From Marinobacterium sp. (GTDB lineage: Bacteria; Pseudomonadota; Gammaproteobacteria; Pseudomonadales; Balneatricaceae): a DNA stretch of 64,000 nucleotides. Within the stretch, counting starts at the first letter, position 1. Every line of letters begins with the position of its first letter. The notes under the pieces are model-generated. The model was not told the DNA's origin, made no database searches, and saw only the letters and a program-made list of their open reading frames with translations. Positions 1 to 64,000 of this stretch are shown here, one piece after another. The position numbers were made by a program, and so were the translations under genes. Location of the stretch: positions 1-64,000 of the forward strand of contig JAUWAC010000002.1 in NCBI GenBank assembly GCA_030602245.1, read 5' to 3'.

Positions 1-42
1 TTTTTCTGGTTGTGGAAGAGTCTTCAGGGTAGACTTGGCCAT
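1..42 (-). CDS. Start of an unidentified protein, cut by window edge
   Basis: Only the first 14 codons are inside the window (product starts MAKSTLKTLP). The start is supported by a good ribosome binding site, AGAAGGTGAT, ending about 5 nt before the ATG. It lies just downstream of the 57-residue gene at 84-257 and continues the same minus-strand gene train. No function can be assigned from 14 residues. Confidence 0.5.
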   Translation of the reverse strand, partial: MAKSTLKTLPQPEK

Positions 43-83
43 GGCGTATCACCTTCTGTTGGTTGTTGATCTGGCGTGATCAA

Positions 84-257
84 TCAACAGGATACGCCAT
101 CCTTTCTACCTTCCCGTACACCAGAAATGACCATAACTCGCAGGCAACTGTCCTTAGCCTCACTGGGGTCGTGTAGCCTGGCAAATGACTCTGGCGGGAG
201 TCGCTCCATCATGGCAGCAAAGTAGTTGCTCAGGTCTGAATACTGTTCACATTTCAT
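84..257 (-). CDS. Small hypothetical protein of the integrative element (57 aa)
   Basis: A 57-codon reading frame begins 3 nt after the stop of the upstream gene (261-548). It has a plausible Shine-Dalgarno, GAGAGGA, 7 nt before ATG. The product (MKCEQYSDLS...) is mildly acidic in its first half and has no signal peptide or membrane segment. I do not recognise it. Tight spacing in a minus-strand train behind an AlpA gene fits a small accessory protein of a satellite-like or integrative element. The call rests on spacing and ribosome binding site, not on homology. Confidence 0.5.
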   Translation of the reverse strand: MKCEQYSDLSNYFAAMMERLPPESFARLHDPSEAKDSCLRVMVISGVREGRKDGVSC

Positions 258-260
258 GGC

Positions 261-548
261 TTAGTCCTCTCGCTCGTATTGGCTCAAAAGGGTGGCAGCA
301 GCTGAATAGCTGTCTGCTGATAGCCAGTATCGTGTGAAGTGGGTTTTCTGGCCGTTCCACCGGGTATGCGGCTCGGTCTGGCGATCGATAATCATCCCAT
401 CGAGAAGGCCCAGTTCTGATATCGCGGTTGGCAAAGCGGTTTCCCCGTACAGCTCCAGGGCCTCAAACTTGTTGATACCGGCACGTCCGCGCTCCAGCAG
501 TATGCGAAGCAAAACATGGCGCTTGAGTGGTTGGGTGCGAGTGGTCAT
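261..548 (-). CDS. Hypothetical winged-helix-like protein (95 aa)
   Basis: A 95-residue basic protein starting MTTRTQPLKR. The first 50 residues read like a winged-helix DNA-binding fold: a helix with LLRILLERG, then GINKFEALELYG and a third helix ALPTAISEL. A beta-hairpin-like stretch (MIIDRQTEP, TRWNGQKTHFTRYWL) follows. Its ATG overlaps the stop of the upstream 59-aa gene as ATGA, so translation is probably coupled. Similar short winged-helix proteins occur beside AlpA in integrative elements; a role in replication or regulation of the element is inference. Confidence 0.6.
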   Translation of the reverse strand: MTTRTQPLKRHVLLRILLERGRAGINKFEALELYGETALPTAISELGLLDGMIIDRQTEPHTRWNGQKTHFTRYWLSADSYSAAATLLSQYERED

Positions 549-724
549 CCGGCGAGCCCCCCTCGAAAGTGCGCCAACAGTTCAGCTAACCAGGTGTCTG
601 CCAAGCGTGCCAGGTGGAGGGCGAGCACGGCGCTTTCCGGTGGCAGGCCGACAAGGCAGGGTGATAGGATTGGTTTGCTCAGTGCCGTGGTGGCCCCTGT
701 GGTGGGGGCTACTGCGCTTCTCAT
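545..724 (-). CDS. Small hypothetical protein linking AlpA and winged-helix genes (59 aa)
   Basis: A 59-codon frame (starts MRSAVAPTTG, ends HFRGGLAG). Its start overlaps the alpA stop as ATGA and its own stop overlaps the next start as ATGA. Two 4-nt overlaps in a row make chance unlikely and argue for a translated, coupled gene. The second half is Leu/Ala-rich and could form one amphipathic helix (LALHLARLADTWLAELLAHF). I recognise no family. Confidence 0.55.
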   Translation of the reverse strand: MRSAVAPTTGATTALSKPILSPCLVGLPPESAVLALHLARLADTWLAELLAHFRGGLAG

Positions 725-909
725 ACCGCCACCTCCCGTGATTCCAGCCAGATTCTTAGATCGGACTCTCTGTAGCCGACACAGCGCGCCGACAGGCGAA
801 TCTTTTTAGGGAAGGCGGGATCTTCTTTATCAAGCCGGTAAAGCGTGGCCCGGCTGACTCCAATAAACCCGGCAGCGCTCTCCGGGCGGTGGATTTTGTC
901 GTTTGGCAT
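721..909 (-). CDS. alpA: AlpA-family transcriptional regulator
   Basis: A 62-residue MerR-like HTH protein of the AlpA family, which activates excision or integrase genes in CP4-57/P4-type elements. Residues 6-25 hold the typical RPESAAGFIGVSRATLYRL helix-turn-helix, followed by DPAFPKKIRLS and the wing/helix GYRESDLRIWLE. The start is the ATG at 909, preceded 6 nt upstream by AGGAGA; an upstream in-frame ATG at 930 lacks such a site. It heads the small-gene train running to the window edge. Its usual target, the integrase gene, is broken here. Confidence 0.9.
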   Translation of the reverse strand: MPNDKIHRPESAAGFIGVSRATLYRLDKEDPAFPKKIRLSARCVGYRESDLRIWLESREVAV

Positions 910-1014
910 TTCTGTCTCCTGAATAGCCAAGTGGTTTCAGGAGCACTATCAGTGTTTGGCAGTGGGAGTGGCCCTACTTAGGGTTGGGAGGTTCCCTAAG
1001 GAATTTTCTTAGGG

Positions 1015-1665
1015 TTAATCAATATCGGCGAGCGCCTTTATCTGTTTGCTGATCGTCCCCTTACCTGTGGGAATCGTGACTCCATGGGATGCGGCGATTT
1101 GCTGGATTATGCTTTCGCATTTGTCAGGTCGCTCTAGCTCAAGCCCTGCTTCCAGTGCCAGCGCTCTAACGATCTTTAGCAAGCTGGCTTTCTCTGACAG
1201 ATGTAGTTTTTTATTGGTTTTTGATGCTACTTCTTGCTCAGTATTTTCTCGCTTCTGCTGTTCTAGCCGCGCGACTTCTTCAGCGCTAATAATCAGGGGC
1301 TCACCGGGGTAGCCGTAGCGGGTAATACGTCCAATGTGGCGCGAGTATTGTTCTGAAAACGCGATTTCTTCTTCCGTCTTGTTCAACGCAGAGGCCAGCT
1401 CTTGTACGGCTTGCTTTGACCAACCTTTGGACTCGAAAGGTGCCGTATTATCGCCAGCAAGAATAGCTGCGGCTTCGCTGGCGCTGACGGCTATATACAG
1501 TCGTCCTTTAGCGCTGGTATCGACTTCTTCTCCATTGACGTGAAAGTTCCGCGCCAGTGTCTGCGCTTTAACCTGCGCGGTCACAATGCCATGTTGGAGG
1601 TCAGCTACAGAAATGCCCAGGTGTTCGGCGGCTTCTTCAATGCTGTAAAAGCGGCGTTCAATCAT
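1015..1665 (-). CDS. Hypothetical DNA-binding-like protein coupled to the antitoxin gene
   Basis: A 216-residue protein starting MIERRFYSIE at the ATG that overlaps the antitoxin stop as ATGA. Residues 5-20 (FYSIEEAAEHLGISVADL) resemble a MerR-type helix-turn-helix. The middle (about 125-160) is rich in Glu/Gln/Arg, as in a coiled coil. The C-terminal 60 residues contain LLKIVRALALEAG and end in GKGTISKQIKALADID, which could be a second HTH-like helix. No enzyme motif is visible. It may be a third member of the toxin-antitoxin transcript or an element-specific regulator. Confidence 0.65.
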   Translation of the reverse strand: MIERRFYSIEEAAEHLGISVADLQHGIVTAQVKAQTLARNFHVNGEEVDTSAKGRLYIAVSASEAAAILAGDNTAPFESKGWSKQAVQELASALNKTEEEIAFSEQYSRHIGRITRYGYPGEPLIISAEEVARLEQQKRENTEQEVASKTNKKLHLSEKASLLKIVRALALEAGLELERPDKCESIIQQIAASHGVTIPTGKGTISKQIKALADID

Positions 1666-2006
1666 TCCTGCAAACTCAGCTGTCGAACATGAATACCCAG
1701 GGCGCCAGCAATCTTTTTCAGGGTGGCGTGGCGTGGTTGGGCTTCCGGACGCTCCCACTGGGCGATCTGGGACTGTGACACGCTCAGGCGGTTTGCCAGT
1801 TCCTGCTGACTGACAGACAGGTACTCCCGCCAGGCGCGGATCAGAGGCACATCTTCGGTCAGATAGCGGCTGACTACCTCATGCGGCAGAGTCAGCGCAT
1901 CCGCTTCGCCAGCCTGCTCAACCAGCGCCGTGAACTGCTCCAGCGGCAGTACCGCATAGCGGCGCCCGTCGATCTCGTTTATGCGGTAATCAATAGGTGC
2001 GTTCAT
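1662..2006 (-). CDS. Xre-family antitoxin (HigA/RelB-like)
   Basis: A 114-residue antitoxin. The N-terminal half (about 1-60) would contact the toxin. Residues 65-112 form a Cro/C1-type helix-turn-helix with the signature SQQELANRLSVSQSQIAQWE. The start overlaps the end of the toxin gene by 17 nt, the toxin-first order of HigBA-like modules. By family knowledge it would neutralise the RelE-type toxin and repress its own promoter. Assignment to a type II module is firm; the exact subfamily is not. Confidence 0.88.
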   Translation of the reverse strand: MNAPIDYRINEIDGRRYAVLPLEQFTALVEQAGEADALTLPHEVVSRYLTEDVPLIRAWREYLSVSQQELANRLSVSQSQIAQWERPEAQPRHATLKKIAGALGIHVRQLSLQE

Positions 2007-2256
2007 CGCGTTTTTTTACCTCCTCAACAGAGACGATCTTGAGCCCGGATTCGATATCGAACAGCACGCGGTAGTTGCCGACTCTCAGCCGGTACTGGTG
2101 GGCGTGGTTCTTCAGCGGTTTGATATCGCTGCTTTGCATACAGCCCGGCCAGTGCGCCAGCTCAGAAACCTTGCTGACGATACGGGCGCGGTCCTGTTTT
2201 GGTAACTTGCTGGCCTGTTTAACGGCTTTGGGCTTCCACCCGATCTGATAAGACAT
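1990..2256 (-). CDS. RelE/ParE-superfamily toxin
   Basis: An 88-residue basic protein beginning MSYQIGWKPK. It shows the RelE fold signature: a Lys-rich N-terminal helix, then PLKNHAHQYRLRVGNYRVLFDI, followed by a last strand and EEVKKRDERTY with basic catalytic-type residues at the C-terminus. RelE toxins of this type cut mRNA on the ribosome. Longer in-frame starts exist up to 2379 but add an unrelated Arg-rich tail, so the ATG at 2256 is preferred although its ribosome binding site is weak. It is immediately followed by its antitoxin. Confidence 0.88.
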   Translation of the reverse strand: MSYQIGWKPKAVKQASKLPKQDRARIVSKVSELAHWPGCMQSSDIKPLKNHAHQYRLRVGNYRVLFDIESGLKIVSVEEVKKRDERTY

Positions 2257-2291
2257 AAGTTTATATAAGTTAAAGATAGCATGAAATAGGG

Positions 2292-2627
2292 CTAGTGGCT
2301 CGGTGCCCACTTCTGACTTAACAACCATCTGGCGGTTTCGCTGGCGCTGTGTCCTCGGTGAGCGGCTGCCATGCGGCAAGGGGCTCCACAGTAACCGTCA
2401 TCATCGATAGGGCGCATTTCGTAGGTGGCCCGGCACTCAAGGCAAAAGCCGTAGGTGACGTGTTTGGGACCGCCTCGCTTGAGCATGGCTGCGCGCCGCT
2501 TGTTCGCAGCCGTTGGTCCCTGGCATTTGCGGCAAAGTCGCTGTAAGCCCTTAGCGATCTTGTCCGGACTGACCTTGCGGATTTTGCCGCAACGTTCACA
2601 GGCGTGATCGATCATCGTTCTGGCCAT
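2292..2627 (-). CDS. Small four-knuckle zinc-ribbon-like protein
   Basis: A 111-residue protein with Cys pairs spaced like zinc knuckles: CERC near residue 10, CRKC near 33, CLEC near 62, and a CGAPC-type pair near 80. This suggests two treble-clef or ribbon units. The region between is basic (NKRRAAMLKRGG), compatible with nucleic-acid binding. No family name can be given; small zinc proteins of this kind are common in phages and integrative elements. The gene lies alone between the toxin gene and the integrase, with a weak ribosome binding site. Confidence 0.55.
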   Translation of the reverse strand: MARTMIDHACERCGKIRKVSPDKIAKGLQRLCRKCQGPTAANKRRAAMLKRGGPKHVTYGFCLECRATYEMRPIDDDGYCGAPCRMAAAHRGHSASETARWLLSQKWAPSH

Positions 2628-2678
2628 ATGTCACCCGCTGTCCTTGTGATTGGCCGCCCAGTGTAAGCCGGAGGGGGG

Positions 2679-4064
2679 CTATGCTCTGCTGGTGCTGGTC
2701 AAAGGTATGACGTTATCTGCGTCTGGGTTGGCAAACAGTGCCAGCCTCTCTCCCAGTCGATCCCAGGCATCTACCATCTGCGGCCAGTAGTTGTACTGCT
2801 GATAGGTACGCTTGATGCGGTTCTGCTCGGTGTGGTTCAGGCAGCGCTCGGCGACTTCCGGCAGTACGCCCAGCTCGGTCATCAGGGTGGCCCCGGTGCG
2901 GCGAAGATCATGAGGGCGCCACTGCTCGCCCAAGTCGCTGGTGAGTAGCAAGGCTTGCGCGTGGCGGATGGTTCGGCCCCCGATAATCTGATCAGGTGCC
3001 CGCTGGCGGTCTGCAATCTGCTTAGTCAGCGTTTTAGTGTCCAGGTGCCCATCGGTACGGCTGGCCGGAAACAGCCATTCAGAGTGGCCTGATAGCTCCC
3101 TGAGGGCGTCCAGGTAGGTCAAGGTAAATTCGGACAGGTGGATCCTATGAGCGCGGGCATTCTTGCTGCTACCGGCTGGGATCGTCCAGACCCGCGCTTG
3201 CCGGTCGATATGGGACCACTTGGCTTGCAGCAGCTCCCCTATGCGGCAGCAGGTGGCGAACTGGATGGGCAGTGCCAGTTAGTTGATACCGATAAGGCCG
3301 CTCTCCGGCAGCCTCGCGAACAGTTCCCGGATCTCCTTGTGGCTCAGTACCCGCTCGCGGATCTCGCCGGAGCTGCCCACCTTGGACTTCTTGATGCCCG
3401 ACGTGGGATTCTGCTCGATGTAATCGCGCTCTATGGCGTAGCTGAACAGCTGTCGCATCAGGCTGAATACAACATTGGCAATACGGGAGCCGCGCTTTTT
3501 AACGGCGCTGTTGATCGTGCTGATATGTAGCTTGCGGACCTCATCGATGCTCAGGTCGCCGATAATGGGGAGCACGTCCTTTGTCATCATCCGGCGCACC
3601 TCCGCGCCCCCGTCCTTGCGTTTACTGATATCGTCGGCGTGCCATTCTTCGAAGACGTCCCGGACCCTTTTGCGCGCGGCTTCTTTGGCAATACGTTCGA
3701 GCTCAGTGCGGCGCTTGTCGGCGGCGGGATCTTCACCGCGCTTAACCTTGGCCTTGATATCCGCTGCCAGGTCGCGGGCCTGTTTGGCGGTCAGAGCGCC
3801 AGCCGGGGCTGTGCGTCCGTGATTGAATGGCCCCAGGCTCATGGTGCGGCTGGTGTAGTTGTCGCCTTTGCGTTTGATTGGCACCGGTGCTGTTTTGACC
3901 TTGTAATCGAGTACCCAGCTTTTGGCACCCTGCGGAGTTACTCTCAGGCGCAGTCCGGCAGCTTTGCTATCGGGGTAGCGTTCCGTCTTGCCGGTGGGTT
4001 CGATCTCCTTGCAGAACGTGTCCGCTCGCTCGGCAGGGATTTTCAGCTTGGTGGGCGTGCTCAT
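2679..4064 (-). pseudogene. int: P4-type tyrosine integrase interrupted by an in-frame TAA
   Basis: Reading from the ATG at 4064, the frame is open for 261 codons, meets TAA at 3279-3281, and continues in the same frame to 2679. Joined, this gives a 461-residue P4/CP4-57-type integrase. The N-terminal DUF4102-like arm-binding domain (about 1-95) and SAM-like core-binding domain (about 130-240) precede the stop. The catalytic domain lies after it: CRIGEL (first Arg), a Lys in the SKN beta-hairpin, HDLRR (His-x-x-Arg), LNH, and the nucleophile Tyr in RTYQQY. No frameshift is needed. All catalytic residues are downstream of the stop, so the truncated product cannot recombine unless the stop is read through. 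Confidence 0.9.
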
Positions 4065-4092
4065 GGGTGTCTCTTTGGTTAAAGCGTCAGCT

Positions 4093-4114
4093 TGTCCGGA
4101 AACTGTCCGGAAAC
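4093..4114. repeat. Tandem 11-bp direct repeat upstream of the integrase
   Basis: TGTCCGGAAAC occurs twice head to tail (4093-4103 and 4104-4114), about 30 nt upstream of the integrase start and 130 nt from the attachment site. The position suits integrase arm-type binding sites or the AlpA target in the integrase promoter. Function is inferred from position only. Confidence 0.6.
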
Positions 4115-4243
4115 CGATGCGCTGAAATGGTCTGAGACACTATAGAACCTAAAAGTGCTTTAAATCGAGTAGCTACGGGGCTTTGAGGACGTTTTTGTGG
4201 GATTTTTTGAGACGCTAACAACGGCCTGAAACGCTCAAATTAT

Positions 4244-4291
4244 TGCATGGGGTGCAGGGGGTCGCAGGTTCAAATCCTGCCGTCCCGACCA
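4244..4291 (+). repeat. Attachment site: 3' end of tRNA-Pro(GGG)
   Basis: The 48 nt hold the anticodon arm from TGCATGGGG onward, the variable loop, T-arm (GGTTCAAATCC) and 3' acceptor strand GTCCCGACCA of a proline tRNA with anticodon GGG. The 5' half is absent: no matching acceptor 5' strand lies in the 80 nt upstream. This is the duplicated tRNA 3' end left when an element integrates at a tRNA gene. The intact tRNA should lie beyond the left edge of the window on the same strand. Confidence 0.88.
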
Positions 4292-4308
4292 TCTAGATCA
4301 GAAGTCAT

Positions 4309-4332
4309 AAAATCGCCACGCGGCGATTTTTT
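4309..4332 (+). terminator. Rho-independent terminator after the tRNA-Pro fragment
   Basis: AAAATCGCC and GGCGATTTT form a 9-bp stem around the loop ACGC, and the T-run extends to six. It sits 18 nt after the CCA end and was presumably the chromosomal tRNA-Pro terminator before integration. Confidence 0.85.
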
Positions 4333-4613
4333 CGTTTCTGAACCCGTGCGGTTGTCCCGCGTGCCACATCCCCATCTCGATTGATCCCGCAGTCATGCTG
4401 TAACCAGGCTGTCCGGCGCCGTGTATGCTGTTATGAAGCGCTTGGGTGCTGACAGCCGATGGACAGCGCGGCGCACGATCTGTGCGCTCGCAGCCGGAGC
4501 TGATCAGAAATCCGATTTCTCCTGAAGTGACGTAAATACCGCCATTGCGCGTCGCGTGCCCGAACAGATTGGTCAGACGGCGCATGGCTCACTGGCGCCT
4601 GAACAGAGCGGAA
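4333..4613. other. Gene-poor stretch between attachment site and flavin-protein gene
   Basis: No convincing gene. A minus-strand open frame (4298-4585) crosses the tRNA terminator and has no recognisable protein, so it was not accepted. The promoter for the gene at 4614 presumably lies here, but I cannot point to clear -35/-10 boxes. Confidence 0.4.
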
Positions 4614-5171
4614 ATGGATACGATGACGGCACCCGATGATTCCACCACGCTTAGTCGCGAGATCTGGAACGCGCTGCAACACGCGGTTGTCAGGCGCGAT
4701 CACCGCTGGCGCACGCCGGTACTGGCAACGACTGATGCAGAGGGGGTGCCGGATGCGCGTACGGTTGTCCTGCGCGCTGCCGACCCGGTCACGCAATCGC
4801 TCAGGGTTTTCAGTGATCGGCGCAGCCCGAAGGTGGTGCAGTTAAAGCGCAATCCTGAGGCTGTGTTGGTGTTCTGGTGTCCCCAGCTGAACTGGCAGTT
4901 ACGCGCACGCGTCGCGGCTCAGGTTGATGAGAGCAGCGAACAGCTCGATCAGATCTGGGCGGGTATCCGTGAGACGGGCGCTGCCGCTGATTATCTGACA
5001 GCGGAGGCACCGGGGGATGCGCTTTCGTCTCAGGCGCCGCGTGCGGCTGATGAGCATGCGCTCTGTGTACTGGAATTTCGCATACAGTCGCTGGACTGTT
5101 TGATGCTCAGCCGCGAGGGACATCGGCGGGCACGGCTCGAGGATGGGCATCTGGTTTGGCTGACGCCGTGA
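4614..5171 (+). CDS. Pyridoxamine 5'-phosphate oxidase-like FMN-binding protein
   Basis: A 185-residue split-barrel flavin-binding protein of the Alr4036/PNPOx-like type. Typical features are the N-terminal DHRWRTPVLAT strand, DARTVVLRAADP, the FSDRRSPKV turn that contacts FMN phosphate, and VLVFWCPQLNWQLR. The family binds FMN; the substrate is unknown and true PNPOx activity is not implied. The ATG at 4614 is preferred over an upstream ATG at 4545, which adds a basic tail that does not resemble the family. The gene is monocistronic. Confidence 0.82.
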   Translation: MDTMTAPDDSTTLSREIWNALQHAVVRRDHRWRTPVLATTDAEGVPDARTVVLRAADPVTQSLRVFSDRRSPKVVQLKRNPEAVLVFWCPQLNWQLRARVAAQVDESSEQLDQIWAGIRETGAAADYLTAEAPGDALSSQAPRAADEHALCVLEFRIQSLDCLMLSREGHRRARLEDGHLVWLTP

Positions 5172-5324
5172 TGCTCCGTGTTGGGTGGCAGGTGAACGCG
5201 GCTGCCTGCGAAGCTCGAGGTGCTTGCACGTTGGCGTGGCGGACAGGGACGACGCCGATTGTTGAGCGTCAGCAGAAACAACCACTGCAGCCGTACCGAC
5301 TGCAGCGCCGTACCGCCGTCGCGG

Positions 5325-6575
5325 TTAAGCCTGAATCCAGGCCGGTGTCGTGATCCGGGCGGGGGTGCGTTGCATGATGATCTCGCCGTGTCGGACCGAC
5401 AGCAGAACCTCGCCCTGTCTGCGCAGCACGCTGTAGTCATCCGCGCCGTCGAGCAGGATGAAGTTGCCGGGTTTGCCGGTCTCGATGCCGTAGCGGTGCT
5501 GAATGTTCAGCGTGCGCGCGCCGTTGTCGGTGATGAAATCCAGCGCGCTCTCGAAATCCTGATAGCCCATCATCTGGCAGATGTGCAGGCCGAAGTCGAG
5601 GCTGCGCAGCAGTTTGCCGTTGCCGAGCGAATACCAGGGGTCGAAAATCGAGTCTTCGGCAAAGCAGACGTTGATGCCGGCTTCGTTCAGCTCCTTGACC
5701 CGGGTCAGGCCGCGCCGTTTCGGGTATGAATCGAAGCGCCCCTGCAAGTGGATGCTCTCGGTGGGGCAGGAGACGAAGTTGATATCGGCGCGTTTCAGCA
5801 ATCGGAACAGCTTGGAGCAGTAGGCGTTGTCGTAGGAGTGCATCGCCGTGGTGTGGCTGGCGGTGACACGTGAGCCGAGCCCGTTGAACAGTGCCTCGCA
5901 GGCCAGCACTTCAAGGAAGCGAGAGTTGGGATCGTCGATCTCGTCACAGTGCACATCGACCAGCCGGTCATATTTCTGAGCCAGTTCGATCACTTTCTTC
6001 ATCGATGCCTCGCCCAGCTCGCGGGTGTATTCAAAGTGCGGAATGCCGCCGACCACGTCGGCACCGAACGTCAGCGCTTCTTCCATCAGCGCCAGGCCGT
6101 TGGGGTAGGAAAGCAGTCCCTCCTGCGGGAACGCGACTATCTGCAGGTCGATCTTGTCTTTCAGCTCGTCGCGCAGCGCGCACAGGGTTTTCAGGCCGAC
6201 TAGGCTTGGGTCCGAGGTATCCGCGTGGGAGCGAATATGCTGCACGCCGTTCTGAACCAGCAGTTCGATGGTCCGGAGCACACGCTGGCGGATATCGGTC
6301 TCGTTCAGCATCGGTTTGCGCTCGCTCCAGCGCTCAATGCCCTCAAACAGCGTACCGCTCTGGTTCCAGCTCGGCTCACCGGCCGTCAGTGCGGCGTCGA
6401 GGTGGATATGGGGTTCAACAAACGGTGGGCTGAGCAGTTGGCTGTTGGCATCAATCGCGCCTTGCGGGCAGACGACCGGGCCGTCCTGGGCGCTGATCTG
6501 GCTGAACACACCGTCGGTGATCTCCAGAGTGTGAAGCCGGGACTTCTTGCGCAGACGGGCGTTGACGATCTTCAT
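5325..6575 (-). CDS. codA: Cytosine deaminase-like amidohydrolase with altered active site
   Basis: A 416-residue metal-dependent amidohydrolase closely resembling E. coli CodA. The metal and catalytic set is present: His56-x-His58, His209, Glu212, His241 and Asp308, each shifted by five from E. coli 61/63/214/217/246/313. Gln151 and Trp314, which match the base-binding Gln156 and Trp319, are also kept. The loop after the HTTAMHS strand differs: E. coli GHDD is AEDS here, so the equivalent of Asp314 is Ser309 and the residue before the metal Asp is Glu307. Asp314 governs ring recognition in E. coli, so substrate preference may have shifted to a related pyrimidine or triazine. It is followed in the same direction from a PucR regulator and a CodB-like permease. 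Confidence 0.88.
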   Translation of the reverse strand: MKIVNARLRKKSRLHTLEITDGVFSQISAQDGPVVCPQGAIDANSQLLSPPFVEPHIHLDAALTAGEPSWNQSGTLFEGIERWSERKPMLNETDIRQRVLRTIELLVQNGVQHIRSHADTSDPSLVGLKTLCALRDELKDKIDLQIVAFPQEGLLSYPNGLALMEEALTFGADVVGGIPHFEYTRELGEASMKKVIELAQKYDRLVDVHCDEIDDPNSRFLEVLACEALFNGLGSRVTASHTTAMHSYDNAYCSKLFRLLKRADINFVSCPTESIHLQGRFDSYPKRRGLTRVKELNEAGINVCFAEDSIFDPWYSLGNGKLLRSLDFGLHICQMMGYQDFESALDFITDNGARTLNIQHRYGIETGKPGNFILLDGADDYSVLRRQGEVLLSVRHGEIIMQRTPARITTPAWIQA

Positions 6576-6586
6576 GGGAACCTCTT

Positions 6587-7837
6587 TCAGTGATCGGCCG
6601 GCGGGAGCTGGCTATCGATATTGTGGTGCTGAAACAGTATCTGCTCGATCAGCAGGGCGTTTTGCAGATTGAGCCGAACAAAGGCATCGGTGAGGCGGTG
6701 GCCGATCAGCTGCTCGATTCGTTTCAGACGGTGTCTCAGGGTGTTGCGGTGGATGCCCAGTGCGTCGGCCGCCTGCTGCTGGTTGCCGAACAGGTTGAGG
6801 TACTGGGTCAGGGTGGCCTTGAGCAGCAACGACGGGTCGTCGCGGGCAAAGCACAGCGCGCCGAGCTGCTGCTGACAGAACTGCGCCAGCAGATTGCGCT
6901 GCGGGATTGCGGCAAACAGCCGTGCGATACCGAGCTGGTCATAAAAGAACAGCCGCTGGCCGCCGTGCTGAGCAGCAAACTGCACCGCCTGACGGGATTG
7001 TTCGACGGCGGTGGAAAGCTGGCTCAGGCCCGGTTGCAGATCGCTGACGCCGGCATGGAGTCGGCCCTCCGGCAGGTGGTTCTGCAGCTGCTCCAGCGCG
7101 GCGTTCAGTTCCTCCGACAGGTCGCTGGCATTGTTGCTGTCCGAGGGCCAGATGGCGATCAGGTCCCGCTCCAGCACCAGCACCGGCCAGTCGATACCGC
7201 GTCGCTTGAGCAGTTCGCCGAGTTGCTGCTCCAGTGCATTACGCTGATGCAGCAGCTGCCAGTGCTGATCTCGATCCTCGCTGAGCAGGCGCTGGTGGAA
7301 ATCGGGCAGCCGTACGGAGACCACGGCATAGGGGCGATTGTCATTCAGCCCCAGCTCGGCGGCGCGCAGGTGGATCAGCTCCGGTGCATCGGCGAAACCG
7401 TTGATCAGTCGGGTCAGGAACAGCCGGATCGACTGGCCGATCAGGTTGTCTTGCACGATCGCGTTGCTGATGACCTCGGTGACCAGCACCATCTTCAGCG
7501 AGTAGGGTTGCTCCAGAATCGGGAAATTCAGCGTGTTGGCAAGCTCCAGCACCCGTGGCGGTATTGCGCGGATGAATTCCGCGCCGGTCAGGATCACCAG
7601 TCCTGCCACCTGATGCGCCACGGCCTCGCGTATCAGCTGCATCAGGTTGGTTTCGCTGCGGCGCTGATTGATGCCGGTGATGAAGACGAGCTCGCCGCCG
7701 CGCACCCAGGGGGCGATGGTGTCGTTTTCGGCGACATAGGGCCAGCGCACCGGACGGTTGCCGCCCTGCAGCCCGGCCCGGAAGCGGATCGCTTCCAGAC
7801 CGGGCAGGCGCGGGATATCGGCGCAGGTGATTGCCAT
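6587..7837 (-). CDS. PucR/CdaR-family transcriptional regulator
   Basis: A 416-residue regulator. Residues 1-130 are the purine-catabolism-type PucR N-terminal domain (IPRLPGLEAI, GGELVFITG, AGLVILTG). The middle is a GGDEF-like CdaR region. The C-terminal 60 residues carry the PucR HTH, with NQQQAADALGIHRNTLRHRLKRIEQLIG. PucR-type proteins respond to nitrogen compounds such as purines or allantoin. It lies 1 nt after the permease stop and 11 nt before the deaminase start, so all three are one transcript and it is the obvious local regulator. Confidence 0.9.
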   Translation of the reverse strand: MAITCADIPRLPGLEAIRFRAGLQGGNRPVRWPYVAENDTIAPWVRGGELVFITGINQRRSETNLMQLIREAVAHQVAGLVILTGAEFIRAIPPRVLELANTLNFPILEQPYSLKMVLVTEVISNAIVQDNLIGQSIRLFLTRLINGFADAPELIHLRAAELGLNDNRPYAVVSVRLPDFHQRLLSEDRDQHWQLLHQRNALEQQLGELLKRRGIDWPVLVLERDLIAIWPSDSNNASDLSEELNAALEQLQNHLPEGRLHAGVSDLQPGLSQLSTAVEQSRQAVQFAAQHGGQRLFFYDQLGIARLFAAIPQRNLLAQFCQQQLGALCFARDDPSLLLKATLTQYLNLFGNQQQAADALGIHRNTLRHRLKRIEQLIGHRLTDAFVRLNLQNALLIEQILFQHHNIDSQLPPADH

Positions 7838-7838
7838 A

Positions 7839-9095
7839 TCAGCCTTCAGCCGGGTCCAGCGCGGCGTTGGCCAGCGGCATTTTAACCAGCACGCTGTAGG
7901 CGATGACCGCCACGACCACGCCGACCAGCGGCGGCAGTACCGGTGAAAAGTAAGCCGCCGCAGAGCCCAGCGCGTAGGCGGACAGCCCGGTCCAGTTGAA
8001 GGCGGGCAGCTCGCTGTCGGCCAGTGCCGGATACTGGCCTTTGTGGTTGACCCAGAAGTCGGCCATGATCACGCCGCCGATCGGCGGGATAAAGGTACCG
8101 AGCAGGACAAGGAACGGGATCAGCATGTTGTACATGCCGCCGACTGCCAGCACGGTACCGATCGCGGCACCGCCGACGGTCACCAGGCGGCGCTTGTCGG
8201 TGCGCAGCAGGTTGCAGCCGGCGACGGCGAAGTTGTAGATCGTGTTGTCCTGCGTGGTCCAGATGTTGAGGAACAGCATCAGCACGGCGAGGACGACGAA
8301 GCCCTGTGCCAGCATCACGTCGACAATATCCGCCTGCTGATAGATCAGCGCGCCGAGTGCACCGGTCAGGACCATCAGACCGTTACCGACGAAGAACGCC
8401 GCCAGCGTTGCGAGTACGGCAATGCGGGGCGTCCGTGCGAAACGACTCCAGTTGGTGGCCTGGGTGCCGCCGCTGATAAAGGTGCCGATGACGACGGTAA
8501 TCGCGGCGGCGAAGCTCATACTCTCGGACGGTGTGGTGTCGACCAGTCCGGCAACACCGCCCACGTCAATCATGCCGGTGTAGAGGCTGACCAGGATGAA
8601 CAGCATCATGGCCGGCACCGCAACACGCGACAGCCAGTCCAGCCCGCGATAGCCGATCATGGCGGTGACGCAGAATGCGAAGCCGAACAGAATCATCAGC
8701 GGAATTTCCAGCGACTCCGGCAGGCCGGTGGTTTTCACCAGTACGATGGCGATGGTCGCGGTGCCCCAGGCGTACCAGCCGATCTGGGTAAAACCGAGCA
8801 CGAAATCCGACAGCTTACTGCCGATCTCGCCGAAACAGAAACGGCCCATCAGCACCGAATTCAGCCCGCTTTTGCAGGCGATACAGGCCAGCGCGGCCGC
8901 GTAGGCGCCCAGCAGCAGGTTACCGAACAGAATCACCAGCATCAGCTCTCCAAACGAGAACGCGTTGCCGAGCGAACCGCCGGCCCACATGGTGGCGGTA
9001 AAGAAGGTAAAACCGAGCAGTACAACCGATGTGGAGAGCAGCCCCCGGCGATCGCTTTTGGGCACTTCGCTCAATGGGTAATCCGAGTTTTCCAT
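7839..9095 (-). CDS. codB: NCS1-family cytosine permease (CodB-like)
   Basis: A 418-residue polytopic membrane protein with about 12 hydrophobic segments and NCS1 hallmarks: FTFFTATMWAGGSLGNAF in helix 1, RFCFGEIGSKLSD, the helix 6 stretch ISGGTQATNWSRFAR, and IWTTQDNTIYNFAVAG. Length and residues match CodB, a proton- or sodium-coupled cytosine importer. First gene of the codB-pucR-codA transcript. Real substrate may match the altered deaminase rather than cytosine. Confidence 0.9.
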   Translation of the reverse strand: MENSDYPLSEVPKSDRRGLLSTSVVLLGFTFFTATMWAGGSLGNAFSFGELMLVILFGNLLLGAYAAALACIACKSGLNSVLMGRFCFGEIGSKLSDFVLGFTQIGWYAWGTATIAIVLVKTTGLPESLEIPLMILFGFAFCVTAMIGYRGLDWLSRVAVPAMMLFILVSLYTGMIDVGGVAGLVDTTPSESMSFAAAITVVIGTFISGGTQATNWSRFARTPRIAVLATLAAFFVGNGLMVLTGALGALIYQQADIVDVMLAQGFVVLAVLMLFLNIWTTQDNTIYNFAVAGCNLLRTDKRRLVTVGGAAIGTVLAVGGMYNMLIPFLVLLGTFIPPIGGVIMADFWVNHKGQYPALADSELPAFNWTGLSAYALGSAAAYFSPVLPPLVGVVVAVIAYSVLVKMPLANAALDPAEG

Positions 9096-9151
9096 GGTGG
9101 ACTCCGTTTGACTGTTAGGCGTTTGGCTTACGACGGCAGGTTCAAAGCAAG

Positions 9152-9568
9152 GTGCAGGCCAACCGTTCCGGTCAGATCCGATGGCGGCTGCGGTTGTTTA
9201 ATCCTGACGGTTGCCGGGGTGATCGCGTGTGCACTATGCACAACGGCGGCAAAGCGCCCGCGCGGACGGCTCGCGGCGCGCAGTGCATGAGGCACCGGTG
9301 CGCTCAATCAGGGCGCAGGGCACGCGCCATTGCGGAGCATTCAGGTCGACAGCTGTGTGTTCGGGAAGCCAAGCTGACCGAGCGCGAGGCGGAGGTGATG
9401 ATGTGGATCGTGCACGGCAAGACCAACAAGGAGATCGCGTTGATCCTCGATATCAGTCCGCGCACGGTCAACAAGTATCTGGAGCAGATCTTTCGCAAAC
9501 TCAGTGTCGATAACCGTACCTCGGCGGCCTTTGCCGCGCTGGAGTGTATCCGTCAGCGCTGGGCCTGA
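9152..9568 (+). CDS. LuxR-type HTH protein, start uncertain, possibly a remnant
   Basis: The C-terminal 60 residues are a clear LuxR/NarL helix-turn-helix (LTEREAEVMMWIVHGKTNKEI, then SPRTVNKYLEQIFRKL). Upstream residues are Arg/Cys-rich and look like non-coding sequence. No start (9152, 9236 or 9287) has a good ribosome binding site. There is no receiver domain and no space for one before codB. It may be an HTH-only regulator starting near 9287 or the tail of a lost response regulator. The HTH closely resembles that of the response regulator at 50848-51759. Confidence 0.6.
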   Translation: MQANRSGQIRWRLRLFNPDGCRGDRVCTMHNGGKAPARTARGAQCMRHRCAQSGRRARAIAEHSGRQLCVREAKLTEREAEVMMWIVHGKTNKEIALILDISPRTVNKYLEQIFRKLSVDNRTSAAFAALECIRQRWA

Positions 9569-9682
9569 TGGCAACGGCGCCTTGCATGAGTCAAAACCTG
9601 TCGCTCAGCGACAAATGGCGCCCGTTCGCTTGCGGCATGATCCGAGCCTGGTTTTCCCGCCCGCAAGGGCTCAGGCGAGAGC

Positions 9683-10096
9683 ATGAACATGAGCAGAGCA
9701 GCAACCGAAGCGCTGATTTTCGAGTACTACCGCACCTTCAACGCCGGCGATATGGAGGGCTTTCTGAGCCTGCTGACCGAGGATGTGGTGCATGATATCA
9801 ATCAGGGAGAACGTGAGGTCGGGCGCGAGGCATTCGCGCAGTTCATGGCGAAGATGAACCGCTGCTACCGCGAGCAGCTGAGCGAGATTTCGATTATGAG
9901 CAGCGCCGACGGCCAGCGCGCGGCGGCGGAGTTCGTGGTGCTGGGCGAGTACCTGGCCAGCGATGACGGGCTGCCGCCGGCAAAAGGGCAGCGCTACCGC
10001 CTGCCGGCCGGTGCCTTTTTCGAGGTGAAGCGGGGCAGGATTGCCCGCATCAGCAACTACTACAACCTCAATGACTGGATTGCGCAGGTCAGTTAA
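9683..10096 (+). CDS. SnoaL-like / NTF2-fold protein
   Basis: A 137-residue cone-fold protein with the family pattern: N-terminal FEYYRTFNAGDMEGFLSLLTEDVVHDIN, a middle FAQFMAKMNR helix, and the C-terminal strands GAFFEVKRGRIARISNYYNLNDW. Such proteins act as small isomerases or cyclases, or as associated binding subunits; residues alone do not reveal a substrate. The GNAT gene begins 10 nt after its stop, so they are probably co-transcribed. A ribosome binding site AGGCGAG precedes the ATG. Confidence 0.85.
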   Translation: MNMSRAATEALIFEYYRTFNAGDMEGFLSLLTEDVVHDINQGEREVGREAFAQFMAKMNRCYREQLSEISIMSSADGQRAAAEFVVLGEYLASDDGLPPAKGQRYRLPAGAFFEVKRGRIARISNYYNLNDWIAQVS

Positions 10097-10106
10097 TATT
10101 TTCGGT

Positions 10107-10700
10107 ATGACTGATATCCGCCTGATGACGGTTCGCGGCGCTGAGCTTGAGCCCTGGCTTGAGCATGTGGCGGCGCTGCGGATCGAAGTGTTTCGTGACT
10201 TCCCGTATCTCTACGATGGCTCGTTCGAGTACGAGACGCGCTATCTGCGCACCTACGTCGAGTGCGACAGTGCGGTCTGTGTGTTGGCGCTGGCGGGGGA
10301 GCGTGTCGTTGGCGCATCCACGGGACTGGCGATGAGCGACGAAACCGAGCCGTTTCGGCGTCCGTTCGAGCAGGCCGGATTCGATATCGAACAGATCTTC
10401 TACTGCGCCGAATCGGTGCTGCTGCCCGGTTTTCGCGGCGGCGGTGTCTACCGCGGCTTTTTCACTGCGCGGGAGTCGCATGCGCGCGCGCTGGGCAAGA
10501 CGATCAGCGCATTCTGCGCCGTGCAGCGCCCGGATGACCACCCGCTGCGCCCGGCCGATTATCAGCCGCTGGAGCCGGTCTGGCAGCATTTCGGCTATCA
10601 GCCGCGAGCGGATCTGAGCACCTGCTTTCGCTGGAAGGATATCGATGCCGCCGACGACAGTGACAAGCCGATGCAGTTTTACCTGAAGCCCCTTGTCTGA
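10107..10700 (+). CDS. GNAT-family N-acetyltransferase
   Basis: A 197-residue GNAT-fold protein. Typical elements are the N-terminal helices LRIEVFRDFPYLYDG, strand VCVLALAGERVVGASTG, and the acetyl-CoA loop ESVLLPGFRGGGVYRGFF followed by an ESHARALG helix. The ATG at 10107 starts 10 nt after the SnoaL-like gene; an earlier ATG at 10041 would overlap that gene and adds low-complexity residues. The acceptor substrate is unknown. Position between the SnoaL-like and nitrilase genes suggests a shared pathway. Confidence 0.85.
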   Translation: MTDIRLMTVRGAELEPWLEHVAALRIEVFRDFPYLYDGSFEYETRYLRTYVECDSAVCVLALAGERVVGASTGLAMSDETEPFRRPFEQAGFDIEQIFYCAESVLLPGFRGGGVYRGFFTARESHARALGKTISAFCAVQRPDDHPLRPADYQPLEPVWQHFGYQPRADLSTCFRWKDIDAADDSDKPMQFYLKPLV

Positions 10701-10722
10701 CCGATTTGCCTGACCGATACCC

Positions 10723-11589
10723 ATGATGCGTAACATGACGCTTGCCGTTGCCCAGTACCCGATCGATTTTCTCGACGGCTGGGAGGCGTACTGCACGAAG
10801 ATCGACCGGATGATCGCCGATGCCTGCGCCCGCGGTGCCGACTTTCTGCTGTTTCCGGAATATTTCAGCATGGAGCTGGCGTCGCTGTTCGGGCCTGAGG
10901 TGTACCGCTCGCTGTCGGGCCAGCTCGAGGCGCTGCAGGGGCTGCATGATCCCTTCATTGAACTCTACACCCGACAGGCGCAGCAGCGCGGCCTGCATAT
11001 TCTGGCCGGCACTTTCCCGGTGCGTCAGCGCGATGGCAGCTACCGCAATCGCGCCTGGCTGTTTCGCCCTGATGGCAGCCGGGATTATCAGGACAAGCTG
11101 CAGATGACCCGGTTCGAGTCCGAGCAGTGGCTGATTACGGCCGGCGACGAGATCCGGGTGCTGGAGACGGCGTTCGGCCGGGTCGGTGTCAGCATCTGTT
11201 ATGACAGCGAGTTTCCGCTGATTGCGCGCCGGCAGGTGGAGCAGGGCGCGGATCTGATTCTGGTGCCGAGCTGCACCGATACTCAGGCCGGCTATCACCG
11301 GGTCCGCATCGGCTGCCAGGCGCGGGCGCTGGAAAACCAGTGCTTTGTCGCCCAGTCACCCACCATTGGCGAGGCGCCGTGGTCCGAAGCGGTGGATATC
11401 AACAGCGGTCAGGCGGCGATCTATACGCCGGTCGATTACGGCTATCCCGATGATGGCGTGCTGGTGCAGGGGCGCAGTGGCGATGCCGGATGGGTGGTGG
11501 CCGCGCTCGATCTGGACGCGCTGGCGGCGGTGCGTCGCGGCGGTCAGGTGTTCAACCACCGCGACTGGGACAGCCAGTTCCGGTTCTGA
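10723..11589 (+). CDS. Carbon-nitrogen hydrolase (nitrilase superfamily)
   Basis: A 288-residue amidase-type enzyme with the complete triad Glu46 (FPEYF), Lys125 (DKLQMTRFE) and Cys159 (SICYDSEFP). Residue positions fit the superfamily of omega-amidases, carbamoylases and aliphatic amidases rather than true nitrilases. The substrate cannot be deduced. It lies 22 nt after the GNAT gene on the same strand; together with the deaminase and permease nearby, hydrolysis of an amide or carbamoyl product of a nitrogen heterocycle is a reasonable inference. Convergent with the ABC ATPase gene, with a gap of 6 nt. Confidence 0.88.
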   Translation: MMRNMTLAVAQYPIDFLDGWEAYCTKIDRMIADACARGADFLLFPEYFSMELASLFGPEVYRSLSGQLEALQGLHDPFIELYTRQAQQRGLHILAGTFPVRQRDGSYRNRAWLFRPDGSRDYQDKLQMTRFESEQWLITAGDEIRVLETAFGRVGVSICYDSEFPLIARRQVEQGADLILVPSCTDTQAGYHRVRIGCQARALENQCFVAQSPTIGEAPWSEAVDINSGQAAIYTPVDYGYPDDGVLVQGRSGDAGWVVAALDLDALAAVRRGGQVFNHRDWDSQFRF

Positions 11590-11595
11590 TCCGCG

Positions 11596-12375
11596 TTACA
11601 CCCGGGCGTGCCAGCAGCGGTACCAGCCATCCTCTTGCCGCAGTGTCAGCGGCGTGCCGTATAACGCCGAGAGTCGCTCAGCGGTGAGAATCTCGGCTTT
11701 GGGGCCATCGGCCACGACGCGCCCGTTCTGGATCAGTACCACGCGCTCGATCTCGGGAATGATCTCGTCCACATGATGGGTTGCGATCATGATCGAGCGC
11801 TGCTCGCGGCAGAACCCACGCAGCAGTTCGAGCATCGCCGCGGCCGCGCCCATGTCCAGCCCGCTGGCCGGCTCGTCGAAGATCAGCGCCTGCGGTTCAT
11901 GCACCAGTGCACGGGCCAGCAGCAGGCGGCGCTGCTGACCGGTGGAGAGGCGCTGGAACATGGTCTGTTCATGCGCGCCCATGCCGAGTTGCGCCAGCAG
12001 CTGCCGCGCCCGTGTGATCTGCTCCGGGGTCGGTTGCAGGTGGTCGTGGGTGCCGACGGCACCGAAGAAACCGGACAGAATGACGTCGAGCGCCTGCGTG
12101 TACGGTGTGTAATCCTCCTGCAGTTCCTGCGAGACAAAACCGATGCGGCTGCGCAGCTGCCACAGGTGGACGGTTTCGCTGCCGAACAGACGCACATGGC
12201 TGTCGGCCTGAACCACCGGATAGAGTTCGCGGCTGATCAGCTTCAGCAATGTGCTCTTGCCGGCGCCGTTCGGCCCCAGGATGGCCACCCGCTCGCCGCA
12301 CTCGATGCTGAGCGAGAAGCGGTCGAGTGCGCGGGTCTGCTGGCGATAGACCGTCGCGTTGGCGATATCGATCAT
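11596..12375 (-). CDS. ABC transporter ATP-binding protein, no permease partner
   Basis: A 259-residue ABC ATPase: Walker A GPNGAGKS near residue 34, Q-loop in FVSQELQ, signature LSTGQQ, Walker B ALIFDEP, and the switch His in ATHHVDE. No permease or binding protein lies in the window. Its ATG overlaps the stop of the outer-membrane lipoprotein gene as ATGA, so it is the last gene of the RND operon. ModF/YlmA-like single ATPases are the closest type I can think of; a role with the efflux pump is not established. Confidence 0.85.
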   Translation of the reverse strand: MIDIANATVYRQQTRALDRFSLSIECGERVAILGPNGAGKSTLLKLISRELYPVVQADSHVRLFGSETVHLWQLRSRIGFVSQELQEDYTPYTQALDVILSGFFGAVGTHDHLQPTPEQITRARQLLAQLGMGAHEQTMFQRLSTGQQRRLLLARALVHEPQALIFDEPASGLDMGAAAAMLELLRGFCREQRSIMIATHHVDEIIPEIERVVLIQNGRVVADGPKAEILTAERLSALYGTPLTLRQEDGWYRCWHARV

Positions 12376-13793
12376 GGTGTCTCGGTCGCCTCCGCGCCTG
12401 TGTCGTCCGCCTGCCAGCCACCCCCGAGGGCACGGTAGAGGTCGACCTTGGCCTGCGCCAGTGCCAGCCGGGCGTCGATCGTGGCCTGCTGGCTGGCGAC
12501 CAGATTGCGCTGGGCGTCCAGTCGCGTCAGCATGCTGTCGATGCCGTTGCGGTAGCGCTGGTCGGCGATGCTGAAGTAGCGCTGATAGGCCGACATCGCG
12601 CGTTCCTGACTGGCCAGCTGGTCGACATAGCCGTCGCGGTTGGCGAGGGCATTGGCAACATCGGTAAAGGCGTTCTGGATCGCCTGCTCATACTGGGTCA
12701 GCGCGAGGTCGCGATCCACCTCGGCAACGTCCAGCTGCGCACTGAGGCGCCCGCCGCTGAAGATCGGCAGGCTGATGCTGGGGCTGAACAGCCAGGTGCC
12801 GCTGCCGGACGCAAACAGGTTGTTCAGCTCGCCGCTGAGGCTGCCGGCGTTCGCCGTCAGGCTGATGCTCGGAAAGAACGCGGCCCGCGCAGCACCGATG
12901 CTGGCGTTGGCTGCCCGCAGCTGATGCTCCGCTGCCAGAATGTCGGGACGGCGGGTCAGCAGCTCAGACGGCAGGCCGGGGCTGACATCGGCGATGCGGG
13001 TGTCGGCCAGCGTGGCACTGGGTTGCCAGTCGGCGGGCAGCGGCGCACCGACCAGCAGTGTCAGCGCGTTGCGGTCCAGCGCGGTCAGGCGCCGATAGCG
13101 CGACAGTGTCACTTCGGCGTCTTCCAGCGCCGCTTCCGCCTGTGCCAGCTCCAGCTCCGAGGCGACGCCCAGTTCGTAACGCTTGCGCACCAGTGCGAGG
13201 TTGTCGGCCTCGATCTGGCGCGTCTGCTCGGCCAGTGTCAGCTGCTCGCGGTCAGCGACCCAGTCCAGATAGGCATTGGCAATGCTCGCCACCAGCGTCA
13301 GTTGCACCGAGCGGCGGGTCTGCTCCTGAGCCAGATAGGTCTGCAGTGCCTGTTCCTTGAGGCTGCGTACACGGCCGAACAGATCCAGCTCCCAGGCCGT
13401 GAGCCCGACAGTGGCGCTGTACTGGCTGGAGATCGTCGCCTCGCCGCTCTGGCTCAGTTCATCGGGGACGCGCTGGCGCGTGCCGCTGCCATCGAGCGCG
13501 AGCGTCGGCAGCAGGTCGGCACGCTGGATCCGGTACTGGGCCCGATAGCGTTCCACGTTCAGCAGCGCGCTGCGCAGATCCGGGTTGTGATCCAGCCCGA
13601 GCCGGATCACCCGGGTCAGGGCCGGATCGGCGAACAGCGCCTGCCAGTGGGTGTCCGCCGCGGCCGCGGCGCTCTGCTCGCTGCGCTCCCAGCCGTTAAT
13701 GGTGGTGACGTCGGGGCGCTGGTAGTCCGGCATCAGCGAGCAGCCGCCCAGCAGTACAAGACTCAGGGTCAGCGGTAGTACACGCATCTTCAT
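12372..13793 (-). CDS. RND efflux outer-membrane lipoprotein (OprM/NodT family)
   Basis: A 473-residue outer-membrane factor. It begins with a lipoprotein signal peptide ending in the lipobox LLGGC (Cys18). Two TolC-type repeats follow, with the family signatures ELDLFGRV and [11 protein letters not shown], and [13 protein letters not shown] in the second repeat. It would form the trimeric exit duct of the tripartite pump. The start overlaps the RND gene stop (ATGA) and the stop overlaps the ABC ATPase start (ATGA). Confidence 0.92.
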
Positions 13794-16700
13794 TCTCCTT
13801 CTGCCTGCGCGGCGACACGGTGGCGTTTGCTTAGCTTCATCACCAGGACGTAGAACAGCGGCACGAAGAAGATCGCCAGGAAGGTCGCACTGAGCATCCC
13901 GCCGATCACGCCGGTCCCGATTGCCTGCCGGCTGACGGCGCCGGCACCGGTGCTCAGCGCCAGCGGTGTCACGCCGAGGATGAACGCCATCGATGTCATG
14001 ATGATGGGACGCAGACGCATCCGGGCGGCCTCGATGGCGGCGCTGAGCAGGTCCATGCCTTCCTCATACAGCGCCTTGGCGAATTCGACGATCAGAATCG
14101 CGTTCTTCGCCGACAGACCAATGGTGGTCAGCAGGCCGACCTGGAAATAGACGTCGTTGTTCAGCTCGCGCAGCGTCGCCGCGAGCAGGGCACCGAGGAT
14201 CCCCAGTGGCACGATCAGCATGACCGAGAACGGCACCGACCAGCTCTCATAGAGTGCCGCCAGACAGAGGAATACCACCAGCAGCGACAGCGCGTACAGC
14301 GCCGGCGCCTGAGCACCCGCCATGCGCTCCTGGAACGACATCCCGGTCCATTCGATCGCGACGCCCGGCGGCAGTTGCTGCACCAGCTCCTCGATCGCCT
14401 GCATCGCATCACCGGTACTGAACCCGGGGGCGGCCTGACCCTGTACGTTCACAGCCGGAACCCCGTTGTAGCGCTCAAGCCGCGGCGAGCCGTAATCCCA
14501 GTAGCTGGTTGCGAATGCCGAGAACGGCACCATCTCGCCCGCATCGTTACGCACGTACCAGTCGTTGAGGTCTTCCGGCAGCATGCGCGATGGCGCATCA
14601 CCCTGTACGTAGACTTTCTTGACGCGGCCGCGGTCAACGAAGTCGTTGATGTACTGTGAGGCCCAGCCGGTGCTCAGCGTTTCGTTGACAGCCTCGACCG
14701 TGAGGCCCAGTGCCTTCACCTTTTCGTAGTCCAGCTCGATGCGGAAGATCGGCACATCCTCCATGCCGTTGGGGCGGATGTTGCCGATGCGCGGGTCCTG
14801 CGAGCCCATGCCGAGCAGCTGGTTGCGGGCCGCCATCAGCGCGTCATGCCCGATGTTGCCGCGGTCCTGCAGCATCAGGTTGAAGCCGGAGGCGGTGCCC
14901 AGCTCCGGAATCGGCGGCAGGTTGATCGGGAATACGCGGGCGTCCTTGATCTGGCTGAAGGCACCCCAGGCACGGCCCAGCACCGCCTGTACCGACTGTG
15001 ACGGATCGGTGCGCTGATCCCAGTGTTTGAGCTGCACGAAGGCCAGACCCATGTTCTGGCCCTGACCGGCAAAGCTGAACCCGGCCACGGTGAACAGCGA
15101 GTTGATCGCCTCTTCCTGCTCGGCGAACTGCTCGATCTGCTTCATCACCTCCAGCGTGCGCTCCTGCGTCGCGCCGGCCGGCAATTGTACCAGCGTCAGG
15201 AACACACCCTGATCCTCGTCCGGCAGAAACGCGGTCGGCATGCGCACATAGAGGAAGCCCAGCGCGATGACGAAGATCAGATAGACCGAGAGCATCCGTA
15301 CCGGGCGCTTGAGCGTGCCGGCCACACCGCGCTTGTAGCCTTCGGTGGAGCGGTTGAAGGTGCGGTTGAACCAGCCGAAAAAGCCTTTCTGCTCGCCATG
15401 GCCGGGCTTCGCCGGCTTGAGGATGGTGGCACACAGCGCCGGCGTCAGGGTCAGGGCCACGATCACCGACAGCGCCATCGCCGAGACGATGGTCAGCGAG
15501 AACTGACGATAGATCGCGCCGGTGGAGCCGGTGAAGAATGCCATCGGCACAAATACCGCCGACAGCACCAGACCGATACCGATCAGCGCGCTGGTGATCT
15601 GATCCATCGACTTGCGAGTGGCCTCGCGCGGCGGCAGGCCGTCCTCGTGCATGACACGCTCGACGTTTTCCACCACGACGATGGCGTCGTCCACCAGCAG
15701 GCCGATCGCCAGCACCATGCCGAACATGGTCAGGGTGTTGATGCTGTAGCCGAACGCGGCCATGACACCGAAAGTACCCAACAGCACCACCGGCACCGCA
15801 ATCGCCGGAATCAGCGTGGCGCGGAAGTTGCCGAGGAACAGATACATGACGAGGAATACCAGCAGGATCGCCTCGCCCAGCGTCTTCACGACCTCGTTGA
15901 TCGAGATTTCGACGAACGGCGTGGTGTCGTACGGATAGACCACCTCCATGCCCGGCGGGAAGAAGGGTTCGAGTTCAGCGATCCGGGCGCGCACCGCTTT
16001 CGCGGTATCAAGCGCGTTGGCACCACTGGCGAGCTGAATCGCCAGACCCGCTGCCGGCTTGCCGTTGAAGCGGCTGATCACGGAGTAGTCCTGCGCACCC
16101 AGTTCGATCCGGGCCACGTCACGCAGGCGCACCTGAGAGCCGTCCGCGTTGACCTTGAGCAGGATGTTTTCGAACTCCTCGGTGCTGGTCAGGCGGGTCT
16201 GCGAGATGATGGTGGCGTTGAGTTGCTGATTCTCCACCGCCGGCAGGCCGCCGAGCTGGCCGGCCGCGAACTGGTTGTTCTGTGCCGCGATGGCGCTGTT
16301 GACCTCGACCGGCGTCAGCCCGAACGCGGCCAGCCGGTCCGGCTTGAGCCAGATCCGCATCGCGTACTGGCTGCCGAAAATACGGATGTCACCGACACCC
16401 TGCGTGCGCGACAACGGATCCTTGAGCTGGCTCTCGGCATAGTCGGCCAGGTCGGCACGGTCCATGCTGCCGTCCGGCGATACCAGACCGATCACCATCA
16501 GGAACGAGGTATTGGCCTTGTTGACCCGTACCCCCTCCTGCTGGACCGCTGCCGGCAGCAGCGGTTCAGCCTGCGACAGCTTGTTCTGCACCTGAACCTG
16601 AGCGATATCCGGGTCCACGTCGGCGGAGAAGGTGAGGGTGATCTGGACGCTGCCGGAGCTGCTGCTCTCCGACTGCATGTAGAGCAGACCGTCAAGGCCG

Positions 16701-16909
16701 GTCATGCTCTGTTCGATCACCTGGGTGACGCTGTTTTCAAGTGTTTCGGCCGACGCGCCGGGGTAGCTGGCACTGATGCTGACGGCAGGCGGCGCGATAC
16801 TGGGGTACTGCTGAATCGGCAGTTTCAGAATTGACAGCGCACCGGCCAGCATGATGACGATGGCGATGACCCAGGCGAATATCGGCCTGTCGATGAAGAA
16901 TCTTGGCAT
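13790..16909 (-). CDS. RND multidrug efflux permease (AcrB/MexB, HAE-1 family)
   Basis: A 1039-residue inner-membrane drug/proton antiporter of usual AcrB length. Visible hallmarks are N-terminal [16 protein letters not shown], the proton-relay pair in [16 protein letters not shown], and the helix 10 Lys in [13 protein letters not shown]. Twelve membrane segments and two large periplasmic loops fit the family. Second gene of the adaptor-pump-duct operon, with 13 nt to the adaptor stop and an ATGA overlap with the duct gene. Substrates cannot be inferred beyond a broad hydrophobic range. Confidence 0.95.
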
Positions 16910-16922
16910 GGCTCAAGGCTCC

Positions 16923-18104
16923 TTACTGGCTGGCACCGGCGCTGTTTTCGCGGCTGTCTGACGCCGCCTGTTCGCTGCCGGCGGCTTCCTGAGCGTTAAC
17001 CGGGCTGCCGGGGCCAACCTTCTGCAGTCCCTTGACGATCAGGCGGTCACCGGCGCTGAGACCTGAGGCGATCAGCCACTTGTCGCCGATGGCGCGGCGT
17101 GTCTCCACGGTGCGCGCTTCGACGACACCCTCTGCGTTGACCACCAGTGCCGTGGCGCTGCCGTTGGGCTGGCGTGTGATGCCGGGCTGCGGCGCCAGAA
17201 TGGCGCTGTCGAGCTGTTCGATGACCATGTCAGCACGGACATACATGCCGGGCAGCAGCAGGCCGTCGGCGTTGTCGAACAGGGCACGCACGTTGACCGT
17301 ACCGGTGCTCTGGTCGACCTGACTTTCAGCAAACTTGAGTGTGCCGGTCTCGGCATAGGGCGTACCGTCTTCGAGCTGGATGCGGATGCTCGGCGCCGGG
17401 CCTTCCGGGTTACGTTTGAGCTTCAGCAGCGCCGTTGCCGGCTGGCGGATATCCACATAGATCGGGGAGAGCTGATGCACCGTTGCCAGCGCCGTGCTCT
17501 GCTGTGCCGATACCAACGCCCCCTCGGTGACGCTGGAGCGGCTGATGATGCCGGAGATCGGGGCCGTGATACGGGTGTAATCGAGGTTGATCTTGGCTCG
17601 CTGAACGGCGGCCCGGGCGGCCTGAATCTGCGCCTGCGCCTGTTTCCACGCCGCCTCGGCGTTGTCGGCTTCCTGGCGGCTGACGGCCGAGCTCTTGACC
17701 AGCTCGCTGTAGCGCTGTGCCAGCAGGCGCGCGCTTTCTGCGTTGGCCTGTGCCAGTGCCAGTTCGCTGCGTGCGCTGGCCAGTTCGGCTTCGTAGATGG
17801 CCGGGTCGATCTGATAGAGCAGATCGCCCGCCTCGACATAGGCGCCTTCCTCGAAGGTGCGCTCAAGAATGATGCCGCTGACCTGCGGCCGGATCTCCGC
17901 GCTGCGGAAGGCGGTGACGCGACCCGAATAGGTCTCGCTGATATCCACCGGCTGCGCCTTCAGCGTCACCACCTCGACCGCTGGCGGGGGCGGTGCGGCG
18001 CCGGCCTGTTGTCCATTATCGTTCTGGCATCCGGCCAGTAGAACCGCGGCACCGGCCAGCACAAGGGCGGGCCAGCGGCGCAGGGAACTGATGATTCTTT
18101 CCAT
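16923..18104 (-). CDS. RND efflux periplasmic adaptor lipoprotein (AcrA/MexA family)
   Basis: A 393-residue membrane-fusion protein. The start at 18104 has GAGGAC 5 nt upstream and gives a clean signal peptide with lipobox LLAGC (Cys26); a longer frame to 18197 runs through the operator and is rejected. Signature segments are YSGRVTAFRSAEIRPQVSGII, the alpha hairpin with EAELASARSELALAQANAES, and TRITAPISGIISRSSVTEG. First gene of the efflux operon; the divergent TetR-family repressor most likely controls it. Confidence 0.93.
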   Translation of the reverse strand: MERIISSLRRWPALVLAGAAVLLAGCQNDNGQQAGAAPPPPAVEVVTLKAQPVDISETYSGRVTAFRSAEIRPQVSGIILERTFEEGAYVEAGDLLYQIDPAIYEAELASARSELALAQANAESARLLAQRYSELVKSSAVSRQEADNAEAAWKQAQAQIQAARAAVQRAKINLDYTRITAPISGIISRSSVTEGALVSAQQSTALATVHQLSPIYVDIRQPATALLKLKRNPEGPAPSIRIQLEDGTPYAETGTLKFAESQVDQSTGTVNVRALFDNADGLLLPGMYVRADMVIEQLDSAILAPQPGITRQPNGSATALVVNAEGVVEARTVETRRAIGDKWLIASGLSAGDRLIVKGLQKVGPGSPVNAQEAAGSEQAASDSRENSAGASQ

Positions 18105-18156
18105 TGTGTCCTCGAGTCGGTAACCAAAGCTGAAACGGGAAGTGTGATGGTTCAGA

Positions 18157-18188
18157 AGTTTACATACATGCGCGTCTGTATGTAAACT
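18157..18188. promoter_or_regulatory. AcrR-type operator, perfect 12-bp inverted repeat
   Basis: AGTTTACATACA (18157-18168) and TGTATGTAAACT (18177-18188) are exact reverse complements separated by 8 nt. The core TACATACA/TGTATGTA matches the known E. coli AcrR operator. It sits between the divergent adaptor (18104) and repressor (18221) genes and could control both. Confidence 0.9.
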
Positions 18189-18220
18189 GTCCGGCATCGA
18201 AAACTTACGTAAAGAGTCAA

Positions 18221-18850
18221 GTGTTGCGCAGAACCAAACAGGAGGCGGAAGAAACCCGCCTCGCCATCATGTCCAAGGCGCTGGAGCTGTTCTCCGAAAA
18301 GGGGATCGCAGCGACCAGCCTGTCCGAGATCGCCAGCGGCGCGGGGGTCACCCGTGGCGCGATCTACTGGCACTTCAAAAACAAGTGGGATCTGTTCGAT
18401 GCGATCTGGCAGCACTACTGTGAGCCGATCGACCGTCTCGGTCAGGCCAGTCATGACGAGGATGAAACCGATCCGCTTGGCAAGCTGGCGGAGCTGCTCA
18501 AGCTGATACTGATCAACGCCGAGCAGGACGTGGATTTCCGCCGCATGCTGATCATGTGCATGCGCGAAACCTCGATCTGGAGCGGCGAGGTGCCGGAGCG
18601 GATCGAAGCGTTCATAGACGAGATTCATCAGCGTCGTATCCGTACCCTGCGCAACGCCATGCGCAAGGGGCAGCTGCCGGACACCCTCGATGCCGAGGCC
18701 GGATCGCTGATGATCAAGGTGATGATCGAAGGTGTTATCGTCAGCTGGCTGCAGCGGCCACAGTGCTTTTCCATCGCCGAGCGGGCCGACCAGATTGTTG
18801 ATTCGATCCTCGTCGTGCTCCGCCATGGTGTGCGCCTGCCGGGCTCGTGA
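18221..18850 (+). CDS. acrR: TetR-family repressor of the efflux operon (AcrR-like)
   Basis: A 209-residue TetR-family regulator. The N-terminal HTH (residues 5-60) reads RTKQEAEETRLAIMSKALELF, then SLSEIASGAGVTRGAIYWHFKNK, as in AcrR/TtgR. The C-terminal helices carry the TetR_C_2 AcrR pattern (RRIRTLRNAMRKGQLP). It starts with GTG at 18221, preceded by AAAGAG; no ATG fits. Divergent from the pump and next to an AcrR-like operator, so repression of pump and of itself is likely. Confidence 0.92.
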   Translation: MLRRTKQEAEETRLAIMSKALELFSEKGIAATSLSEIASGAGVTRGAIYWHFKNKWDLFDAIWQHYCEPIDRLGQASHDEDETDPLGKLAELLKLILINAEQDVDFRRMLIMCMRETSIWSGEVPERIEAFIDEIHQRRIRTLRNAMRKGQLPDTLDAEAGSLMIKVMIEGVIVSWLQRPQCFSIAERADQIVDSILVVLRHGVRLPGS

Positions 18851-18910
18851 ACGGGGCTGCGCAACTGTGTATGATGAGCGCACAACAGCGGCTATACACA
18901 GGGCGAACTC

Positions 18911-19282
18911 ATGACCACAGAACCGGGACTGGCGACGATCAAAATCAAGAACCTGCGGCTGCGCACCTTCATCGGCATCAACGATGAGGAAAAACAGAAA
19001 CAGCAGGATGTGATCATCAACGTGGTGATCCAGTATCGGGTGCGCAGTGCCATCACCCACAACGACATCGATCACGCGCTGAACTACCGCACCATCAACA
19101 AGGCGATCATCAGCCATGTGGAAAACGGGCGTTTTCTGCTGCTCGAGCGCATGGCCAGCGAGGTGCTGGCGCTGGTGATGGAAGACCCGATGGTGGCGTT
19201 TGCGCAGGTGGAGATCGACAAGCCCCACGCGCTGCGCTTTGCCGACTCCGTTTCGATCACGCTCTGCGATCGCCGCGACTGA
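18911..19282 (+). CDS. folX: Dihydroneopterin triphosphate 2'-epimerase
   Basis: A 123-residue FolB/FolX-type enzyme very similar to E. coli FolX: IKIKNLRLRTFIGIN, DALNYRT-like HALNYRTINKAI, ENGRFLLLE, and EIDKPHALRFADSVS near the C-terminus. FolX converts dihydroneopterin triphosphate to its monapterin epimer for tetrahydromonapterin synthesis. The gene shares a transcript with a CYTH phosphatase (6-nt gap) and folM, the reductase of the same pathway. FolX rather than FolB is favoured by the RLRTFIG and HALRFADSV segments and by the folM partner. Confidence 0.92.
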   Translation: MTTEPGLATIKIKNLRLRTFIGINDEEKQKQQDVIINVVIQYRVRSAITHNDIDHALNYRTINKAIISHVENGRFLLLERMASEVLALVMEDPMVAFAQVEIDKPHALRFADSVSITLCDRRD

Positions 19283-19288
19283 TCCGAC

Positions 19289-20350
19289 ATGCTCACCGAA
19301 ACCGAACTCAAGCTGCAGCTGTCGGCCGAGAGTCTGGCCGCGATTCCGGCGCACCCGTTGGTGCAGGCCCGTCTCGATGGTGACTGGCAGCGTCTTGAAC
19401 TATTCAATCAGTACTACGATAGCGCCGATCTGGCACTGGATCGGGCCGGCTTCGCCCTGCGCCTGCGCCGCGACGGCGACTGCCTGATCCAGACCCTGAA
19501 AGCGCGGGGCAACAGTCTGGCCGGGCTCTCGGTACGACACGAATGGGACTGGTATCTCGACAGCCCCGCGCTGTCGCTGCCGGCGCTGCAGGAGCCCGGT
19601 CTGCCCGAGGTGCTCCATACACTCGACCTCAACGCGCTGCAGCCGCTGTTTCGAACCGACTTCGTGCGCCGCCGCGCACGGTTGTGCTGGGAGCATGAGG
19701 GCGAGCCGGTGGCGCTTGAGCTGGCGCTCGACGAAGGGGAGGTGGTCAGCCGGGACCGTCGCAGCCCGATTCGGGAGCTTGAGCTGGAACTGCGCGAGGG
19801 CCCGGAGGCGGCGCTGCGAGAATTTGCTGTCATGCTGGCCGAGGACGTCACGCTGTTGCCCTGCGACAGTGCCAAGGCGGAGCGCGGCTATCGACTGCTG
19901 GACCCGAGCCGGCGCGCAGCGCTGCCAGCGTTACCCCAGGCAACGCAGCCCCCGGAGTTGTTGCTGCCTGAACTGATCCACTGGCTGCTGGCGAAGGCGC
20001 TGAGCGAGGCGGAGAGCCTGTCGAGTGGACGGCATGATGCGATGCCGGCACTTGGACACACCGTGCACGGACTGGAGTCTGCGCTGACACTGCTGGGGCA
20101 GTTGCGGCCCCATGCGCTGCCACGGCTGCTGATGCCGGTGCTGGCACGCGTTCGCCACGAGCTGAACGCCGCGGCATCGGCGCAGGCCGCCCGTGCCGTA
20201 CTGGAAGGATCGCCGCGCTGGGGCTGGCTGGTGCTGACGCTGGCGCAGACACTGGCCGGGCCCGCCGTTGCCACGCTGCTGCCGGCGCTCGGCGCCGAGC
20301 AGCAGGCGACGCTGCAACAGCTGTATCGGGAGATGGCGCACGATGACTGA
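19289..20350 (+). CDS. CYTH-domain triphosphatase with C-terminal helical extension
   Basis: A 353-residue protein. The N-terminal CYTH tunnel domain (about 1-205) has the signature Glu4-x-Glu6-x-Lys8 and alternating charged strands (FALRLRRDGD, RRRARLCWEHEGE, PIRELELELREG). The remainder is Leu/Ala-rich and may be a degenerate CHAD-like helical domain. E. coli YgiF, of this type, hydrolyses inorganic triphosphate. Placed between folX and folM with a 6-nt gap and an 8-nt overlap, it may process a pterin or inorganic triphosphate by-product; that is inference. Confidence 0.85.
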   Translation: MLTETELKLQLSAESLAAIPAHPLVQARLDGDWQRLELFNQYYDSADLALDRAGFALRLRRDGDCLIQTLKARGNSLAGLSVRHEWDWYLDSPALSLPALQEPGLPEVLHTLDLNALQPLFRTDFVRRRARLCWEHEGEPVALELALDEGEVVSRDRRSPIRELELELREGPEAALREFAVMLAEDVTLLPCDSAKAERGYRLLDPSRRAALPALPQATQPPELLLPELIHWLLAKALSEAESLSSGRHDAMPALGHTVHGLESALTLLGQLRPHALPRLLMPVLARVRHELNAAASAQAARAVLEGSPRWGWLVLTLAQTLAGPAVATLLPALGAEQQATLQQLYREMAHDD

Positions 20351-21047
20351 CACCATACTGATTACCGGCGGTGCCCAGCGTATCGGGCTGCACTGCGCGC
20401 GCCGGCTGGCCGAGTCCGGCCACCGGGTGATCGTCACCGCCCGGCGCGAGCGCCCCGACTGGTCGCAGCAGGCACCGGAAGGTGTCGAACTGTTGCTGGC
20501 CGACTTTTCCACCGAGGCCGGCATCGACGCGCTGATCGACACGCTGAACCGGCGGCGTATCCGCCTGCGTGCACTGATTCACAACGCCTCGCAGTGGCAG
20601 GGCGATGACAGCGGTGCCGCCGGATTCGAAGCGATGTTCCGTGTTCACATGCTGGCGCCCTATCTGATCAACAACGCCTGCGAAACCTGGTTTGCGCATG
20701 ACGGCCCGGGTGACATCATTCATATCACTGATTACGTGGCCCAGCGCGGCAGCGCCAAACATACCGCCTATGCCGCCACCAAGGCCGCGCTCGAGAACCT
20801 GACGCTGTCGTTTGCCAGCCGCTTTGCGCCGCGGATCAAGGTCAACAGCATCGCGCCCTCACTGATCATGTTCAACGCCGGGGACGACGACGCGTACCGC
20901 CAGAAGACACTGGCCAAGTCGGCGCTGGGGATCGAACCCGGTCCGGAGGTGGTGTACCAGGCGATCCGCTATCTGATGGACAACCCCTACGTCACTGGTA
21001 CCTGTCTGGAGCTCAACGGTGGGCGCAATCTGAAGCCGGCGCGCTGA
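20343..21047 (+). CDS. folM: Dihydromonapterin reductase
   Basis: A 234-residue short-chain dehydrogenase matching E. coli FolM. It has the nucleotide loop ILITGGAQRIG, HNASQW, the active-site stretch Tyr143-x3-Lys147 in HTAYAATKAALENL, and the FolM-specific KVNSIAPSLIMFN with DDDAYRQKTL. FolM makes tetrahydromonapterin, a cofactor for phenylalanine hydroxylase in pseudomonads. The ATG at 20343 lies inside the end of the CYTH gene, indicating coupling. Third gene of the pterin operon. Confidence 0.92.
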   Translation: MTDTILITGGAQRIGLHCARRLAESGHRVIVTARRERPDWSQQAPEGVELLLADFSTEAGIDALIDTLNRRRIRLRALIHNASQWQGDDSGAAGFEAMFRVHMLAPYLINNACETWFAHDGPGDIIHITDYVAQRGSAKHTAYAATKAALENLTLSFASRFAPRIKVNSIAPSLIMFNAGDDDAYRQKTLAKSALGIEPGPEVVYQAIRYLMDNPYVTGTCLELNGGRNLKPAR

Positions 21048-21080
21048 GCTGAATAGTTGTTCAATCCGTATACAGGGCTG

Positions 21081-21089
21081 TGCTATAGT
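21081..21089 (+). promoter_or_regulatory. Probable extended -10 promoter for the riboswitch transcript
   Basis: TGCTATAGT matches an extended -10 element (TGnTATAAT) with one mismatch in the hexamer. It is about 70 nt upstream of the riboswitch aptamer in a stretch noticeably richer in AT than its surroundings. No good -35 at 17 nt is seen, which an extended -10 can tolerate. Confidence 0.5.
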
Positions 21090-21153
21090 CCAAACAGAAG
21101 TTTAATTTTTGGCCGGGCCACCGAGCACGGCCGAACGATGACGTTTGACTGGA

Positions 21154-21240
21154 TCCTTTCTCGATAATGGCAAACCTCGGGCAACCGGGGGACGCAAAGC
21201 CGCAGATCCCTCCGGGATGGCTGGGCTACCGAAGGAGAGT
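21154..21240 (+). ncRNA. Cyclic-di-GMP-I (GEMM) riboswitch
   Basis: The aptamer core is nearly canonical. GGCAAACC is followed by a short hairpin (TCGGGCAACCGG) closed by the GGGACGCAAAGCC element. The second helix GATCCC/GGGATGGC follows, then GGGCTACCG. The flanks TCCTT and AAGGA can close helix P1. Class I c-di-GMP riboswitches have exactly this order of conserved segments. The regulated gene is the HDOD protein starting at 21394, about 150 nt downstream. Confidence 0.88.
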
Positions 21241-21393
21241 GAACAGACACCCTACTCGCCTTCTCGGGATCTGGAGCATGCTGTTGGTTGTTACGTTAAC
21301 GGTGACACGCGCTCGGAACGCCTGATGCTCTGAGTGCATCTTGTACGATGATCGCAGGCCTGCTGAGGCCGGCGATGAATGGAAGAGCGCATC

Positions 21394-22659
21394 ATGAACA
21401 GGGCAGAACACGACGGCGGTCAAACACAGGCACCGCTGAAAATTCTCTTCATCGACCCCCATTCCGCCTTCGTGACCTGGGGCACCGGGCTGGTTCAGCT
21501 TGGCTGCGACTGGGAGATCGTGCGCAGCGATGACACCCGTGTAGCGCTCGACCTGCTCGGACAAACCGCCTTCGATGCCGTGATCGTCGCGGCGCTGAGC
21601 AGCTTTGAACGTGATATTGGCATCCTGCGCCAGGTGGCATCGATCAAACCCCATACGGCACGCATCCTGTTGTCACCGCCGTTGAGCACGGCCAAGCTGG
21701 CCAAGGCGCTGGATGTGGTCCACCGCACCATCTTTCAGGGCACCACGCCGGAAGAGATCATCGCGGCGGTGGAGCAGACGGTACTGGTAACCCGGCGGCT
21801 TTATCGCGACAAGGTGGTGCGCTCGTTTGCCGCGTTCCGTCAGTTGCCGTCACCCCCGGCGATCTATCAGGAGCTGAGCCGCGCGCTGAGCAGCGATCGC
21901 ACCAGTACACGGGATATCGCCCTCATCGTCGAACGCGACCCGGCGTTGGCGGTGCGTATCCTGCGGCTGGTCAACTCCAGCTATTTCGGCCTCAACCGCC
22001 ACATCAGCAACCTCAACGAAGCGCTGACGCTGCTGGGGCTGCGCACAGTCCGCGGGCTGGCACTGGCCGGGCACCTCAGTGCCCACTATCCCGACAGCGG
22101 CAACTGGAAGCTGTTTTCGTTCGAGCGCATGAACCAGCGTGCCCTCAGCGTGGCGCGGCTGGCGCAGGAGATCTGTTCGCCTTACGCGCAGGGCAGCGTG
22201 CTCAAGGATCAGGCCTTTCTGGCCGGGTTGCTGCTCGATATCGGCATGCTGATGCTGGCCGCCGAGCAGGGCGCCGGTTACCTCAAGGTCATGCGTTTTG
22301 CGGCCAAGAAGCAACAACCCCTGCATGTGGTCGAGCAGATGGCCTATGGCGTCACCCATGCCGAGCTGGGGGCGTATCTGCTGGATATGTGGAACATCTC
22401 GCCGCAGGTGGTCGAAGCGGTGCTGATGCATCACACGCCGGAAGAATCGGTCCATGACAGCTTCTCGCCGCTGAGCGCGGTGCATATCGCGGACGCGCTG
22501 CTGCCATCGATTGAAAACGAGTTCAATCTGGATCTCTCCTGCAGTCTGAACGAAGGCTATGTGGAGCGAATCGATGCCAAACTGCACCTGCCGAAATGGC
22601 AGATGCAGGCCAACGCCTATCGCTTGCGACTGCGTGAGGCGGGCCAGCGCAGCGCCTGA
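21394..22659 (+). CDS. Receiver-like plus HDOD-domain signalling protein
   Basis: A 421-residue protein. Residues about 15-135 have a receiver fold (KILFIDPHSAFVTWGTG, FDAVIVAAL, TARILLSPP, TIFQGTTPEEI). The usual phosphoacceptor Asp is replaced in the VIVAALS strand, so it is probably a pseudo-receiver. Residues 150-360 are an HDOD domain (LPSPPAIYQEL, DPALAVRILRLVNSSYFG, LGLRTVRGLALAG, LLLDIGMLMLA). HDOD proteins lack the metal His/Asp of HD-GYP enzymes and act as scaffolds in motility, cell-cycle and c-di-GMP signalling. The start at 21394 is favoured by GGAAGAG upstream. Preceded by a c-di-GMP riboswitch. Confidence 0.88.
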   Translation: MNRAEHDGGQTQAPLKILFIDPHSAFVTWGTGLVQLGCDWEIVRSDDTRVALDLLGQTAFDAVIVAALSSFERDIGILRQVASIKPHTARILLSPPLSTAKLAKALDVVHRTIFQGTTPEEIIAAVEQTVLVTRRLYRDKVVRSFAAFRQLPSPPAIYQELSRALSSDRTSTRDIALIVERDPALAVRILRLVNSSYFGLNRHISNLNEALTLLGLRTVRGLALAGHLSAHYPDSGNWKLFSFERMNQRALSVARLAQEICSPYAQGSVLKDQAFLAGLLLDIGMLMLAAEQGAGYLKVMRFAAKKQQPLHVVEQMAYGVTHAELGAYLLDMWNISPQVVEAVLMHHTPEESVHDSFSPLSAVHIADALLPSIENEFNLDLSCSLNEGYVERIDAKLHLPKWQMQANAYRLRLREAGQRSA

Positions 22660-22940
22660 GTCCGCCGCCGTCGCTTCAAGAACTGGACCGATCCTTGCTT
22701 GATACCCGACAGGCACAGCCTCCGGGGTCCGGAGCTGGCCCGTCTGGCCGGAACGCCCATCTCCCGCCGACACCCGCCATTACCGGGCCCTGGTGGTCTG
22801 TCTGCAGCTTGCTGCGAGACGGCGTACCGGGTTCTGATTCGACATCTATGCACCAAATTTGTGCGTTTTGAGACAATCTTTTCAGCTGTTTGACCCTGTC
22901 GCCGCCTGCGCTGCCCCTATCAATCGACAGGAGTGAACAG
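22660..22940. other. Intergenic region ahead of the GgpPS gene
   Basis: About 280 nt without a convincing gene. The last 100 nt are richer in AT (around TTTGTGCGTTTTGAGACAATC) and probably hold the promoter of the osmolyte gene. I cannot define its boxes. No terminator with a T-run was found after the HDOD gene. Confidence 0.4.
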
Positions 22941-25211
22941 ATGATTCTTGCGACCGACCTCGACGGTACATTCCTTGGTGGCAGCCCGGAGAACCGGGCC
23001 CGCCTGTATCAGCTCATCAACGCCCATCCGAAGATCCGGCTGGTGTTTGTCACCGGGCGCGGGCTCGAGGCGGTCATGCCGCTGCTGTCAGACCCCGGTA
23101 TTCCGGAACCTGAGTACATCATCTGTGACGTGGGCGCGACGGTGGTTGATGGCAGCACGCTGGCGCCGGTGGCCGAGCTGCTGGAGGAGATCGAGCAGAG
23201 CTGGCCGGGCGAGATCCGTATTGTGGAGGCGATGCAGCGCTTTAGCGACATTCAGCGCCAGGAGGTTCCACAGGCCCGTCGTTGCTCGTTCTTCTGCGAG
23301 CCGCACGCCGTGACCGACGAACTGCATACGCTGGCCGAGGAGCTGGGTTGTGATCTGCTCTATTCCGCCGGCTACTACCTCGATTTTCTGCCCAAAGGCA
23401 CCAACAAGGGAGCGACGCTGGCGCGACTGGTCGAGTACATGGGCGAGAGCGTCGACGATGTGCTGACCGCCGGCGATACGCTGAACGACCTGTCGATGCT
23501 GGACGGCCGCTTCAAGGGGGTCTGCGTGGGGGAGTCCGAATCCGGCCTGCTCGAAGCCACCGACAAGAATGCCTGGGTACTGCATGCGGAAGAACCAGGC
23601 TGTGGCGGCATCCTCGAAGCGATGAGTCACTTCGGTTTCCTCGGACCGCGCGGTGTCGCCCATGAAGGCTACGACGACACCAAGCCCGGCACGTCCGACC
23701 TGGTGATGGTCTATCACCGTCTGCCCTATGAAGAGGTGCACGAGCGCGGCAAGGTACGCCGTCAGCCGCACAGCTCACCGAATGGCATTCTGCCCACACT
23801 GCTGAGTTTCTTTGCCGATGGCACGCGCGGTGCGTGGATCGCCTGGAGTATCGATGACGGCACCGAGGAGCCGTTCGTCACCCATACCAGTGTCGACAAG
23901 CAGGCATATCCGAACCTGATCTGCTCGCGCGTGGCGCTGAGCAAGGACGATGTCGATATCTTCTACAAGCGTTTCTCCAAGGAGGCGTTCTGGCCGATGT
24001 TGCACACCTTCTGGGAGCGCGCCGAGTTTCGCGAGGATCATTGGGAGGTGTTCTGCGACGTAAACCGCAAGTTTGCGGAAAAGGCCGCCGAAGAAGCGGC
24101 CGAGGGCGCACTGGTGTGGATCCATGACTACAACCTCTGGATGGTGCCGGCCTACCTGCGCGAGCGCCGACCGGATCTGCGCATCGCGTTTTTCCACCAT
24201 ACTCACTTCCCCTCGGCCGACATTTTCAACGTGGTGCCCTGGCGTCGTGAGATTGTCGGCAGCCTGTTGCAGTGTGATTACGTCGGCTTCCATATCCCGC
24301 GTCAGGTGGAAAACTTCGTCGATGTGGTGCGTGGCGTCATGCCGTTCCAGGTGCGCGAGCGACAGAACTGTGCGCCCCGTTTCCTGACCTATGGTTGCGC
24401 GGCCGGTCTTGGTGAGATGACCACCGAAATTCAGACCGACCAGCGTACCATCCGGCTGGGTGCTCATCCGGTCGGACTTGATATCGAGCGCATGAAGCAG
24501 GCACTGGGCTCGCGGGCGATGCAAAAGCAGAAGCGGCTGATCCGCGATGAGCTCGGGGATGAGGGCAAAGTGATCCTGTCGGTGGAGCGTCTCGACTACA
24601 CCAAGGGCGTGCTGCCCAAGCTGCAGGCGTATGAAAAGCTGCTGGAAACCTATCCGGAACTGCAGAACGAGGTCACGCTGGTCATTGTCTGTGTGCCGGC
24701 GGCCCGTGAGATCAAGGTCTACCGGGATCTGGTCGCCGAGATCGAGCAGGCGGTCGGGCGCATCAACGGCCGTTTCGCGCAGGTCGGCTGGACGCCGGTA
24801 CGCTACTACTACCGCGGTTTCCCGCTGCAGCAGCTGGCCGGCTTTTACGAGCGTGCCGACGTGATGTGGATCACGCCGCTGCGCGATGGGCTCAATCTGG
24901 TGGCCAAGGAGTATGTCGCGATTCAGGGGCTGACCGGCGGCGCCGGCCGACTGGTGCTGTCGGAGTTCACCGGTGCCGCGGCCGAGCTGCACGGTGCGCT
25001 GCTGACCAACCCCCATGACATCAATGATCTGGTCGAGCGCTGTTATCAGGCGCTGGTGATGGCACCGAACGAAGCCGCCACCCGCATGCGCGAGCTGTTC
25101 GATATCGTCACCTACTACGATATCCGGCGCTGGGGTGATGAGTTCGTCAGTGGCGCGATCGGGGTTGCCGAGCGCAATCAGGCGGAAGTGGAGGAGGCTG
25201 AACCGGCCTGA
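22941..25211 (+). CDS. ggpPS: Fused glucosylglycerol-phosphate phosphatase/synthase (GgpPS)
   Basis: A 756-residue two-domain enzyme. Residues 1-245 are a HAD phosphatase (ATDLDGTFLGG with Asp6 and Asp8, FVTGRG, KGTNKGATL, TAGDTLNDLSML). Residues about 265-740 are a GT20 glycosyltransferase close to GgpS (VWIHDYNLWMVPAYLRE, FFHHTHFPS, VERLDYTKGV, ITPLRDGLNLVAKEYVA). The fused order phosphatase-synthase is that of the GgpPS enzymes described from Azotobacter and Marinobacter, which make the osmolyte glucosylglycerol from ADP-glucose and glycerol 3-phosphate. A trehalose-6-phosphate synthase is the alternative. The start has AGGAG 7 nt before ATG; a longer frame from 22890 does not. Its 3' end overlaps the convergent MFS gene by 34 nt. 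Confidence 0.88.
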   Translation: MILATDLDGTFLGGSPENRARLYQLINAHPKIRLVFVTGRGLEAVMPLLSDPGIPEPEYIICDVGATVVDGSTLAPVAELLEEIEQSWPGEIRIVEAMQRFSDIQRQEVPQARRCSFFCEPHAVTDELHTLAEELGCDLLYSAGYYLDFLPKGTNKGATLARLVEYMGESVDDVLTAGDTLNDLSMLDGRFKGVCVGESESGLLEATDKNAWVLHAEEPGCGGILEAMSHFGFLGPRGVAHEGYDDTKPGTSDLVMVYHRLPYEEVHERGKVRRQPHSSPNGILPTLLSFFADGTRGAWIAWSIDDGTEEPFVTHTSVDKQAYPNLICSRVALSKDDVDIFYKRFSKEAFWPMLHTFWERAEFREDHWEVFCDVNRKFAEKAAEEAAEGALVWIHDYNLWMVPAYLRERRPDLRIAFFHHTHFPSADIFNVVPWRREIVGSLLQCDYVGFHIPRQVENFVDVVRGVMPFQVRERQNCAPRFLTYGCAAGLGEMTTEIQTDQRTIRLGAHPVGLDIERMKQALGSRAMQKQKRLIRDELGDEGKVILSVERLDYTKGVLPKLQAYEKLLETYPELQNEVTLVIVCVPAAREIKVYRDLVAEIEQAVGRINGRFAQVGWTPVRYYYRGFPLQQLAGFYERADVMWITPLRDGLNLVAKEYVAIQGLTGGAGRLVLSEFTGAAAELHGALLTNPHDINDLVERCYQALVMAPNEAATRMRELFDIVTYYDIRRWGDEFVSGAIGVAERNQAEVEEAEPA

Positions 25212-26422
25212 CGAGGCGGTTCGGCATTCGGTACCGGCCCGCGCTGCAGCAGCAGTCGCAGAGCCGGTGCCAGCAGTGCACACAGCGCCATCATGGCTGC
25301 CATCGGCAGCGGCGTGCCATCCGCAAACAGGCCCACCAGCGAGCCGGTGAAGGCACCGAAAGCGAAGCCGCAGGCCCCCATCAGTGCCGTTGCAGTGGCA
25401 CTGTTGGTGGGAAAGAACTCGGTGATGCCGGCCATGGCGTTGGCGCTGACCAGGCCGTGGCAGCCGAAAAACAGCATCACCAGCAGAATAAACAGCGGCA
25501 GCTGCACGGTGCTGCTGGTGACCACGTATACGATCAGTATCATCCCGGTGACGACCTGAACCAGCTGCCCGGCCAGCAGCAGATTGCGCGGCTGATGGCG
25601 GCCCAGCAGGCGGATATTGAGCTTGTTGAACGCCAGCAGCGCCAGCACATTGGCACCAAAGGCAAACGGATAGAGTGTTTCCGACAGGCTGAAGTAGCCC
25701 ATGTAGACCGACGGTGAGCCGGTGATAAAGGCGAACAGACTGCCATAACCGAAGCAGGCCGAAACCAGATAGCCCAGTGCATGGCGGTGGCGCAGTACCA
25801 TCCAGTAGCGCCGCAGCGCGTTGGGGCGATCGGTCTGCAGGCGCCGGGTTTCCGGTAACACTCGGTGGATGGTCACGGCCAGCAGCAGGCTGTAGATGAA
25901 CAGCAGGCCGAAGATCATCGGCCAGCCCAGCGTCTGCAGTATCAGGCTGCCCAGCACCGGGGCCAGCAGTGGTGCCAGCATCAGGATCATCGCCATACGG
26001 GACAGAGTACGGGCACTCTCGTTGCCGCTGCTGATATCCCGCACGATCGCCGGCGTATTGACGACGGTGAGCCCGCCTCCCAACGCCTGAACCACACGGA
26101 AAGCCCACAGCCACTCGATATTCGGCGTGAAAATGATCGCCAGCGAGCCGAGACTGAACAGTGCAAGACCGGTGAAGATCGCGATTCGACGCCCGAAATG
26201 ATCGGAGAACGGCCCGCCAAACAGCTGCCCGAGCGAAAAGCCCGCCAGAAACAGACTGATCGACAACTCGACATCGTGTACCGACCGTCCCAGCGCGTCG
26301 GCCATGGTCGGAACCGCCGGCAGATAGGCGTCGGTCGCCAGCGGTGCCAGCGCCGTGAGGCCGGCGAGAATGAAAACGAGGCCGGGAATGGCCATCAGCG
26401 AATGGCTGGGGCTGGATGTCAC
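25178..26422 (-). CDS. Bcr/CflA-family drug-resistance MFS transporter
   Basis: A 414-residue transporter with 12 membrane segments. It shows the Bcr/CflA signatures: helix 1 ending in ALAPLATDAYLPAVP, the loop GPFSDHFGRRIAIFTG, and RVVQALGGGLTVVNTPAIVRDI in helix 4-5. Members export chloramphenicol, bicyclomycin or amino acids. The GTG at 26422 has GGAG about 7 nt upstream and is preferred; ATG at 26395 lacks a binding site, and the frame upstream to 26587 is Cys-rich junk. Divergent from a TetR regulator across an operator-like palindrome. Confidence 0.88.
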   Translation of the reverse strand: MTSSPSHSLMAIPGLVFILAGLTALAPLATDAYLPAVPTMADALGRSVHDVELSISLFLAGFSLGQLFGGPFSDHFGRRIAIFTGLALFSLGSLAIIFTPNIEWLWAFRVVQALGGGLTVVNTPAIVRDISSGNESARTLSRMAMILMLAPLLAPVLGSLILQTLGWPMIFGLLFIYSLLLAVTIHRVLPETRRLQTDRPNALRRYWMVLRHRHALGYLVSACFGYGSLFAFITGSPSVYMGYFSLSETLYPFAFGANVLALLAFNKLNIRLLGRHQPRNLLLAGQLVQVVTGMILIVYVVTSSTVQLPLFILLVMLFFGCHGLVSANAMAGITEFFPTNSATATALMGACGFAFGAFTGSLVGLFADGTPLPMAAMMALCALLAPALRLLLQRGPVPNAEPPRQAGSASSTSA

Positions 26423-26536
26423 ATTACACTCCACGCAACATTGGCAACGGCAACACCCGCAGCAGCGGGTATTGATCTGAAACGGGTAAACGGTCAAACG
26501 CGGGCGGGGCCCGATGGAAATGGGTGATGAATAAAG

Positions 26537-26552
26537 TGTAATATTAATTACA
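26537..26552. promoter_or_regulatory. Operator-like inverted repeat between MFS and TetR genes
   Basis: TGTAAT (26537-26542) and ATTACA (26547-26552) form an inverted repeat around ATTA in a locally AT-rich divergent promoter region. It is the natural binding site candidate for the adjacent TetR-family repressor. Confidence 0.6.
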
Positions 26553-26623
26553 TTATTGCCGGGCGTCCAGCACGGGGCCCGGTGCATCTGTAACCGAGCG
26601 ATGAGTCATTGATCGGAGCCGAC

Positions 26624-27265
26624 ATGAGTGACAGCGACAAGCCGGGCTGCACGCGCCCACCCAGCACGGCCCGCGGACAGGAGCGGCAGCGACGGATTCT
26701 GTGTGCGGCCGAGCGCGTATTCCTTGAGCAGGGGTTTGATAACGCGTCACTGAGCGCGGTCATCGAAGAGGCCGGCGGCTCCATGAGCACGCTGTATCGC
26801 CAGTTCGGCAGCAAGCTCGGCCTGCTGGAGGCGGTGATGCAGCAGAACTCCAACCGGCTGTTTGCAACGCTCGACGATGAGTCGATCTGGGATGATGAAA
26901 TCGAGGCCACGCTGACGCGGTTCGGGCAGCGCTATATCGAGATCATCAATACGCCCCGCGCGATCGGCATGTACCGGCTGGTGCTGTCGGCCAACAGTGC
27001 CGAACGGGAGCAGATTCAGAGAATCTTCTACCACGCCGGGCCACGCCGGGTGCGCACACTGGTGGCGACCTATTTTGAACGGCAGAAGGCGCGGGGGGCG
27101 TTGCAGCTGACGTGCTGCGAAACGGCGGCGTCGCATTTTATCGAGATGATCCGCCAGCCCTGGCACCAGTACGCGCTGCTGGGGGTGCCCTATGAGGACG
27201 AGCTGCCGGCGCGGGCGCTGCGTCAGGGCATCGCGCTGTTCCTGCATGGCGCGCTGCCGCGCTGA
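26624..27265 (+). CDS. TetR-family transcriptional regulator
   Basis: A 213-residue regulator with an N-terminal HTH (RQRRILCAAERVFLEQGFDNASLSAVIEEAGGS, then STLYRQFGSK) and a C-terminal AefR-like ligand domain. The ATG at 26624 has GGAG 6 nt upstream; ATG at 26609 does not. Divergent from the Bcr/CflA transporter, which it probably represses. The inducing ligand is unknown. Confidence 0.88.
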   Translation: MSDSDKPGCTRPPSTARGQERQRRILCAAERVFLEQGFDNASLSAVIEEAGGSMSTLYRQFGSKLGLLEAVMQQNSNRLFATLDDESIWDDEIEATLTRFGQRYIEIINTPRAIGMYRLVLSANSAEREQIQRIFYHAGPRRVRTLVATYFERQKARGALQLTCCETAASHFIEMIRQPWHQYALLGVPYEDELPARALRQGIALFLHGALPR

Positions 27266-27282
27266 GCGGTTGGAACCACATA

Positions 27283-27322
27283 TAAAAATGGCCGGTGTGG
27301 CGTCAACCGCCGGCCACCGGCC
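27283..27322 (-). terminator. Minus-strand-oriented terminator-like hairpin
   Basis: GGCCGGTG (27290-27297) and CACCGGCC (27315-27322) pair perfectly. Read on the minus strand, the stem is followed by ATTTTTAT. No annotated gene lies upstream of it on that strand. On the plus strand, after the TetR gene, it lacks a T-run but could still slow transcription. Confidence 0.45.
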
Positions 27323-27568
27323 CGGGAAGAAAAGGGTGTGAGATCGACTCACTGAATGGCCAGTCTAGCAGGTCAAAACGGCGTGATAAATCGCTAGTTG
27401 GCCCGCCGGCGTGAGGCTGCTGTCGAACCTGTTTTTTGCTCAAAAAATATTCATTTTGAGTATCTCCATCCTGCAAAAAATTCACTCGAATATTGGCGCG
27501 TAATTCCTACAATTCGCGCATCCGACACGTCCGTCGGCGTCCCCGTTTTTGACTCTGAGATCATTCCG
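27323..27568. other. Intergenic region before the ATP-grasp gene
   Basis: The part from 27420 to 27510 is clearly AT-richer than the surroundings (runs of A and T around ATATTCATTTTGAG) and is likely the promoter zone. A 60-codon minus-strand frame lies here (27303-27485), but it has no family resemblance or strong ribosome binding site, so it is not called. Confidence 0.4.
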
Positions 27569-28393
27569 ATGCAGTGCGTTTCGTTTGATGCGTTCCGTAC
27601 GTTGGGGCTGCCTGCTACCCGTTATATAAAACCGCAGGAGATCTTTCGTCACAAACAGGAGATTGCCAGCGCGGACTGGGTGCTTTTCCCCGAGTACTGG
27701 CAGCTCGGTGCGGTGCTCTTTGGACTCAAGGGGCGCATTTTTCCGAGCCTGGCCAGTTACCTGATCGGGCACGACAAGGTGGAAATGACCCGCGCCTTCA
27801 TGACGGTGGCGCCCGCTAACATTCCCTGGACTCTGATCGAGCCGAATACCGACAGCGGCGCCGAACGCATCTGGGCAAACATGCCGTTGCCGTTCGTCGC
27901 CAAGTTGCCCAAGGCGTCGATGGGGCGGGGGGTCTGGTTGATCCGAACGATCGAGGACTGGAACAGCTACCGCGCACAGACCGATGTGCTGTATGCACAG
28001 GAGTATCTGCCGATCGATCGCGATCTGCGCATCATCGTCGTGGGGGAGAAGGTGGTGGGTGGCTTCTGGCGTCTGCAGGGCTTTAACGGGTTCCACAACA
28101 ACCTGTCGCAGGGCGGTACCGTGGATCAGGACACGCCGTTGCCGGAGTCTGCTGTCGCGCTGGCGCTGCAGCTGGCCCACGCCCTGGAGATCAACCATGC
28201 CGGTTTCGATATCGCGATGGTTGAGGGGCACCCGTACGTGTTGGAGTTTAACCGGCTGTTCGGCAATACCGGGCTGCCGGGTCTGAGTGAGCGGGTACGT
28301 GCCGCCATTCTGGAGTATCTGATGAGTCAGGATCGGTCCGGTGATCCCACCGATCCAGTCGAACCCACACCGCCTTTGAAGGTAGCTGTATGA
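27569..28393 (+). CDS. ATP-grasp ligase-like protein (RimK-like)
   Basis: A 274-residue protein with ATP-grasp features: the phosphate-loop region PFVAKLPKASMGRGVWLI, the adenine-binding strand YAQEYLPIDRDLRIIVVG, and the metal-binding VLEFNRLFGNTG. RimK-type ligases join an amino acid to a carboxylate. The substrate is unknown. The start is uncertain: ATG at 27569 is used because upstream codons lack a binding site, although the frame is open to 27398. The 3' end overlaps the convergent hydrogenase-protease gene by 67 nt. Confidence 0.75.
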   Translation: MQCVSFDAFRTLGLPATRYIKPQEIFRHKQEIASADWVLFPEYWQLGAVLFGLKGRIFPSLASYLIGHDKVEMTRAFMTVAPANIPWTLIEPNTDSGAERIWANMPLPFVAKLPKASMGRGVWLIRTIEDWNSYRAQTDVLYAQEYLPIDRDLRIIVVGEKVVGGFWRLQGFNGFHNNLSQGGTVDQDTPLPESAVALALQLAHALEINHAGFDIAMVEGHPYVLEFNRLFGNTGLPGLSERVRAAILEYLMSQDRSGDPTDPVEPTPPLKVAV

Positions 28394-28863
28394 TCAACAC
28401 TCTGTACCAGGCGCTGGTAAAAGCGCTGCACCAGTCCGTCAACGCCTGCGTCAACCGCCGGGCTCAGCTGCTCGCCGAGCAGATTCGCCGTGCCGATCGT
28501 CACGCAGTGGAGTTCGAGATGAGCCGGCAGCACGCCGAGCGTCGCCGCGAGCTGCAGACTTTCCGCCACGCCGAACCCGTGTGACCCGCTGACCGGGGCG
28601 CCGACCTGAGCCAGTTCCGACAGATCGGGCTGCAGGTGTCGCCCCGGCGCACCGGTTGTTGCGATCGCATCGATCAGCCAGCAGCCGTCGCTTCCCTGCA
28701 ACAGTGGAATCAGGCCACTGCCGGGCCGATCCAGCGCAATCAATTCGACATTCAGCTGCGCCGGCAACCGCTGCTGCAGCCGTGCAATCACCTCCCAGCC
28801 GAGCCGATCATCCCCAGCCGGTGAGCCGACGCCGATGATTGTCGTCGGTGTGATCGACGCCAT
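28327..28863 (-). CDS. NiFe-hydrogenase maturation endopeptidase
   Basis: A 178-residue HycI/HoxW-family protease. It shows IIGVGSPAGDDRLGWEV (metal Asp/Glu region), LDRPGSGL, WLIDAIATTG with the second metal Asp, and GSHGFGVAESLQLAATLG with the metal His. It would remove the C-terminal tail of the large subunit after nickel insertion. Last gene of the hydrogenase operon, starting 1 nt from the large-subunit stop. Its C-terminal 40 residues are poorly conserved-looking and overlap the convergent ATP-grasp gene. Confidence 0.9.
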   Translation of the reverse strand: MASITPTTIIGVGSPAGDDRLGWEVIARLQQRLPAQLNVELIALDRPGSGLIPLLQGSDGCWLIDAIATTGAPGRHLQPDLSELAQVGAPVSGSHGFGVAESLQLAATLGVLPAHLELHCVTIGTANLLGEQLSPAVDAGVDGLVQRFYQRLVQSVDHTATFKGGVGSTGSVGSPDRS

Positions 28864-30158
28864 CAGCGCGTGACGTCCAGTGTCAGAAAATGGGTTGCGC
28901 AGGAGATGCAGGGATCGTAATTGCGGATCACCTTCTCACAGTGCAGGCGCAACGCATCGTCGTCGTGCTCGAGTCCGAATCGCTTCAGCGACGCGGCCAG
29001 ATTCTGCTCGATCCGGGCCTGATTCTGACTGGTCGGCGGTACGATCCGCGCTGACCGGATGCAGCCGTCGTCATCTGTCTCGTAGCGGTGCCAGAGCAGT
29101 CCACGCGGCGCTTCGGTCATGCCGTAGCCGACGCCGGCTTTCGGCGTGACCGGCTCGTGGCTGCGCTCGGGCAGATGGTACTCGCGGCACAGTGCCAGCG
29201 CGTCGTGCAGCGCCAGTTCGATCTCCAGTGCCCGCGCCAGCATGCTGTGGAACATGTTGCTGCTCGGGAAGCGGATGCCGGTACGGGCGAGGCTGTCTGC
29301 GACCGGGGGCGGCAGGTGGTCCGAATTCAGGTTCAGGCGGGCCAGCGGCCCGACCAGATAGGGTTGCTCATCGAGCAGCGCCCAGAGTGCGGTGGAGTGG
29401 GGGGCGTGGAACTCGCGGAAATGCTGATCCCATTCGTCCGCACTCAGGGACAGGCCGGACGAACTCATCAGCCGCCCGCTGCAGAGCGCGTAGTCATCGG
29501 GGTGGCGCAGCGCGACGCTGATGAAGGTTTCCGAGTCTTCAGGCATTGGCAGGCCGGCACACCATTGGGTCAGCTCGAAGGCGTCCTGCCGGGCCGCTTC
29601 CAGCCGCGGAATCAGGGCCGCAACCCTGTCCGCTGCCGGTGCGTGATGGAAACCACCCACACGGGCGCCGACCGGATGCACCGAACGGCCGCCGAACAGC
29701 CGGATCAGGTCGTTGCCCAGAGCCTGCAACCGCAGACCGCGCTGAACCGCTTCCGGGTAGTCCTGTGCCATCGCGATGGCGCTGTCAAAGCCGAGATAGT
29801 CCGGCAGCGCGAGCAGGTGAATGTGCAGGGCGTGGCTCTGCAGCCATTCGCCGCAATAGAACAGGCGTCGCATCCGTTGTACCCAGGGGGAGGGCGTGAC
29901 GCCGAATGCCTGTTCCAGCGCCTGCACGGCACTCATCTGATAGGCCACCGGGCAGATGCCACAAATGCGCGCCACGATATCGGGCACCTCGCGCCAGCTG
30001 CGCCCTTCGAGAAATTTCTCGAAGTAGCGCGGTGGCTCGAAGATCGACAGCTGCAACTGCTCGATGCGCCCCTCTTCGATGCGCAGCTTCAGCGAACCTT
30101 CCCCTTCGACGCGGGTCAGCGCCGGTACGTCGATGCGAATGCGCCGGGTATCACTCAT
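28863..30158 (-). CDS. hydA: Group 3b-type NiFe-hydrogenase large (alpha) subunit
   Basis: A 431-residue large subunit. The nickel ligands are present as Cys66-x2-Cys69 in RICGICP and Cys417-x2-Cys420 in DPCISCATH near the C-terminus. The last eight residues after His423 form the tail that the adjacent protease would remove. The ATG at 30158 has GGGAGA about 6 nt upstream. Sequence style and gene order (beta, gamma, delta, alpha) match the bidirectional NAD(P)-linked sulfhydrogenase-type enzymes of group 3b. Overlaps the small-subunit gene by 8 nt. Confidence 0.92.
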   Translation of the reverse strand: MSDTRRIRIDVPALTRVEGEGSLKLRIEEGRIEQLQLSIFEPPRYFEKFLEGRSWREVPDIVARICGICPVAYQMSAVQALEQAFGVTPSPWVQRMRRLFYCGEWLQSHALHIHLLALPDYLGFDSAIAMAQDYPEAVQRGLRLQALGNDLIRLFGGRSVHPVGARVGGFHHAPAADRVAALIPRLEAARQDAFELTQWCAGLPMPEDSETFISVALRHPDDYALCSGRLMSSSGLSLSADEWDQHFREFHAPHSTALWALLDEQPYLVGPLARLNLNSDHLPPPVADSLARTGIRFPSSNMFHSMLARALEIELALHDALALCREYHLPERSHEPVTPKAGVGYGMTEAPRGLLWHRYETDDDGCIRSARIVPPTSQNQARIEQNLAASLKRFGLEHDDDALRLHCEKVIRNYDPCISCATHFLTLDVTR

Positions 30159-30966
30159 CGCTTTCTCCCTGACTCTCACCCTGACTGCGGGCGATCAGGC
30201 CAGCCTCGTGAAATGCCGGCGCTGCGCTGTTGATCATCAGAAAACGCCGTGCGATCGCATCCGGCAGCAGGCCGAGGCCCGCGAAGCGGCGGGCAAGGCT
30301 GGCGGTATTGGGGTTGTCAGCGGGCCCGTAACAGCCGTAGCAGTCGCGCCCGAAGGCGGGGCAGAGCGCGCCGCAGCCGGTGCGGGTGACCGGCCCGAGA
30401 CAGGGTTTGCCCTCGGTCACCATGACGCAGACCTGCTGGGTGCGCTTGCACTCCAGACAGACCTTGTCGCGCTGATCGATCGGTGGCACGCCGGCCAGCA
30501 GAGCGCTGACCGCAGCCAGCAGCTGACGGCTGTTGATCGGGCAGCCCCAGAGTTCGAAGTCGACCCTTACCTCGTCGGCGATCGGCCGTGCGTGCGCCAG
30601 TGTCGCAATGAATTCGGGGCTGGCGTAGATCGCATCGCGCCATGCGTCGTGCGTATCATCGAGGTTGCGCAGGGCCTGCAGTCCACCCGCGGTGGCGCAG
30701 GCGCCGATGCTGACCAGGTAGCGGGCGGATGCGCGCACGCGCCGGATGCGCGCGATCTCGTCCGGCGTCGACAGGCTGCCCTCGACAAAGGCGATATCCA
30801 CCTCGGCATCCGGGTCATCGAGGCCGGCTTCGAGAAAGTGGCGGATGCGGACGCGCTGCGTCAGAGCGAGCAGGTCCTCGCCGAGATTCAGGAAGGCGAG
30901 CTGGCAGCCATCGCAGGAGCTGAATTTATGCACGGCGATACTGGGCCGCAGGTCAGGTGCCTTCAT
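30151..30966 (-). CDS. hydD: NiFe-hydrogenase small (delta) subunit
   Basis: A 271-residue small subunit. The proximal cluster ligands Cys18-x2-Cys21 occur in FSSCDGCQLAFL, and further Cys follow in IGACATAGG, CLECKRTQQVC, GPVTRTGCGALC and DCYGCYGP, enough for three 4Fe-4S clusters. It lacks a twin-arginine signal, so the enzyme is cytoplasmic. Starts with an overlap on the gamma gene stop. The ORF extends upstream but the ATG at 30966 gives the family N-terminus. Confidence 0.92.
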   Translation of the reverse strand: MKAPDLRPSIAVHKFSSCDGCQLAFLNLGEDLLALTQRVRIRHFLEAGLDDPDAEVDIAFVEGSLSTPDEIARIRRVRASARYLVSIGACATAGGLQALRNLDDTHDAWRDAIYASPEFIATLAHARPIADEVRVDFELWGCPINSRQLLAAVSALLAGVPPIDQRDKVCLECKRTQQVCVMVTEGKPCLGPVTRTGCGALCPAFGRDCYGCYGPADNPNTASLARRFAGLGLLPDAIARRFLMINSAAPAFHEAGLIARSQGESQGESDE

Positions 30967-31817
30967 CAGAACCCCCGGGTACCGAGCAGCTCGCGCACGG
31001 CCGGATAGTTGAACACAGGGCCGTCCTTGCAGACGAAGTCGGCACCAAACTGGCAGTGACCGCAATGGCCGACGGCACACTGCATGTTGCGCTCCATGCT
31101 GAGCCAGATGTTGTCGGGGGACAGGCCAAGTTCGATCAGCCGTTCGGCGGAGGCGCGCATCATGGGCTCGGGTCCGCACAGCATCGCCAGCGACCGGTGT
31201 GGCGCCAGTGTGAGCTGATCGAGCAGGCCGGTCACCATGCCGGTGTGCCAGCGCCAGCGCGCATCGGGCTGGTCCGCCGCGAGCAGTACCTGCGTATCGG
31301 GTTGTTTCGCCCAGTGCTCGTATTGCTCGCGCCAGATCAGATCATCGCAGTGCTTGACGCCCTGCACGACCGAGATGTGGCCGTACTGACTGCGCTGGCG
31401 CATCAGTTCGTGTACCACCGAAACGGCCGGCGCACAGCCCAGCCCTCCGGTAATGATATGCACATCCTTGCCGTGGGCTTTGTCGAGCGGCCAGCCACGC
31501 CCGTAAGGGCCACGTACACCGAGCCTGTCGCCGGGCTGCAGCCGGACCAGTGCACGGGTGACGCGGCCGACGGCACGAATCGTGTGGTCAAGCAGCAGGG
31601 TCTGATCCAGAAAGTGCTGCGGGCCGGATTTGATCGAGATCGGCACTTCGCCGACGCCGTGCAGATAGAGCATGTTGAACTGTCCCGGAGCGCAGTAGAA
31701 ACGGTGTCGGGCATCGGCGCAGGTGAGGCGCAGACGCAGCGTCACGATGGTCGGTGTTTCCTGAATCCGCTCCACGACCTCCGCCTCCATCGGCAGATAA
31801 GGGTTGACCGTATTCAT
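30966..31817 (-). CDS. hydG: Hydrogenase gamma subunit (flavin/NAD(P)-binding reductase)
   Basis: A 283-residue ferredoxin-reductase-like subunit. It has an FAD-binding domain (FYCAPGQFNMLYL, GPYGRGWPL), an NAD(P)-binding domain (IITGGLGCAPAVSVVHEL, LCGPEPMM) and a C-terminal 2Fe-2S site (CAVGHCGHC and a later Cys). It links hydrogen oxidation to NAD(P). GAAGG precedes the ATG at 31817, which overlaps the beta gene stop as ATGA. Confidence 0.9.
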   Translation of the reverse strand: MNTVNPYLPMEAEVVERIQETPTIVTLRLRLTCADARHRFYCAPGQFNMLYLHGVGEVPISIKSGPQHFLDQTLLLDHTIRAVGRVTRALVRLQPGDRLGVRGPYGRGWPLDKAHGKDVHIITGGLGCAPAVSVVHELMRQRSQYGHISVVQGVKHCDDLIWREQYEHWAKQPDTQVLLAADQPDARWRWHTGMVTGLLDQLTLAPHRSLAMLCGPEPMMRASAERLIELGLSPDNIWLSMERNMQCAVGHCGHCQFGADFVCKDGPVFNYPAVRELLGTRGF

Positions 31818-32920
31818 GTTGCCTTCACCTCCGTGCAGATCGCGTGCAGCTCTTCGGTGGGATCGATGCCGACCGGACACCACGCGATGCAGCGGCCGCA
31901 GCCGACGCAGCCGCTGCGGCCATACTGGCTATGCCAGCTGCCGAACTTGTGGGTCAGCCACTGGCGGTAGCGACTGGCAGTGTCCTGGCGCAACGTGATG
32001 CCATGAATGTAGCTGTGGCCGGGACTGAAGCAGGAGTCCCACTGACGTTGGTGACTACTGCGCGTGCCGCTGATATCGGGCACCTCCTGCTCGCTGTGAC
32101 AGAAGCAGGTCGGGCAGACCTGCGTGCAGTTGCCGCAGCTCAGGCAGCGTTCGGCGACCTCCTGCCAGCGCGGATGATCGAGCCGTGCGAACAGGTCAGC
32201 CTGCAGATTGCCCGTGGGCAGATCGCGGGTCTGGCGGGCTGCGGCGGCGTGCACCTCGTCACATGCCGTGTCGAAGCGCCCGGCGTCACCCGGCTCCAGC
32301 GGCAACCGGGCCAGCAGTCGTTCACCCGCCGGGGAGCCGGCCGTGACGAAGTAGCCGGTATCGGTTTCGTAGAGTGACAGATCAAACCCCGTGCGTGCTT
32401 CGGGGCCATCGCCGGTATGGGCGCAGAAACAGGTGTCGGACGGGTGGGTACAGTGCACGGCGATCAGCAGCAGCTGCCGGCGGCGTTCGCGAAAGTACGG
32501 ATCGGGCGCGGCCTGCAGGAAATGCTGTTCCTGCAGTGATAACGCCGCCAGATCACAGGCGCGTACACCGATGACGGCGACCGGTTCGGCCTGACGGACG
32601 GCGTCGTGAAATATGAGGCTGCCATCCGCCTGTAGTTCGCCGACCCACAACTCCTCGTGGGGGGCAAAGGTCAGTGGCTTGAGCGCCTGCGGGCCGTTGG
32701 CCCACGCGAAGCGGCGCGGCGAGTCGGTCTGTTCCAGCCGATAGCGGCCCGGTGACTGCTGTACCTGCACGCCGCGCGGCAGTTGGTCGGCATCGTCGAG
32801 CGTCTGATACAGCACGGCGCCGTCCCGAATCCGGGGGCCGACACAACGGTAGCCATCATCGGTCAGCAGCTCCAGCAATGCCTGCAGGCGATCGGCGGGC
32901 AGAAACGCCGGTGTCTCCAT
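31814..32920 (-). CDS. hydB: Hydrogenase beta subunit (4Fe-4S electron-transfer)
   Basis: A 368-residue iron-sulfur protein of the HydB/AsrA type. Residues 1-230 include IGVRACDLAAL and CFCAHTGDGP. Two ferredoxin-like motifs follow, CLSCGNCTQVCPTC and CVGCGRCIAWCPVG. First gene of the hydrogenase operon. The 20 nt upstream contain TCCTTATTGTTG; no clear FNR box was found. Confidence 0.9.
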   Translation of the reverse strand: METPAFLPADRLQALLELLTDDGYRCVGPRIRDGAVLYQTLDDADQLPRGVQVQQSPGRYRLEQTDSPRRFAWANGPQALKPLTFAPHEELWVGELQADGSLIFHDAVRQAEPVAVIGVRACDLAALSLQEQHFLQAAPDPYFRERRRQLLLIAVHCTHPSDTCFCAHTGDGPEARTGFDLSLYETDTGYFVTAGSPAGERLLARLPLEPGDAGRFDTACDEVHAAAARQTRDLPTGNLQADLFARLDHPRWQEVAERCLSCGNCTQVCPTCFCHSEQEVPDISGTRSSHQRQWDSCFSPGHSYIHGITLRQDTASRYRQWLTHKFGSWHSQYGRSGCVGCGRCIAWCPVGIDPTEELHAICTEVKAT

Positions 32921-33145
32921 CGCCCCCTCCTTATTGTTGTTTTATTGGCTCGCGCCGACTCTCCGCTGGCGCCGATATCCCTATAAAATAGAAGGTCGGA
33001 TGGGCACCCACAAGGTAAGATCGCGGGCAGAGCGTCTGGCATTGATCGGAAGCAGCAGAGCAACACTTGTCGCCATCCCGGGGCATTGCTAATATCTCGC
33101 TCGCGCAGCACACCCGCTGCTGCCCCTGCTGCAAGCACTCACAGC

Positions 33146-33221
33146 GCCGTTGTAGCTCAGCTGGTAGAGCAGCTCACTCGTAATGAGCAGGTCGGAGGTT
33201 CGAGTCCTCTCAACGGCACCA
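33146..33221 (+). tRNA. tRNA-Thr (anticodon CGT)
   Basis: A 76-nt cloverleaf: acceptor GCCGTTG pairs with CAACGGC, D-arm AGCTCAGCTGGTAGAGC, anticodon loop CTCGTAA with CGT, T-arm GGTTCGAGTCC, encoded CCA end. All standard invariant positions are present. Confidence 0.97.
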
Positions 33222-33539
33222 TTCAGCATCGCCCGTCGGGCATTGGCTCTGTGCACTCCGGCATAACATCGCGCCGGCCCGGACTGTCTTCACCGTTCCC
33301 TGAACACCTTTCGTTCGGCATCAGCGGCGATCAGACCTGCCGGTCGACAGGGCGTCAGGCGCACTTCCGATTTTGGAAACTTGTGATCCTGTTTGCAGGT
33401 CTGCGCCCAACCGCTTGTTATCCCTGGCTTCGGGCCGATGGTGCCATTGACCCCATGGCTGTCAGGGCATTGCTGTTGTGAACGGGATTTACCTATAATA
33501 AATTCGTTCACTATAAATATAAAAATAGGTAGCTCCGCA
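33222..33539 (+). promoter_or_regulatory. Leader/promoter region of the AraC-type regulator
   Basis: No gene of its own. A TATAAT box lies at 33494-33499 with a weak -35 candidate (TGCTGT) 17 nt upstream. The last 50 nt are AT-rich and contain a spaced inverted repeat ACCTAT/ATAGGT (33491-33496, 33525-33530) that could serve autoregulation. An open frame through this region has no family resemblance. Confidence 0.4.
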
Positions 33540-34514
33540 ATGCTCAACAACGTCTTGAACAACGCACGTGTGTTCGAAGGTGTCCATCCCCTTCAGGTCT
33601 CCGAGTACGTCAATCAGCACGTCGGGCGTCATCGCATTCGCCTCAATGGCGGCGGTCAAACCCGACAGGCGTCTTCCAGTGCCCGTCTGAGTTATACCAA
33701 TTTCGCTGATCTGGGCCTGGCGCGCATCAGTTATGGTGATGCGGTGACGGTGTCATGCCCTGATCTGGCGGAGGTCTATCATTTTCAGGTGGTCACGCGT
33801 GGCGAGTGCTGCTGGCATTATGCTGATGATCAACGCCTGCGGCTGCGCCCGGGACAGGCGTTGATGATGAACCCCGGAGAACAGATCGATCTGTCCTATT
33901 CGCAGGACTGCGAAAAGGTGATTATCAAGGTGCCGGAGCGGATTCTGACCGAGCAGTGCATGGAACAGGTCAGCGCCTTGCCCCGAAATGGCATCCGCTT
34001 TGAGCGACGCGTGATCGATCTGGACAGCTCGGCCTGCCTGCTGCGCTTTCTGGATGCGATGCTGACCGAGGCGAGCGAAAGCGAACTGGAGCTGGACAGC
34101 CTGCAGATCCCCTATCGTGAGATCCTCCTCAATAAGCTGTTACAGCATTTTCACAGCAATTTCCGCGACAGCCCCAGTGGCAGTATCTCTGATCGGGGTT
34201 TCGCCGAGCTGATCGCCTTTATCGACGCCAACCTCAAGAGCGAGCTGGATGTGGAAGAGCTGGCGCAGATGAGCAATGTCAGTGTACGAACCGTCTATAA
34301 CCTGTTCGCCAAGCATTTCGGGCTGACCCCTCGCCTGTACATCAAAAACGCCAGGCTGCGCAGCCTACGTCATGAGCTGGTCAGCAATTCGCGGCTGCGT
34401 AATGTCACCGAGGCTGCGCTCGATTATGGCTTTACTCACCTGGGGCGTTTTTCATCCGACTACCGCAACCTGTTTGGTGAATTGCCGTCAGAGACTTTCC
34501 GGCGCCACCGCTGA
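33540..34514 (+). CDS. AraC-family activator (AraC-binding-like, XylS/BenR style)
   Basis: A 324-residue regulator. Residues 1-200 form an AraC-binding-like sensor domain (YHFQVVTRGECCWHY, ALMMNPGEQIDLSYS). The C-terminal 100 residues carry the double HTH (DVEELAQMSNVSVRTVYNLFAKHFGLTPRLYIKNARL, then VTEAALDYGFTHLGRFSSDYRNLFG). This family includes activators of benzoate, toluate and anthranilate dioxygenase operons. Its position before the aromatic locus makes benABCD or the catechol dioxygenase gene its likely target. Confidence 0.88.
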   Translation: MLNNVLNNARVFEGVHPLQVSEYVNQHVGRHRIRLNGGGQTRQASSSARLSYTNFADLGLARISYGDAVTVSCPDLAEVYHFQVVTRGECCWHYADDQRLRLRPGQALMMNPGEQIDLSYSQDCEKVIIKVPERILTEQCMEQVSALPRNGIRFERRVIDLDSSACLLRFLDAMLTEASESELELDSLQIPYREILLNKLLQHFHSNFRDSPSGSISDRGFAELIAFIDANLKSELDVEELAQMSNVSVRTVYNLFAKHFGLTPRLYIKNARLRSLRHELVSNSRLRNVTEAALDYGFTHLGRFSSDYRNLFGELPSETFRRHR

Positions 34515-34526
34515 ATAACGCCGTGT

Positions 34527-35345
34527 TTAACCCCGTCGCCGCCCACAGATGATATCTGTGGTGCGGCCTGTACACTCCATCAAGGCTGTGTGGTGGCGGC
34601 TGCCCAGCTCGACATCGATGTCGCCGGCAATGCCCATCAGGCTGATGACGGATGAGATATTGCCGTTGATGTCGAAGACGGCGCTGCCCATGACATTGAT
34701 GTCGGGCAGGTAGTCACCGAAGAAACAGCAGTAGTTCTGCTCTTTTACCTGCGCCAGATGATCGTAGAAGGCGTCTTTCTGCATCGGCTCGCCGCGGTGA
34801 CGCGGCAGTGCGGGTGGGTGACGGTAGAAGTTTTCGATGAGCTCCTGCCGGCGCCGATCCGGCAGATTGGCCAGAAACAGGCGTCCCGATACCGAGAAAA
34901 ACGGCGACAGTTCGATGCCGAGCCGGACATTGACCGCCACCGGGATGCTGGCATCCAGCCATTTGATTACCAGCGGCGCGTTACCGTTCCAGATCGTCAC
35001 CGAGCAGGTGACATCCTGCTCAGCATTGAGCTGGTCAAGCGCAGCAAATGTCTGCTGAATCGGGCCGATGCGTTTGAGCGCCGAAACACCCAGCGTCAGG
35101 CAGGTCTGTCCCAGGCGGTAGCTGTTTTGCATATCCTGCACGATGTAGCCGGTACGCATCAGACTGACCAGATACTTGTAGATTCGGCTGGGCGACATCT
35201 CCAGCGCATCGGAGAGCTGCTTGAGGCTGACCGGGTGGCTGGACTCTGCGATTCGGTCGAGGACTTTCAGCCCCAGCTCCAGCGAGCCGATACCCTGGCG
35301 GACGCCGTTGCTGCTTTTCTCGGCATCAGACATGTGTGAACTCAT
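34527..35345 (-). CDS. IclR-family transcriptional regulator
   Basis: A 272-residue regulator with the IclR winged helix (SLELGLKVLDRIAESSHPVSLKQLSDALEMSPSRIYKYLVSL) and a GAF-like ligand domain (FSVSGRLFLANLP, YLPDINVMGSAVFD, SSVISLMG). IclR proteins often control aromatic catabolism. It is transcribed in the same direction as the importer operon, just upstream of nothing else, and stands 12 nt from the convergent AraC gene stop. Importer regulation is plausible. Confidence 0.88.
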   Translation of the reverse strand: MSSHMSDAEKSSNGVRQGIGSLELGLKVLDRIAESSHPVSLKQLSDALEMSPSRIYKYLVSLMRTGYIVQDMQNSYRLGQTCLTLGVSALKRIGPIQQTFAALDQLNAEQDVTCSVTIWNGNAPLVIKWLDASIPVAVNVRLGIELSPFFSVSGRLFLANLPDRRRQELIENFYRHPPALPRHRGEPMQKDAFYDHLAQVKEQNYCCFFGDYLPDINVMGSAVFDINGNISSVISLMGIAGDIDVELGSRHHTALMECTGRTTDIICGRRRG

Positions 35346-35418
35346 AGTCGTCTATTCGGCTTCAGTGCGGAATCTGGCGCCATTCTAGTGGATGGGGTCG
35401 ACTAACTGAATGTTTTTA

Positions 35419-35448
35419 ATGACCTTCGCCGCGAGCGACGAAGGTCAT
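35419..35448 (-). terminator. Strong hairpin after the importer operon
   Basis: ATGACCTTCG and CGAAGGTCAT form a 10-bp perfect stem with a 10-nt loop, 9 nt downstream of the livF stop. On the minus strand it is followed by TAAAAAC, not a T-run, so it may be a 3'-protecting or bidirectional terminator-like element. Confidence 0.5.
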
Positions 35449-35456
35449 CCGGAGAA

Positions 35457-36167
35457 TCAGACGCCGAGGTAGGATTCCACTTCGTCGAGGCGCTGGCCGA
35501 GTCCCGCCGAGCTGTCGCTGAACACGACCTCCCCTTTGACCAGCACGATATGTCGGTCGCAGAGATCTTTCAGCACCTTGATGTTCTTATCCACAATGAG
35601 CGTGGAGATGCCGCTTTCCTTGATCGTGCGGATAACCTCCCAGATCTCCTTGCGAATCAGGGGCGCCAGGCCCTCCGTGGCTTCGTCCAGAATCAGCAGG
35701 TCAGGGTTGGTTACCAGTGCGCGGCCGATTGCCAGCATCTGCTGCTCTCCACCGGATAATTGGGTGCCCAGATTGGTCAGGCGTTCCTGCAGCCGGGGAA
35801 AGGTGGCGATGACCCGATCGTAGTCCCAGTTGGTCTCACCTCTTGTGTTGGGGCGAGCCGCCATCTGCAGGTGCTCCTTTACCGTCAGGTTATGGAACAT
35901 GCCGCGGCCTTCCGGCACGTAGGCGATATCCCTGCGCATCCGCTGCCAGGTTGGCAGAGCGGTGATCTCTTCGCCCTTGAATGACACGGTTCCGCTGCGC
36001 GGTGGCACCAGCCCGAGAATCGATTTGAGCGTGGTGGTCTTGCCCATCCCGTTGCGGCCCATCAGACTGACGGCCTGACCCGGTTCGATGTCGAAACTAA
36101 CGCCATGCAGCACATGGCTCTCGCCATAAAGCGTGTGCAGGCTTTTGACTTCCAGCAGCTTGTTCAT
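35457..36167 (-). CDS. livF: Branched-chain-type ABC importer ATPase (LivF family)
   Basis: A 236-residue ATPase: Walker A GRNGMGKT, signature LSGGEQQ, Walker B LLILDEATEGLAP, switch segment TLIVDKN. The YVPEGRGMF segment is typical of LivF. Start at the ATG 36167, 4 nt after livG, rather than the upstream in-frame ATG inside livG. Last gene of the livJHMGF-type operon beside aromatic degradation genes, so an aromatic acid is the likely cargo. Confidence 0.92.
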   Translation of the reverse strand: MNKLLEVKSLHTLYGESHVLHGVSFDIEPGQAVSLMGRNGMGKTTTLKSILGLVPPRSGTVSFKGEEITALPTWQRMRRDIAYVPEGRGMFHNLTVKEHLQMAARPNTRGETNWDYDRVIATFPRLQERLTNLGTQLSGGEQQMLAIGRALVTNPDLLILDEATEGLAPLIRKEIWEVIRTIKESGISTLIVDKNIKVLKDLCDRHIVLVKGEVVFSDSSAGLGQRLDEVESYLGV

Positions 36168-36171
36168 CGCC

Positions 36172-36933
36172 TCAATACACCTCATCACCCTGGCCCAGAT
36201 AGGCCTCACGTACCCGAGGATCTTCGCGCACCTGTTCGACCGAGCCGGTGGTCAGGTGCTGACCATCGACCATCACTGTCAATTGATCGGAAAGCTCGAA
36301 GATCGCATCCATATCGTGCTCAACCAGTACGATGCAGTATTCCTGTTTCAACCGCTTGAGCAGATCGATGATCAGCAACGACTCCTCGTGCCCCATTCCG
36401 GCCATCGGTTCGTCGAGCAGAAGTACACAGGGCGAGGTGGCCAGCACCATCGCGATCTCGAGCTGGCGCTGCTCACCGTAACTGATGTGTGCCGCAACCT
36501 GGTCGCGCCGTTTGGCCAGGCCCACCTTTTCCAGCGCATTGGTCGCCAGCTCCTCCAGCACCGTCTGATGGTGGCGCGATCGCAGGAAGTTGAAGCTGCC
36601 GCCCATCCGGCGCTGGGCTGCGATACAGCAGTTCTCCAGGCAGGTGGCACTGGGGTAGATGTTGGTTTTCTGAAAGCTGCGGCCGATGCCCCTGCGGGCG
36701 AACGCCCACGGCTTGATCGCATCGATCGGCTCGCCCTCATGGATGATCTTCCCGCTGGTGGGTTTGTAGTGTCCGCACAGCAGGTTGAGCAGGGTGCTCT
36801 TGCCGGCGCCGTTGGGGCCGACGACACCGTGCAGCTGACGGTCATGAAACGTCAGGGAAATATCATCCAGCGCACGCAGGCCGCCCCAGTATTTGCACAG
36901 GCCCTCGGTCTTCAAAATGACATGAGTGTTCAT
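36172..36933 (-). CDS. livG: Branched-chain-type ABC importer ATPase (LivG family)
   Basis: A 253-residue ATPase: Walker A GPNGAGKS, the LivG-typical RRGIGRSFQKTNIYP, signature ISYGEQRQLEIA, Walker B VLLLDEPMAGMG, and LVEHDMD. The LivG family usually has LSxGEQ; here the first residues are ISYGEQ, which is seen in urea/aromatic-type members. Overlaps the livM stop by 4 nt (ATGA). Confidence 0.92.
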   Translation of the reverse strand: MNTHVILKTEGLCKYWGGLRALDDISLTFHDRQLHGVVGPNGAGKSTLLNLLCGHYKPTSGKIIHEGEPIDAIKPWAFARRGIGRSFQKTNIYPSATCLENCCIAAQRRMGGSFNFLRSRHHQTVLEELATNALEKVGLAKRRDQVAAHISYGEQRQLEIAMVLATSPCVLLLDEPMAGMGHEESLLIIDLLKRLKQEYCIVLVEHDMDAIFELSDQLTVMVDGQHLTTGSVEQVREDPRVREAYLGQGDEVY

Positions 36934-37892
36934 GAGCGTTTCTCCAGCAGCTTCTCCAGATAACCGGCGATACCGTTCTTGAACAGGATGACCATCAGGA
37001 TGATCAGTGCCCCCATGAACAGCAGCCAGTGTTCGGTCATGTGTTCGAGCACATAGTGCAGCCCTTCATACACCACGGTGCCAAGAATGGCGCCGTACAG
37101 CGTGCCGAGTCCGCCCAGAATCGACATGACCAGCGCCGAGCCGGAGGTCTGCCACGACAGCATCGAGGGATTGACGAAGCCGTATTGCATCGTGAACAGA
37201 TAGCCGGCATAAGCACCAAGAGCGGATGCCATGACGTAGGCCATGAGCCGGAAAACGAATACGTTGTAGCCCAGTGCGGTGGTACGTCCCGGGTTTTCAT
37301 GGATCGCATCGATGACCCTGCCGAAGCGGGAGCGCGTCACGAGGCGGAAGAAGAACAGCGTATTGAACAGTGACAGCAGGCACAGATAGTAGAAATGGAT
37401 CGGGTTATCCAGATCGAACATGCTGATGCCAAACAGGCTGGTATCCGGTTTGACGTAGATGAACACGCCGTCGTTACCGCCGAACTCGATCGAGTCGGAG
37501 AAAAAATAGAACGTCATCTGGGCGAAGGCGAGGGTGATCATGATCATGTAGATACCGCTGGTTCGCAGCACCAGAAATCCGATCACCAGTGCGATCAATG
37601 CCGAGATAGCACAGATGTAGAAGGTATAGATCCAGAAATTCACCGCGTCGTACTCGGGCGCAATCATCACGAAGATATAACCGCCCAGACCGTAGAACAT
37701 CGCGTGCCCCAACGTGATCAGACCGCAACGGCCGACCAGATAGTCCAGCGACATCACGAAGATGGCGAAGATCATGATCGTCGTCAGCTTACTGACGTAG
37801 AAAGTGTTTTGTTCCAGAAAGAGCGGCATCATCAGTGCCAGGGGGAAGAACACCCAGATAAAGATCCGCTCGGTACGCTTTTGAAACAGCAT
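36930..37892 (-). CDS. livM: Branched-chain-type ABC importer permease (LivM family)
   Basis: A 320-residue permease with about nine hydrophobic segments and the LivM motif region (SLDYLVGRCGLITLGHAMFYGLGGY, GRVIDAIHENPGRTTALGYNVF). It works with LivH as the membrane pore. 13 nt after livH; ATGA overlap with livG. Confidence 0.92.
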   Translation of the reverse strand: MLFQKRTERIFIWVFFPLALMMPLFLEQNTFYVSKLTTIMIFAIFVMSLDYLVGRCGLITLGHAMFYGLGGYIFVMIAPEYDAVNFWIYTFYICAISALIALVIGFLVLRTSGIYMIMITLAFAQMTFYFFSDSIEFGGNDGVFIYVKPDTSLFGISMFDLDNPIHFYYLCLLSLFNTLFFFRLVTRSRFGRVIDAIHENPGRTTALGYNVFVFRLMAYVMASALGAYAGYLFTMQYGFVNPSMLSWQTSGSALVMSILGGLGTLYGAILGTVVYEGLHYVLEHMTEHWLLFMGALIILMVILFKNGIAGYLEKLLEKRS

Positions 37893-37905
37893 GAGATAGG
37901 CTCCT

Positions 37906-38769
37906 TCAGGATGAGAAAAGACCCTGAGGTTTCAGCAGCAGGATGAAGGCCATGAGGATGTAGATCATCATGCTCGACAACTGAGGTACGAGGACTGAGG
38001 CGAAGGTATCCACCAGGCCGACCAGCAGCGCGCCGACAAAGGCTCCCTTGATCGATCCCATGCCCCCGATCACCACGACCACAAAGCAGGCAATCAGAAC
38101 GTGCTCCCCCATGCCCGGCACGATTGAGCTCATCGGGGCTGCCGCGACGCCGGCGACGGCCGCCAGCATGACGCCGATCGCAAACACCACCGTGTAGAGA
38201 CGGCTGATGTCGATGCCCAGACACTCCACCATCTCACGGTTGGATTCCCCGGCGCGAATCAGCATCCCCAGTCGCGTGCGATTGATCATGTAATACATGA
38301 GCACAGCGATGGCCACGCACAGAAAGGCGACAAAGATACGGTAGACCGGATATTCCACCACCTCGGTCAGCGGCACCGCGCCCGAGAGCGCGTCGGGTAC
38401 CTGCACACCCAGAGGGTCATCCCCCCAGAGGATGCTTTGCAGCGCGTTGAAAACGAAGATCATGCCAATGGTCAGCAGCACCTGATCCAGGTGGTTGCGT
38501 TTGTACAACCGCTGAATCAGCGTTTTTTCCACCACGATCCCGATTCCCAGCGCAATCGCCGCCGAGATGATCGCGCTGAGCGTAAAACTGCCGGTATTTT
38601 CGACGAAGTACCAGGCCAGATAAGCACCGATCATGTACATGGAACCGTGGGCCAGATTGAGAATGCCCATGACGCCAAAGACCAATGTCAGGCCGGATGC
38701 GATCAGGAACAGCAGCAGCCCGTATTGCAGGCCGTTAATCAGCTGCACAAAGAATAACGAGGTAGTCAT
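37906..38769 (-). CDS. livH: Branched-chain-type ABC importer permease (LivH family)
   Basis: A 287-residue permease with the LivH start (QLINGLQYGLLLFLIASGLTLVFGVMGILNLAHGSMYMIGAY) and the EAA-like segment GMLIRAGESNREMVECLGI. It follows the binding-protein gene after an 83-nt gap that contains a perfect stem-loop. Confidence 0.93.
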   Translation of the reverse strand: MTTSLFFVQLINGLQYGLLLFLIASGLTLVFGVMGILNLAHGSMYMIGAYLAWYFVENTGSFTLSAIISAAIALGIGIVVEKTLIQRLYKRNHLDQVLLTIGMIFVFNALQSILWGDDPLGVQVPDALSGAVPLTEVVEYPVYRIFVAFLCVAIAVLMYYMINRTRLGMLIRAGESNREMVECLGIDISRLYTVVFAIGVMLAAVAGVAAAPMSSIVPGMGEHVLIACFVVVVIGGMGSIKGAFVGALLVGLVDTFASVLVPQLSSMMIYILMAFILLLKPQGLFSS

Positions 38770-38807
38770 TGTTCAACCCGTGAATCATATTTCGATGGTC
38801 AGGGAAG

Positions 38808-38837
38808 GGCAGCGAACCGGCACCGCCGTTCGCTGCC
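38808..38837 (-). other. Stem-loop between binding-protein and permease genes
   Basis: GGCAGCGAAC (38808-38817) and GTTCGCTGCC (38828-38837) form a perfect 10-bp stem with a 10-nt loop, 15 nt after the binding-protein stop. No T-run follows on the transcribed strand. Such intercistronic stems commonly protect the upstream message, giving more binding protein than permease. Confidence 0.7.
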
Positions 38838-38852
38838 GGACCAGGCGCTGGG

Positions 38853-40028
38853 TCAGAGCTTGCAGCCGCGGGCCGGATCTTCCAGCGCGGCCACAGGCAC
38901 GTCGATTACCTTGTTCTCACCATCGATGACCTCGCGCAGATAGATGTTCTGAATCGGGTTATGCGCCTTGGAAAAGGTGATTTCGCCGCGCGGGCTGAAC
39001 AGCTTGGCCTCTTCCATCGCCTTGATCAGTGCATCCTGATCCTCGATGTCGCCACCGAGCCGGTTGACGGCAGATGCGATCAGCAGGCCGGCGTCATAGC
39101 CCTGTACCGCGTAGATATCGGCCGGCTTGGCGAACATCTGCTGATAGTTCTGACGGAAACGGGCGTTGACTTCATTATCCAGCGCATCGGCGTAATGAAG
39201 CGTGGTGCGTATGCCTTCTGCGGACGGGCCTTGCGCCTCCAGTGTGCCTTCGGTCAGGAAGCCGCTGCCCAGCAGCGGAATCTTGCCCTTGAGGCCAAGC
39301 GCGTCGTAGTCCTTGACGAACTTGACCGCGCCACCGCCGGCGAAGAAGACAAAGACCGCATCCGGATTGATCGAGCCGATTTCCGAGAGATAGGACTGGA
39401 ATTCGGTTTTCGGGAACGGCACCAGAATCTTCTTGACGATTTCCCCGCCGCCCGCGGTAAAGGACTCCTCGAACGCATCCAGACTCTCGCGACCCATGCC
39501 GTAGTTCCAGCTCATGGTAACGACGCGCTTGTACCCGTTATCCAGTGCGACCTTGCCCATTGGATAGGAGGGTTGCCAGGAGGAGAAGGAGGTGCGGAAT
39601 ATGTTGGGGGCACACAGCGGGCCTGTGGCGGCCGCTGCACCGGCGTTGGGGATGATCATCACGGTGTCCTTGTTCCTCAGCACCTTGATCATGCCCATGG
39701 CCACACCCGAGTGCACCGGTCCGATAATGAAGTCGGCATTGTGCTGGTCAAGCAGGGACGATGCGATCTCGGGCGCGCGCTCGGGACGGGCCTCGGTATC
39801 CATCTCAATGAACTCGATCTTGCGGCCGTGCAGTTCGGCTGCCTTCTCTTGCAGCGCCATTTTCAGGCCGTTGCGACCGGCATCGCCCAGCGCCGCATAA
39901 ATACCGCTGAACGGCAGCATGATACCGACCTTGATCGGCTCGTCGGACGCGGCAACCGCCTGAGCGGAGAGGGTGCCGGTCAGCGCGCCGGCGAGAAGAA
40001 GATGGCTGAGCTTCCTGTTGTTTTCCAT
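38853..40028 (-). CDS. ABC importer substrate-binding protein (aromatic/branched-chain type)
   Basis: A 391-residue periplasmic protein. The signal peptide (residues 1-27) ends in AVAASDEP. The mature part is a type I periplasmic-binding fold (IKVGIMLPFSGIYAALGDAGRNG, FIIGPVHSGVAMGM, WNYGMGRESLDAFEE, VFVFFAGGGAVKFVKDYDALGL). The Peripla_BP_6 type binds amino acids, urea or aromatic acids. Because the operon is flanked by benzoate and catechol genes, an aromatic acid is likely. Divergent from the catechol dioxygenase gene. Confidence 0.9.
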   Translation of the reverse strand: MENNRKLSHLLLAGALTGTLSAQAVAASDEPIKVGIMLPFSGIYAALGDAGRNGLKMALQEKAAELHGRKIEFIEMDTEARPERAPEIASSLLDQHNADFIIGPVHSGVAMGMIKVLRNKDTVMIIPNAGAAAATGPLCAPNIFRTSFSSWQPSYPMGKVALDNGYKRVVTMSWNYGMGRESLDAFEESFTAGGGEIVKKILVPFPKTEFQSYLSEIGSINPDAVFVFFAGGGAVKFVKDYDALGLKGKIPLLGSGFLTEGTLEAQGPSAEGIRTTLHYADALDNEVNARFRQNYQQMFAKPADIYAVQGYDAGLLIASAVNRLGGDIEDQDALIKAMEEAKLFSPRGEITFSKAHNPIQNIYLREVIDGENKVIDVPVAALEDPARGCKL

Positions 40029-40287
40029 GTGAAACCTCTGCTTGGTGTATTTGTTTTTATGTCCGTTGCATTAGAAAGAAGCCGCTGTCGAACCAATAGC
40101 CGCCCAGTGCAGACCAGTGTCCAGAATCTGCAATCGTGGCCGGATAATGCGTCGTTTGCACAAACTGGATAGGGCTTGCAGCGAGCGGATTTCCCGACCG
40201 GCCAAGCCTGCCGAATATCGTCGTCGTACCCCTTTGCCCGGCCTTTCAAGGCGTCTGTTGGGCAGACAAACAACGAGAGGTGTGACG
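40029..40287. other. Divergent promoter region between importer and catechol dioxygenase
   Basis: About 260 nt with no gene. It must carry two promoters, one for each direction. The first 50 nt are AT-rich. I see no perfect inverted repeat to assign to the AraC or IclR protein. Confidence 0.4.
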
Positions 40288-41211
40288 ATGAAAAAAGGTG
40301 TAATGCGACCGGGACATGTCCAGATTCGCGTGCTGGATCTGGATGAAGCGTTGGCTCATTACCGTGATCTGCTCGGGCTCATCGAGATGGGGCGCGACCG
40401 GCAGGGGCGGGCCTATCTGAAAGGCTGGACCGAGGTCGACAAATTCTCCGTGGTGCTGCGTGAAGCCGACACCGCCGGAATGGATTTCATGGGCTTCAAA
40501 TGTGTCAGCGAGGCAGTGCTGGACAGCCTGCGTGAGGAGTTGATCGCATTTGGTTGCGGTGTGACCGATATCCCCGTCAATGAGCTGGAAGGCTGTGGCC
40601 GTCGTGTCCGGTTCCGCGCGCCCAGCGGGCATGATTTCGAGCTGTATGCCACCAAGGAACAGACCGGTAAGTGGGGGGTGGGTGCGCACAACCCGGAAGC
40701 CTGGCCACGTGATCTCAAGGGCATGAAGGCGACCCGGTTCGACCATTGCCTGCTGTACGGTACCAACCTGGATCAAACCTGGGATCTGTTCCGCGACGTG
40801 CTCGGGTTTGATCTGGCCGAGCAGGTGGTGACACCGGACGGCAAGCGGGTGGGGCAGTTCCTGACCGCGTCGATGAAAGCGCACGACATCGCGTTTATCG
40901 ATCACCCCGAGCCCGGCAAATTCCACCATGCCTCCTTTTTCCTGGAGACCTGGGAGGATGTGTTGCGCGCCGCCGACCTGATATCGATGACCGATACCTC
41001 CATCGATATAGGCCCGACCCGGCACGGGCTTACCCACGGCAAGACGATCTACTTCTTCGACCCATCAGGCAATCGTAACGAAGTGTTCTGCGGCGGTGAT
41101 TATCACTACCCCGACCATCCGCCGGTGACCTGGGATGCCGATCAGCTCGGTAAGGCCATTTTCTATCACGACCGTGTTCTCAATGAGCGTTTCCTGACCG
41201 TGTTGACCTGA
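40288..41211 (+). CDS. xylE: Catechol 2,3-dioxygenase (XylE/NahH type)
   Basis: A 307-residue extradiol dioxygenase, the exact length of XylE from Pseudomonas putida and very similar to it. The iron ligands His153 (FDHCLLYG), His214 (FHHASFF) and Glu265 (NRNEVFCGG) are in place, as is the [16 protein letters not shown] segment. It opens catechol to 2-hydroxymuconic semialdehyde in the meta pathway. GAGAGG precedes the ATG. The next pathway genes (dehydrogenase, hydrolase, tautomerase) are not in the window. Confidence 0.95.
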
Positions 41212-41331
41212 TATTCACGGCTGTTTCGGGCGTTCGCGCAGGTCTGCAAAAAGAGGATAAAGGCGCGCGAGTTCTGGATAGTGAGTCCCGGGCGGCCCTT
41301 TTACTCTGAACAAAAATAAGGAGGGTAACGC

Positions 41332-42675
41332 ATGAACAACGCACTCATCGACAAGCTGAACAGCATGGTGGAAGAGGATAAAGAGAAAGGTATTTATCGC
41401 TGCCGCCGAGAGATGTTCACCGACGAAGAACTGTTTGAACTCGAGATGAAGCACATCTTCGAGGGCAACTGGATCTATCTGGCTCATGAAAGCCAGATCC
41501 CCAACACCAACGACTATTTCACCGGTTACATCGGCCGGCAGCCGATCTTCATTACGCGTAACAAGGCCGGTGAACTGAACTGCTACATCAATGCCTGCAG
41601 CCACCGCGGCGCTGTGCTGTGCCGCAAGAAAAAAGGCAACAAGGCGGTGCACACCTGCCCATTCCACGGCTGGAGCTTCAACAACGACGGCAAGCTGGTC
41701 AAGGTCAAGGATCCTGAGGGTGCCGGCTATCCGGAGTCGTTCAACTGCAACGGCTCGCATGATCTGAAGAAGGTTGCACGCTTTGAGTCCTATCGCGGTT
41801 TTCTGTTCGGCAGCCTGAACGAAGATGTCAAACCGCTGAAAGAACACCTCGGTGAAGCCGCCAAGATCATCGACATGATTGTCGATCAGTCACCCGAAGG
41901 TCTCGAAGTGCTGCGCGGTTCCTCTACCTATACCTACGACGGCAACTGGAAGGTGCAGGCGGAAAACGGTGCTGACGGTTATCACGTGTCTGCCACGCAC
42001 TGGAACTACGTTGCAACGACCGGGCGCCGCAAGGCCGGCATGTCAGTCGATGACGTGAAGGCGATGGATGCATCGACCTGGAACAAGCAGAAAGGCGGTT
42101 TCTATGCCTTCGAACATGGCCACATTCTGCTCTGGATGCGCTGGCCCAATCCGCAGGATCGCCCGCTGTATGAGCGCCGTGATGAGCTGGTTGCCAAGTA
42201 TGGTGAAGCCCGCGCCGACTGGATGATCGGCAATCTGCGCAACCTCTGCCTCTATCCGAACGTGTTCCTGATGGATCAGTTCAGCTCTCAGATCCGTCAC
42301 TTCCGCCCGATCGCCGTGGACAAGACCGAAGTCACCATCTACTGCATTGCCCCCAAGGGCGAAAGTGCTGAAGCGCGGGCACACCGTATCCGTCAGTACG
42401 AGGACTTCTTTAACGCGTCCGGTATGGCAACGCCGGACGATCTGGAAGAGTTCCGTGCCTGTCAGGAAGGTTTCAAGGCCGGAGCGCTGCCCTGGAACGA
42501 TATGTGCCGTGGCGCCGAGCACTGGATTCAGGGCCCGGATGAGGATGCGAAGGCGCTGGATATTGCGCCGGTACTCAGCGGCGCGAAGTCCGAGGACGAG
42601 GGACTGTACACCGTTCAACACCGTTACTGGGCCGAGGCACTGACGTCTGCCGTGGCCAAGGAACAGGACAAATAA
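41332..42675 (+). CDS. benA: Benzoate/toluate 1,2-dioxygenase alpha subunit
   Basis: A 447-residue Rieske oxygenase. Rieske ligands Cys89/His91 (CSHRG) and Cys109/His112 (CPFHGW), mononuclear iron ligands His218 and His223 (GYHVSATHW). Length and segments such as [25 protein letters not shown] match BenA/XylX. It makes the cis-diol of benzoate. AAGGAGGG precedes the start. The choice between benzoate and toluate or another benzoate analogue cannot be made by eye. Confidence 0.93.
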
Positions 42676-42686
42676 GAGGGGGCGAC

Positions 42687-43181
42687 ATGAGCATTACCTA
42701 CGAAGAAGTGCGTGACTTTATCTACTCGGAAAGCCGGGCGTTGGATGACAAGGACTGGGATGTCTGGCTGGAACACTACGACAAGGAAGCGGAGTTCTGG
42801 GTCCCGAGCTGGGATGACGATGGCGAACTGGTGACCGATCCGCACAGTGAAATTTCGCTGATGTACTACGCGCGCCGCGACGGCCTGGAAGACCGCGTGT
42901 TCCGCATCAAGACCGAGCGTTCGAGCGCCTCGAGCCTGCCGGAGCCGCGGACACAGCACATGGTGAGCAACATCGAGCTGATCAACAGCTCTGCCAACGA
43001 TGCCGAGGTGCGTTACAGCTGGCTCACCAACAGCTACCGCTACAAGACGACTGATACCTACTACGGTACCGCGTTCCTGACGCTGCTGCGCGACGGTGAC
43101 GGCGCGCTGAAGATCAAGCGCAAGAAGGTCGTGATCAAGAACGACTGTATCCACCACGTTGTGGATATCTATCACCTGTGA
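42687..43181 (+). CDS. benB: Benzoate/toluate 1,2-dioxygenase beta subunit
   Basis: A 164-residue small subunit with the cone fold typical of BenB/XylY (YEEVRDFIYSESRALDDKDWDVWLEHYDKEAEFWVPSW, NDCIHHVVDIYHL). It forms the alpha3beta3 hexamer with BenA and has a structural role. 11 nt after benA. Confidence 0.93.
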   Translation: MSITYEEVRDFIYSESRALDDKDWDVWLEHYDKEAEFWVPSWDDDGELVTDPHSEISLMYYARRDGLEDRVFRIKTERSSASSLPEPRTQHMVSNIELINSSANDAEVRYSWLTNSYRYKTTDTYYGTAFLTLLRDGDGALKIKRKKVVIKNDCIHHVVDIYHL

Positions 43182-43210
43182 TCACGTTGTTCCAATAATA
43201 ACGAGCGACC

Positions 43211-43233
43211 CGGGAGCTGCGTGCCTGCTCCCG
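43211..43233 (+). other. Intercistronic hairpin between benB and benC
   Basis: CGGGAGC (43211-43217) and GCTCCCG (43227-43233) form a 7-bp stem in the 74-nt gap between benB and benC. No T-run follows. It may stabilise the benAB message relative to benC. Confidence 0.45.
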
Positions 43234-43255
43234 AGGGACGCCGAGGTTGCAAAGC

Positions 43256-44269
43256 ATGCATAAAGTAGCACTCAACTTTGAAGATGGCGTGACCCGGTTC
43301 GTGCAGACGCTCCCAGGCGAAACCGTCGCCGATGCCGCCTACCGATCCGGCCTGAACATTCCGATGGACTGCCGTGATGGTGCCTGCGGTACCTGTAAGT
43401 GTCACTGTGAATCCGGCCGTTATGAAATGGACGGCTATATCGACGATGCCCTGTCAGAGCATGAGGCCGAACAGCAGTTCGTCCTGACCTGCTGCATGAT
43501 TCCGGACAGTGACTGTGTGGTCAGCGTGCCGGCCTCATCGGAGGTTTGCGTCCGTTCTCAGCAGGCTGATGTGCACGCCGAGATTACGGCGATCAACCGG
43601 CTGTCCCAGTCCACCCTGAGCTTCACGGTGGCCGGCGATCAGGTGCGCGCGATGCACTTTCTGCCCGGTCAGTACGTCAATATTCAGGTGCCGGGCTCTG
43701 ATCAGACCCGCGCCTATTCCTTCAGCTCCATGATCGATCAGCGCGATGAGTCGGTTTCGTTCCTGATCCGTGTCGTGCCCGACGGTCTGATGAGCACCCA
43801 TATGACGCAGCACGCGCAGGTGGGGGATAAGCTGACACTGCGCGGACCGTTCGGGTCGTTCTATCTGCGCGACATCAGGCGCCCCGTGCTGATGCTTGCC
43901 GGCGGCACGGGACTGGCGCCGTTTCTGGCGATGCTCGACAAAATCAGGGATAGCGGCAGCGACTATCCGATCCATCTGATCTATGGCGTGACCCACGATG
44001 CGGATCTGGTGGAACTGGACAAGCTGGAAGCGTTTGCCGAACAGATCGACGCATTCAGTTTCACCGCCTGTGTTGCGTCGCCCGAGAGCAGCTGGCCGCA
44101 GAAAGGCTATGTGACCAACCACATCGAAGCCGGTCATGTGAACGACGGTGATGTGGATATCTACCTGTGTGGTCCGCCGCCGATGGTCGAAGCGGTCAGC
44201 CAGTACATGGAAGAGCGGGATCTCAAGCCCCACAGCTTCTACTACGAGAAGTTCGCCGCCAGTCAGTGA
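43256..44269 (+). CDS. benC: Benzoate/toluate 1,2-dioxygenase reductase
   Basis: A 337-residue reductase with an N-terminal plant-type 2Fe-2S ferredoxin (CRDGACGTCKCHC, then LTCCM), a central FAD domain (LPGQYVNIQVPG, RAYSFSS) and a C-terminal NAD domain (LAGGTGLAPFLAML, YLCGPPPMVEAV). It passes electrons from NADH to BenAB. ATG at 43256 is preferred to a TTG nine nt upstream, which sits directly on the GAGG sequence. Confidence 0.93.
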   Translation: MHKVALNFEDGVTRFVQTLPGETVADAAYRSGLNIPMDCRDGACGTCKCHCESGRYEMDGYIDDALSEHEAEQQFVLTCCMIPDSDCVVSVPASSEVCVRSQQADVHAEITAINRLSQSTLSFTVAGDQVRAMHFLPGQYVNIQVPGSDQTRAYSFSSMIDQRDESVSFLIRVVPDGLMSTHMTQHAQVGDKLTLRGPFGSFYLRDIRRPVLMLAGGTGLAPFLAMLDKIRDSGSDYPIHLIYGVTHDADLVELDKLEAFAEQIDAFSFTACVASPESSWPQKGYVTNHIEAGHVNDGDVDIYLCGPPPMVEAVSQYMEERDLKPHSFYYEKFAASQ

Positions 44270-44282
44270 GGAGGAGCTTTCC

Positions 44283-45068
44283 ATGCGCGAAAGCAGATTC
44301 GACGATAAAGTGGTTGTCGTGACCGGCGCCGCGCAGGGGATCGGACGTGCGGTTGCGCTGCAGATGGCGGCCGAACAGGCGACGCTGGTACTGGTGGATC
44401 GCTCCGAGATCGTCCGTGAAGTGGCGCAGGAAGCCATGCAGGCAGGTGCGGCCGATGTGAAGGTGGAACTGGCCGATCTGGAGCAGTACGCCGACTGCTG
44501 TCGTGCGATTAATACGGCAGTGGAAACGTTCGGACGTGTGGATGTGCTGGTCAACAACGTGGGCGGTACCATCTGGGTCAAGCCCTACGAGCACTACGAA
44601 GAGGCGCAGATTGAGGCGGAGGTACGCCGTTCCCTGTTTCCGACACTCTGGTGCTGCCATGCAGTGTTGCGGCCGATGCAGGCGCGCGGCAGTGGCAGCA
44701 TTGTCAACGTCTCCTCGATCGCGACCCGCGGACTCAATCGGGTGCCCTATGCTGCGGCCAAGGGTGGCGTCAACGCGCTGACCGTCTGTATGGCGTATGA
44801 AAACGCCCGCCATGGCATTCGGGTCAATGCGGTAGCCCCTGGCGGCACCGATGTGGGCGAGCGGCGCATTCCACGCAATACCGCAGAACAGAGCGAGCAA
44901 GAGCGGATCTGGTACCAGCAGATCATCGATCAGACCATCGATTCCACCTTTATGAAACGCTACAGCCAGCCTGAAGAGCAGGCTCATGCGATTCTCTTCC
45001 TGGCATCGGACGAGTCCTCGTACATCACCGGCACCGTGTTGCCGGTGGGGGGCGGCGATCTGGGTTAA
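44283..45068 (+). CDS. benD: Benzoate cis-diol dehydrogenase
   Basis: A 261-residue short-chain dehydrogenase: nucleotide loop VVVTGAAQGIGRAV, VNNVGGTIW, Ser and Tyr/Lys of the active site in VNVSSIATRGLNRVPYAAAKGG, then NAVAPGGTDVGERRIPRN, which matches BenD/XylL. It rearomatises the diol carboxylate to catechol with loss of CO2. GAGGAGGAGC precedes the ATG. Last gene of the ben operon, followed by a terminator. Confidence 0.94.
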   Translation: MRESRFDDKVVVVTGAAQGIGRAVALQMAAEQATLVLVDRSEIVREVAQEAMQAGAADVKVELADLEQYADCCRAINTAVETFGRVDVLVNNVGGTIWVKPYEHYEEAQIEAEVRRSLFPTLWCCHAVLRPMQARGSGSIVNVSSIATRGLNRVPYAAAKGGVNALTVCMAYENARHGIRVNAVAPGGTDVGERRIPRNTAEQSEQERIWYQQIIDQTIDSTFMKRYSQPEEQAHAILFLASDESSYITGTVLPVGGGDLG

Positions 45069-45087
45069 GTTGCTTTGCGGTGATATT

Positions 45088-45109
45088 GGGGGCTCTCGCC
45101 CCCTTTTTT
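45088..45109 (+). terminator. Rho-independent terminator of the ben operon
   Basis: GGGGGC and GCCCCC pair around TCTC and are followed by six T, 20 nt after the benD stop and 9 nt before the convergent benE stop. Confidence 0.95.
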
Positions 45110-45117
45110 GTGCGCGT

Positions 45118-46335
45118 CTAGCGGCCGCTGCCGGGGTTGGAGCTGAGCTGCTTCAGCCACTGGCGCGGGCGCGTGCCGTGGTCGCTGTGCAGTACCAGAT
45201 AGGCCAGCGACCCGATAACGACGCCCCAGAAGGCGGCGCCCAGACCCAAAAAGCTCATCCCGGATGCGGTGGCGAGAAAGGTGATCAGAGAGGCCTCGCG
45301 GTGCTGTTCATCCTGCAGCGCGGCTACCAGATTGCCGCTGATTGCGCCAATCAGAGCAAGCCCCGCCAGTACCGCAATAAAGGTGCCCGGCATGGCGCTG
45401 AACAGCAGCATGATGGTACCGGCCAGCGTGCCCCCGAGCAGATAGAAAACGCCATTGGCGATCCCGGCGACGTAGCGTTTGTCCGGATTCTCGTGTGCAT
45501 TCTTGCCGGTACAGAGCGCCGCGGTGATGGCGGCGATGACGATGGTGATACCGCCGAAGCAGGCCACCGCCAGCGAACTCAGGCCGGTGACGGTCAGGAT
45601 GGGTTTGGCGGACTGGTGCTCATAGCCGGAAGCTCTGAGAATCGCCATTCCCGGCAGGAACTGACCGGTCAGGCTGACCAGTACCAGCGGGATTGCCAGA
45701 CTCAGCACGGCGCTCAGGCTCCATTCCGGAGCGATGAACACCGGCTGCGTGATGATCAGCTTTACGTCATCGAGCCGGCTTCCCTCCAGTACCACCGACA
45801 GCACGATGCCCACCAGCAGCATCAGGATCAGGCTGTAGCGCGGCAGGTAACGTTTGAGCAACAGGTAAGCACCGATCATGCACAGTGCCAGCGCTGGCGC
45901 CTCGCTGACTGCGCCGAAGGCGTTGGTGCCAAACTGAAACAGGATGCCCGCCATCATGCCGGCAGCGATTCCCTTCGGAATCATCCGCACCAGATGGTCG
46001 AAGTAGCCGGTAATGCCGATCAGACACATCAGAACGCCCGCGGTGATGTAGGCGCCGATCGCCTGATTGAGGCTCAGTTCCGGAAACAGCGTGACCAGCA
46101 GAGCGGTGCCGGGAGCAGACCAGGCGGTGACTATCGGCACCCGGGTCCACCAGCTCAACAGGATGCCGGCGGCGGCTGCACCGATCGAGACCGACCAGAC
46201 CCAGCTGGTCAGCATCTCATTGGAGACCTGTGCGCTCTGCGCAGCCTGAAACAGGATCAGCAGAGGCCCCGAGTAGGACACCAGTACCGCCAGCAAGCCG
46301 GCGGAAATCGCGGTCAGTGAAAGATCTTTGGCCAT
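45118..46335 (-). CDS. benE: Benzoate/proton symporter BenE
   Basis: A 405-residue BenE-family membrane protein with about 12 hydrophobic segments. It shows LVSYSGPLLILFQAA, TAWSAPGTALLVT, GIAAGMMAGILFQFG and the conserved GMSFLGLGAAFWGVV. Converges with the ben operon terminator. It gives a second uptake route beside the ABC importer. Divergent from a LysR regulator. Confidence 0.92.
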   Translation of the reverse strand: MAKDLSLTAISAGLLAVLVSYSGPLLILFQAAQSAQVSNEMLTSWVWSVSIGAAAAGILLSWWTRVPIVTAWSAPGTALLVTLFPELSLNQAIGAYITAGVLMCLIGITGYFDHLVRMIPKGIAAGMMAGILFQFGTNAFGAVSEAPALALCMIGAYLLLKRYLPRYSLILMLLVGIVLSVVLEGSRLDDVKLIITQPVFIAPEWSLSAVLSLAIPLVLVSLTGQFLPGMAILRASGYEHQSAKPILTVTGLSSLAVACFGGITIVIAAITAALCTGKNAHENPDKRYVAGIANGVFYLLGGTLAGTIMLLFSAMPGTFIAVLAGLALIGAISGNLVAALQDEQHREASLITFLATASGMSFLGLGAAFWGVVIGSLAYLVLHSDHGTRPRQWLKQLSSNPGSGR

Positions 46336-46429
46336 GATCGGTAAATCTCCCTCAGTGTGCAGAAAACGTATAGTGCTGACACTTTAGGTGCGCCGATTGG
46401 ATAGAGTAAGCGCGCAGCGCTGGTAACAC

Positions 46430-46448
46430 TGTTTGGCAAAACCAAACA
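46430..46448. promoter_or_regulatory. LysR-type operator candidate
   Basis: TGTTTGG (46430-46436) and CCAAACA (46442-46448) are perfect inverted arms with a 5-nt centre. The repeat ends 12 nt before the LysR GTG start, where autoregulation sites usually lie, and in the divergent benE promoter region. Confidence 0.6.
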
Positions 46449-46460
46449 ATGGAGGGCGCA

Positions 46461-47363
46461 GTGGATCAGCTCAGAGCTATGAGGCTGTTTGTCAGCATCG
46501 TCGAACGGGGCAGCTTTACCGGCGCGGCGGAACAGCTGAACATGTCACGGGCTTCGGCGACGGCGCTGATGCGACAGCTCGAAAACCATATCGGTGTCAG
46601 TCTGCTGCATCGCACGACGCGGCAGGTCAGTGCGACACCGGAAGGGGAGCTCTACTACTACCGCTGTCGTGACATCCTGCATGATCTGGCTGATGCCGAG
46701 AGCCTGTTGTCGTCACGGGCGCACAAGCTGGTCGGGCGGCTCAGGGTCGACTTGCCGGCGTCTCTGTGCCGTCTTGTTGTCATGCCGGCGCTGCCGGAGT
46801 TCATCGGGTGCTATCCGGATATCCGGCTCGATATCAGTGTCGGTGACCGCGTGATTGATCTGGTGCGCGAAGGCGCAGACTGCGTCCTGCGCATCGGTGA
46901 GCTCAACGATTCCACGCTGATAGCGCGACGCCTTGCCGGGCTGGAGCAGGTCACCTGTGCCAGTCCGGATTATATCGAGCGCTATGGATGCCCGGCGTCG
47001 CTGCAGGAGCTGGACCTGCACCACTGTGTCGAGTTTCGCTCTGCCAGCACGGGACGGGTTGATCCGCTTCACTTTCGGCTCGAAAGCGGCGTCGTGCAGC
47101 GTCGGCTGAATGCCCGGGTGTCGGTGAACAGCGGTATTGCCTATGTCGCCGCCTGTGAGGCGGGACTCGGGATTGCGCAGGTACCCCGCTACCATGTGGC
47201 GGCTCAACTGCGCCGGGGCGAGCTGGTGGAGCTGCTGCCGCAGCTGCCACCCCCGGCACTGCCGCTGTCGGTGCTGTACCCGCCGCAACGGCAGGTGCCG
47301 CTGCGGTTACGTGTGTTTATCGACTGGCTGGTGGAGCTGTTTCGCTCGCCAGACAGTGGCTGA
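46461..47363 (+). CDS. LysR-family transcriptional regulator
   Basis: A 300-residue regulator. N-terminal HTH (AMRLFVSIVERGSFTGAAEQLNMSRASATALMRQLE) and a CrgA/AaeR-like sensor domain (GRLRVDLPASLCRLVVMPALPEFIGCYPDI). The GTG at 46461 has GGAGG 6 nt upstream; an ATG at 46449 lies on that site and is not used. Divergent from benE, which may be its target. The subfamily often controls efflux or redox genes, so benzoate response is only inferred. Confidence 0.85.
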   Translation: MDQLRAMRLFVSIVERGSFTGAAEQLNMSRASATALMRQLENHIGVSLLHRTTRQVSATPEGELYYYRCRDILHDLADAESLLSSRAHKLVGRLRVDLPASLCRLVVMPALPEFIGCYPDIRLDISVGDRVIDLVREGADCVLRIGELNDSTLIARRLAGLEQVTCASPDYIERYGCPASLQELDLHHCVEFRSASTGRVDPLHFRLESGVVQRRLNARVSVNSGIAYVAACEAGLGIAQVPRYHVAAQLRRGELVELLPQLPPPALPLSVLYPPQRQVPLRLRVFIDWLVELFRSPDSG

Positions 47364-47485
47364 CATGATGCTCCGCCCCTGGTATGCACATGCGATGCGA
47401 ACGGCCCGACCATACTGCTCCCCGTTCGGCTGGTGTAGTATCGGGCTTTGCCCGGAGCTTCCGGGGCCATGAAGTTTGAGCCGCC

Positions 47486-50400
47486 ATGAGTGCAACCCAA
47501 CGTATCTACAAGGTCCGGCGCCGCTACAACAAGTGGGTAGCGAACCAGACGCTGGAAGACTATGCCCTGCGATTTACCGCGCGGCAGGGGCGTCGGATGA
47601 GCATCGAGCGTGTTGCCATGACGGCGCTCGGCGCCACCGCATTTCTGGCGCTGGAGGGCATCGCCGCCGCCGTAACGCTGACCTACGGTTTTACCAATAC
47701 GCTGGTGGCGATGCTGGTGGTGTGTGCGCTGTTCTTCATTACCGGGGTGCCGATTACCTATCACGCGGCGCGTAACGGGCTGGATATCGATCTGCTGACG
47801 CGTGGCGCCGGGTTTGGTTATCTCGGCTCGACAATTACGTCGCTGATCTATGCCAGTTTCACCTTCATTTTCTTCGCCATCGAGGCGGCGATTCTGGCCG
47901 CGGCGCTGAAAGCGCTGTTCGGCTTGCCGATGCCGATCGGTTATCTGGTCAGCGCGATGGCGGTGATTCCGGTGGTCACGCACGGCATCACGGCGATCAG
48001 CCGCTTTCAGGTCGGCACGCAGCCGCTGTGGCTGATTCTGCAGGTCAGTGCGCTGGGGCTGGTGATCCTGCACGAATCGGAACGGTATCAGGGCTGGACG
48101 GCGTTCGTGCCGCGCGGTCTAGAGAATGGCGGCGAGTTCAATCTGATGCTGTTCGGTGCTGCCGCGTCGGTCTTTTTCGCGATGGTGGCGCAGATCGGTG
48201 AGCAGGTGGACTACCTGCGCTTCATGCCGGAAAAGACCCGGGCCAACGCCGGGCGCTGGTGGTTCTGGATGCTGTTCTCCGGCCCCGGCTGGGTATTGAT
48301 CGGGCTGATCAAGATGTTGCTGGGCTCGTTTCTGGCCTACCTGATGTTCTCCGAGAGCGCGTCCTTCGTCACCGCGACCGATCCGACGCTGATGTATCAG
48401 CGCGTGTTCAATTATCTGACTCAGTCGGAGGGCGCGGCGCTGCTGCTGGCCGGCGTCATGGTGATCATCTCGCAGATGAAGATCAATCTGACCAACGCTT
48501 ACGCCGGTTCCATCGCCTGGTCCAACTTTTTTTCGCGCCTGACCCACAACCATCCCGGGCGCGTCGTCTGGCTGGTGTTCAACGTGACCATCGCGCTGAT
48601 CCTGATGGAGCTGGGCATCTATCAGGCACTGGAGGCGATCCTCGGTGTGTTTGCGATCGTCGCGGTGAGCTGGCTCGGCTCCCTGTCGGCGGATCTGATG
48701 ATCAACAAGCCGCTGGGCCTGAGCCCGAAGACGGTCGAGTTCAAACGCTCGCATCTCTATGACGTCAACCCGGTCGGCGTGGGTGCCATGGCGACGGCGG
48801 TGCTGGTCGGGCTGCTGGCCTATCTGGGGCTGTTTGGCGAGGTGGCGCGTACGCTGAGCCATTTCATCAGTCTGGCGGTCTGTTTTGTCATGGTGCCGCT
48901 GCTGGCGTGGGCCACCGGCGGGCGCTACTACCTCGCGCGTGAAGGCGACGATGTTGTCGCCTCGCATACCTGCGGGATCTGCGAAAACCGCTTTGAGCAG
49001 GAGGACATGAGTTACTGTCCGGCCTATCAGTTGCCGATCTGTTCATTGTGCTGCTCGCTCGATTCGCGCTGTCTCGACAGCTGCAAGCCGCAGGCGCGCT
49101 TCTCGCGGCAGCTGCTGGATTTTCTGAAGCTGTTTCTGCCGCAGCGCTGGATCCGTCGGGTCGACTCCCGGTTGGGCCGTTTCGTCGGCCTGCTGATGCT
49201 GATTACGCTGTTGCTGGCGGGGTTGCTGGCGGTGGTCTACCGGCAGATGGACCCGGCCACACCAGAGATGGCGCGGCTGCTGGCGCAGACCCTGTGGACG
49301 CTGTTCTTCGTGCTGTTGATCGTGGCCGGAGTGGTCGCCTGGCTGTTCCTGCTGGCGCACGAGAGCCGGGTCGTGGCGCAGCAGGAGTCCAACCGGCAGA
49401 CCCTGAAGCTGCTGCAGGAGATCGATGCGCACGAAGAGACCGACCGCGAGTTGCAGCGGGCCAAGGAGCTGGCCGAGCGTGCCAGCGATGCCAAGAGCCG
49501 GTACATGTCCGGAATCAGCCATGAGCTGCGCACGCCGCTGCAGTCGATCATCGGCTACGCGCAACTGATACAGGGCCGGGCGGCGCTGGAACGGGCCGAC
49601 AGCGAGGGACTGAAAATCATTCTGCGCAGCGGCCAGTATCTGGCCGACCTGATCGAAGGGCTGCTCGACATCTCGCGCATCGAAGCCGGCCGGCTGGAAC
49701 TCTGTCGCGCACCGGTGGCGCTGCCGGAACTGATTGCCCAGCTCGAGCAGATGTTCGGCTTTCAGGCGGCGCAGAAGGGCGTGCGTTTTGTCTGCGATAT
49801 TGAAGATCGGCTGCCACAGGTGGTGATGAGCGACGAGAAGCGCCTGCGTCAGGTGCTGATCAACCTGCTCTCCAACGCGGTCAAATACACGCAGGAGGGC
49901 GAGGTGCGGTTCCGCATCCGCTACCGCAATCAGGTGGCCGAATTCATCATCGAGGATACCGGTGTCGGTATCGATGCCGCGAGTCTGCAGCGCGTGTTCG
50001 ACCCGTTCGAGCGGGTCCGGACCGCCGCCACCGCCGATCTGCCCGGTAGCGGTCTGGGCCTGACCATCGTCAAGCTGCTGACTGAAATCATGGGCGGCGA
50101 TCTGCAGGTCGAGAGTACGCCGGGGCAGGGCAGCTGTTTCCGGGTCGCGGTGATGCTGCCCTGGGTGGAAGGGGCACCCAAGGCGGCGCAGACCCAGCGT
50201 CCGGTGGTCGGTTATGCCGGGCCGCGGCGGACGATCTGCGTCGTTGATGACGACCCGGTGCTGCGCGGTCTGCTGTCCGACATGCTGCAGCCGCTGGGGT
50301 TTCGTATCTATGAGGCACCCAATGGCAACGCCTGTCTGGCGCTGGTGACAGAGGTCAGCCCGGATCTGTTTCTGCTCGACATCGCCATGCCCGGCATGGA

Positions 50401-50851
50401 CGGCCTGCAACTGGCCGCGGCGCTGCGTGAACGCGGGCATCGGCAGCCGATTCTGATGCTCTCCGCCGATGTCCAGGAGCAGCGGCGCCAGCCGGCGGGC
50501 AGTGCCGTATATGATGAGTATCTGGTCAAGCCGGTCAGCAACCAGCAGTTACTGGACCGCATCGGCTATCACCTGAAACTGGAATGGACGCGTCGGGCCG
50601 CGGCGCCGCTTGAGCAGGGCGCCGCGCCGGTGGTTGCGGAGCTATCGGCGCGCCTGGAGGTGCCAGACCATCCGCTGGTGCGTGAGCTGCGCGGGTACGC
50701 GGAGATCGGCTATCGGCGTGGTGTACGCGAGGTGCTCGAGCAGTTGCGCCAGAGCGATCTGCTCAGTGCCGAGGTGCTGGCACGCCTGACGCAACTGGCG
50801 GACGGGATGCAGTTCGCGCGTCTGGCTGAATGTCTGGAACAAGCGAAATGA
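47486..50851 (+). CDS. NCS1-transporter/hybrid histidine kinase fusion
   Basis: A 1121-residue membrane sensor. Residues about 35-480 are a complete NCS1 nucleobase-transporter-like domain with about 12 membrane segments (FLALEGIAAAVTLTYGF, ITAISRFQVGTQPLW, INLTNAYAGSIAWSNFF). A Cys-rich stretch follows (Cys496 and Cys499, then Cys pairs to about 530), then two further membrane helices. Next come the HisKA domain (HELRTP, His679), ATPase domain (NLLSNAVKYTQ, DTGVGID, GSGLGLTIVK) and a receiver (VVDDDP, phosphoacceptor Asp965, YLVKPVS), plus an 80-residue helical tail. Couples with the response regulator by an ATGA overlap and precedes urtABCDE. Likely a transporter-type receptor for urea or a nitrogen compound, as CbrA is for another transporter fold. 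Confidence 0.88.
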   Translation: MSATQRIYKVRRRYNKWVANQTLEDYALRFTARQGRRMSIERVAMTALGATAFLALEGIAAAVTLTYGFTNTLVAMLVVCALFFITGVPITYHAARNGLDIDLLTRGAGFGYLGSTITSLIYASFTFIFFAIEAAILAAALKALFGLPMPIGYLVSAMAVIPVVTHGITAISRFQVGTQPLWLILQVSALGLVILHESERYQGWTAFVPRGLENGGEFNLMLFGAAASVFFAMVAQIGEQVDYLRFMPEKTRANAGRWWFWMLFSGPGWVLIGLIKMLLGSFLAYLMFSESASFVTATDPTLMYQRVFNYLTQSEGAALLLAGVMVIISQMKINLTNAYAGSIAWSNFFSRLTHNHPGRVVWLVFNVTIALILMELGIYQALEAILGVFAIVAVSWLGSLSADLMINKPLGLSPKTVEFKRSHLYDVNPVGVGAMATAVLVGLLAYLGLFGEVARTLSHFISLAVCFVMVPLLAWATGGRYYLAREGDDVVASHTCGICENRFEQEDMSYCPAYQLPICSLCCSLDSRCLDSCKPQARFSRQLLDFLKLFLPQRWIRRVDSRLGRFVGLLMLITLLLAGLLAVVYRQMDPATPEMARLLAQTLWTLFFVLLIVAGVVAWLFLLAHESRVVAQQESNRQTLKLLQEIDAHEETDRELQRAKELAERASDAKSRYMSGISHELRTPLQSIIGYAQLIQGRAALERADSEGLKIILRSGQYLADLIEGLLDISRIEAGRLELCRAPVALPELIAQLEQMFGFQAAQKGVRFVCDIEDRLPQVVMSDEKRLRQVLINLLSNAVKYTQEGEVRFRIRYRNQVAEFIIEDTGVGIDAASLQRVFDPFERVRTAATADLPGSGLGLTIVKLLTEIMGGDLQVESTPGQGSCFRVAVMLPWVEGAPKAAQTQRPVVGYAGPRRTICVVDDDPVLRGLLSDMLQPLGFRIYEAPNGNACLALVTEVSPDLFLLDIAMPGMDGLQLAAALRERGHRQPILMLSADVQEQRRQPAGSAVYDEYLVKPVSNQQLLDRIGYHLKLEWTRRAAAPLEQGAAPVVAELSARLEVPDHPLVRELRGYAEIGYRRGVREVLEQLRQSDLLSAEVLARLTQLADGMQFARLAECLEQAK

Positions 50852-51759
50852 GCGAGAACGGAACACGGCAGGATCTGGTGCTGGTGGTGGACGATTCACC
50901 GGACGCACTGAGCCTGATCAACGATACCCTCGAGGGGGCCGGGCTGGATGTGCTGGTGGCGCTGGAGGGGCGTCAGGCACTAAGCATCGCCCGGCGCATG
51001 CGTCCGGATATTATCCTGCTCGATGCGATGATGCCGCATATGAACGGCTTCGACACCTGCAAGGCGCTGAAACAGGATCCGGATCTGTGTGCGATTCCGG
51101 TCATCTTCATGACCGGCCTGACCGAAACCGAGGATGTCGTGCGCGGACTCGAAGCCGGCGGCGTCGACTACCTGACCAAACCGATTACTCCGGCGGAGCT
51201 GCTGGCGCGCATGCGGGTGCATCTGAGCAACGCGCGTATGACCCAGAATGCCTATTCGGCGCTCGATACAACCGGTCAGCATCTGGTGACGGTTAACGCG
51301 CAGGGGCGCATGGGCTGGGCCACGCCGCAGGCCCATGCACTGCTGGCGCGGGCCGACGTGGATGAGCAGCGCGTGCGGGAGCGGCTCGAGCCACAGCTGG
51401 CGCAGTGGCTGCAGCATGAGCCGGCACCGAACGACCGTCTGTCACTGCGTGATCTGCCGCAACCGCTGGCGGTACGCCTGATCGGGCGGCAGGAAAACGG
51501 CGACTATCTGCTCAAGCTGCTGGATGAACAGGAGGGCAGCGGTGCCTCGCTGCTGCAGTCGCGCCTTGGTCTGACGCCGCGGGCTGCGGAGGTGCTGTAC
51601 TGGATCGCCAACGGCAAGACCAACAAAGAGATCGGTGAAATCCTCGGCATGAGCCCGCGCACCGTCAACAAACATCTGGAACTGATCTACCCCGACCTCG
51701 GCGTGGAAAACCGTACCGCTGCAGCCGGGGTGGCGCTGCGGATTCTGGTGCAGGAGTAG
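50848..51759 (+). CDS. LuxR-type response regulator partnering the hybrid kinase
   Basis: A 303-residue regulator. The receiver (1-125) has acidic pair Asp15/Asp16, phosphoacceptor Asp59 (IILLDAMMP) and the Lys in YLTKPI. A linker of about 110 residues follows, then a LuxR/NarL HTH (LTPRAAEVLYWIANGKTNKEIGEILGMS, PRTVNKHLELIY). The ATG overlaps the kinase stop as ATGA. Expected to bind upstream of urtA. Confidence 0.92.
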   Translation: MSENGTRQDLVLVVDDSPDALSLINDTLEGAGLDVLVALEGRQALSIARRMRPDIILLDAMMPHMNGFDTCKALKQDPDLCAIPVIFMTGLTETEDVVRGLEAGGVDYLTKPITPAELLARMRVHLSNARMTQNAYSALDTTGQHLVTVNAQGRMGWATPQAHALLARADVDEQRVRERLEPQLAQWLQHEPAPNDRLSLRDLPQPLAVRLIGRQENGDYLLKLLDEQEGSGASLLQSRLGLTPRAAEVLYWIANGKTNKEIGEILGMSPRTVNKHLELIYPDLGVENRTAAAGVALRILVQE

Positions 51760-51787
51760 CGCCTTTACCATCGCCGGGTGATCTCGC

Positions 51788-51815
51788 GGCGCCGGGCCGG
51801 GCGGGTGCCGGCGCC
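51788..51815 (+). terminator. GC-rich hairpin after the response regulator
   Basis: GGCGCCGG (51788-51795) and CCGGCGCC (51808-51815) form an 8-bp stem; CCGGGTTTG follows. The T-run is short, so termination is uncertain. Confidence 0.4.
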
Positions 51816-51900
51816 CCGGGTTTGCCCCTCTGACCATGCCCGCCAGGCAGCGCACTGTGCGCTGCGTGTGCCGTGGTTATGGAGCAAATGACGGGTGCCG

Positions 51901-51920
51901 ACTACGTCAAATGACGTAGT
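51901..51920. promoter_or_regulatory. Perfect palindrome upstream of urtA, probable regulator site
   Basis: ACTACGTCA (51901-51909) and TGACGTAGT (51912-51920) are exact inverted arms separated by AA. The site lies 95 nt before the urtA ATG. A TGCGTCAT copy resembling one arm follows 6 nt later. The dyad size fits a LuxR-type dimer such as the adjacent response regulator. A weak -10 (AATAAT, about 51963) lies 40 nt downstream, which would suit an activator. Confidence 0.65.
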
Positions 51921-52014
51921 TCACTGCGTCATTGCGCGCATACCCCCGAACGCGGTCGGGACCAATAATCGGTCCTGTTCCGAGTTCATTCTTCCAAACC
52001 CAAGGGGGTACGCA

Positions 52015-53313
52015 ATGAAGATCAAATCACTGGCTGCGAGTGTTGCACTGACCGTCGGCGCTACCGGCTTCTCCATGGCGGCATGGGCCGAAGACCCGAT
52101 CAAGGTCGGTATTCTGCACTCGCTGTCCGGCACCATGGCGATCAGCGAATCCACTCTGAAAGACACCATGCTGATGCTGATCGAAGAGCAGAACGCAAAG
52201 GGCGGTCTGCTCGGTCGTGAGCTGGAGCCGGTGGTGGTCGACCCGGCATCCAACTGGCCGCTGTTCGCCGAGAAGGCGCGTGAGCTGCTGGCCAAGGAGA
52301 AGGTCGACGTCATCTTCGGTAACTGGACCTCCGTATCGCGCAAGTCGGTACTGCCGGTGGTCGAGGAACTCAACGGCCTGCTGTTCTACCCGGTTCAGTA
52401 CGAGGGTGAGGAATCCTCGGAAAACGTGTTCTACACCGGTGCCGCGCCGAACCAGCAGGCGATTCCGGCAGTGGACTACCTGATGAACGAGATTGGGGTC
52501 GAGCGCTGGGTTCTGGCCGGTACCGACTATGTCTACCCGCGTACCACCAACAAGATTCTGGAAACCTACCTGAAGGATCACGGTGTCGCTGCAGAAGACA
52601 TCATGATCAACTATACGCCGTTCGGTCACTCCAACTGGCAGTCGATCGTGTCTGACATCAAGGCGTTCGGCAGCCAGGGCAAGAAGACCGCCGTGGTCTC
52701 CACCATCAACGGTGATGCCAACGTACCGTTCTACCGCGAACTGGGTAACCAGGGCATCGCCGCATCCGACATCCCGGTGGTCGCGTTCTCTGTCGGTGAG
52801 CAGGAGCTGTCCGGTATCGATACCGCGCCGCTGGTTGGCCATCTGGCGGCCTGGAACTACTTCATGAGTGTCGATGCGGACGCCAACTACGACTTCATCG
52901 ACAAGTGGGTCGCCTATAAAGGTGATGAAAACGCGGTCACCAACGATCCGATGGAAGCGCACTACATCGGCTTCAACATGTGGCTGGAGGCGGTCAAGAA
53001 AGCCGGTACCACGGATGTGGACGCGGTCAAGGATGCGATCATCGGTGTTGCCGTCCCCAACCTGACCGGTGGTTACGCGACCATGATGCCGAACCACCAC
53101 ATCACCAAACCGGTACTGATCGGCGAGATTCAGGATAACGGTCAGTTCTCAGTGGTCTGGGAAACGCCGTCCACCGTGGCCGGCGATGCCTGGTCCGACT
53201 TCCTGCCGGGTTCGCGTGATCTGATCAGCGACTGGCGCAAACCGCTGTCCTGCGGCAACTACAACGTCGTCGAGAAGAGCTGCGGCGGCGCCGAGAAAGT
53301 CGCTTCCAACTAA
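52015..53313 (+). CDS. urtA: Urea ABC transporter substrate-binding protein
   Basis: A 432-residue binding protein with a signal peptide ending in SMAAWAED. The mature part has UrtA features: IKVGILHSLSGTMAISE, VFGNWTSVSRKSVLPVVEELNGLLFYPVQYEGEE in the sequence context of urea-binding proteins, and GTDYVYPRTTNKI. AAGGGGG precedes the ATG at 52015; a longer frame to 51895 runs through the regulator palindrome and is rejected. First gene of urtABCDE. Confidence 0.95.
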   Translation: MKIKSLAASVALTVGATGFSMAAWAEDPIKVGILHSLSGTMAISESTLKDTMLMLIEEQNAKGGLLGRELEPVVVDPASNWPLFAEKARELLAKEKVDVIFGNWTSVSRKSVLPVVEELNGLLFYPVQYEGEESSENVFYTGAAPNQQAIPAVDYLMNEIGVERWVLAGTDYVYPRTTNKILETYLKDHGVAAEDIMINYTPFGHSNWQSIVSDIKAFGSQGKKTAVVSTINGDANVPFYRELGNQGIAASDIPVVAFSVGEQELSGIDTAPLVGHLAAWNYFMSVDADANYDFIDKWVAYKGDENAVTNDPMEAHYIGFNMWLEAVKKAGTTDVDAVKDAIIGVAVPNLTGGYATMMPNHHITKPVLIGEIQDNGQFSVVWETPSTVAGDAWSDFLPGSRDLISDWRKPLSCGNYNVVEKSCGGAEKVASN

Positions 53314-53329
53314 AGCCGTTCCGGCTCTG

Positions 53330-53356
53330 GCGGGTAGTGCGCTCAGCGCTACCCGC
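53330..53356 (+). other. Stem-loop between urtA and urtB
   Basis: GCGGGTAG (53330-53337) and CTACCCGC (53349-53356) pair perfectly with an 11-nt loop, 16 nt after the urtA stop. No T-run follows, as expected for a message-protecting stem that allows read-through to urtB. Confidence 0.65.
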
Positions 53357-53415
53357 GTGTTCCTGTCCCGCATCGGGACCTGCCCGTTCCATTCACCGAA
53401 ACACAGGACGCAACC

Positions 53416-55020
53416 ATGAGCATCCCCCGATCGCTCAGCCAGCTTCTGATCGTCTGTCTGCTGTCGCTGCTTGCCCTGGCACCTGCCCGGGCGGACGATG
53501 CCCAGGCACAGGCGCTGCTCGAGCAGCTGGCCGACGCCCCCTACGCGCAGAAAGGTCGCATCATCGGCGAAATTGCCGGCAGCGGCGATGAACGTGCCCG
53601 GCAGTGGCTGGAAGCCTTTGCCAACGGCAAACTGGCCCGGGTCGAGGCATCCGGTCAGTTCGTCATCGTGCTGGAAAACCGCGGTCGCAACTGGACCGTG
53701 GCCGATGCCCTCAGTGGCGAGACGATCGGCGAAATTTCGCGGCGTGATCTGGACAGCCTGCGCATCAACAATGCGCTGCGTGGCGAACTGGACGGCATCC
53801 TGTCGGTGATCGATCTGACGGTGGCTGATGTCGGCAAGCGGCTGGCGGCGGCGCGCGATCTGCGCGGCGGCGTCGATGCCGGCTCCTTCGAGCGCATCGG
53901 TACGCTGCTGAGTGCGGAGGAGAACCCCGATGTCCGCGCCGCCCTTGAAGAGGCGCTGGCGATCTACCGGGTGGAGGCGCTGGGCGATATCGCGGCCGTG
54001 GCCGTACTGGCCGGCAGTCTCAATACGGCCGCGCGGGCGGCGCTGACCGGTGCGGCGCGCAGCGACAACGCGCAGCTGGCCGCGGCGGCCAACCGTGCGC
54101 TGGAGTCGATCGATCAGAAACTGAAACTGAACAACGCCGCCAAGACGCTCTACTTCGGCATCTCGCTCGGCTCGGTGCTGGTGCTGGCCGCGATCGGACT
54201 GGCGATCACGTTTGGCGTCATGGGGGTCATCAACATGGCGCACGGCGAGCTGATCATGCTCGGGGCCTACACCACCTGGGGCATGCAGCAGTTGCTGCCG
54301 GGACAGCCGGGGCTGGCGCTGGTGCTGTCGATTCCGGCCGGCTTCATGGTCGCGGCGCTGGCCGGTATCGCCATCGAACGTACGGTGATTCAGCACCTCA
54401 AGGGGCGTCCGCTGGAGACGCTGTTGGCCACGTTCGGCATCAGCCTGATTCTGCAGCAGCTGGTGCGCACGGTGATTTCGCCGCTGAACCGCAGCGTGGT
54501 GACGCCGGAGTGGATGAGTGGCTCGATCATGATCAACGAAGCGCTGAGCCTGACCCTGAACCGCCTCTACATCATCGGCTTTGCGCTGGTGGTGTTTGCC
54601 GGGCTGATGCTGATCATGCGCAAAACCCGCCTCGGTCTCGAGGTGCGGGCCGTCACCCAGAACCGCGCCATGGCCCGCTCGATGGGCATCAAGGCGACCC
54701 GTGTCGACATCCTGACCTTCGCACTGGGCTCCGGGGTTGCGGGGCTGGCCGGGGTCGCGCTGTCTCAGATCACTAACGTGGGGCCGAACCTGGGCCAGAA
54801 CTACATCATCGACTCGTTCATGGTCGTGGTGTTCGGCGGCGTCGGCAATCTCTGGGGGACACTGGTCGCCGGTTTGTCGCTGGGCACCATCAACCAGCTG
54901 CTCGAACCCTGGGCCGGTGCCGTCCTGGCCAAGATTCTGGTGCTGGTCTTCATTATCCTGTTCATTCAGAAACGCCCGCGCGGACTCTTCCCGCAGAAGG
55001 GCCGTGCGGCGGAGGGTTGA
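53416..55020 (+). CDS. urtB: Urea ABC transporter permease UrtB
   Basis: A 534-residue protein. A signal peptide (1-29) and a soluble N-terminal region of about 200 residues rich in Ala and Arg precede the permease domain. The permease begins near residue 245 with LYFGISLGSVLVLAAIGLAITFGVMGVINMAHGELIMLGAY and includes EVRAVTQNRAMARSMGIK. The long N-terminal region is normal for UrtB in proteobacteria. Confidence 0.94.
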   Translation: MSIPRSLSQLLIVCLLSLLALAPARADDAQAQALLEQLADAPYAQKGRIIGEIAGSGDERARQWLEAFANGKLARVEASGQFVIVLENRGRNWTVADALSGETIGEISRRDLDSLRINNALRGELDGILSVIDLTVADVGKRLAAARDLRGGVDAGSFERIGTLLSAEENPDVRAALEEALAIYRVEALGDIAAVAVLAGSLNTAARAALTGAARSDNAQLAAAANRALESIDQKLKLNNAAKTLYFGISLGSVLVLAAIGLAITFGVMGVINMAHGELIMLGAYTTWGMQQLLPGQPGLALVLSIPAGFMVAALAGIAIERTVIQHLKGRPLETLLATFGISLILQQLVRTVISPLNRSVVTPEWMSGSIMINEALSLTLNRLYIIGFALVVFAGLMLIMRKTRLGLEVRAVTQNRAMARSMGIKATRVDILTFALGSGVAGLAGVALSQITNVGPNLGQNYIIDSFMVVVFGGVGNLWGTLVAGLSLGTINQLLEPWAGAVLAKILVLVFIILFIQKRPRGLFPQKGRAAEG

Positions 55021-55023
55021 TCC

Positions 55024-56172
55024 ATGACTGACTCCCTGAACCCTGCACAGTCGTGGCTGGTGCGCCCGTTTGCCGAGCGCTCGACGCAGGTTTTCCTCGC
55101 CGTGCTGGCCACGGCGGTGGCACTGGTCACCGTTCTCAATCTGGCGCTGCCGGCGGACAGCGCGCTGCATGTCAGCACCTACACCGTCACCCTGATGGGC
55201 AAGTATCTCTGCTACGCACTGCTGGCGGTTGCCGTGGATCTGGTCTGGGGCTACCTCGGGATTCTCAGCCTCGGTCATGGTGCGTTCTTTGCGCTGGGTG
55301 GCTACGCGATGGGCATGTATCTGATGCGTCAGATCGGCGATCGCGGCGTCTACGGTAACCCGGAGCTGCCGGATTTCATGGTGTTCCTGAATTGGCAGGA
55401 GTTGCCCTGGTACTGGTACGGCTTCGACATGGCCTGGTTTGCGTTTCTGATGGTGCTGCTGGCACCGGGCCTGCTCGCGTTCGTGTTCGGTTATCTGGCG
55501 TTCCGTTCCCGTGTCACCGGCGTGTACCTGTCGATCATCACGCAGGCGCTGACCTTCGCGCTGATGCTGGCGTTTTTCCGCAACGAGATGGGATTCGGCG
55601 GCAACAACGGCCTGACCGACTTCATGGATATACTCGGTTTTGATCTGCGCACCGACGGCGCTCGACTGGGGCTGTTCATCGCTTCCGGCGTGGCGCTGGC
55701 GATCGGCTATATCATCTGTCGCGCCATTGTTGCGTCCAAGCTCGGCCGGGTCAGCATCGCCTGCCGCGATGCCGAGGCGCGGACCCGGTTTCTGGGCTAT
55801 CGGGTGGAGCGGGTGCAGCTGTTCGTATTCGTCGTCTCGGCGATGCTGGCCGGGGTCGCCGGGGCGCTGTACGTGCCCCAGGTCGGCATCATCAACCCGA
55901 GCGAGTTCTCGCCGCTGTTCTCGATCGAGGTGGTGGTCTGGGTCGCGCTGGGTGGGCGGGCCACGCTGTACGGCGCCGTGATCGGTGCGCTGATCGTCAA
56001 CTACGCGAAAACCGTGTTCACCGGCGTCATGCCCGATGCCTGGCTGTTTGCACTCGGCGCGTTGTTCGTGCTGGTGACGGTGTTTCTGCCCAAGGGCATT
56101 GCCGGCCTTCTGGCCGGGTGGGGGACACGTAAACGCACTGAGGACACGCCTGCAGAGGAGGCCACCGCATGA
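55024..56172 (+). CDS. urtC: Urea ABC transporter permease UrtC
   Basis: A 382-residue permease of the LivM type (LVWGYLGILSLGHGAFFALGGYAMGMYLM, RDAEARTRFLGYRVERVQLFVFVVSAMLAG). 3 nt after urtB. Overlaps urtD by an ATGA. Confidence 0.94.
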   Translation: MTDSLNPAQSWLVRPFAERSTQVFLAVLATAVALVTVLNLALPADSALHVSTYTVTLMGKYLCYALLAVAVDLVWGYLGILSLGHGAFFALGGYAMGMYLMRQIGDRGVYGNPELPDFMVFLNWQELPWYWYGFDMAWFAFLMVLLAPGLLAFVFGYLAFRSRVTGVYLSIITQALTFALMLAFFRNEMGFGGNNGLTDFMDILGFDLRTDGARLGLFIASGVALAIGYIICRAIVASKLGRVSIACRDAEARTRFLGYRVERVQLFVFVVSAMLAGVAGALYVPQVGIINPSEFSPLFSIEVVVWVALGGRATLYGAVIGALIVNYAKTVFTGVMPDAWLFALGALFVLVTVFLPKGIAGLLAGWGTRKRTEDTPAEEATA

Positions 56173-56993
56173 GCCTGATGACGGAACTGACCCGTCGCGA
56201 TCGGGTGTTCGATTTTCTGGCACCGTCCGCATCGCCCGTGGATGTGCGTCACGGCCCGATCCTCTACCTTGAGGATGTCACCGTCAGCTTCGATGGCTTC
56301 AAGGCGATCAACAATCTGAACCTGACCATCGACGACGGCGAGCTGCGCTGCATCATCGGTCCTAACGGGGCCGGCAAGACCACGATGATGGATATCATCA
56401 CCGGCAAGACCCGCCCCGATACCGGCTCGGTCTGGTTCGGCAGCCGGCATAACCTGCTGACGATGCACGAGCCGGAGATCGCCAGCCTGGGCATCGGGCG
56501 CAAGTTCCAGAAGCCGACCGTGTTCGAGGCCCTGACCGTGTTTGAAAATCTCGAGCTGGCGATGGCGGCCGACAAGCGTATCCTGCCGACGCTGACGGCG
56601 CGCCTCAGCGGCGAGCATAACGACCGGATCGACGAGGTACTGGCGATCATCGGTCTGGGGGATCTGCGCAGCCGCGTTGCCGGCATTCTCTCGCACGGTC
56701 AGAAACAGTGGCTCGAGATCGGCATGTTGCTGATGCAGAAGCCGCGTCTGCTGCTGGTCGACGAGCCGGTGGCGGGCATGACCGAGCAGGAGATGGAGCG
56801 CACCGCCGAGTTGCTGACCGGGCTGGCGGGCCAGCAGTCGGTGGTCGTGGTCGAGCACGATATGGGCTTTGTCCGCTCCATCGCCCGCAAGGTCACGGTG
56901 CTGCATCAGGGCAGCGTACTGGCAGAGGGCAGTATGGATCAGGTGTCGGCCGATCCGGAGGTGATCAAGGTTTATCTGGGGGAAGACGCCTGA
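56169..56993 (+). CDS. urtD: Urea ABC transporter ATPase UrtD
   Basis: A 274-residue ATPase: Walker A GPNGAGKT, IGRKFQKPTVFEALTVFEN (UrtD style), signature LSHGQKQWLEIG, Walker B LLLVDEPVAGM. The signature LSHGQKQ replaces the usual LSGGQ, as is normal for UrtD. The start overlaps urtC. Confidence 0.94.
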   Translation: MSLMTELTRRDRVFDFLAPSASPVDVRHGPILYLEDVTVSFDGFKAINNLNLTIDDGELRCIIGPNGAGKTTMMDIITGKTRPDTGSVWFGSRHNLLTMHEPEIASLGIGRKFQKPTVFEALTVFENLELAMAADKRILPTLTARLSGEHNDRIDEVLAIIGLGDLRSRVAGILSHGQKQWLEIGMLLMQKPRLLLVDEPVAGMTEQEMERTAELLTGLAGQQSVVVVEHDMGFVRSIARKVTVLHQGSVLAEGSMDQVSADPEVIKVYLGEDA

Positions 56994-57691
56994 TGCTGAA
57001 CATCGAACAACTCAACCAGTACTACGGCGAAAGCCACACCCTGTGGGACCTGAATCTGCAGGTGCCGCAGGGGGAGTGTCTCTGTGTCATGGGGCGTAAC
57101 GGCGTCGGTAAGACCACGCTGATGAAGTGCATCATGGGCGAGGAGGCGGTCCACAGTGGCTCGATCACGCTGGATGGCGACGTGGAGCTGACCCGTCGCA
57201 GCATCGAGGAGCGTGCCCGGCTCGGAATCGGCTACGTGCCGCAGGGGCGGCAGATCTTCCCGATGCTGACGGTGGAGGAGAATCTGCGTACCGGGCTGGC
57301 GGTGCGCCAGGATGGGCTGAAAACCATTCCGGAACGGATCTACGAGCTGTTTCCGGTGCTCAGGGAGATGAAAAACCGCCGCGGCGGCGACCTCTCCGGC
57401 GGTCAGCAACAGCAGCTGGCGATCGGTCGCGCGCTGGTGATCGAGCCGCGCCTGCTGATCCTCGATGAACCGGGCGAAGGGATTCAGCCCAATATCGTGA
57501 GCCAGATCGGCGAGGTGATCCGCCGCCTGATGGCGGAGGATGGCCTGACCGTCATTCTGGTCGAGCAGAAGCTGCCGTTCGCGCGCAAATATGCCGACCG
57601 TTTCGCGATTCTGGATCGTGGACGGATCATGGCAGCGGATCGGATGGCGCAGTTGAGCGACGCGCTGATCCGGCAGTATCTGGCCGTGTGA
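56993..57691 (+). CDS. urtE: Urea ABC transporter ATPase UrtE
   Basis: A 232-residue ATPase: LNQYYGESHTLWDLNLQVPQGE, Walker A GRNGVGKT, GYVPQGRQIFPMLTVEENL, signature LSGGQQQ, Walker B LLILDEPGEGIQPN. The ATG at 56993 overlaps the urtD stop by one base. Last gene of the urea operon; no urease or urea amidolyase genes are in the window. Confidence 0.94.
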   Translation: MLNIEQLNQYYGESHTLWDLNLQVPQGECLCVMGRNGVGKTTLMKCIMGEEAVHSGSITLDGDVELTRRSIEERARLGIGYVPQGRQIFPMLTVEENLRTGLAVRQDGLKTIPERIYELFPVLREMKNRRGGDLSGGQQQQLAIGRALVIEPRLLILDEPGEGIQPNIVSQIGEVIRRLMAEDGLTVILVEQKLPFARKYADRFAILDRGRIMAADRMAQLSDALIRQYLAV

Positions 57692-57705
57692 CCTGAGGCT
57701 GCGGC

Positions 57706-58473
57706 TCAGGTGACGGTGCCGTCGTCGCCACCGTGGTAGAAGCGGCGCAGATGCGCGGCCACCGCCGGGAAGGCGCGTGCGAGCAGGTCCGGGCGTTCGA
57801 AATGGTATTCGCTGGCCACGGCGAAAAACTCCGTCGGCTCGGTGGCGGCGTAGGGATCGATCAGCGGCTCCTCGTCGGCATCAAGCTGCGCGTTGAGGGC
57901 GGCAAATGCGGCACTGAAGTCGTCGGTCCAGCGCGTGCTGTCCATCCCCGGGGGCAGCGGTGGAAAGCCGTTGAACGCGCCGTTGCGCATATCGAGCAGG
58001 TGTGCCACCTCGTGGATCACCACGTTGTAACCGTCCTCCAGCCTCCCCGATGCCTCCACTTCCGACCACGCCAGTACCAGCGTGCCGTGCTCCCAGCTTT
58101 CGCCGCTGAGCGTGCGCCGGCCTTCGTGGACGATGCCGAACGCGTCCACTTCCGTGTGTTCGGTGACAAATTCCCCGGCGTACACGACGATCTCGCGGAT
58201 CGCATCGAGCCAGTCATAGCCCAGATGCAGCACCGGCAGGCAGGCGAGCGCCGCGATGCGCACGGCGACCGCGGTGTCAGGCTCGAATCCGTCACCGCCG
58301 TAAAAGCGCTTGTCGGCGAGGAAACGTTCGCTCAGCACACGCAACCGGTGCGCTTCATCCGACGTCAGCCGGGCCAGCAGCGGCACCTCTGCCAGGGTGT
58401 GGTGCCAGAGATGATGATCAAGTTGAGCACGGGGGCGTCCAAGGCCGAGCAGTGTCTTGAGATGGTCGAGCAC
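57706..58473 (-). CDS. mtfA: MtfA-like zinc-dependent peptidase
   Basis: A 255-residue M90-family protein with the zinc motif His154-Glu155-x2-His158 (HEVAH) and the family segments LDMRNGAFNGFPPLP and FFAVASEYHFERP, which supply the third ligand. E. coli MtfA binds the Mlc repressor and has peptidase activity. Converges on the urt operon. Confidence 0.92.
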   Translation of the reverse strand: MLDHLKTLLGLGRPRAQLDHHLWHHTLAEVPLLARLTSDEAHRLRVLSERFLADKRFYGGDGFEPDTAVAVRIAALACLPVLHLGYDWLDAIREIVVYAGEFVTEHTEVDAFGIVHEGRRTLSGESWEHGTLVLAWSEVEASGRLEDGYNVVIHEVAHLLDMRNGAFNGFPPLPPGMDSTRWTDDFSAAFAALNAQLDADEEPLIDPYAATEPTEFFAVASEYHFERPDLLARAFPAVAAHLRRFYHGGDDGTVT

Positions 58474-58617
58474 GGTACTGATTCCGAAAACGGGGCTGGA
58501 CTCAGTCTAGCGAAGCCAATCGGCGGCGGCTATGGGCTGCGGCCGGTGTAAAAAGCGCCGCCATTATCTACCTTTAGAGGTAGAGATCACCGATTGTGGC
58601 CAACAAAGGAGACAGGG

Positions 58618-59076
58618 ATGAAAACCGAAACCGTAAAAGACATTCTGCAGTGGACGGCGGCGTTTCATCGCGAGATTGCTGCCTGTCTCAGGCAGTGCGA
58701 AGACGAGACGCACAGCGAGCGTGTCAGGCTGCTGCTTGATTATCTGCAGCAGCACGAGGAGCGGCTGGCGCATGTGGTCGAGCGTTTCGAGGGTACGTCG
58801 GACATGGATGAACTGAACACCTGGTGTTTCGAGTTCATTCAGGACAACGCGCTGGAGCCGCGCGCCGCCTGTCTTAGTGATGCGCACAAGGATGACGTGG
58901 AGGCGCTGTTCATGGACGTGATGAACCAGCACCGGCAGCTGATCGAGCTGTACCGCTATCTGGATGGGCGTTTCGGCCACTCACCGGCACACGGCCTGCT
59001 CGAGAAGCTGATCGACCTTGAACAGCACGAAGCGATGCAGATGTCGCAGAGCGCCAATCGCTTCCGCGATCTGTAG
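58618..59076 (+). CDS. Small ferritin/hemerythrin-like helical protein
   Basis: A 152-residue, largely helical protein with repeated Glu-x-x-His or His-x3-Glu pairs (FHREIAACL, QHEERLAHVVERF, HRQLIELYRYL, LEQHEAMQM). This pattern suggests a ferritin-like four-helix bundle that might bind a di-iron centre. I cannot assign a named family. The ATG at 58618 has AAAGGAG about 8 nt upstream. Confidence 0.7.
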   Translation: MKTETVKDILQWTAAFHREIAACLRQCEDETHSERVRLLLDYLQQHEERLAHVVERFEGTSDMDELNTWCFEFIQDNALEPRAACLSDAHKDDVEALFMDVMNQHRQLIELYRYLDGRFGHSPAHGLLEKLIDLEQHEAMQMSQSANRFRDL

Positions 59077-59180
59077 CGGCTTCGGCGCTGCGCTTGATGA
59101 TGCATGAATGGGAAAATGGCTAGAGCCGAAGGTCATCAGGTGGTAGAGTCTTACGCATTGTTTTGCAGGGCACGTATCTG

Positions 59181-59624
59181 ATGCGACGTTCAGTATGGTT
59201 GATATGGGTAGCTGTCATGATGCTGGTGGGGCAGATCTCCACCGGCGTCGTCGCGGGCGTCCGGATCAACACCCCGTCTGTCGATATGAAGCCCGCGGTC
59301 GTTGCCGCGTATCACAACGACCATCACCGTGCCGCTGCCCATTGGGGCCGCCAGCAGGACCTGTCAGATGCGGAGCCGTCGGTGATCCAGCATCATTGCG
59401 ACAGCCGTCATGGCGATCACGGCATCAGGTTGCATGACACGGCAGATCGCGATTGTGGCGCCGCGTCCGATTGTGATCCTGATCACTGCACGACCTCTCA
59501 TGCGCTGACCAGCGCTTTTCATCCCGCTCTCGATAATACCGTGTCGGCGCAGTGGCCGCGCCTGGCACTCACGCCTGTGCCTCTGCTGCTGCCGCCCCCT
59601 GGCCAGCCTCCAAAACGCGTCTGA
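59181..59624 (+). CDS. Exported His-rich protein upstream of the cus genes
   Basis: A 147-residue protein with a signal peptide (WLIWVAVMMLVGQISTGVVAG) and a mature part rich in His, Asp and Cys (HNDHHRAAAHWG, HHCDSRHGDHGIRLHD, CDPDHCTTSH). It probably binds metal in the periplasm. Similar small His-rich proteins often precede CusC-type genes. A TTG start at 59163 is possible; ATG at 59181 is chosen. Confidence 0.7.
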   Translation: MRRSVWLIWVAVMMLVGQISTGVVAGVRINTPSVDMKPAVVAAYHNDHHRAAAHWGRQQDLSDAEPSVIQHHCDSRHGDHGIRLHDTADRDCGAASDCDPDHCTTSHALTSAFHPALDNTVSAQWPRLALTPVPLLLPPPGQPPKRV

Positions 59625-59749
59625 TCCGACGCCATACGTCGTTCTGGCCGCTGGGCCATTTTGACACTCATCTTCCCTAACGCGGTGCCGACAGACGCGC
59701 CTGACGCCTGTCTGATGGTGGCACTGCGTGGTGACAGGATCATTGATTG

Positions 59750-61081
59750 ATGAAACCGGAATCCTTCAAACGTTTACGGCGTTGGGGTCGCCGCGTGCTG
59801 TTGCTCAGCCCGCTGCTGACGACGCCGGTTCTTGCTCAGCCGCTGACGCTGGATGACGCGCTCCAGCGTGCACTGGCCGCTGATGTCTGGCTTGAAACCA
59901 GTCGGCACAACGAAGCCGCGCAACAGGCACTCGGTGATGCGGCGGGGCGTCTGCCTGACCCAAAGTTCAATCTGGCGCTGGCGAATCTGCCCACCGATAC
60001 CTTCGACTTCAATCAGGAGCCGATGACACAGCTGGTGATGGGCGTATCCCAGATGCTGCCACGCGGCGACACGCTGGCGCTGAAACAGTCACGTTTTGAG
60101 CAGCAGGCAAGCCTGCAACCGTTGATGCGCGAAGAGCGTCGTGCCCGGGTGCGGCTAGAGGTCAGCGAACTCTGGCTCGATGCGTGGCAGGCGCAGCAGA
60201 GTCTGGCGCTGATTAATGCGAACCGGACGCTGTTCGAACAGCTGCTGGATGTGGCCACCGCGAGCTATATATCGGCACTGGGCCGTACCCGGCAGCAGGA
60301 TCTGGTGCGCGCGCAGCTGGAGCTGACCCAGCTGGATGATCGCGTGACCCGGCTGGAACTGCAGCGTGACAGCAGCCTTGCCCGGTTGTCGGAATGGCTC
60401 ACCGCTGCCGACAGCACGCAGCAGCGTCTGCTGCAGCCCGGCGTACTGCAGCTGTCGGCTGAACTCCCGGCATTGCCTCTGCCCGACGGTCCGGGCGCCG
60501 GTGATGAGGCGCGGGCCCGCGCCTTTGTCGATCACCCCTCGGTGCAACTGATCGATCGTCAGATCGAACTGGCGCGCACCGACGTGGGGTTGGCAGAGCA
60601 GAAATACCGGCCCGAGTGGGGCGTGAACGCCAGCTACGGCTACCGCGGTGACGATCTGATGGGACGCGACCGGGCTGACCTGTTCACGGTCGCGGTCAGT
60701 GTCGACATGCCGCTGTTCTCGACCCGACGTCAGGACAGCGAAGTCGCGGCAGCCGGTTCCCGGGTCGAGGCGGTCAAAACCGAGCGTCTGCTGCAGTTGC
60801 GCCAGATGCTGGCCCGCTACGATCGCGCGCGAGCCGCCCATGAGCGGATCAGCAAGCGGTTGGCGCTGTATGAAACCCGTTTGTTGCCACAGAGCCATGA
60901 GGCCGCCGAGGCCGCATTGAATGCCTACACCAGCGATAACGGGGATTTTGCCGATGTGGTGAGGGCGCGTATCGCCGAATTGAATGCCCGGCTTGCGCTG
61001 ATTGAACTTCAGGCTGAGCAACAGAAACAGGTCGCGCAGATCGGCTATCTGCTGACCCGCACCGGTTCCGGAGAGCATTAA
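59750..61081 (+). CDS. cusC: CusC-type outer-membrane efflux protein
   Basis: A 443-residue TolC-family factor with an N-terminal signal peptide and no lipobox. It shows LTLDDALQRALAADVWLE, DPKFNLALANLP and TQLVMGVSQMLPRGDTLALK, as in heavy-metal-type OMFs. First of the three pump genes; cusB follows after 1 nt. Confidence 0.9.
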   Translation: MKPESFKRLRRWGRRVLLLSPLLTTPVLAQPLTLDDALQRALAADVWLETSRHNEAAQQALGDAAGRLPDPKFNLALANLPTDTFDFNQEPMTQLVMGVSQMLPRGDTLALKQSRFEQQASLQPLMREERRARVRLEVSELWLDAWQAQQSLALINANRTLFEQLLDVATASYISALGRTRQQDLVRAQLELTQLDDRVTRLELQRDSSLARLSEWLTAADSTQQRLLQPGVLQLSAELPALPLPDGPGAGDEARARAFVDHPSVQLIDRQIELARTDVGLAEQKYRPEWGVNASYGYRGDDLMGRDRADLFTVAVSVDMPLFSTRRQDSEVAAAGSRVEAVKTERLLQLRQMLARYDRARAAHERISKRLALYETRLLPQSHEAAEAALNAYTSDNGDFADVVRARIAELNARLALIELQAEQQKQVAQIGYLLTRTGSGEH

Positions 61082-61082
61082 G

Positions 61083-62675
61083 ATGCAGGGAATATTAAAG
61101 CTTGCCGTTGTACTGTTGGTGGGCGCCGCGCTCGGTGGCGGCGCCGTATATCTGAGTTTCGATCACCCGTCAGCCGGTGTCGATACCGTCGGCAGCGATG
61201 AGCCGCAGCCGTTGTACTGGGTGGCGCCGATGGATCCGAACTACCGTCGTGACAAGCCCGGCAAATCGCCAATGGGGATGGATCTGATACCGGTATATGA
61301 GGAGGACCGCACCGCGGGGCCCGATGCCGGGCCGGGTACGATCAGCATCGCACCGGAAGTCGTCAACAACCTCGGCGTACGCACAGCCCAGGCGCAAAGC
61401 CGCACGCTTGATTTCGAGGTCCGCACCGTCGGCTATGTACAGTACAACGAGGACGACATCGTCCACATTCACCCGCGGGTGGAAGGCTGGATCGAGCGCT
61501 TGCATGTGCAGGCGGCCGGCGAAGTCGTTACGCGCGGACAGCCGTTGTATGAGCTCTACTCGCCGGAACTGGTCAACGCACAGGAGGAGCTGGTGTTCGG
61601 GCTCAACCGGGGGGATACCCGGCTCACGGCTGCCGCTGAAGCACGACTGCGTGCGCTGAATGTGGACGAGGCGACGATTGCGACACTCAAACGCACGCGA
61701 AAGCCGATGCAGACGGTCAGGTTTCATGCACCGATTGACGGTGTCGTCGATGACTTCGAGGTGCGTGAAGGCTTTTTCGTCAAGCCGGGGATGACGCTGA
61801 TGTCGATCGGCGCACTGGATGAAGTCTGGGTCGAAGCGGAGGTGTTCGAGCGGCAGGCGAATCTGGTCGAAGCGGGCCTGCCGGTGACCATCGCACTGGA
61901 CTACCTGCCGGGCCGGGAGTGGCAAGGCCAGGTCGATTATGTCTATCCGACTCTTGATCCGACAACACGCACCCTGCGGGTCCGGATGCGCTTCGCCAAC
62001 GAAGGGCAGGCCCTTAAACCCAACATGTTTGCCAACGTCAGTATCCACAACGAATCTGACGAGAAGGTGTTGGCGATCCCGCGCGAGGCGGTGATCCGCG
62101 GCGCGCAGTCTGACCGGGTCGTGCTGGCCCTCGGTGAGGGGCGCTTCAAGTCGGTGGCGGTGACCACCGGGCGCAGCGATGGCCGCTATGTCGAGATCCT
62201 GCAAGGGCTGAGCGCCGGTGATGCGGTGGTGACGTCTGCTCAGTTCCTGCTCGACTCTGAGTCCAGCAAGACATCTGATTTCCGGCGCATGTCTGCGCAC
62301 GAGGCGACAGCCGAGGCCGCGGCACCCGCGGAAAAACCGGCCAGTGTCTGGGCCGAAGCGACGATCAACAGCATCATGGCCGAGGCGCTGAAAATCAACG
62401 TGGATCATGCGGCCATTCCCGAATGGGGCTGGCCGGAGATGACGATGGATTTCACCGTGTCGGAGTGGGTCGAACTCGCTGATCTGACGCCCGGTACGCA
62501 GGCACAGCTCGAGATTATTCGTCTCGATGAAGGCGGCTACCGGGTCAATGACATCTACGTGACCGCTCAGACGGCAGCGGGCACCGGCGCTGCCGATATG
62601 GATGCAATGGATCATTCCACCATGGATCACTCCGGTATGGCCATGCCGGATGAGCCCGCGGGCACTGAGCACTGA
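61083..62675 (+). CDS. cusB: CusB-type metal efflux adaptor with built-in CusF-like domain
   Basis: A 530-residue adaptor. After the signal anchor, residues about 45-75 are a heavy-metal-binding YHS-like motif (YWVAPMDPNYRRDKPGKSPMGMDL). The adaptor core follows (VGYVQYNEDDIVHIHPRVEGWIERL, ELVNAQEELV, LWRAP-equivalent FHAPIDGVV). Residues about 420-500 resemble the copper/silver chaperone CusF (ALKINVDHAAIPEWGWPEMTMDF). The last 25 residues are His/Met-rich (MDAMDHSTMDHSGMAM). Confidence 0.92.
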   Translation: MQGILKLAVVLLVGAALGGGAVYLSFDHPSAGVDTVGSDEPQPLYWVAPMDPNYRRDKPGKSPMGMDLIPVYEEDRTAGPDAGPGTISIAPEVVNNLGVRTAQAQSRTLDFEVRTVGYVQYNEDDIVHIHPRVEGWIERLHVQAAGEVVTRGQPLYELYSPELVNAQEELVFGLNRGDTRLTAAAEARLRALNVDEATIATLKRTRKPMQTVRFHAPIDGVVDDFEVREGFFVKPGMTLMSIGALDEVWVEAEVFERQANLVEAGLPVTIALDYLPGREWQGQVDYVYPTLDPTTRTLRVRMRFANEGQALKPNMFANVSIHNESDEKVLAIPREAVIRGAQSDRVVLALGEGRFKSVAVTTGRSDGRYVEILQGLSAGDAVVTSAQFLLDSESSKTSDFRRMSAHEATAEAAAPAEKPASVWAEATINSIMAEALKINVDHAAIPEWGWPEMTMDFTVSEWVELADLTPGTQAQLEIIRLDEGGYRVNDIYVTAQTAAGTGAADMDAMDHSTMDHSGMAMPDEPAGTEH

Positions 62676-62684
62676 GGGGGCGGC

Positions 62685-64000
62685 ATGATCGAAGCAATCA
62701 TTCGCTGGTCGGTCGGCAACCGCTTCTTCGTGTTGCTGGCCACGCTGATCCTGCTCGGTTGGGGCGTGTTTTCGTTGAAGAACACACCGGTCGATGCGAT
62801 TCCGGATCTGTCTGACGTGCAGGTGATCATCAAAACCAGCTATCCGGGACAGGCACCGCAGGTGGTTGAGGATCAGGTCACCTACCCGCTGACAACGGCA
62901 ATGCTGTCAGTGCCGGGAGCGGTAACAGTGCGCGGTTATTCCTTTTTCGGGGACTCTTACGTCTATGTGATCTTTGACGAGGACACCGATATCTATTGGG
63001 CGCGCAGCCGGGTGCTGGAGTATCTGTCACAGGTGGCACCCTCACTGCCGGAGAACGCCCGGCCACAGCTGGGGCCGGACGCCACCGGGGTCGGCTGGGT
63101 CTACCTCTATGCGTTACAGGACACCACCGGGCAGCACGATATCAGTCAGCTGCGTTCACTGCAGGACTGGTTCCTCAAATATGAGCTGCAGACTGTGCCC
63201 GGGGTATCGGAAGTCGCGGCCATCGGCGGCATGGTCAGGCAGTATCAGGTCCGTGTCGATCCGGACAAGTTACGTGCGCTGGCTATGCCGCTGTCCCATG
63301 TGCAGAACGCGATTCGCCGCGGCAACCAGGAGGTGGGGGCCTCGGTCGTGGAGATGGCCGAAGCGGAGTACATGGTACGGGCGACAGGCTACATCAAAGG
63401 CGTAGAGGATCTTGAGAACATCCCGCTGGGCGTGAACCGCAACGGCACACCGCTGTTGCTGAAGGATGTGGCGGAGATCGGTACCGGCCCGCAGATGCGC
63501 CGCGGCATCGCCGAGCTGAATGGTGAAGGCGAAGTGGTGGGTGGCGTCGTGGTGATGCGCTTCGGCGAAAACGCGCAAAAAACCATCGATGGCGTCAAGG
63601 CAAAACTGGAGACGCTGAAAGCCGGCCTGCCGGACGGTGTCGAGGTGGTCACGGTATACGACCGCTCCGGCCTGATCGGACGTGCGGTCGAAAACCTCTG
63701 GCACAAGCTGCTCGAGGAGTTCATCGTCGTGGCGCTGGTGTGCATGCTGTTTCTGTTTCATATCCGCTCGTCACTGGTGGCGATCATCAGCCTGCCGGTG
63801 GGGATTCTGACCGCGTTCGGTGTCATGCATCTGCAGGGAATCAACGCGAACATCATGTCGTTGGGTGGGATCGCCATCGCTATCGGAGCGATGATCGACG
63901 GTGCCATCGTCATGATCGAGAACATGCACAAACACATGGAACGCACGTCGCTGACAGCGCAGAACCGCTGGCAAGTGGTCGCGGACTCGGCCAGCGAAGT
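62685..64000 (+). CDS. cusA: CusA-type heavy-metal RND pump (5' part)
   Basis: The first 438 codons of an HME-RND pump continue past the window edge. It shows [51 protein letters not shown] and, in helix 4, [24 protein letters not shown], which has the single-Asp proton relay of metal pumps. The start is 9 nt after cusB. Copper or silver is the most likely substrate, given the CusF-like partner. Confidence 0.94.

Follow-up and report, generated by a model that had tools for sequence, protein, structure and literature searches.

A hybrid histidine kinase with an NCS1-like transporter fold as a probable sensor for urea or amide uptake

We analysed a 64,000-nt stretch of DNA (the window) in which one open reading frame joins a transporter fold to a hybrid histidine kinase, next to genes for a LuxR-type regulator and UrtABCDE. 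The transporter-kinase fusion, its uptake-gene neighbours, and a shared DNA site together suggest that the kinase is probably a sensor that switches on uptake of small nitrogen compounds. Our preferred reading, to which we assign a probability of roughly 0.7, is that the kinase senses urea or amides through its NCS1-type domain and acts, via the LuxR-type regulator, on urtABCDE through a palindrome. A link to urea uptake had been proposed in the initial annotation, and on the sequence evidence an urtA-activating sensor is still the most likely role. As we model it, at the membrane the NCS1-type domain would bind urea or a small amide, and a shape change would reach HisKA via a Cys-rich segment and the last two helices; phosphate would then pass to the LuxR-type regulator from the overlapping gene, and the active regulator would bind the palindrome TACGTCAnnTGACGTA and switch on urtABCDE.

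Domain structure of the kinase

The kinase gene and its domains are as follows.

47486..50851, forward strand: 1121-aa hybrid histidine kinase whose N-terminus has an NCS1-type transporter fold (open reading frame, Pfam, hhalign, predicted structure)
47555..48922, forward strand: NCS1-like domain, residues ~24-479 (hhalign; VIA alignment to CodB over model residues 24-479)
48971..49087, forward strand: Cys-rich segment, residues 496-534, with eight Cys; zinc-ribbon-like by appearance only (sequence, predicted structure)
49169..49378, forward strand: two extra predicted membrane helices, residues ~562-631, continuing into the kinase (predicted structure, sequence)
49490..49690, forward strand: HisKA, residues 669-735, phospho-acceptor His 679 (Pfam, above cut-off)
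49832..50152, forward strand: HATPase_c, residues 783-889 (Pfam, above cut-off)
50234..50563, forward strand: Response_reg receiver of the hybrid kinase, residues 917-1026 (Pfam, above cut-off)

The 1121-aa protein thus runs from the NCS1-like fold through the Cys-rich segment and two helices to HisKA, ATPase, and receiver; the initial annotation had missed the Cys-rich segment and the two further helices between transporter and kinase. Its kinase assignment held, since Pfam and motif reading identify a hybrid histidine kinase with HisKA, HATPase, and receiver domains and their catalytic motifs. Intact in ORF 47486-50851 are SHELRTPL at 678 (His 679) in HisKA, the N and G boxes at 793, 824, and 854, and LLDIAMPG at 963 in the receiver.

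Profile comparison and the predicted structure confirm that the first ~480 residues form a full NCS1-like fold, as had been claimed. In hhalign against 15 PF02133-positive proteins, the alignment covered the whole transmembrane core (Prob 98.6, E 8.7e-16, 401 columns), compared with Prob 5 for the SSS control in the same profile-profile comparison. An SSS origin of the domain was ruled out by this control, and an SLC5 (SSS) domain is not present, with no PF00474 match found. When the predicted structure was searched with Foldseek, the five best matches were all CodB or Mhp1; VIA Z was 33.6 for CodB, 30.1 for Mhp1, and 24.9 for the next family, and identity in the structure alignments to Mhp1 and CodB was 16-17%. 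The Pfam search proposed earlier was borne out for the kinase profiles, whereas PF02133 gave no match up to E 10 in the N-terminus of ORF 47486-50851 and none in three other fusion copies, and fusion copies were absent among the matches when genomes were searched with PF02133. We therefore name the domain NCS1-like and do not assign it to PF02133. A sequence-profile search with the fusion domain matched no relevant PDB chain, and, in a comparison confined to the Pfam models, no STAC domain was reported for ORF 47486-50851.

The hhalign mapping sets F129 and E133 of the sensor domain opposite Mhp1 W117 and Q121, which we take to be substrate-site residues, and K332 opposite S312, presumably the Na2-site serine. 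The replacement of S312 makes sodium coupling unlikely; the Lys is also found in stand-alone copies. E133, Q330, K332, and N334 are identical in the sensors and in five aligned Acinetobacter-type stand-alone copies, two of which adjoin urea carboxylase. At position 57, the sensors have E and these five copies have F. Both E57 and K332 argue against active import by the NCS1 part, which would make the protein a true transceptor, and so does the ABC importer that already adjoins. The complete predicted fold and the close stand-alone copies, presumably transporters, speak for import, as does the analogy with CbrA, which joins transporter and kinase and for which this role is proposed in the available part of PMC13022988; on balance, we regard active import as doubtful.

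Regulator and urtABCDE genes

Downstream of the kinase lie the following genes.

50830..51759, forward strand: LuxR-type response regulator, alternative start 50848 (Pfam)
52015..53313, forward strand: urtA, urea ABC transporter substrate-binding protein (TIGR model; start moved from 51895)
53416..55020, forward strand: urtB, permease (TIGR model)
55024..56172, forward strand: urtC, permease (TIGR model)
56169..56993, forward strand: urtD, ATPase (TIGR model)
56993..57691, forward strand: urtE, ATPase (probable start, since an ORF starting at 56708 is matched by the model from residue 97 on)

As originally annotated, the kinase gene overlaps that of the regulator, which is LuxR-type by Pfam, and precedes urtABCDE. 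The overlap is 22 bp, or 4 bp (ATGA) with start 50848, and the five urt products score 564, 418, 446, 391, and 331 bits with TIGR03407-03411, all above cut-off. For urtA, ATG 52015 is better placed than GTG 51895 of the ORF list. Urea is the presumed substrate of UrtABCDE; the TIGR03407 cut-off is also passed by the amide-type relative of locus L057. In Ectopseudomonas, genes for a hybrid kinase and a LuxR-family regulator have been noted with an urtABCDE operon (PMC13296017, accessible portion). One observation on the window's own assembly counts against the main reading: neither urease alpha nor FmdA was found there, though urea carboxylase is present.

Distribution of the fusion and its gene partners

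The fusion is a large family and not a single case, which corrects the initial annotation. It occurs in 115 of the 390 genomes of the window's order, where seven weak matches (G078, G097, G201, G223, G253, G260, and G359) were not counted as kinase-positive, and its homologues extend to alpha-, beta-, and gammaproteobacteria and include copies on Klebsiella plasmids, whose records name it only ATP-binding protein, hybrid kinase, or similar. The fusion is no chance joining, as full-length copies recur whose first 655 residues are 50-91% identical; the 40 matches of the recurrence search include some to stand-alone proteins only. G253 had been considered a distant AmsS and was dropped, as the match sat in an unrelated efflux-pump-like ORF. 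The family tree, which leaves out L067, L079, and L111, was built quickly, is arbitrarily rooted, and has SH-aLRT as its sole support measure.

Of 565 confirmed homologous loci, the best 80 were analysed, a sample biased towards close relatives. Among these best 80, an UrtA-type gene lay in the fetched flank of 64 loci (57 amide-type, seven window-type); all 57 amide-type genes ran divergently to the kinase, with an FmdA-like gene also present at 51 of these 57 loci. No UrtA-type gene was found at seven of the best 80 loci that had ~10 kb on both sides, one of which, L046, has UrtC, UrtD, and UrtE. The partners of the fusion are urea genes (UrtABCDE, urease) or amide genes (Urt-like ABC, formamidase), and they switch between the two systems, always within small carboxamides. 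A second urt-like cluster of Bradyrhizobium is argued to carry amides and not urea (PMC3098086, available part), and much the same is argued for a Pseudomonas veronii cluster in the accessible text of PMC13209695.

Urea, allantoin, or a purine had been offered as the ligand. Urea stands as a candidate, as the recurrent partners handle urea, formamide, or short-chain amides; a purine, cytosine, or allantoin ligand was dropped because no such gene was prominent among the recurrent neighbour clusters, part of whose members were annotated. The suggested check of whether fusion and urtA stay together across genomes gave a favourable result: among the 44 genomes of the window's kinase type (kinase domain at least 63% identical; G116, G299, G374, and G410 excluded for having split or partial kinase matches), 32 have urtA within 25 kb of the kinase, with UrtA positions taken from among the better matches listed. 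An UrtA-type gene is present in 113 of the 115 kinase-positive genomes and in 100 of the 275 others. The 100 UrtA-positive genomes without the kinase and the two kinase-positive genomes without an UrtA-type gene count against the main reading.

A palindrome upstream of urtA

51903..51918, no strand assigned: palindrome TACGTCAAATGACGTA, proposed response-regulator binding site, 96 bp upstream of the urtA ATG

The palindrome at urtA is a new observation of this analysis. Scoring covered 44 non-redundant of 60 intergenic stretches, against ten single-base shuffles; the palindrome has one exact match in the 64,000-nt window (0.00 expected). The 390 genomes hold 49 exact sites, spread over 47 genomes: 41 of the 115 that are kinase-positive and six of the 275 that are kinase-negative (Fisher p 1.2e-18, uncorrected for relatedness). 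At 22 of the 49, the UrtA match follows 157-321 bp downstream. No exact site was found at urtA in kinase-negative genomes, the site in G144 not being placeable relative to an UrtA-type gene. Near matches (12 or 13 of 14) precede urtA in 10 of 22 kinase-positive genomes lacking the exact site and in none of 18 kinase-negative genomes, where the best was 9 of 14. The other 12 of those 22 gave no match of at least 12 in the stretch read; in four of them, a 12-of-14 site lies close to the kinase instead. Seventeen of the 49 exact sites are directly before neither urtA nor the kinase (10 in kinase-positive genomes, seven in six kinase-negative genomes).

These counts bear on whether the kinase merely hitch-hikes beside the urt genes while some unrelated regulator uses the palindrome. 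The exact site is absent in 74 of the 115 kinase-positive genomes, which counts against the main reading and favours hitch-hiking, as does the lack of the kinase in 100 UrtA-positive genomes. However, the site tracks the presence of the kinase, and variant palindromes lie between the kinase and transporter genes in remoter relatives and in a Klebsiella plasmid copy. Unlinked kinases had been listed in advance as evidence against the proposed role, and 12 of the 44 genomes lack urtA within 25 kb; five of these 12 keep the exact palindrome at urtA, with the kinase 200 kb away in G303 and on another contig in G038, G246, G322, and G416. The unlinked genomes thereby strengthen, in part, the case for a kinase acting on urtA, and we consider hitch-hiking highly improbable.

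Relation to AmsS/StkS and other known systems

An NCS1-kinase fusion in front of a urea importer had been thought functionally undescribed. Our literature search, with most subscription journals and the letters of the palindrome outside its scope, found no NCS1-kinase fusion of this kind, and PMC11011904 and PMC9062700 contributed nothing further. Two studies deal with one family member, AmsS/StkS of Acinetobacter baumannii (PMC10112286, PMC9146086). The published amsSR primers fit locus L212 with 0, 0, 0, 2, and 2 mismatches, giving products of 3978 bp (stated, 3979) and 4934 bp (stated, 4945), and across their first 545 residues the L212 and window kinases share 49% identity. AmsS/StkS therefore belongs to the family, which is thus partly studied already. 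The word urea is absent from the main texts of PMC10112286 and PMC9146086; NCS1 is absent from that of PMC10112286. AmsS/StkS and the window have in common the NCS1-like domain, hybrid kinase, and overlapping LuxR-type regulator, and a variant palindrome stands in front at the AmsS/StkS locus; the divergent neighbour there is a stand-alone NCS1-like copy, whereas the window has urtABCDE. The available text on AmsS/StkS describes 14 TM helices and mentions neither NCS1 nor urea.

According to the accessible portion of PMC10112286, amsSR expression is induced by CCCP and AmsSR has broad metabolic effects, with altered internal pH and membrane potential in mutants. The induction, the broad effects, and the lack of urea in the main text count against the main reading. 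The CCCP response and the pH and membrane potential changes would suit a kinase that regulates urea or amide uptake but senses another cue, for instance nitrogen status, internal ammonia, pH, or membrane energy, with the NCS1 fold as a mere scaffold, as would the alteration of the presumed Mhp1 substrate site (W117 to F129, Q121 to E133). Such a signal seems improbable to us, given that the partners vary between urea and amides yet remain small carboxamides, and that E133, Q330, K332, and N334 are common to sensors and stand-alone copies, as a shared ligand site predicts.

Mhp1 and CodB have the NCS1 fold, but carry no kinase and differ in substrate-site residues. CbrA differs from the window's system in its type of regulator. 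In the part of PMC13022988 available, CbrA (histidine) likewise has transporter and kinase in one chain and is termed a transceptor. It contains SLC5, STAC, and PAS domains and no NCS1. CrbS/CrbR resembles the window in its transporter fold with hybrid kinase, LuxR-family regulator, and imperfect inverted repeat at target promoters (PMC5715377, accessible text), and differs in having SLC5 (SLC5-STAC) instead of NCS1, another repeat, and an acetate regulon. A Kuenenia sensor kinase also links a nitrogen-related transporter fold to a histidine kinase, though the fold is that of ammonium transporters and not NCS1 (PMC5764959, available part). The NCS1-based design joins this short list of transporter-kinase sensors.

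In a broader reading, to which we give slightly better than even odds, Proteobacteria-wide NCS1-type urea/amide receptor-kinases control uptake via one palindrome, arose from or alongside an unrecognised branch of NCS1 urea permeases, and include AmsSR/StkSR and the regulators beside the Klebsiella-plasmid urea transporter and formamidase cluster. Our findings would assign a probable class of ligand and a target to a group of sensor kinases that is widespread and vaguely annotated, offer a testable new reading of AmsSR/StkSR, and predict possible regulation of plasmid-borne urea/formamide clusters. A urea/formamide cluster is discussed for urinary Klebsiella in the accessible part of PMC13060141. 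Our findings further hint at a branch of urea permeases that may be new. Stand-alone proteins related to the sensor domain adjoin urea carboxylase and allophanate hydrolase at L218, L219, L270, and L271 (40% identical to the sensor domain at L218 and L219), an arrangement that counts for a urea or amide ligand.

A predicted NCS1-like fold precedes the hybrid histidine kinase

The sensor locus comprises the following features.
47486-50851, forward strand: sensor of 1121 residues (NCS1-like domain and hybrid histidine kinase)
Sensor residues 496-534: Cys-rich segment with eight Cys, bridging transporter and kinase
50830 or 50848 to 51759, forward strand: LuxR-type regulator; the start at 50848 gives a 4-bp ATGA overlap
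51903-51918: window copy of the palindrome, TACGTCAAATGACGTA
52015 onwards: urtABCDE; 52015 is the better urtA start, behind a likely ribosome-binding site

Pfam searches of the sensor recovered HisKA, HATPase_c and Response_reg domains with intact catalytic motifs, confirming the kinase part of the initial annotation; they returned no transporter family for residues 1-500, and none for this segment was among the 25 NCBIfam families listed of 148. The proposal of a full NCS1 fold was upheld by profile and structure comparisons. An alignment of 20 homologous N-termini matched one of 15 proteins drawn from PF02133 hits with Prob 98.6 (hhalign; E 8.7e-16, 401 columns), versus Prob 5 for the N-terminal domain against ten SSS control proteins. 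For residues 1-655 modelled with AlphaFold2 (pLDDT 76, pTM 0.77), the five best Foldseek matches were CodB and Mhp1; in a second structure comparison these gave Z 33.6 (rmsd 3.4, 396 aligned) and Z 30.1 (rmsd 4.0, 430 aligned), respectively, versus at most 24.9 outside NCS1. The NCS1-like fold is complete. Two helices and the Cys-rich segment, zinc-ribbon-like by its look, connect it to the kinase part.

The fusion is widespread and neighbors urea or amide genes

Sensor matches were found in 40 of 96 relatives, some to stand-alone proteins only, and in 122 of 390 genomes of the order. Of the latter, 115 were strong (kinase-positive); seven weak matches (G078, G097, G201, G223, G253, G260, G359) were not counted, and in G078 (C10:1044843-1044962) only a fragment covering residues 614-653 was matched, which looks like gene loss. 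A UrtA-type gene occurs in 113 of the 115 kinase-positive genomes versus 100 of the other 275. The initial annotation called for checking whether the fusion stays with urtA. The kinase domain reaches 63% identity or more in 44 genomes; the two genes share a contig in 33 of these and lie at most 25 kb apart in 32.

A genome_contigs pattern matched at least 595 stretches, of which 565 were confirmed; the best 80 of these 565 loci were kept and derive from alpha-, beta- (two loci) and gammaproteobacteria. The regulator is present in 74 of these 80, the remaining six ending within 2.2 kb. A UrtA-type gene lies within the available flank in 64, being of the window's type in seven and of amide type in 57; all 57 amide-type genes run divergently to the kinase. 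An FmdA-like gene is present at 51 of these 57 loci, as judged with a query that NF045496 identifies as formamidase FmdA (769 bits). Among the 16 loci lacking a UrtA-type gene, the flank ends early on at least one side in nine and is free of such truncation in seven. In a quick tree (arbitrary root; L067, L079 and L111 left out), the window falls inside a 17-row group (SH-aLRT 99) that contains all seven window-type UrtA rows, two urease alpha rows, eight rows with no partner in view and no amide-type rows. A urea-type partner recurs elsewhere in the tree, in L105 and L221.

Full-length kinase copies also occur on Klebsiella plasmids, at 48.6-48.8% identity among the matches listed. On the conjugative IncF plasmid pA1705-qnrS of K. 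pneumoniae (MG764551.1), kinase and regulator are divergent from urtABCDE-type genes and amiF, with a palindrome variant in between. A preprint on Klebsiella CG307 uses the name UTS for a plasmid or accessory transporter; its main text lacks the terms two-component and histidine kinase (PMC13060141).

A palindrome associated with the kinase and urtA

We scored 44 non-redundant intergenic stretches for dyads. CGTCA-2-TGACG was present in 14 and ATACG-8-CGTAT in 13, versus at most 2 for palindromic dyads of equal arm length in ten single-base shuffles; the merged consensus is ATACGTCAnnTGACGTAT. Its expected count in the window is 0.00, and no further site with at most one mismatch was found elsewhere in the window. 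In five loci with urtA approximately 5-10 kb from the kinase start (L033, L035, L037, L042 and, with one mismatch, L040), the best palindrome precedes urtA and not the kinase. The best match in L047 and L105 was only 10 or 11 of 14. Four loci (L049:2705, L054:2006, L056:2498, L059:2271) combine a near-match at the kinase with an exact palindrome 7-8 kb away, seemingly past ABC genes; the exact sites may mark a second regulated promoter.

Across the 390 genomes there were 49 exact sites in 47 genomes; a reversed control pattern was found in 6, a count read off the table. Exact palindromes occurred in 41 of 115 kinase-positive versus 6 of 275 kinase-negative genomes (p = 1.2e-18, too small a value given that the genomes are related). 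Of the 49 sites, 22, all of them from kinase-positive genomes, lie 157-321 bp upstream of a UrtA match; another 10 lie less than 250 bp upstream of a kinase match, and 17 elsewhere, including 10 in kinase-positive genomes. Only three of the 100 UrtA-positive, kinase-negative genomes have an exact palindrome (G075, G144, G255); in the two with a listed UrtA position, G075 and G255, site and UrtA gene are on different contigs.

Genomes with the kinase unlinked from urt genes were part of what the initial annotation named as refutation. In 12 of the 44 genomes the kinase is not within 25 kb of urtA; five of these keep an exact palindrome at urtA, which strengthens the case in part. The five are G303, with the kinase 200 kb from urtA, and G038, G246, G322 and G416, with the genes on separate contigs. 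Of the seven, G406 and G332 have a 13-of-14 palindrome at urtA, G369, G207 and G145 have none seen there, and G102 and G357 lack a UrtA-type gene. Among 22 genomes with a window-type kinase and no exact site (including G332 and G406), 10 carry a 12- or 13-of-14 match ahead of urtA, and four members of one genus instead have a 12-of-14 palindrome near the kinase. Matches before urtA reached at most 9 of 14 in 18 kinase-negative genomes.

Related systems and stand-alone NCS1-like proteins

The nearest precedent in design is CrbS/CrbR (PMC5715377) and the nearest in descent AmsSR/StkSR of Acinetobacter baumannii (PMC10112286, PMC9146086), whose amsSR genes are likewise reported to overlap by 4 bp (PMC10112286). 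The published amsSR primers fit locus L212 with 0, 0, 0, 2 and 2 mismatches, giving products of 3978 bp (3979 stated) and 4934 bp (4945 stated); the kinase studied in A. baumannii therefore belongs to the fusion family. The gene divergent from it encodes the NCS1-like domain as a stand-alone protein of 548 aa, and a variant of the palindrome separates the two.

A profile search across family f36 gave matches in 26 of 149 genomes. In four other genomes of the L212 genus, the stand-alone gene adjoins urea carboxylase and allophanate hydrolase, assigned above cut-off in L218:7122-14312 and L219:7655-15104 (TIGR02712, 1864 and 1854 bits; TIGR02713, 809 and 728 bits) and by similarity in L270 and L271; these are candidates for a new urea permease branch. 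Urease alpha lies approximately 4 kb from the copy in L272 and in L274, from another genus; neither system was found at the copy in L275, and the L273 stretch spans just 5 kb. E133, Q330, K332 and N334 are common to the sensors and five Acinetobacter-type stand-alone copies; the more distant copy L194 has Arg in place of K332. A further stand-alone NCS1-like group (L141-L144, L146-L149) lies, in regions L197-L200, beside genes resembling, by eye, hydantoinase A/B or 5-oxoprolinase subunits; PF02133 missed or scored below cut-off in the four scanned members.

Proposed mechanism and ligand

The simplest account is that the NCS1-like domain would bind a ligand and pass a signal to HisKA, leading to phosphorylation of the LuxR-type regulator, which would then activate at the palindrome, its putative binding site. 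As the recurring partners handle urea, formamide and short-chain amides, the ligand should belong to that class, with urea a first guess for the window's kinase. The window's assembly (91% complete by estimate) encodes urea carboxylase; urease alpha and FmdA were not found in it. F129, E133 and K332 map to W117, Q121 and S312 of Mhp1, in which W117 and Q121 are substrate-site residues and S312 belongs to the Na2 site. By inference, these changes would be consistent with a small ligand and with a lack of sodium coupling.

Other observations in the window and genus

The window's assembly is 2.39 Mb, versus 3.5-5.6 Mb for seven same-genus genomes, and several genes may simply be missing from it. 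Window positions 5325-9095 encode an NCS1 transporter (PF02133, E 6e-30) alongside genes that by eye resemble those of a PucR regulator and an amidohydrolase. Weak SSS-family matches at G000:C10:13911-14186 (the window genome) and G004:C2:213660-214883, in frames of 981 and 1342 aa, may reflect CbrA-type fusions of transporter and kinase within this genus.
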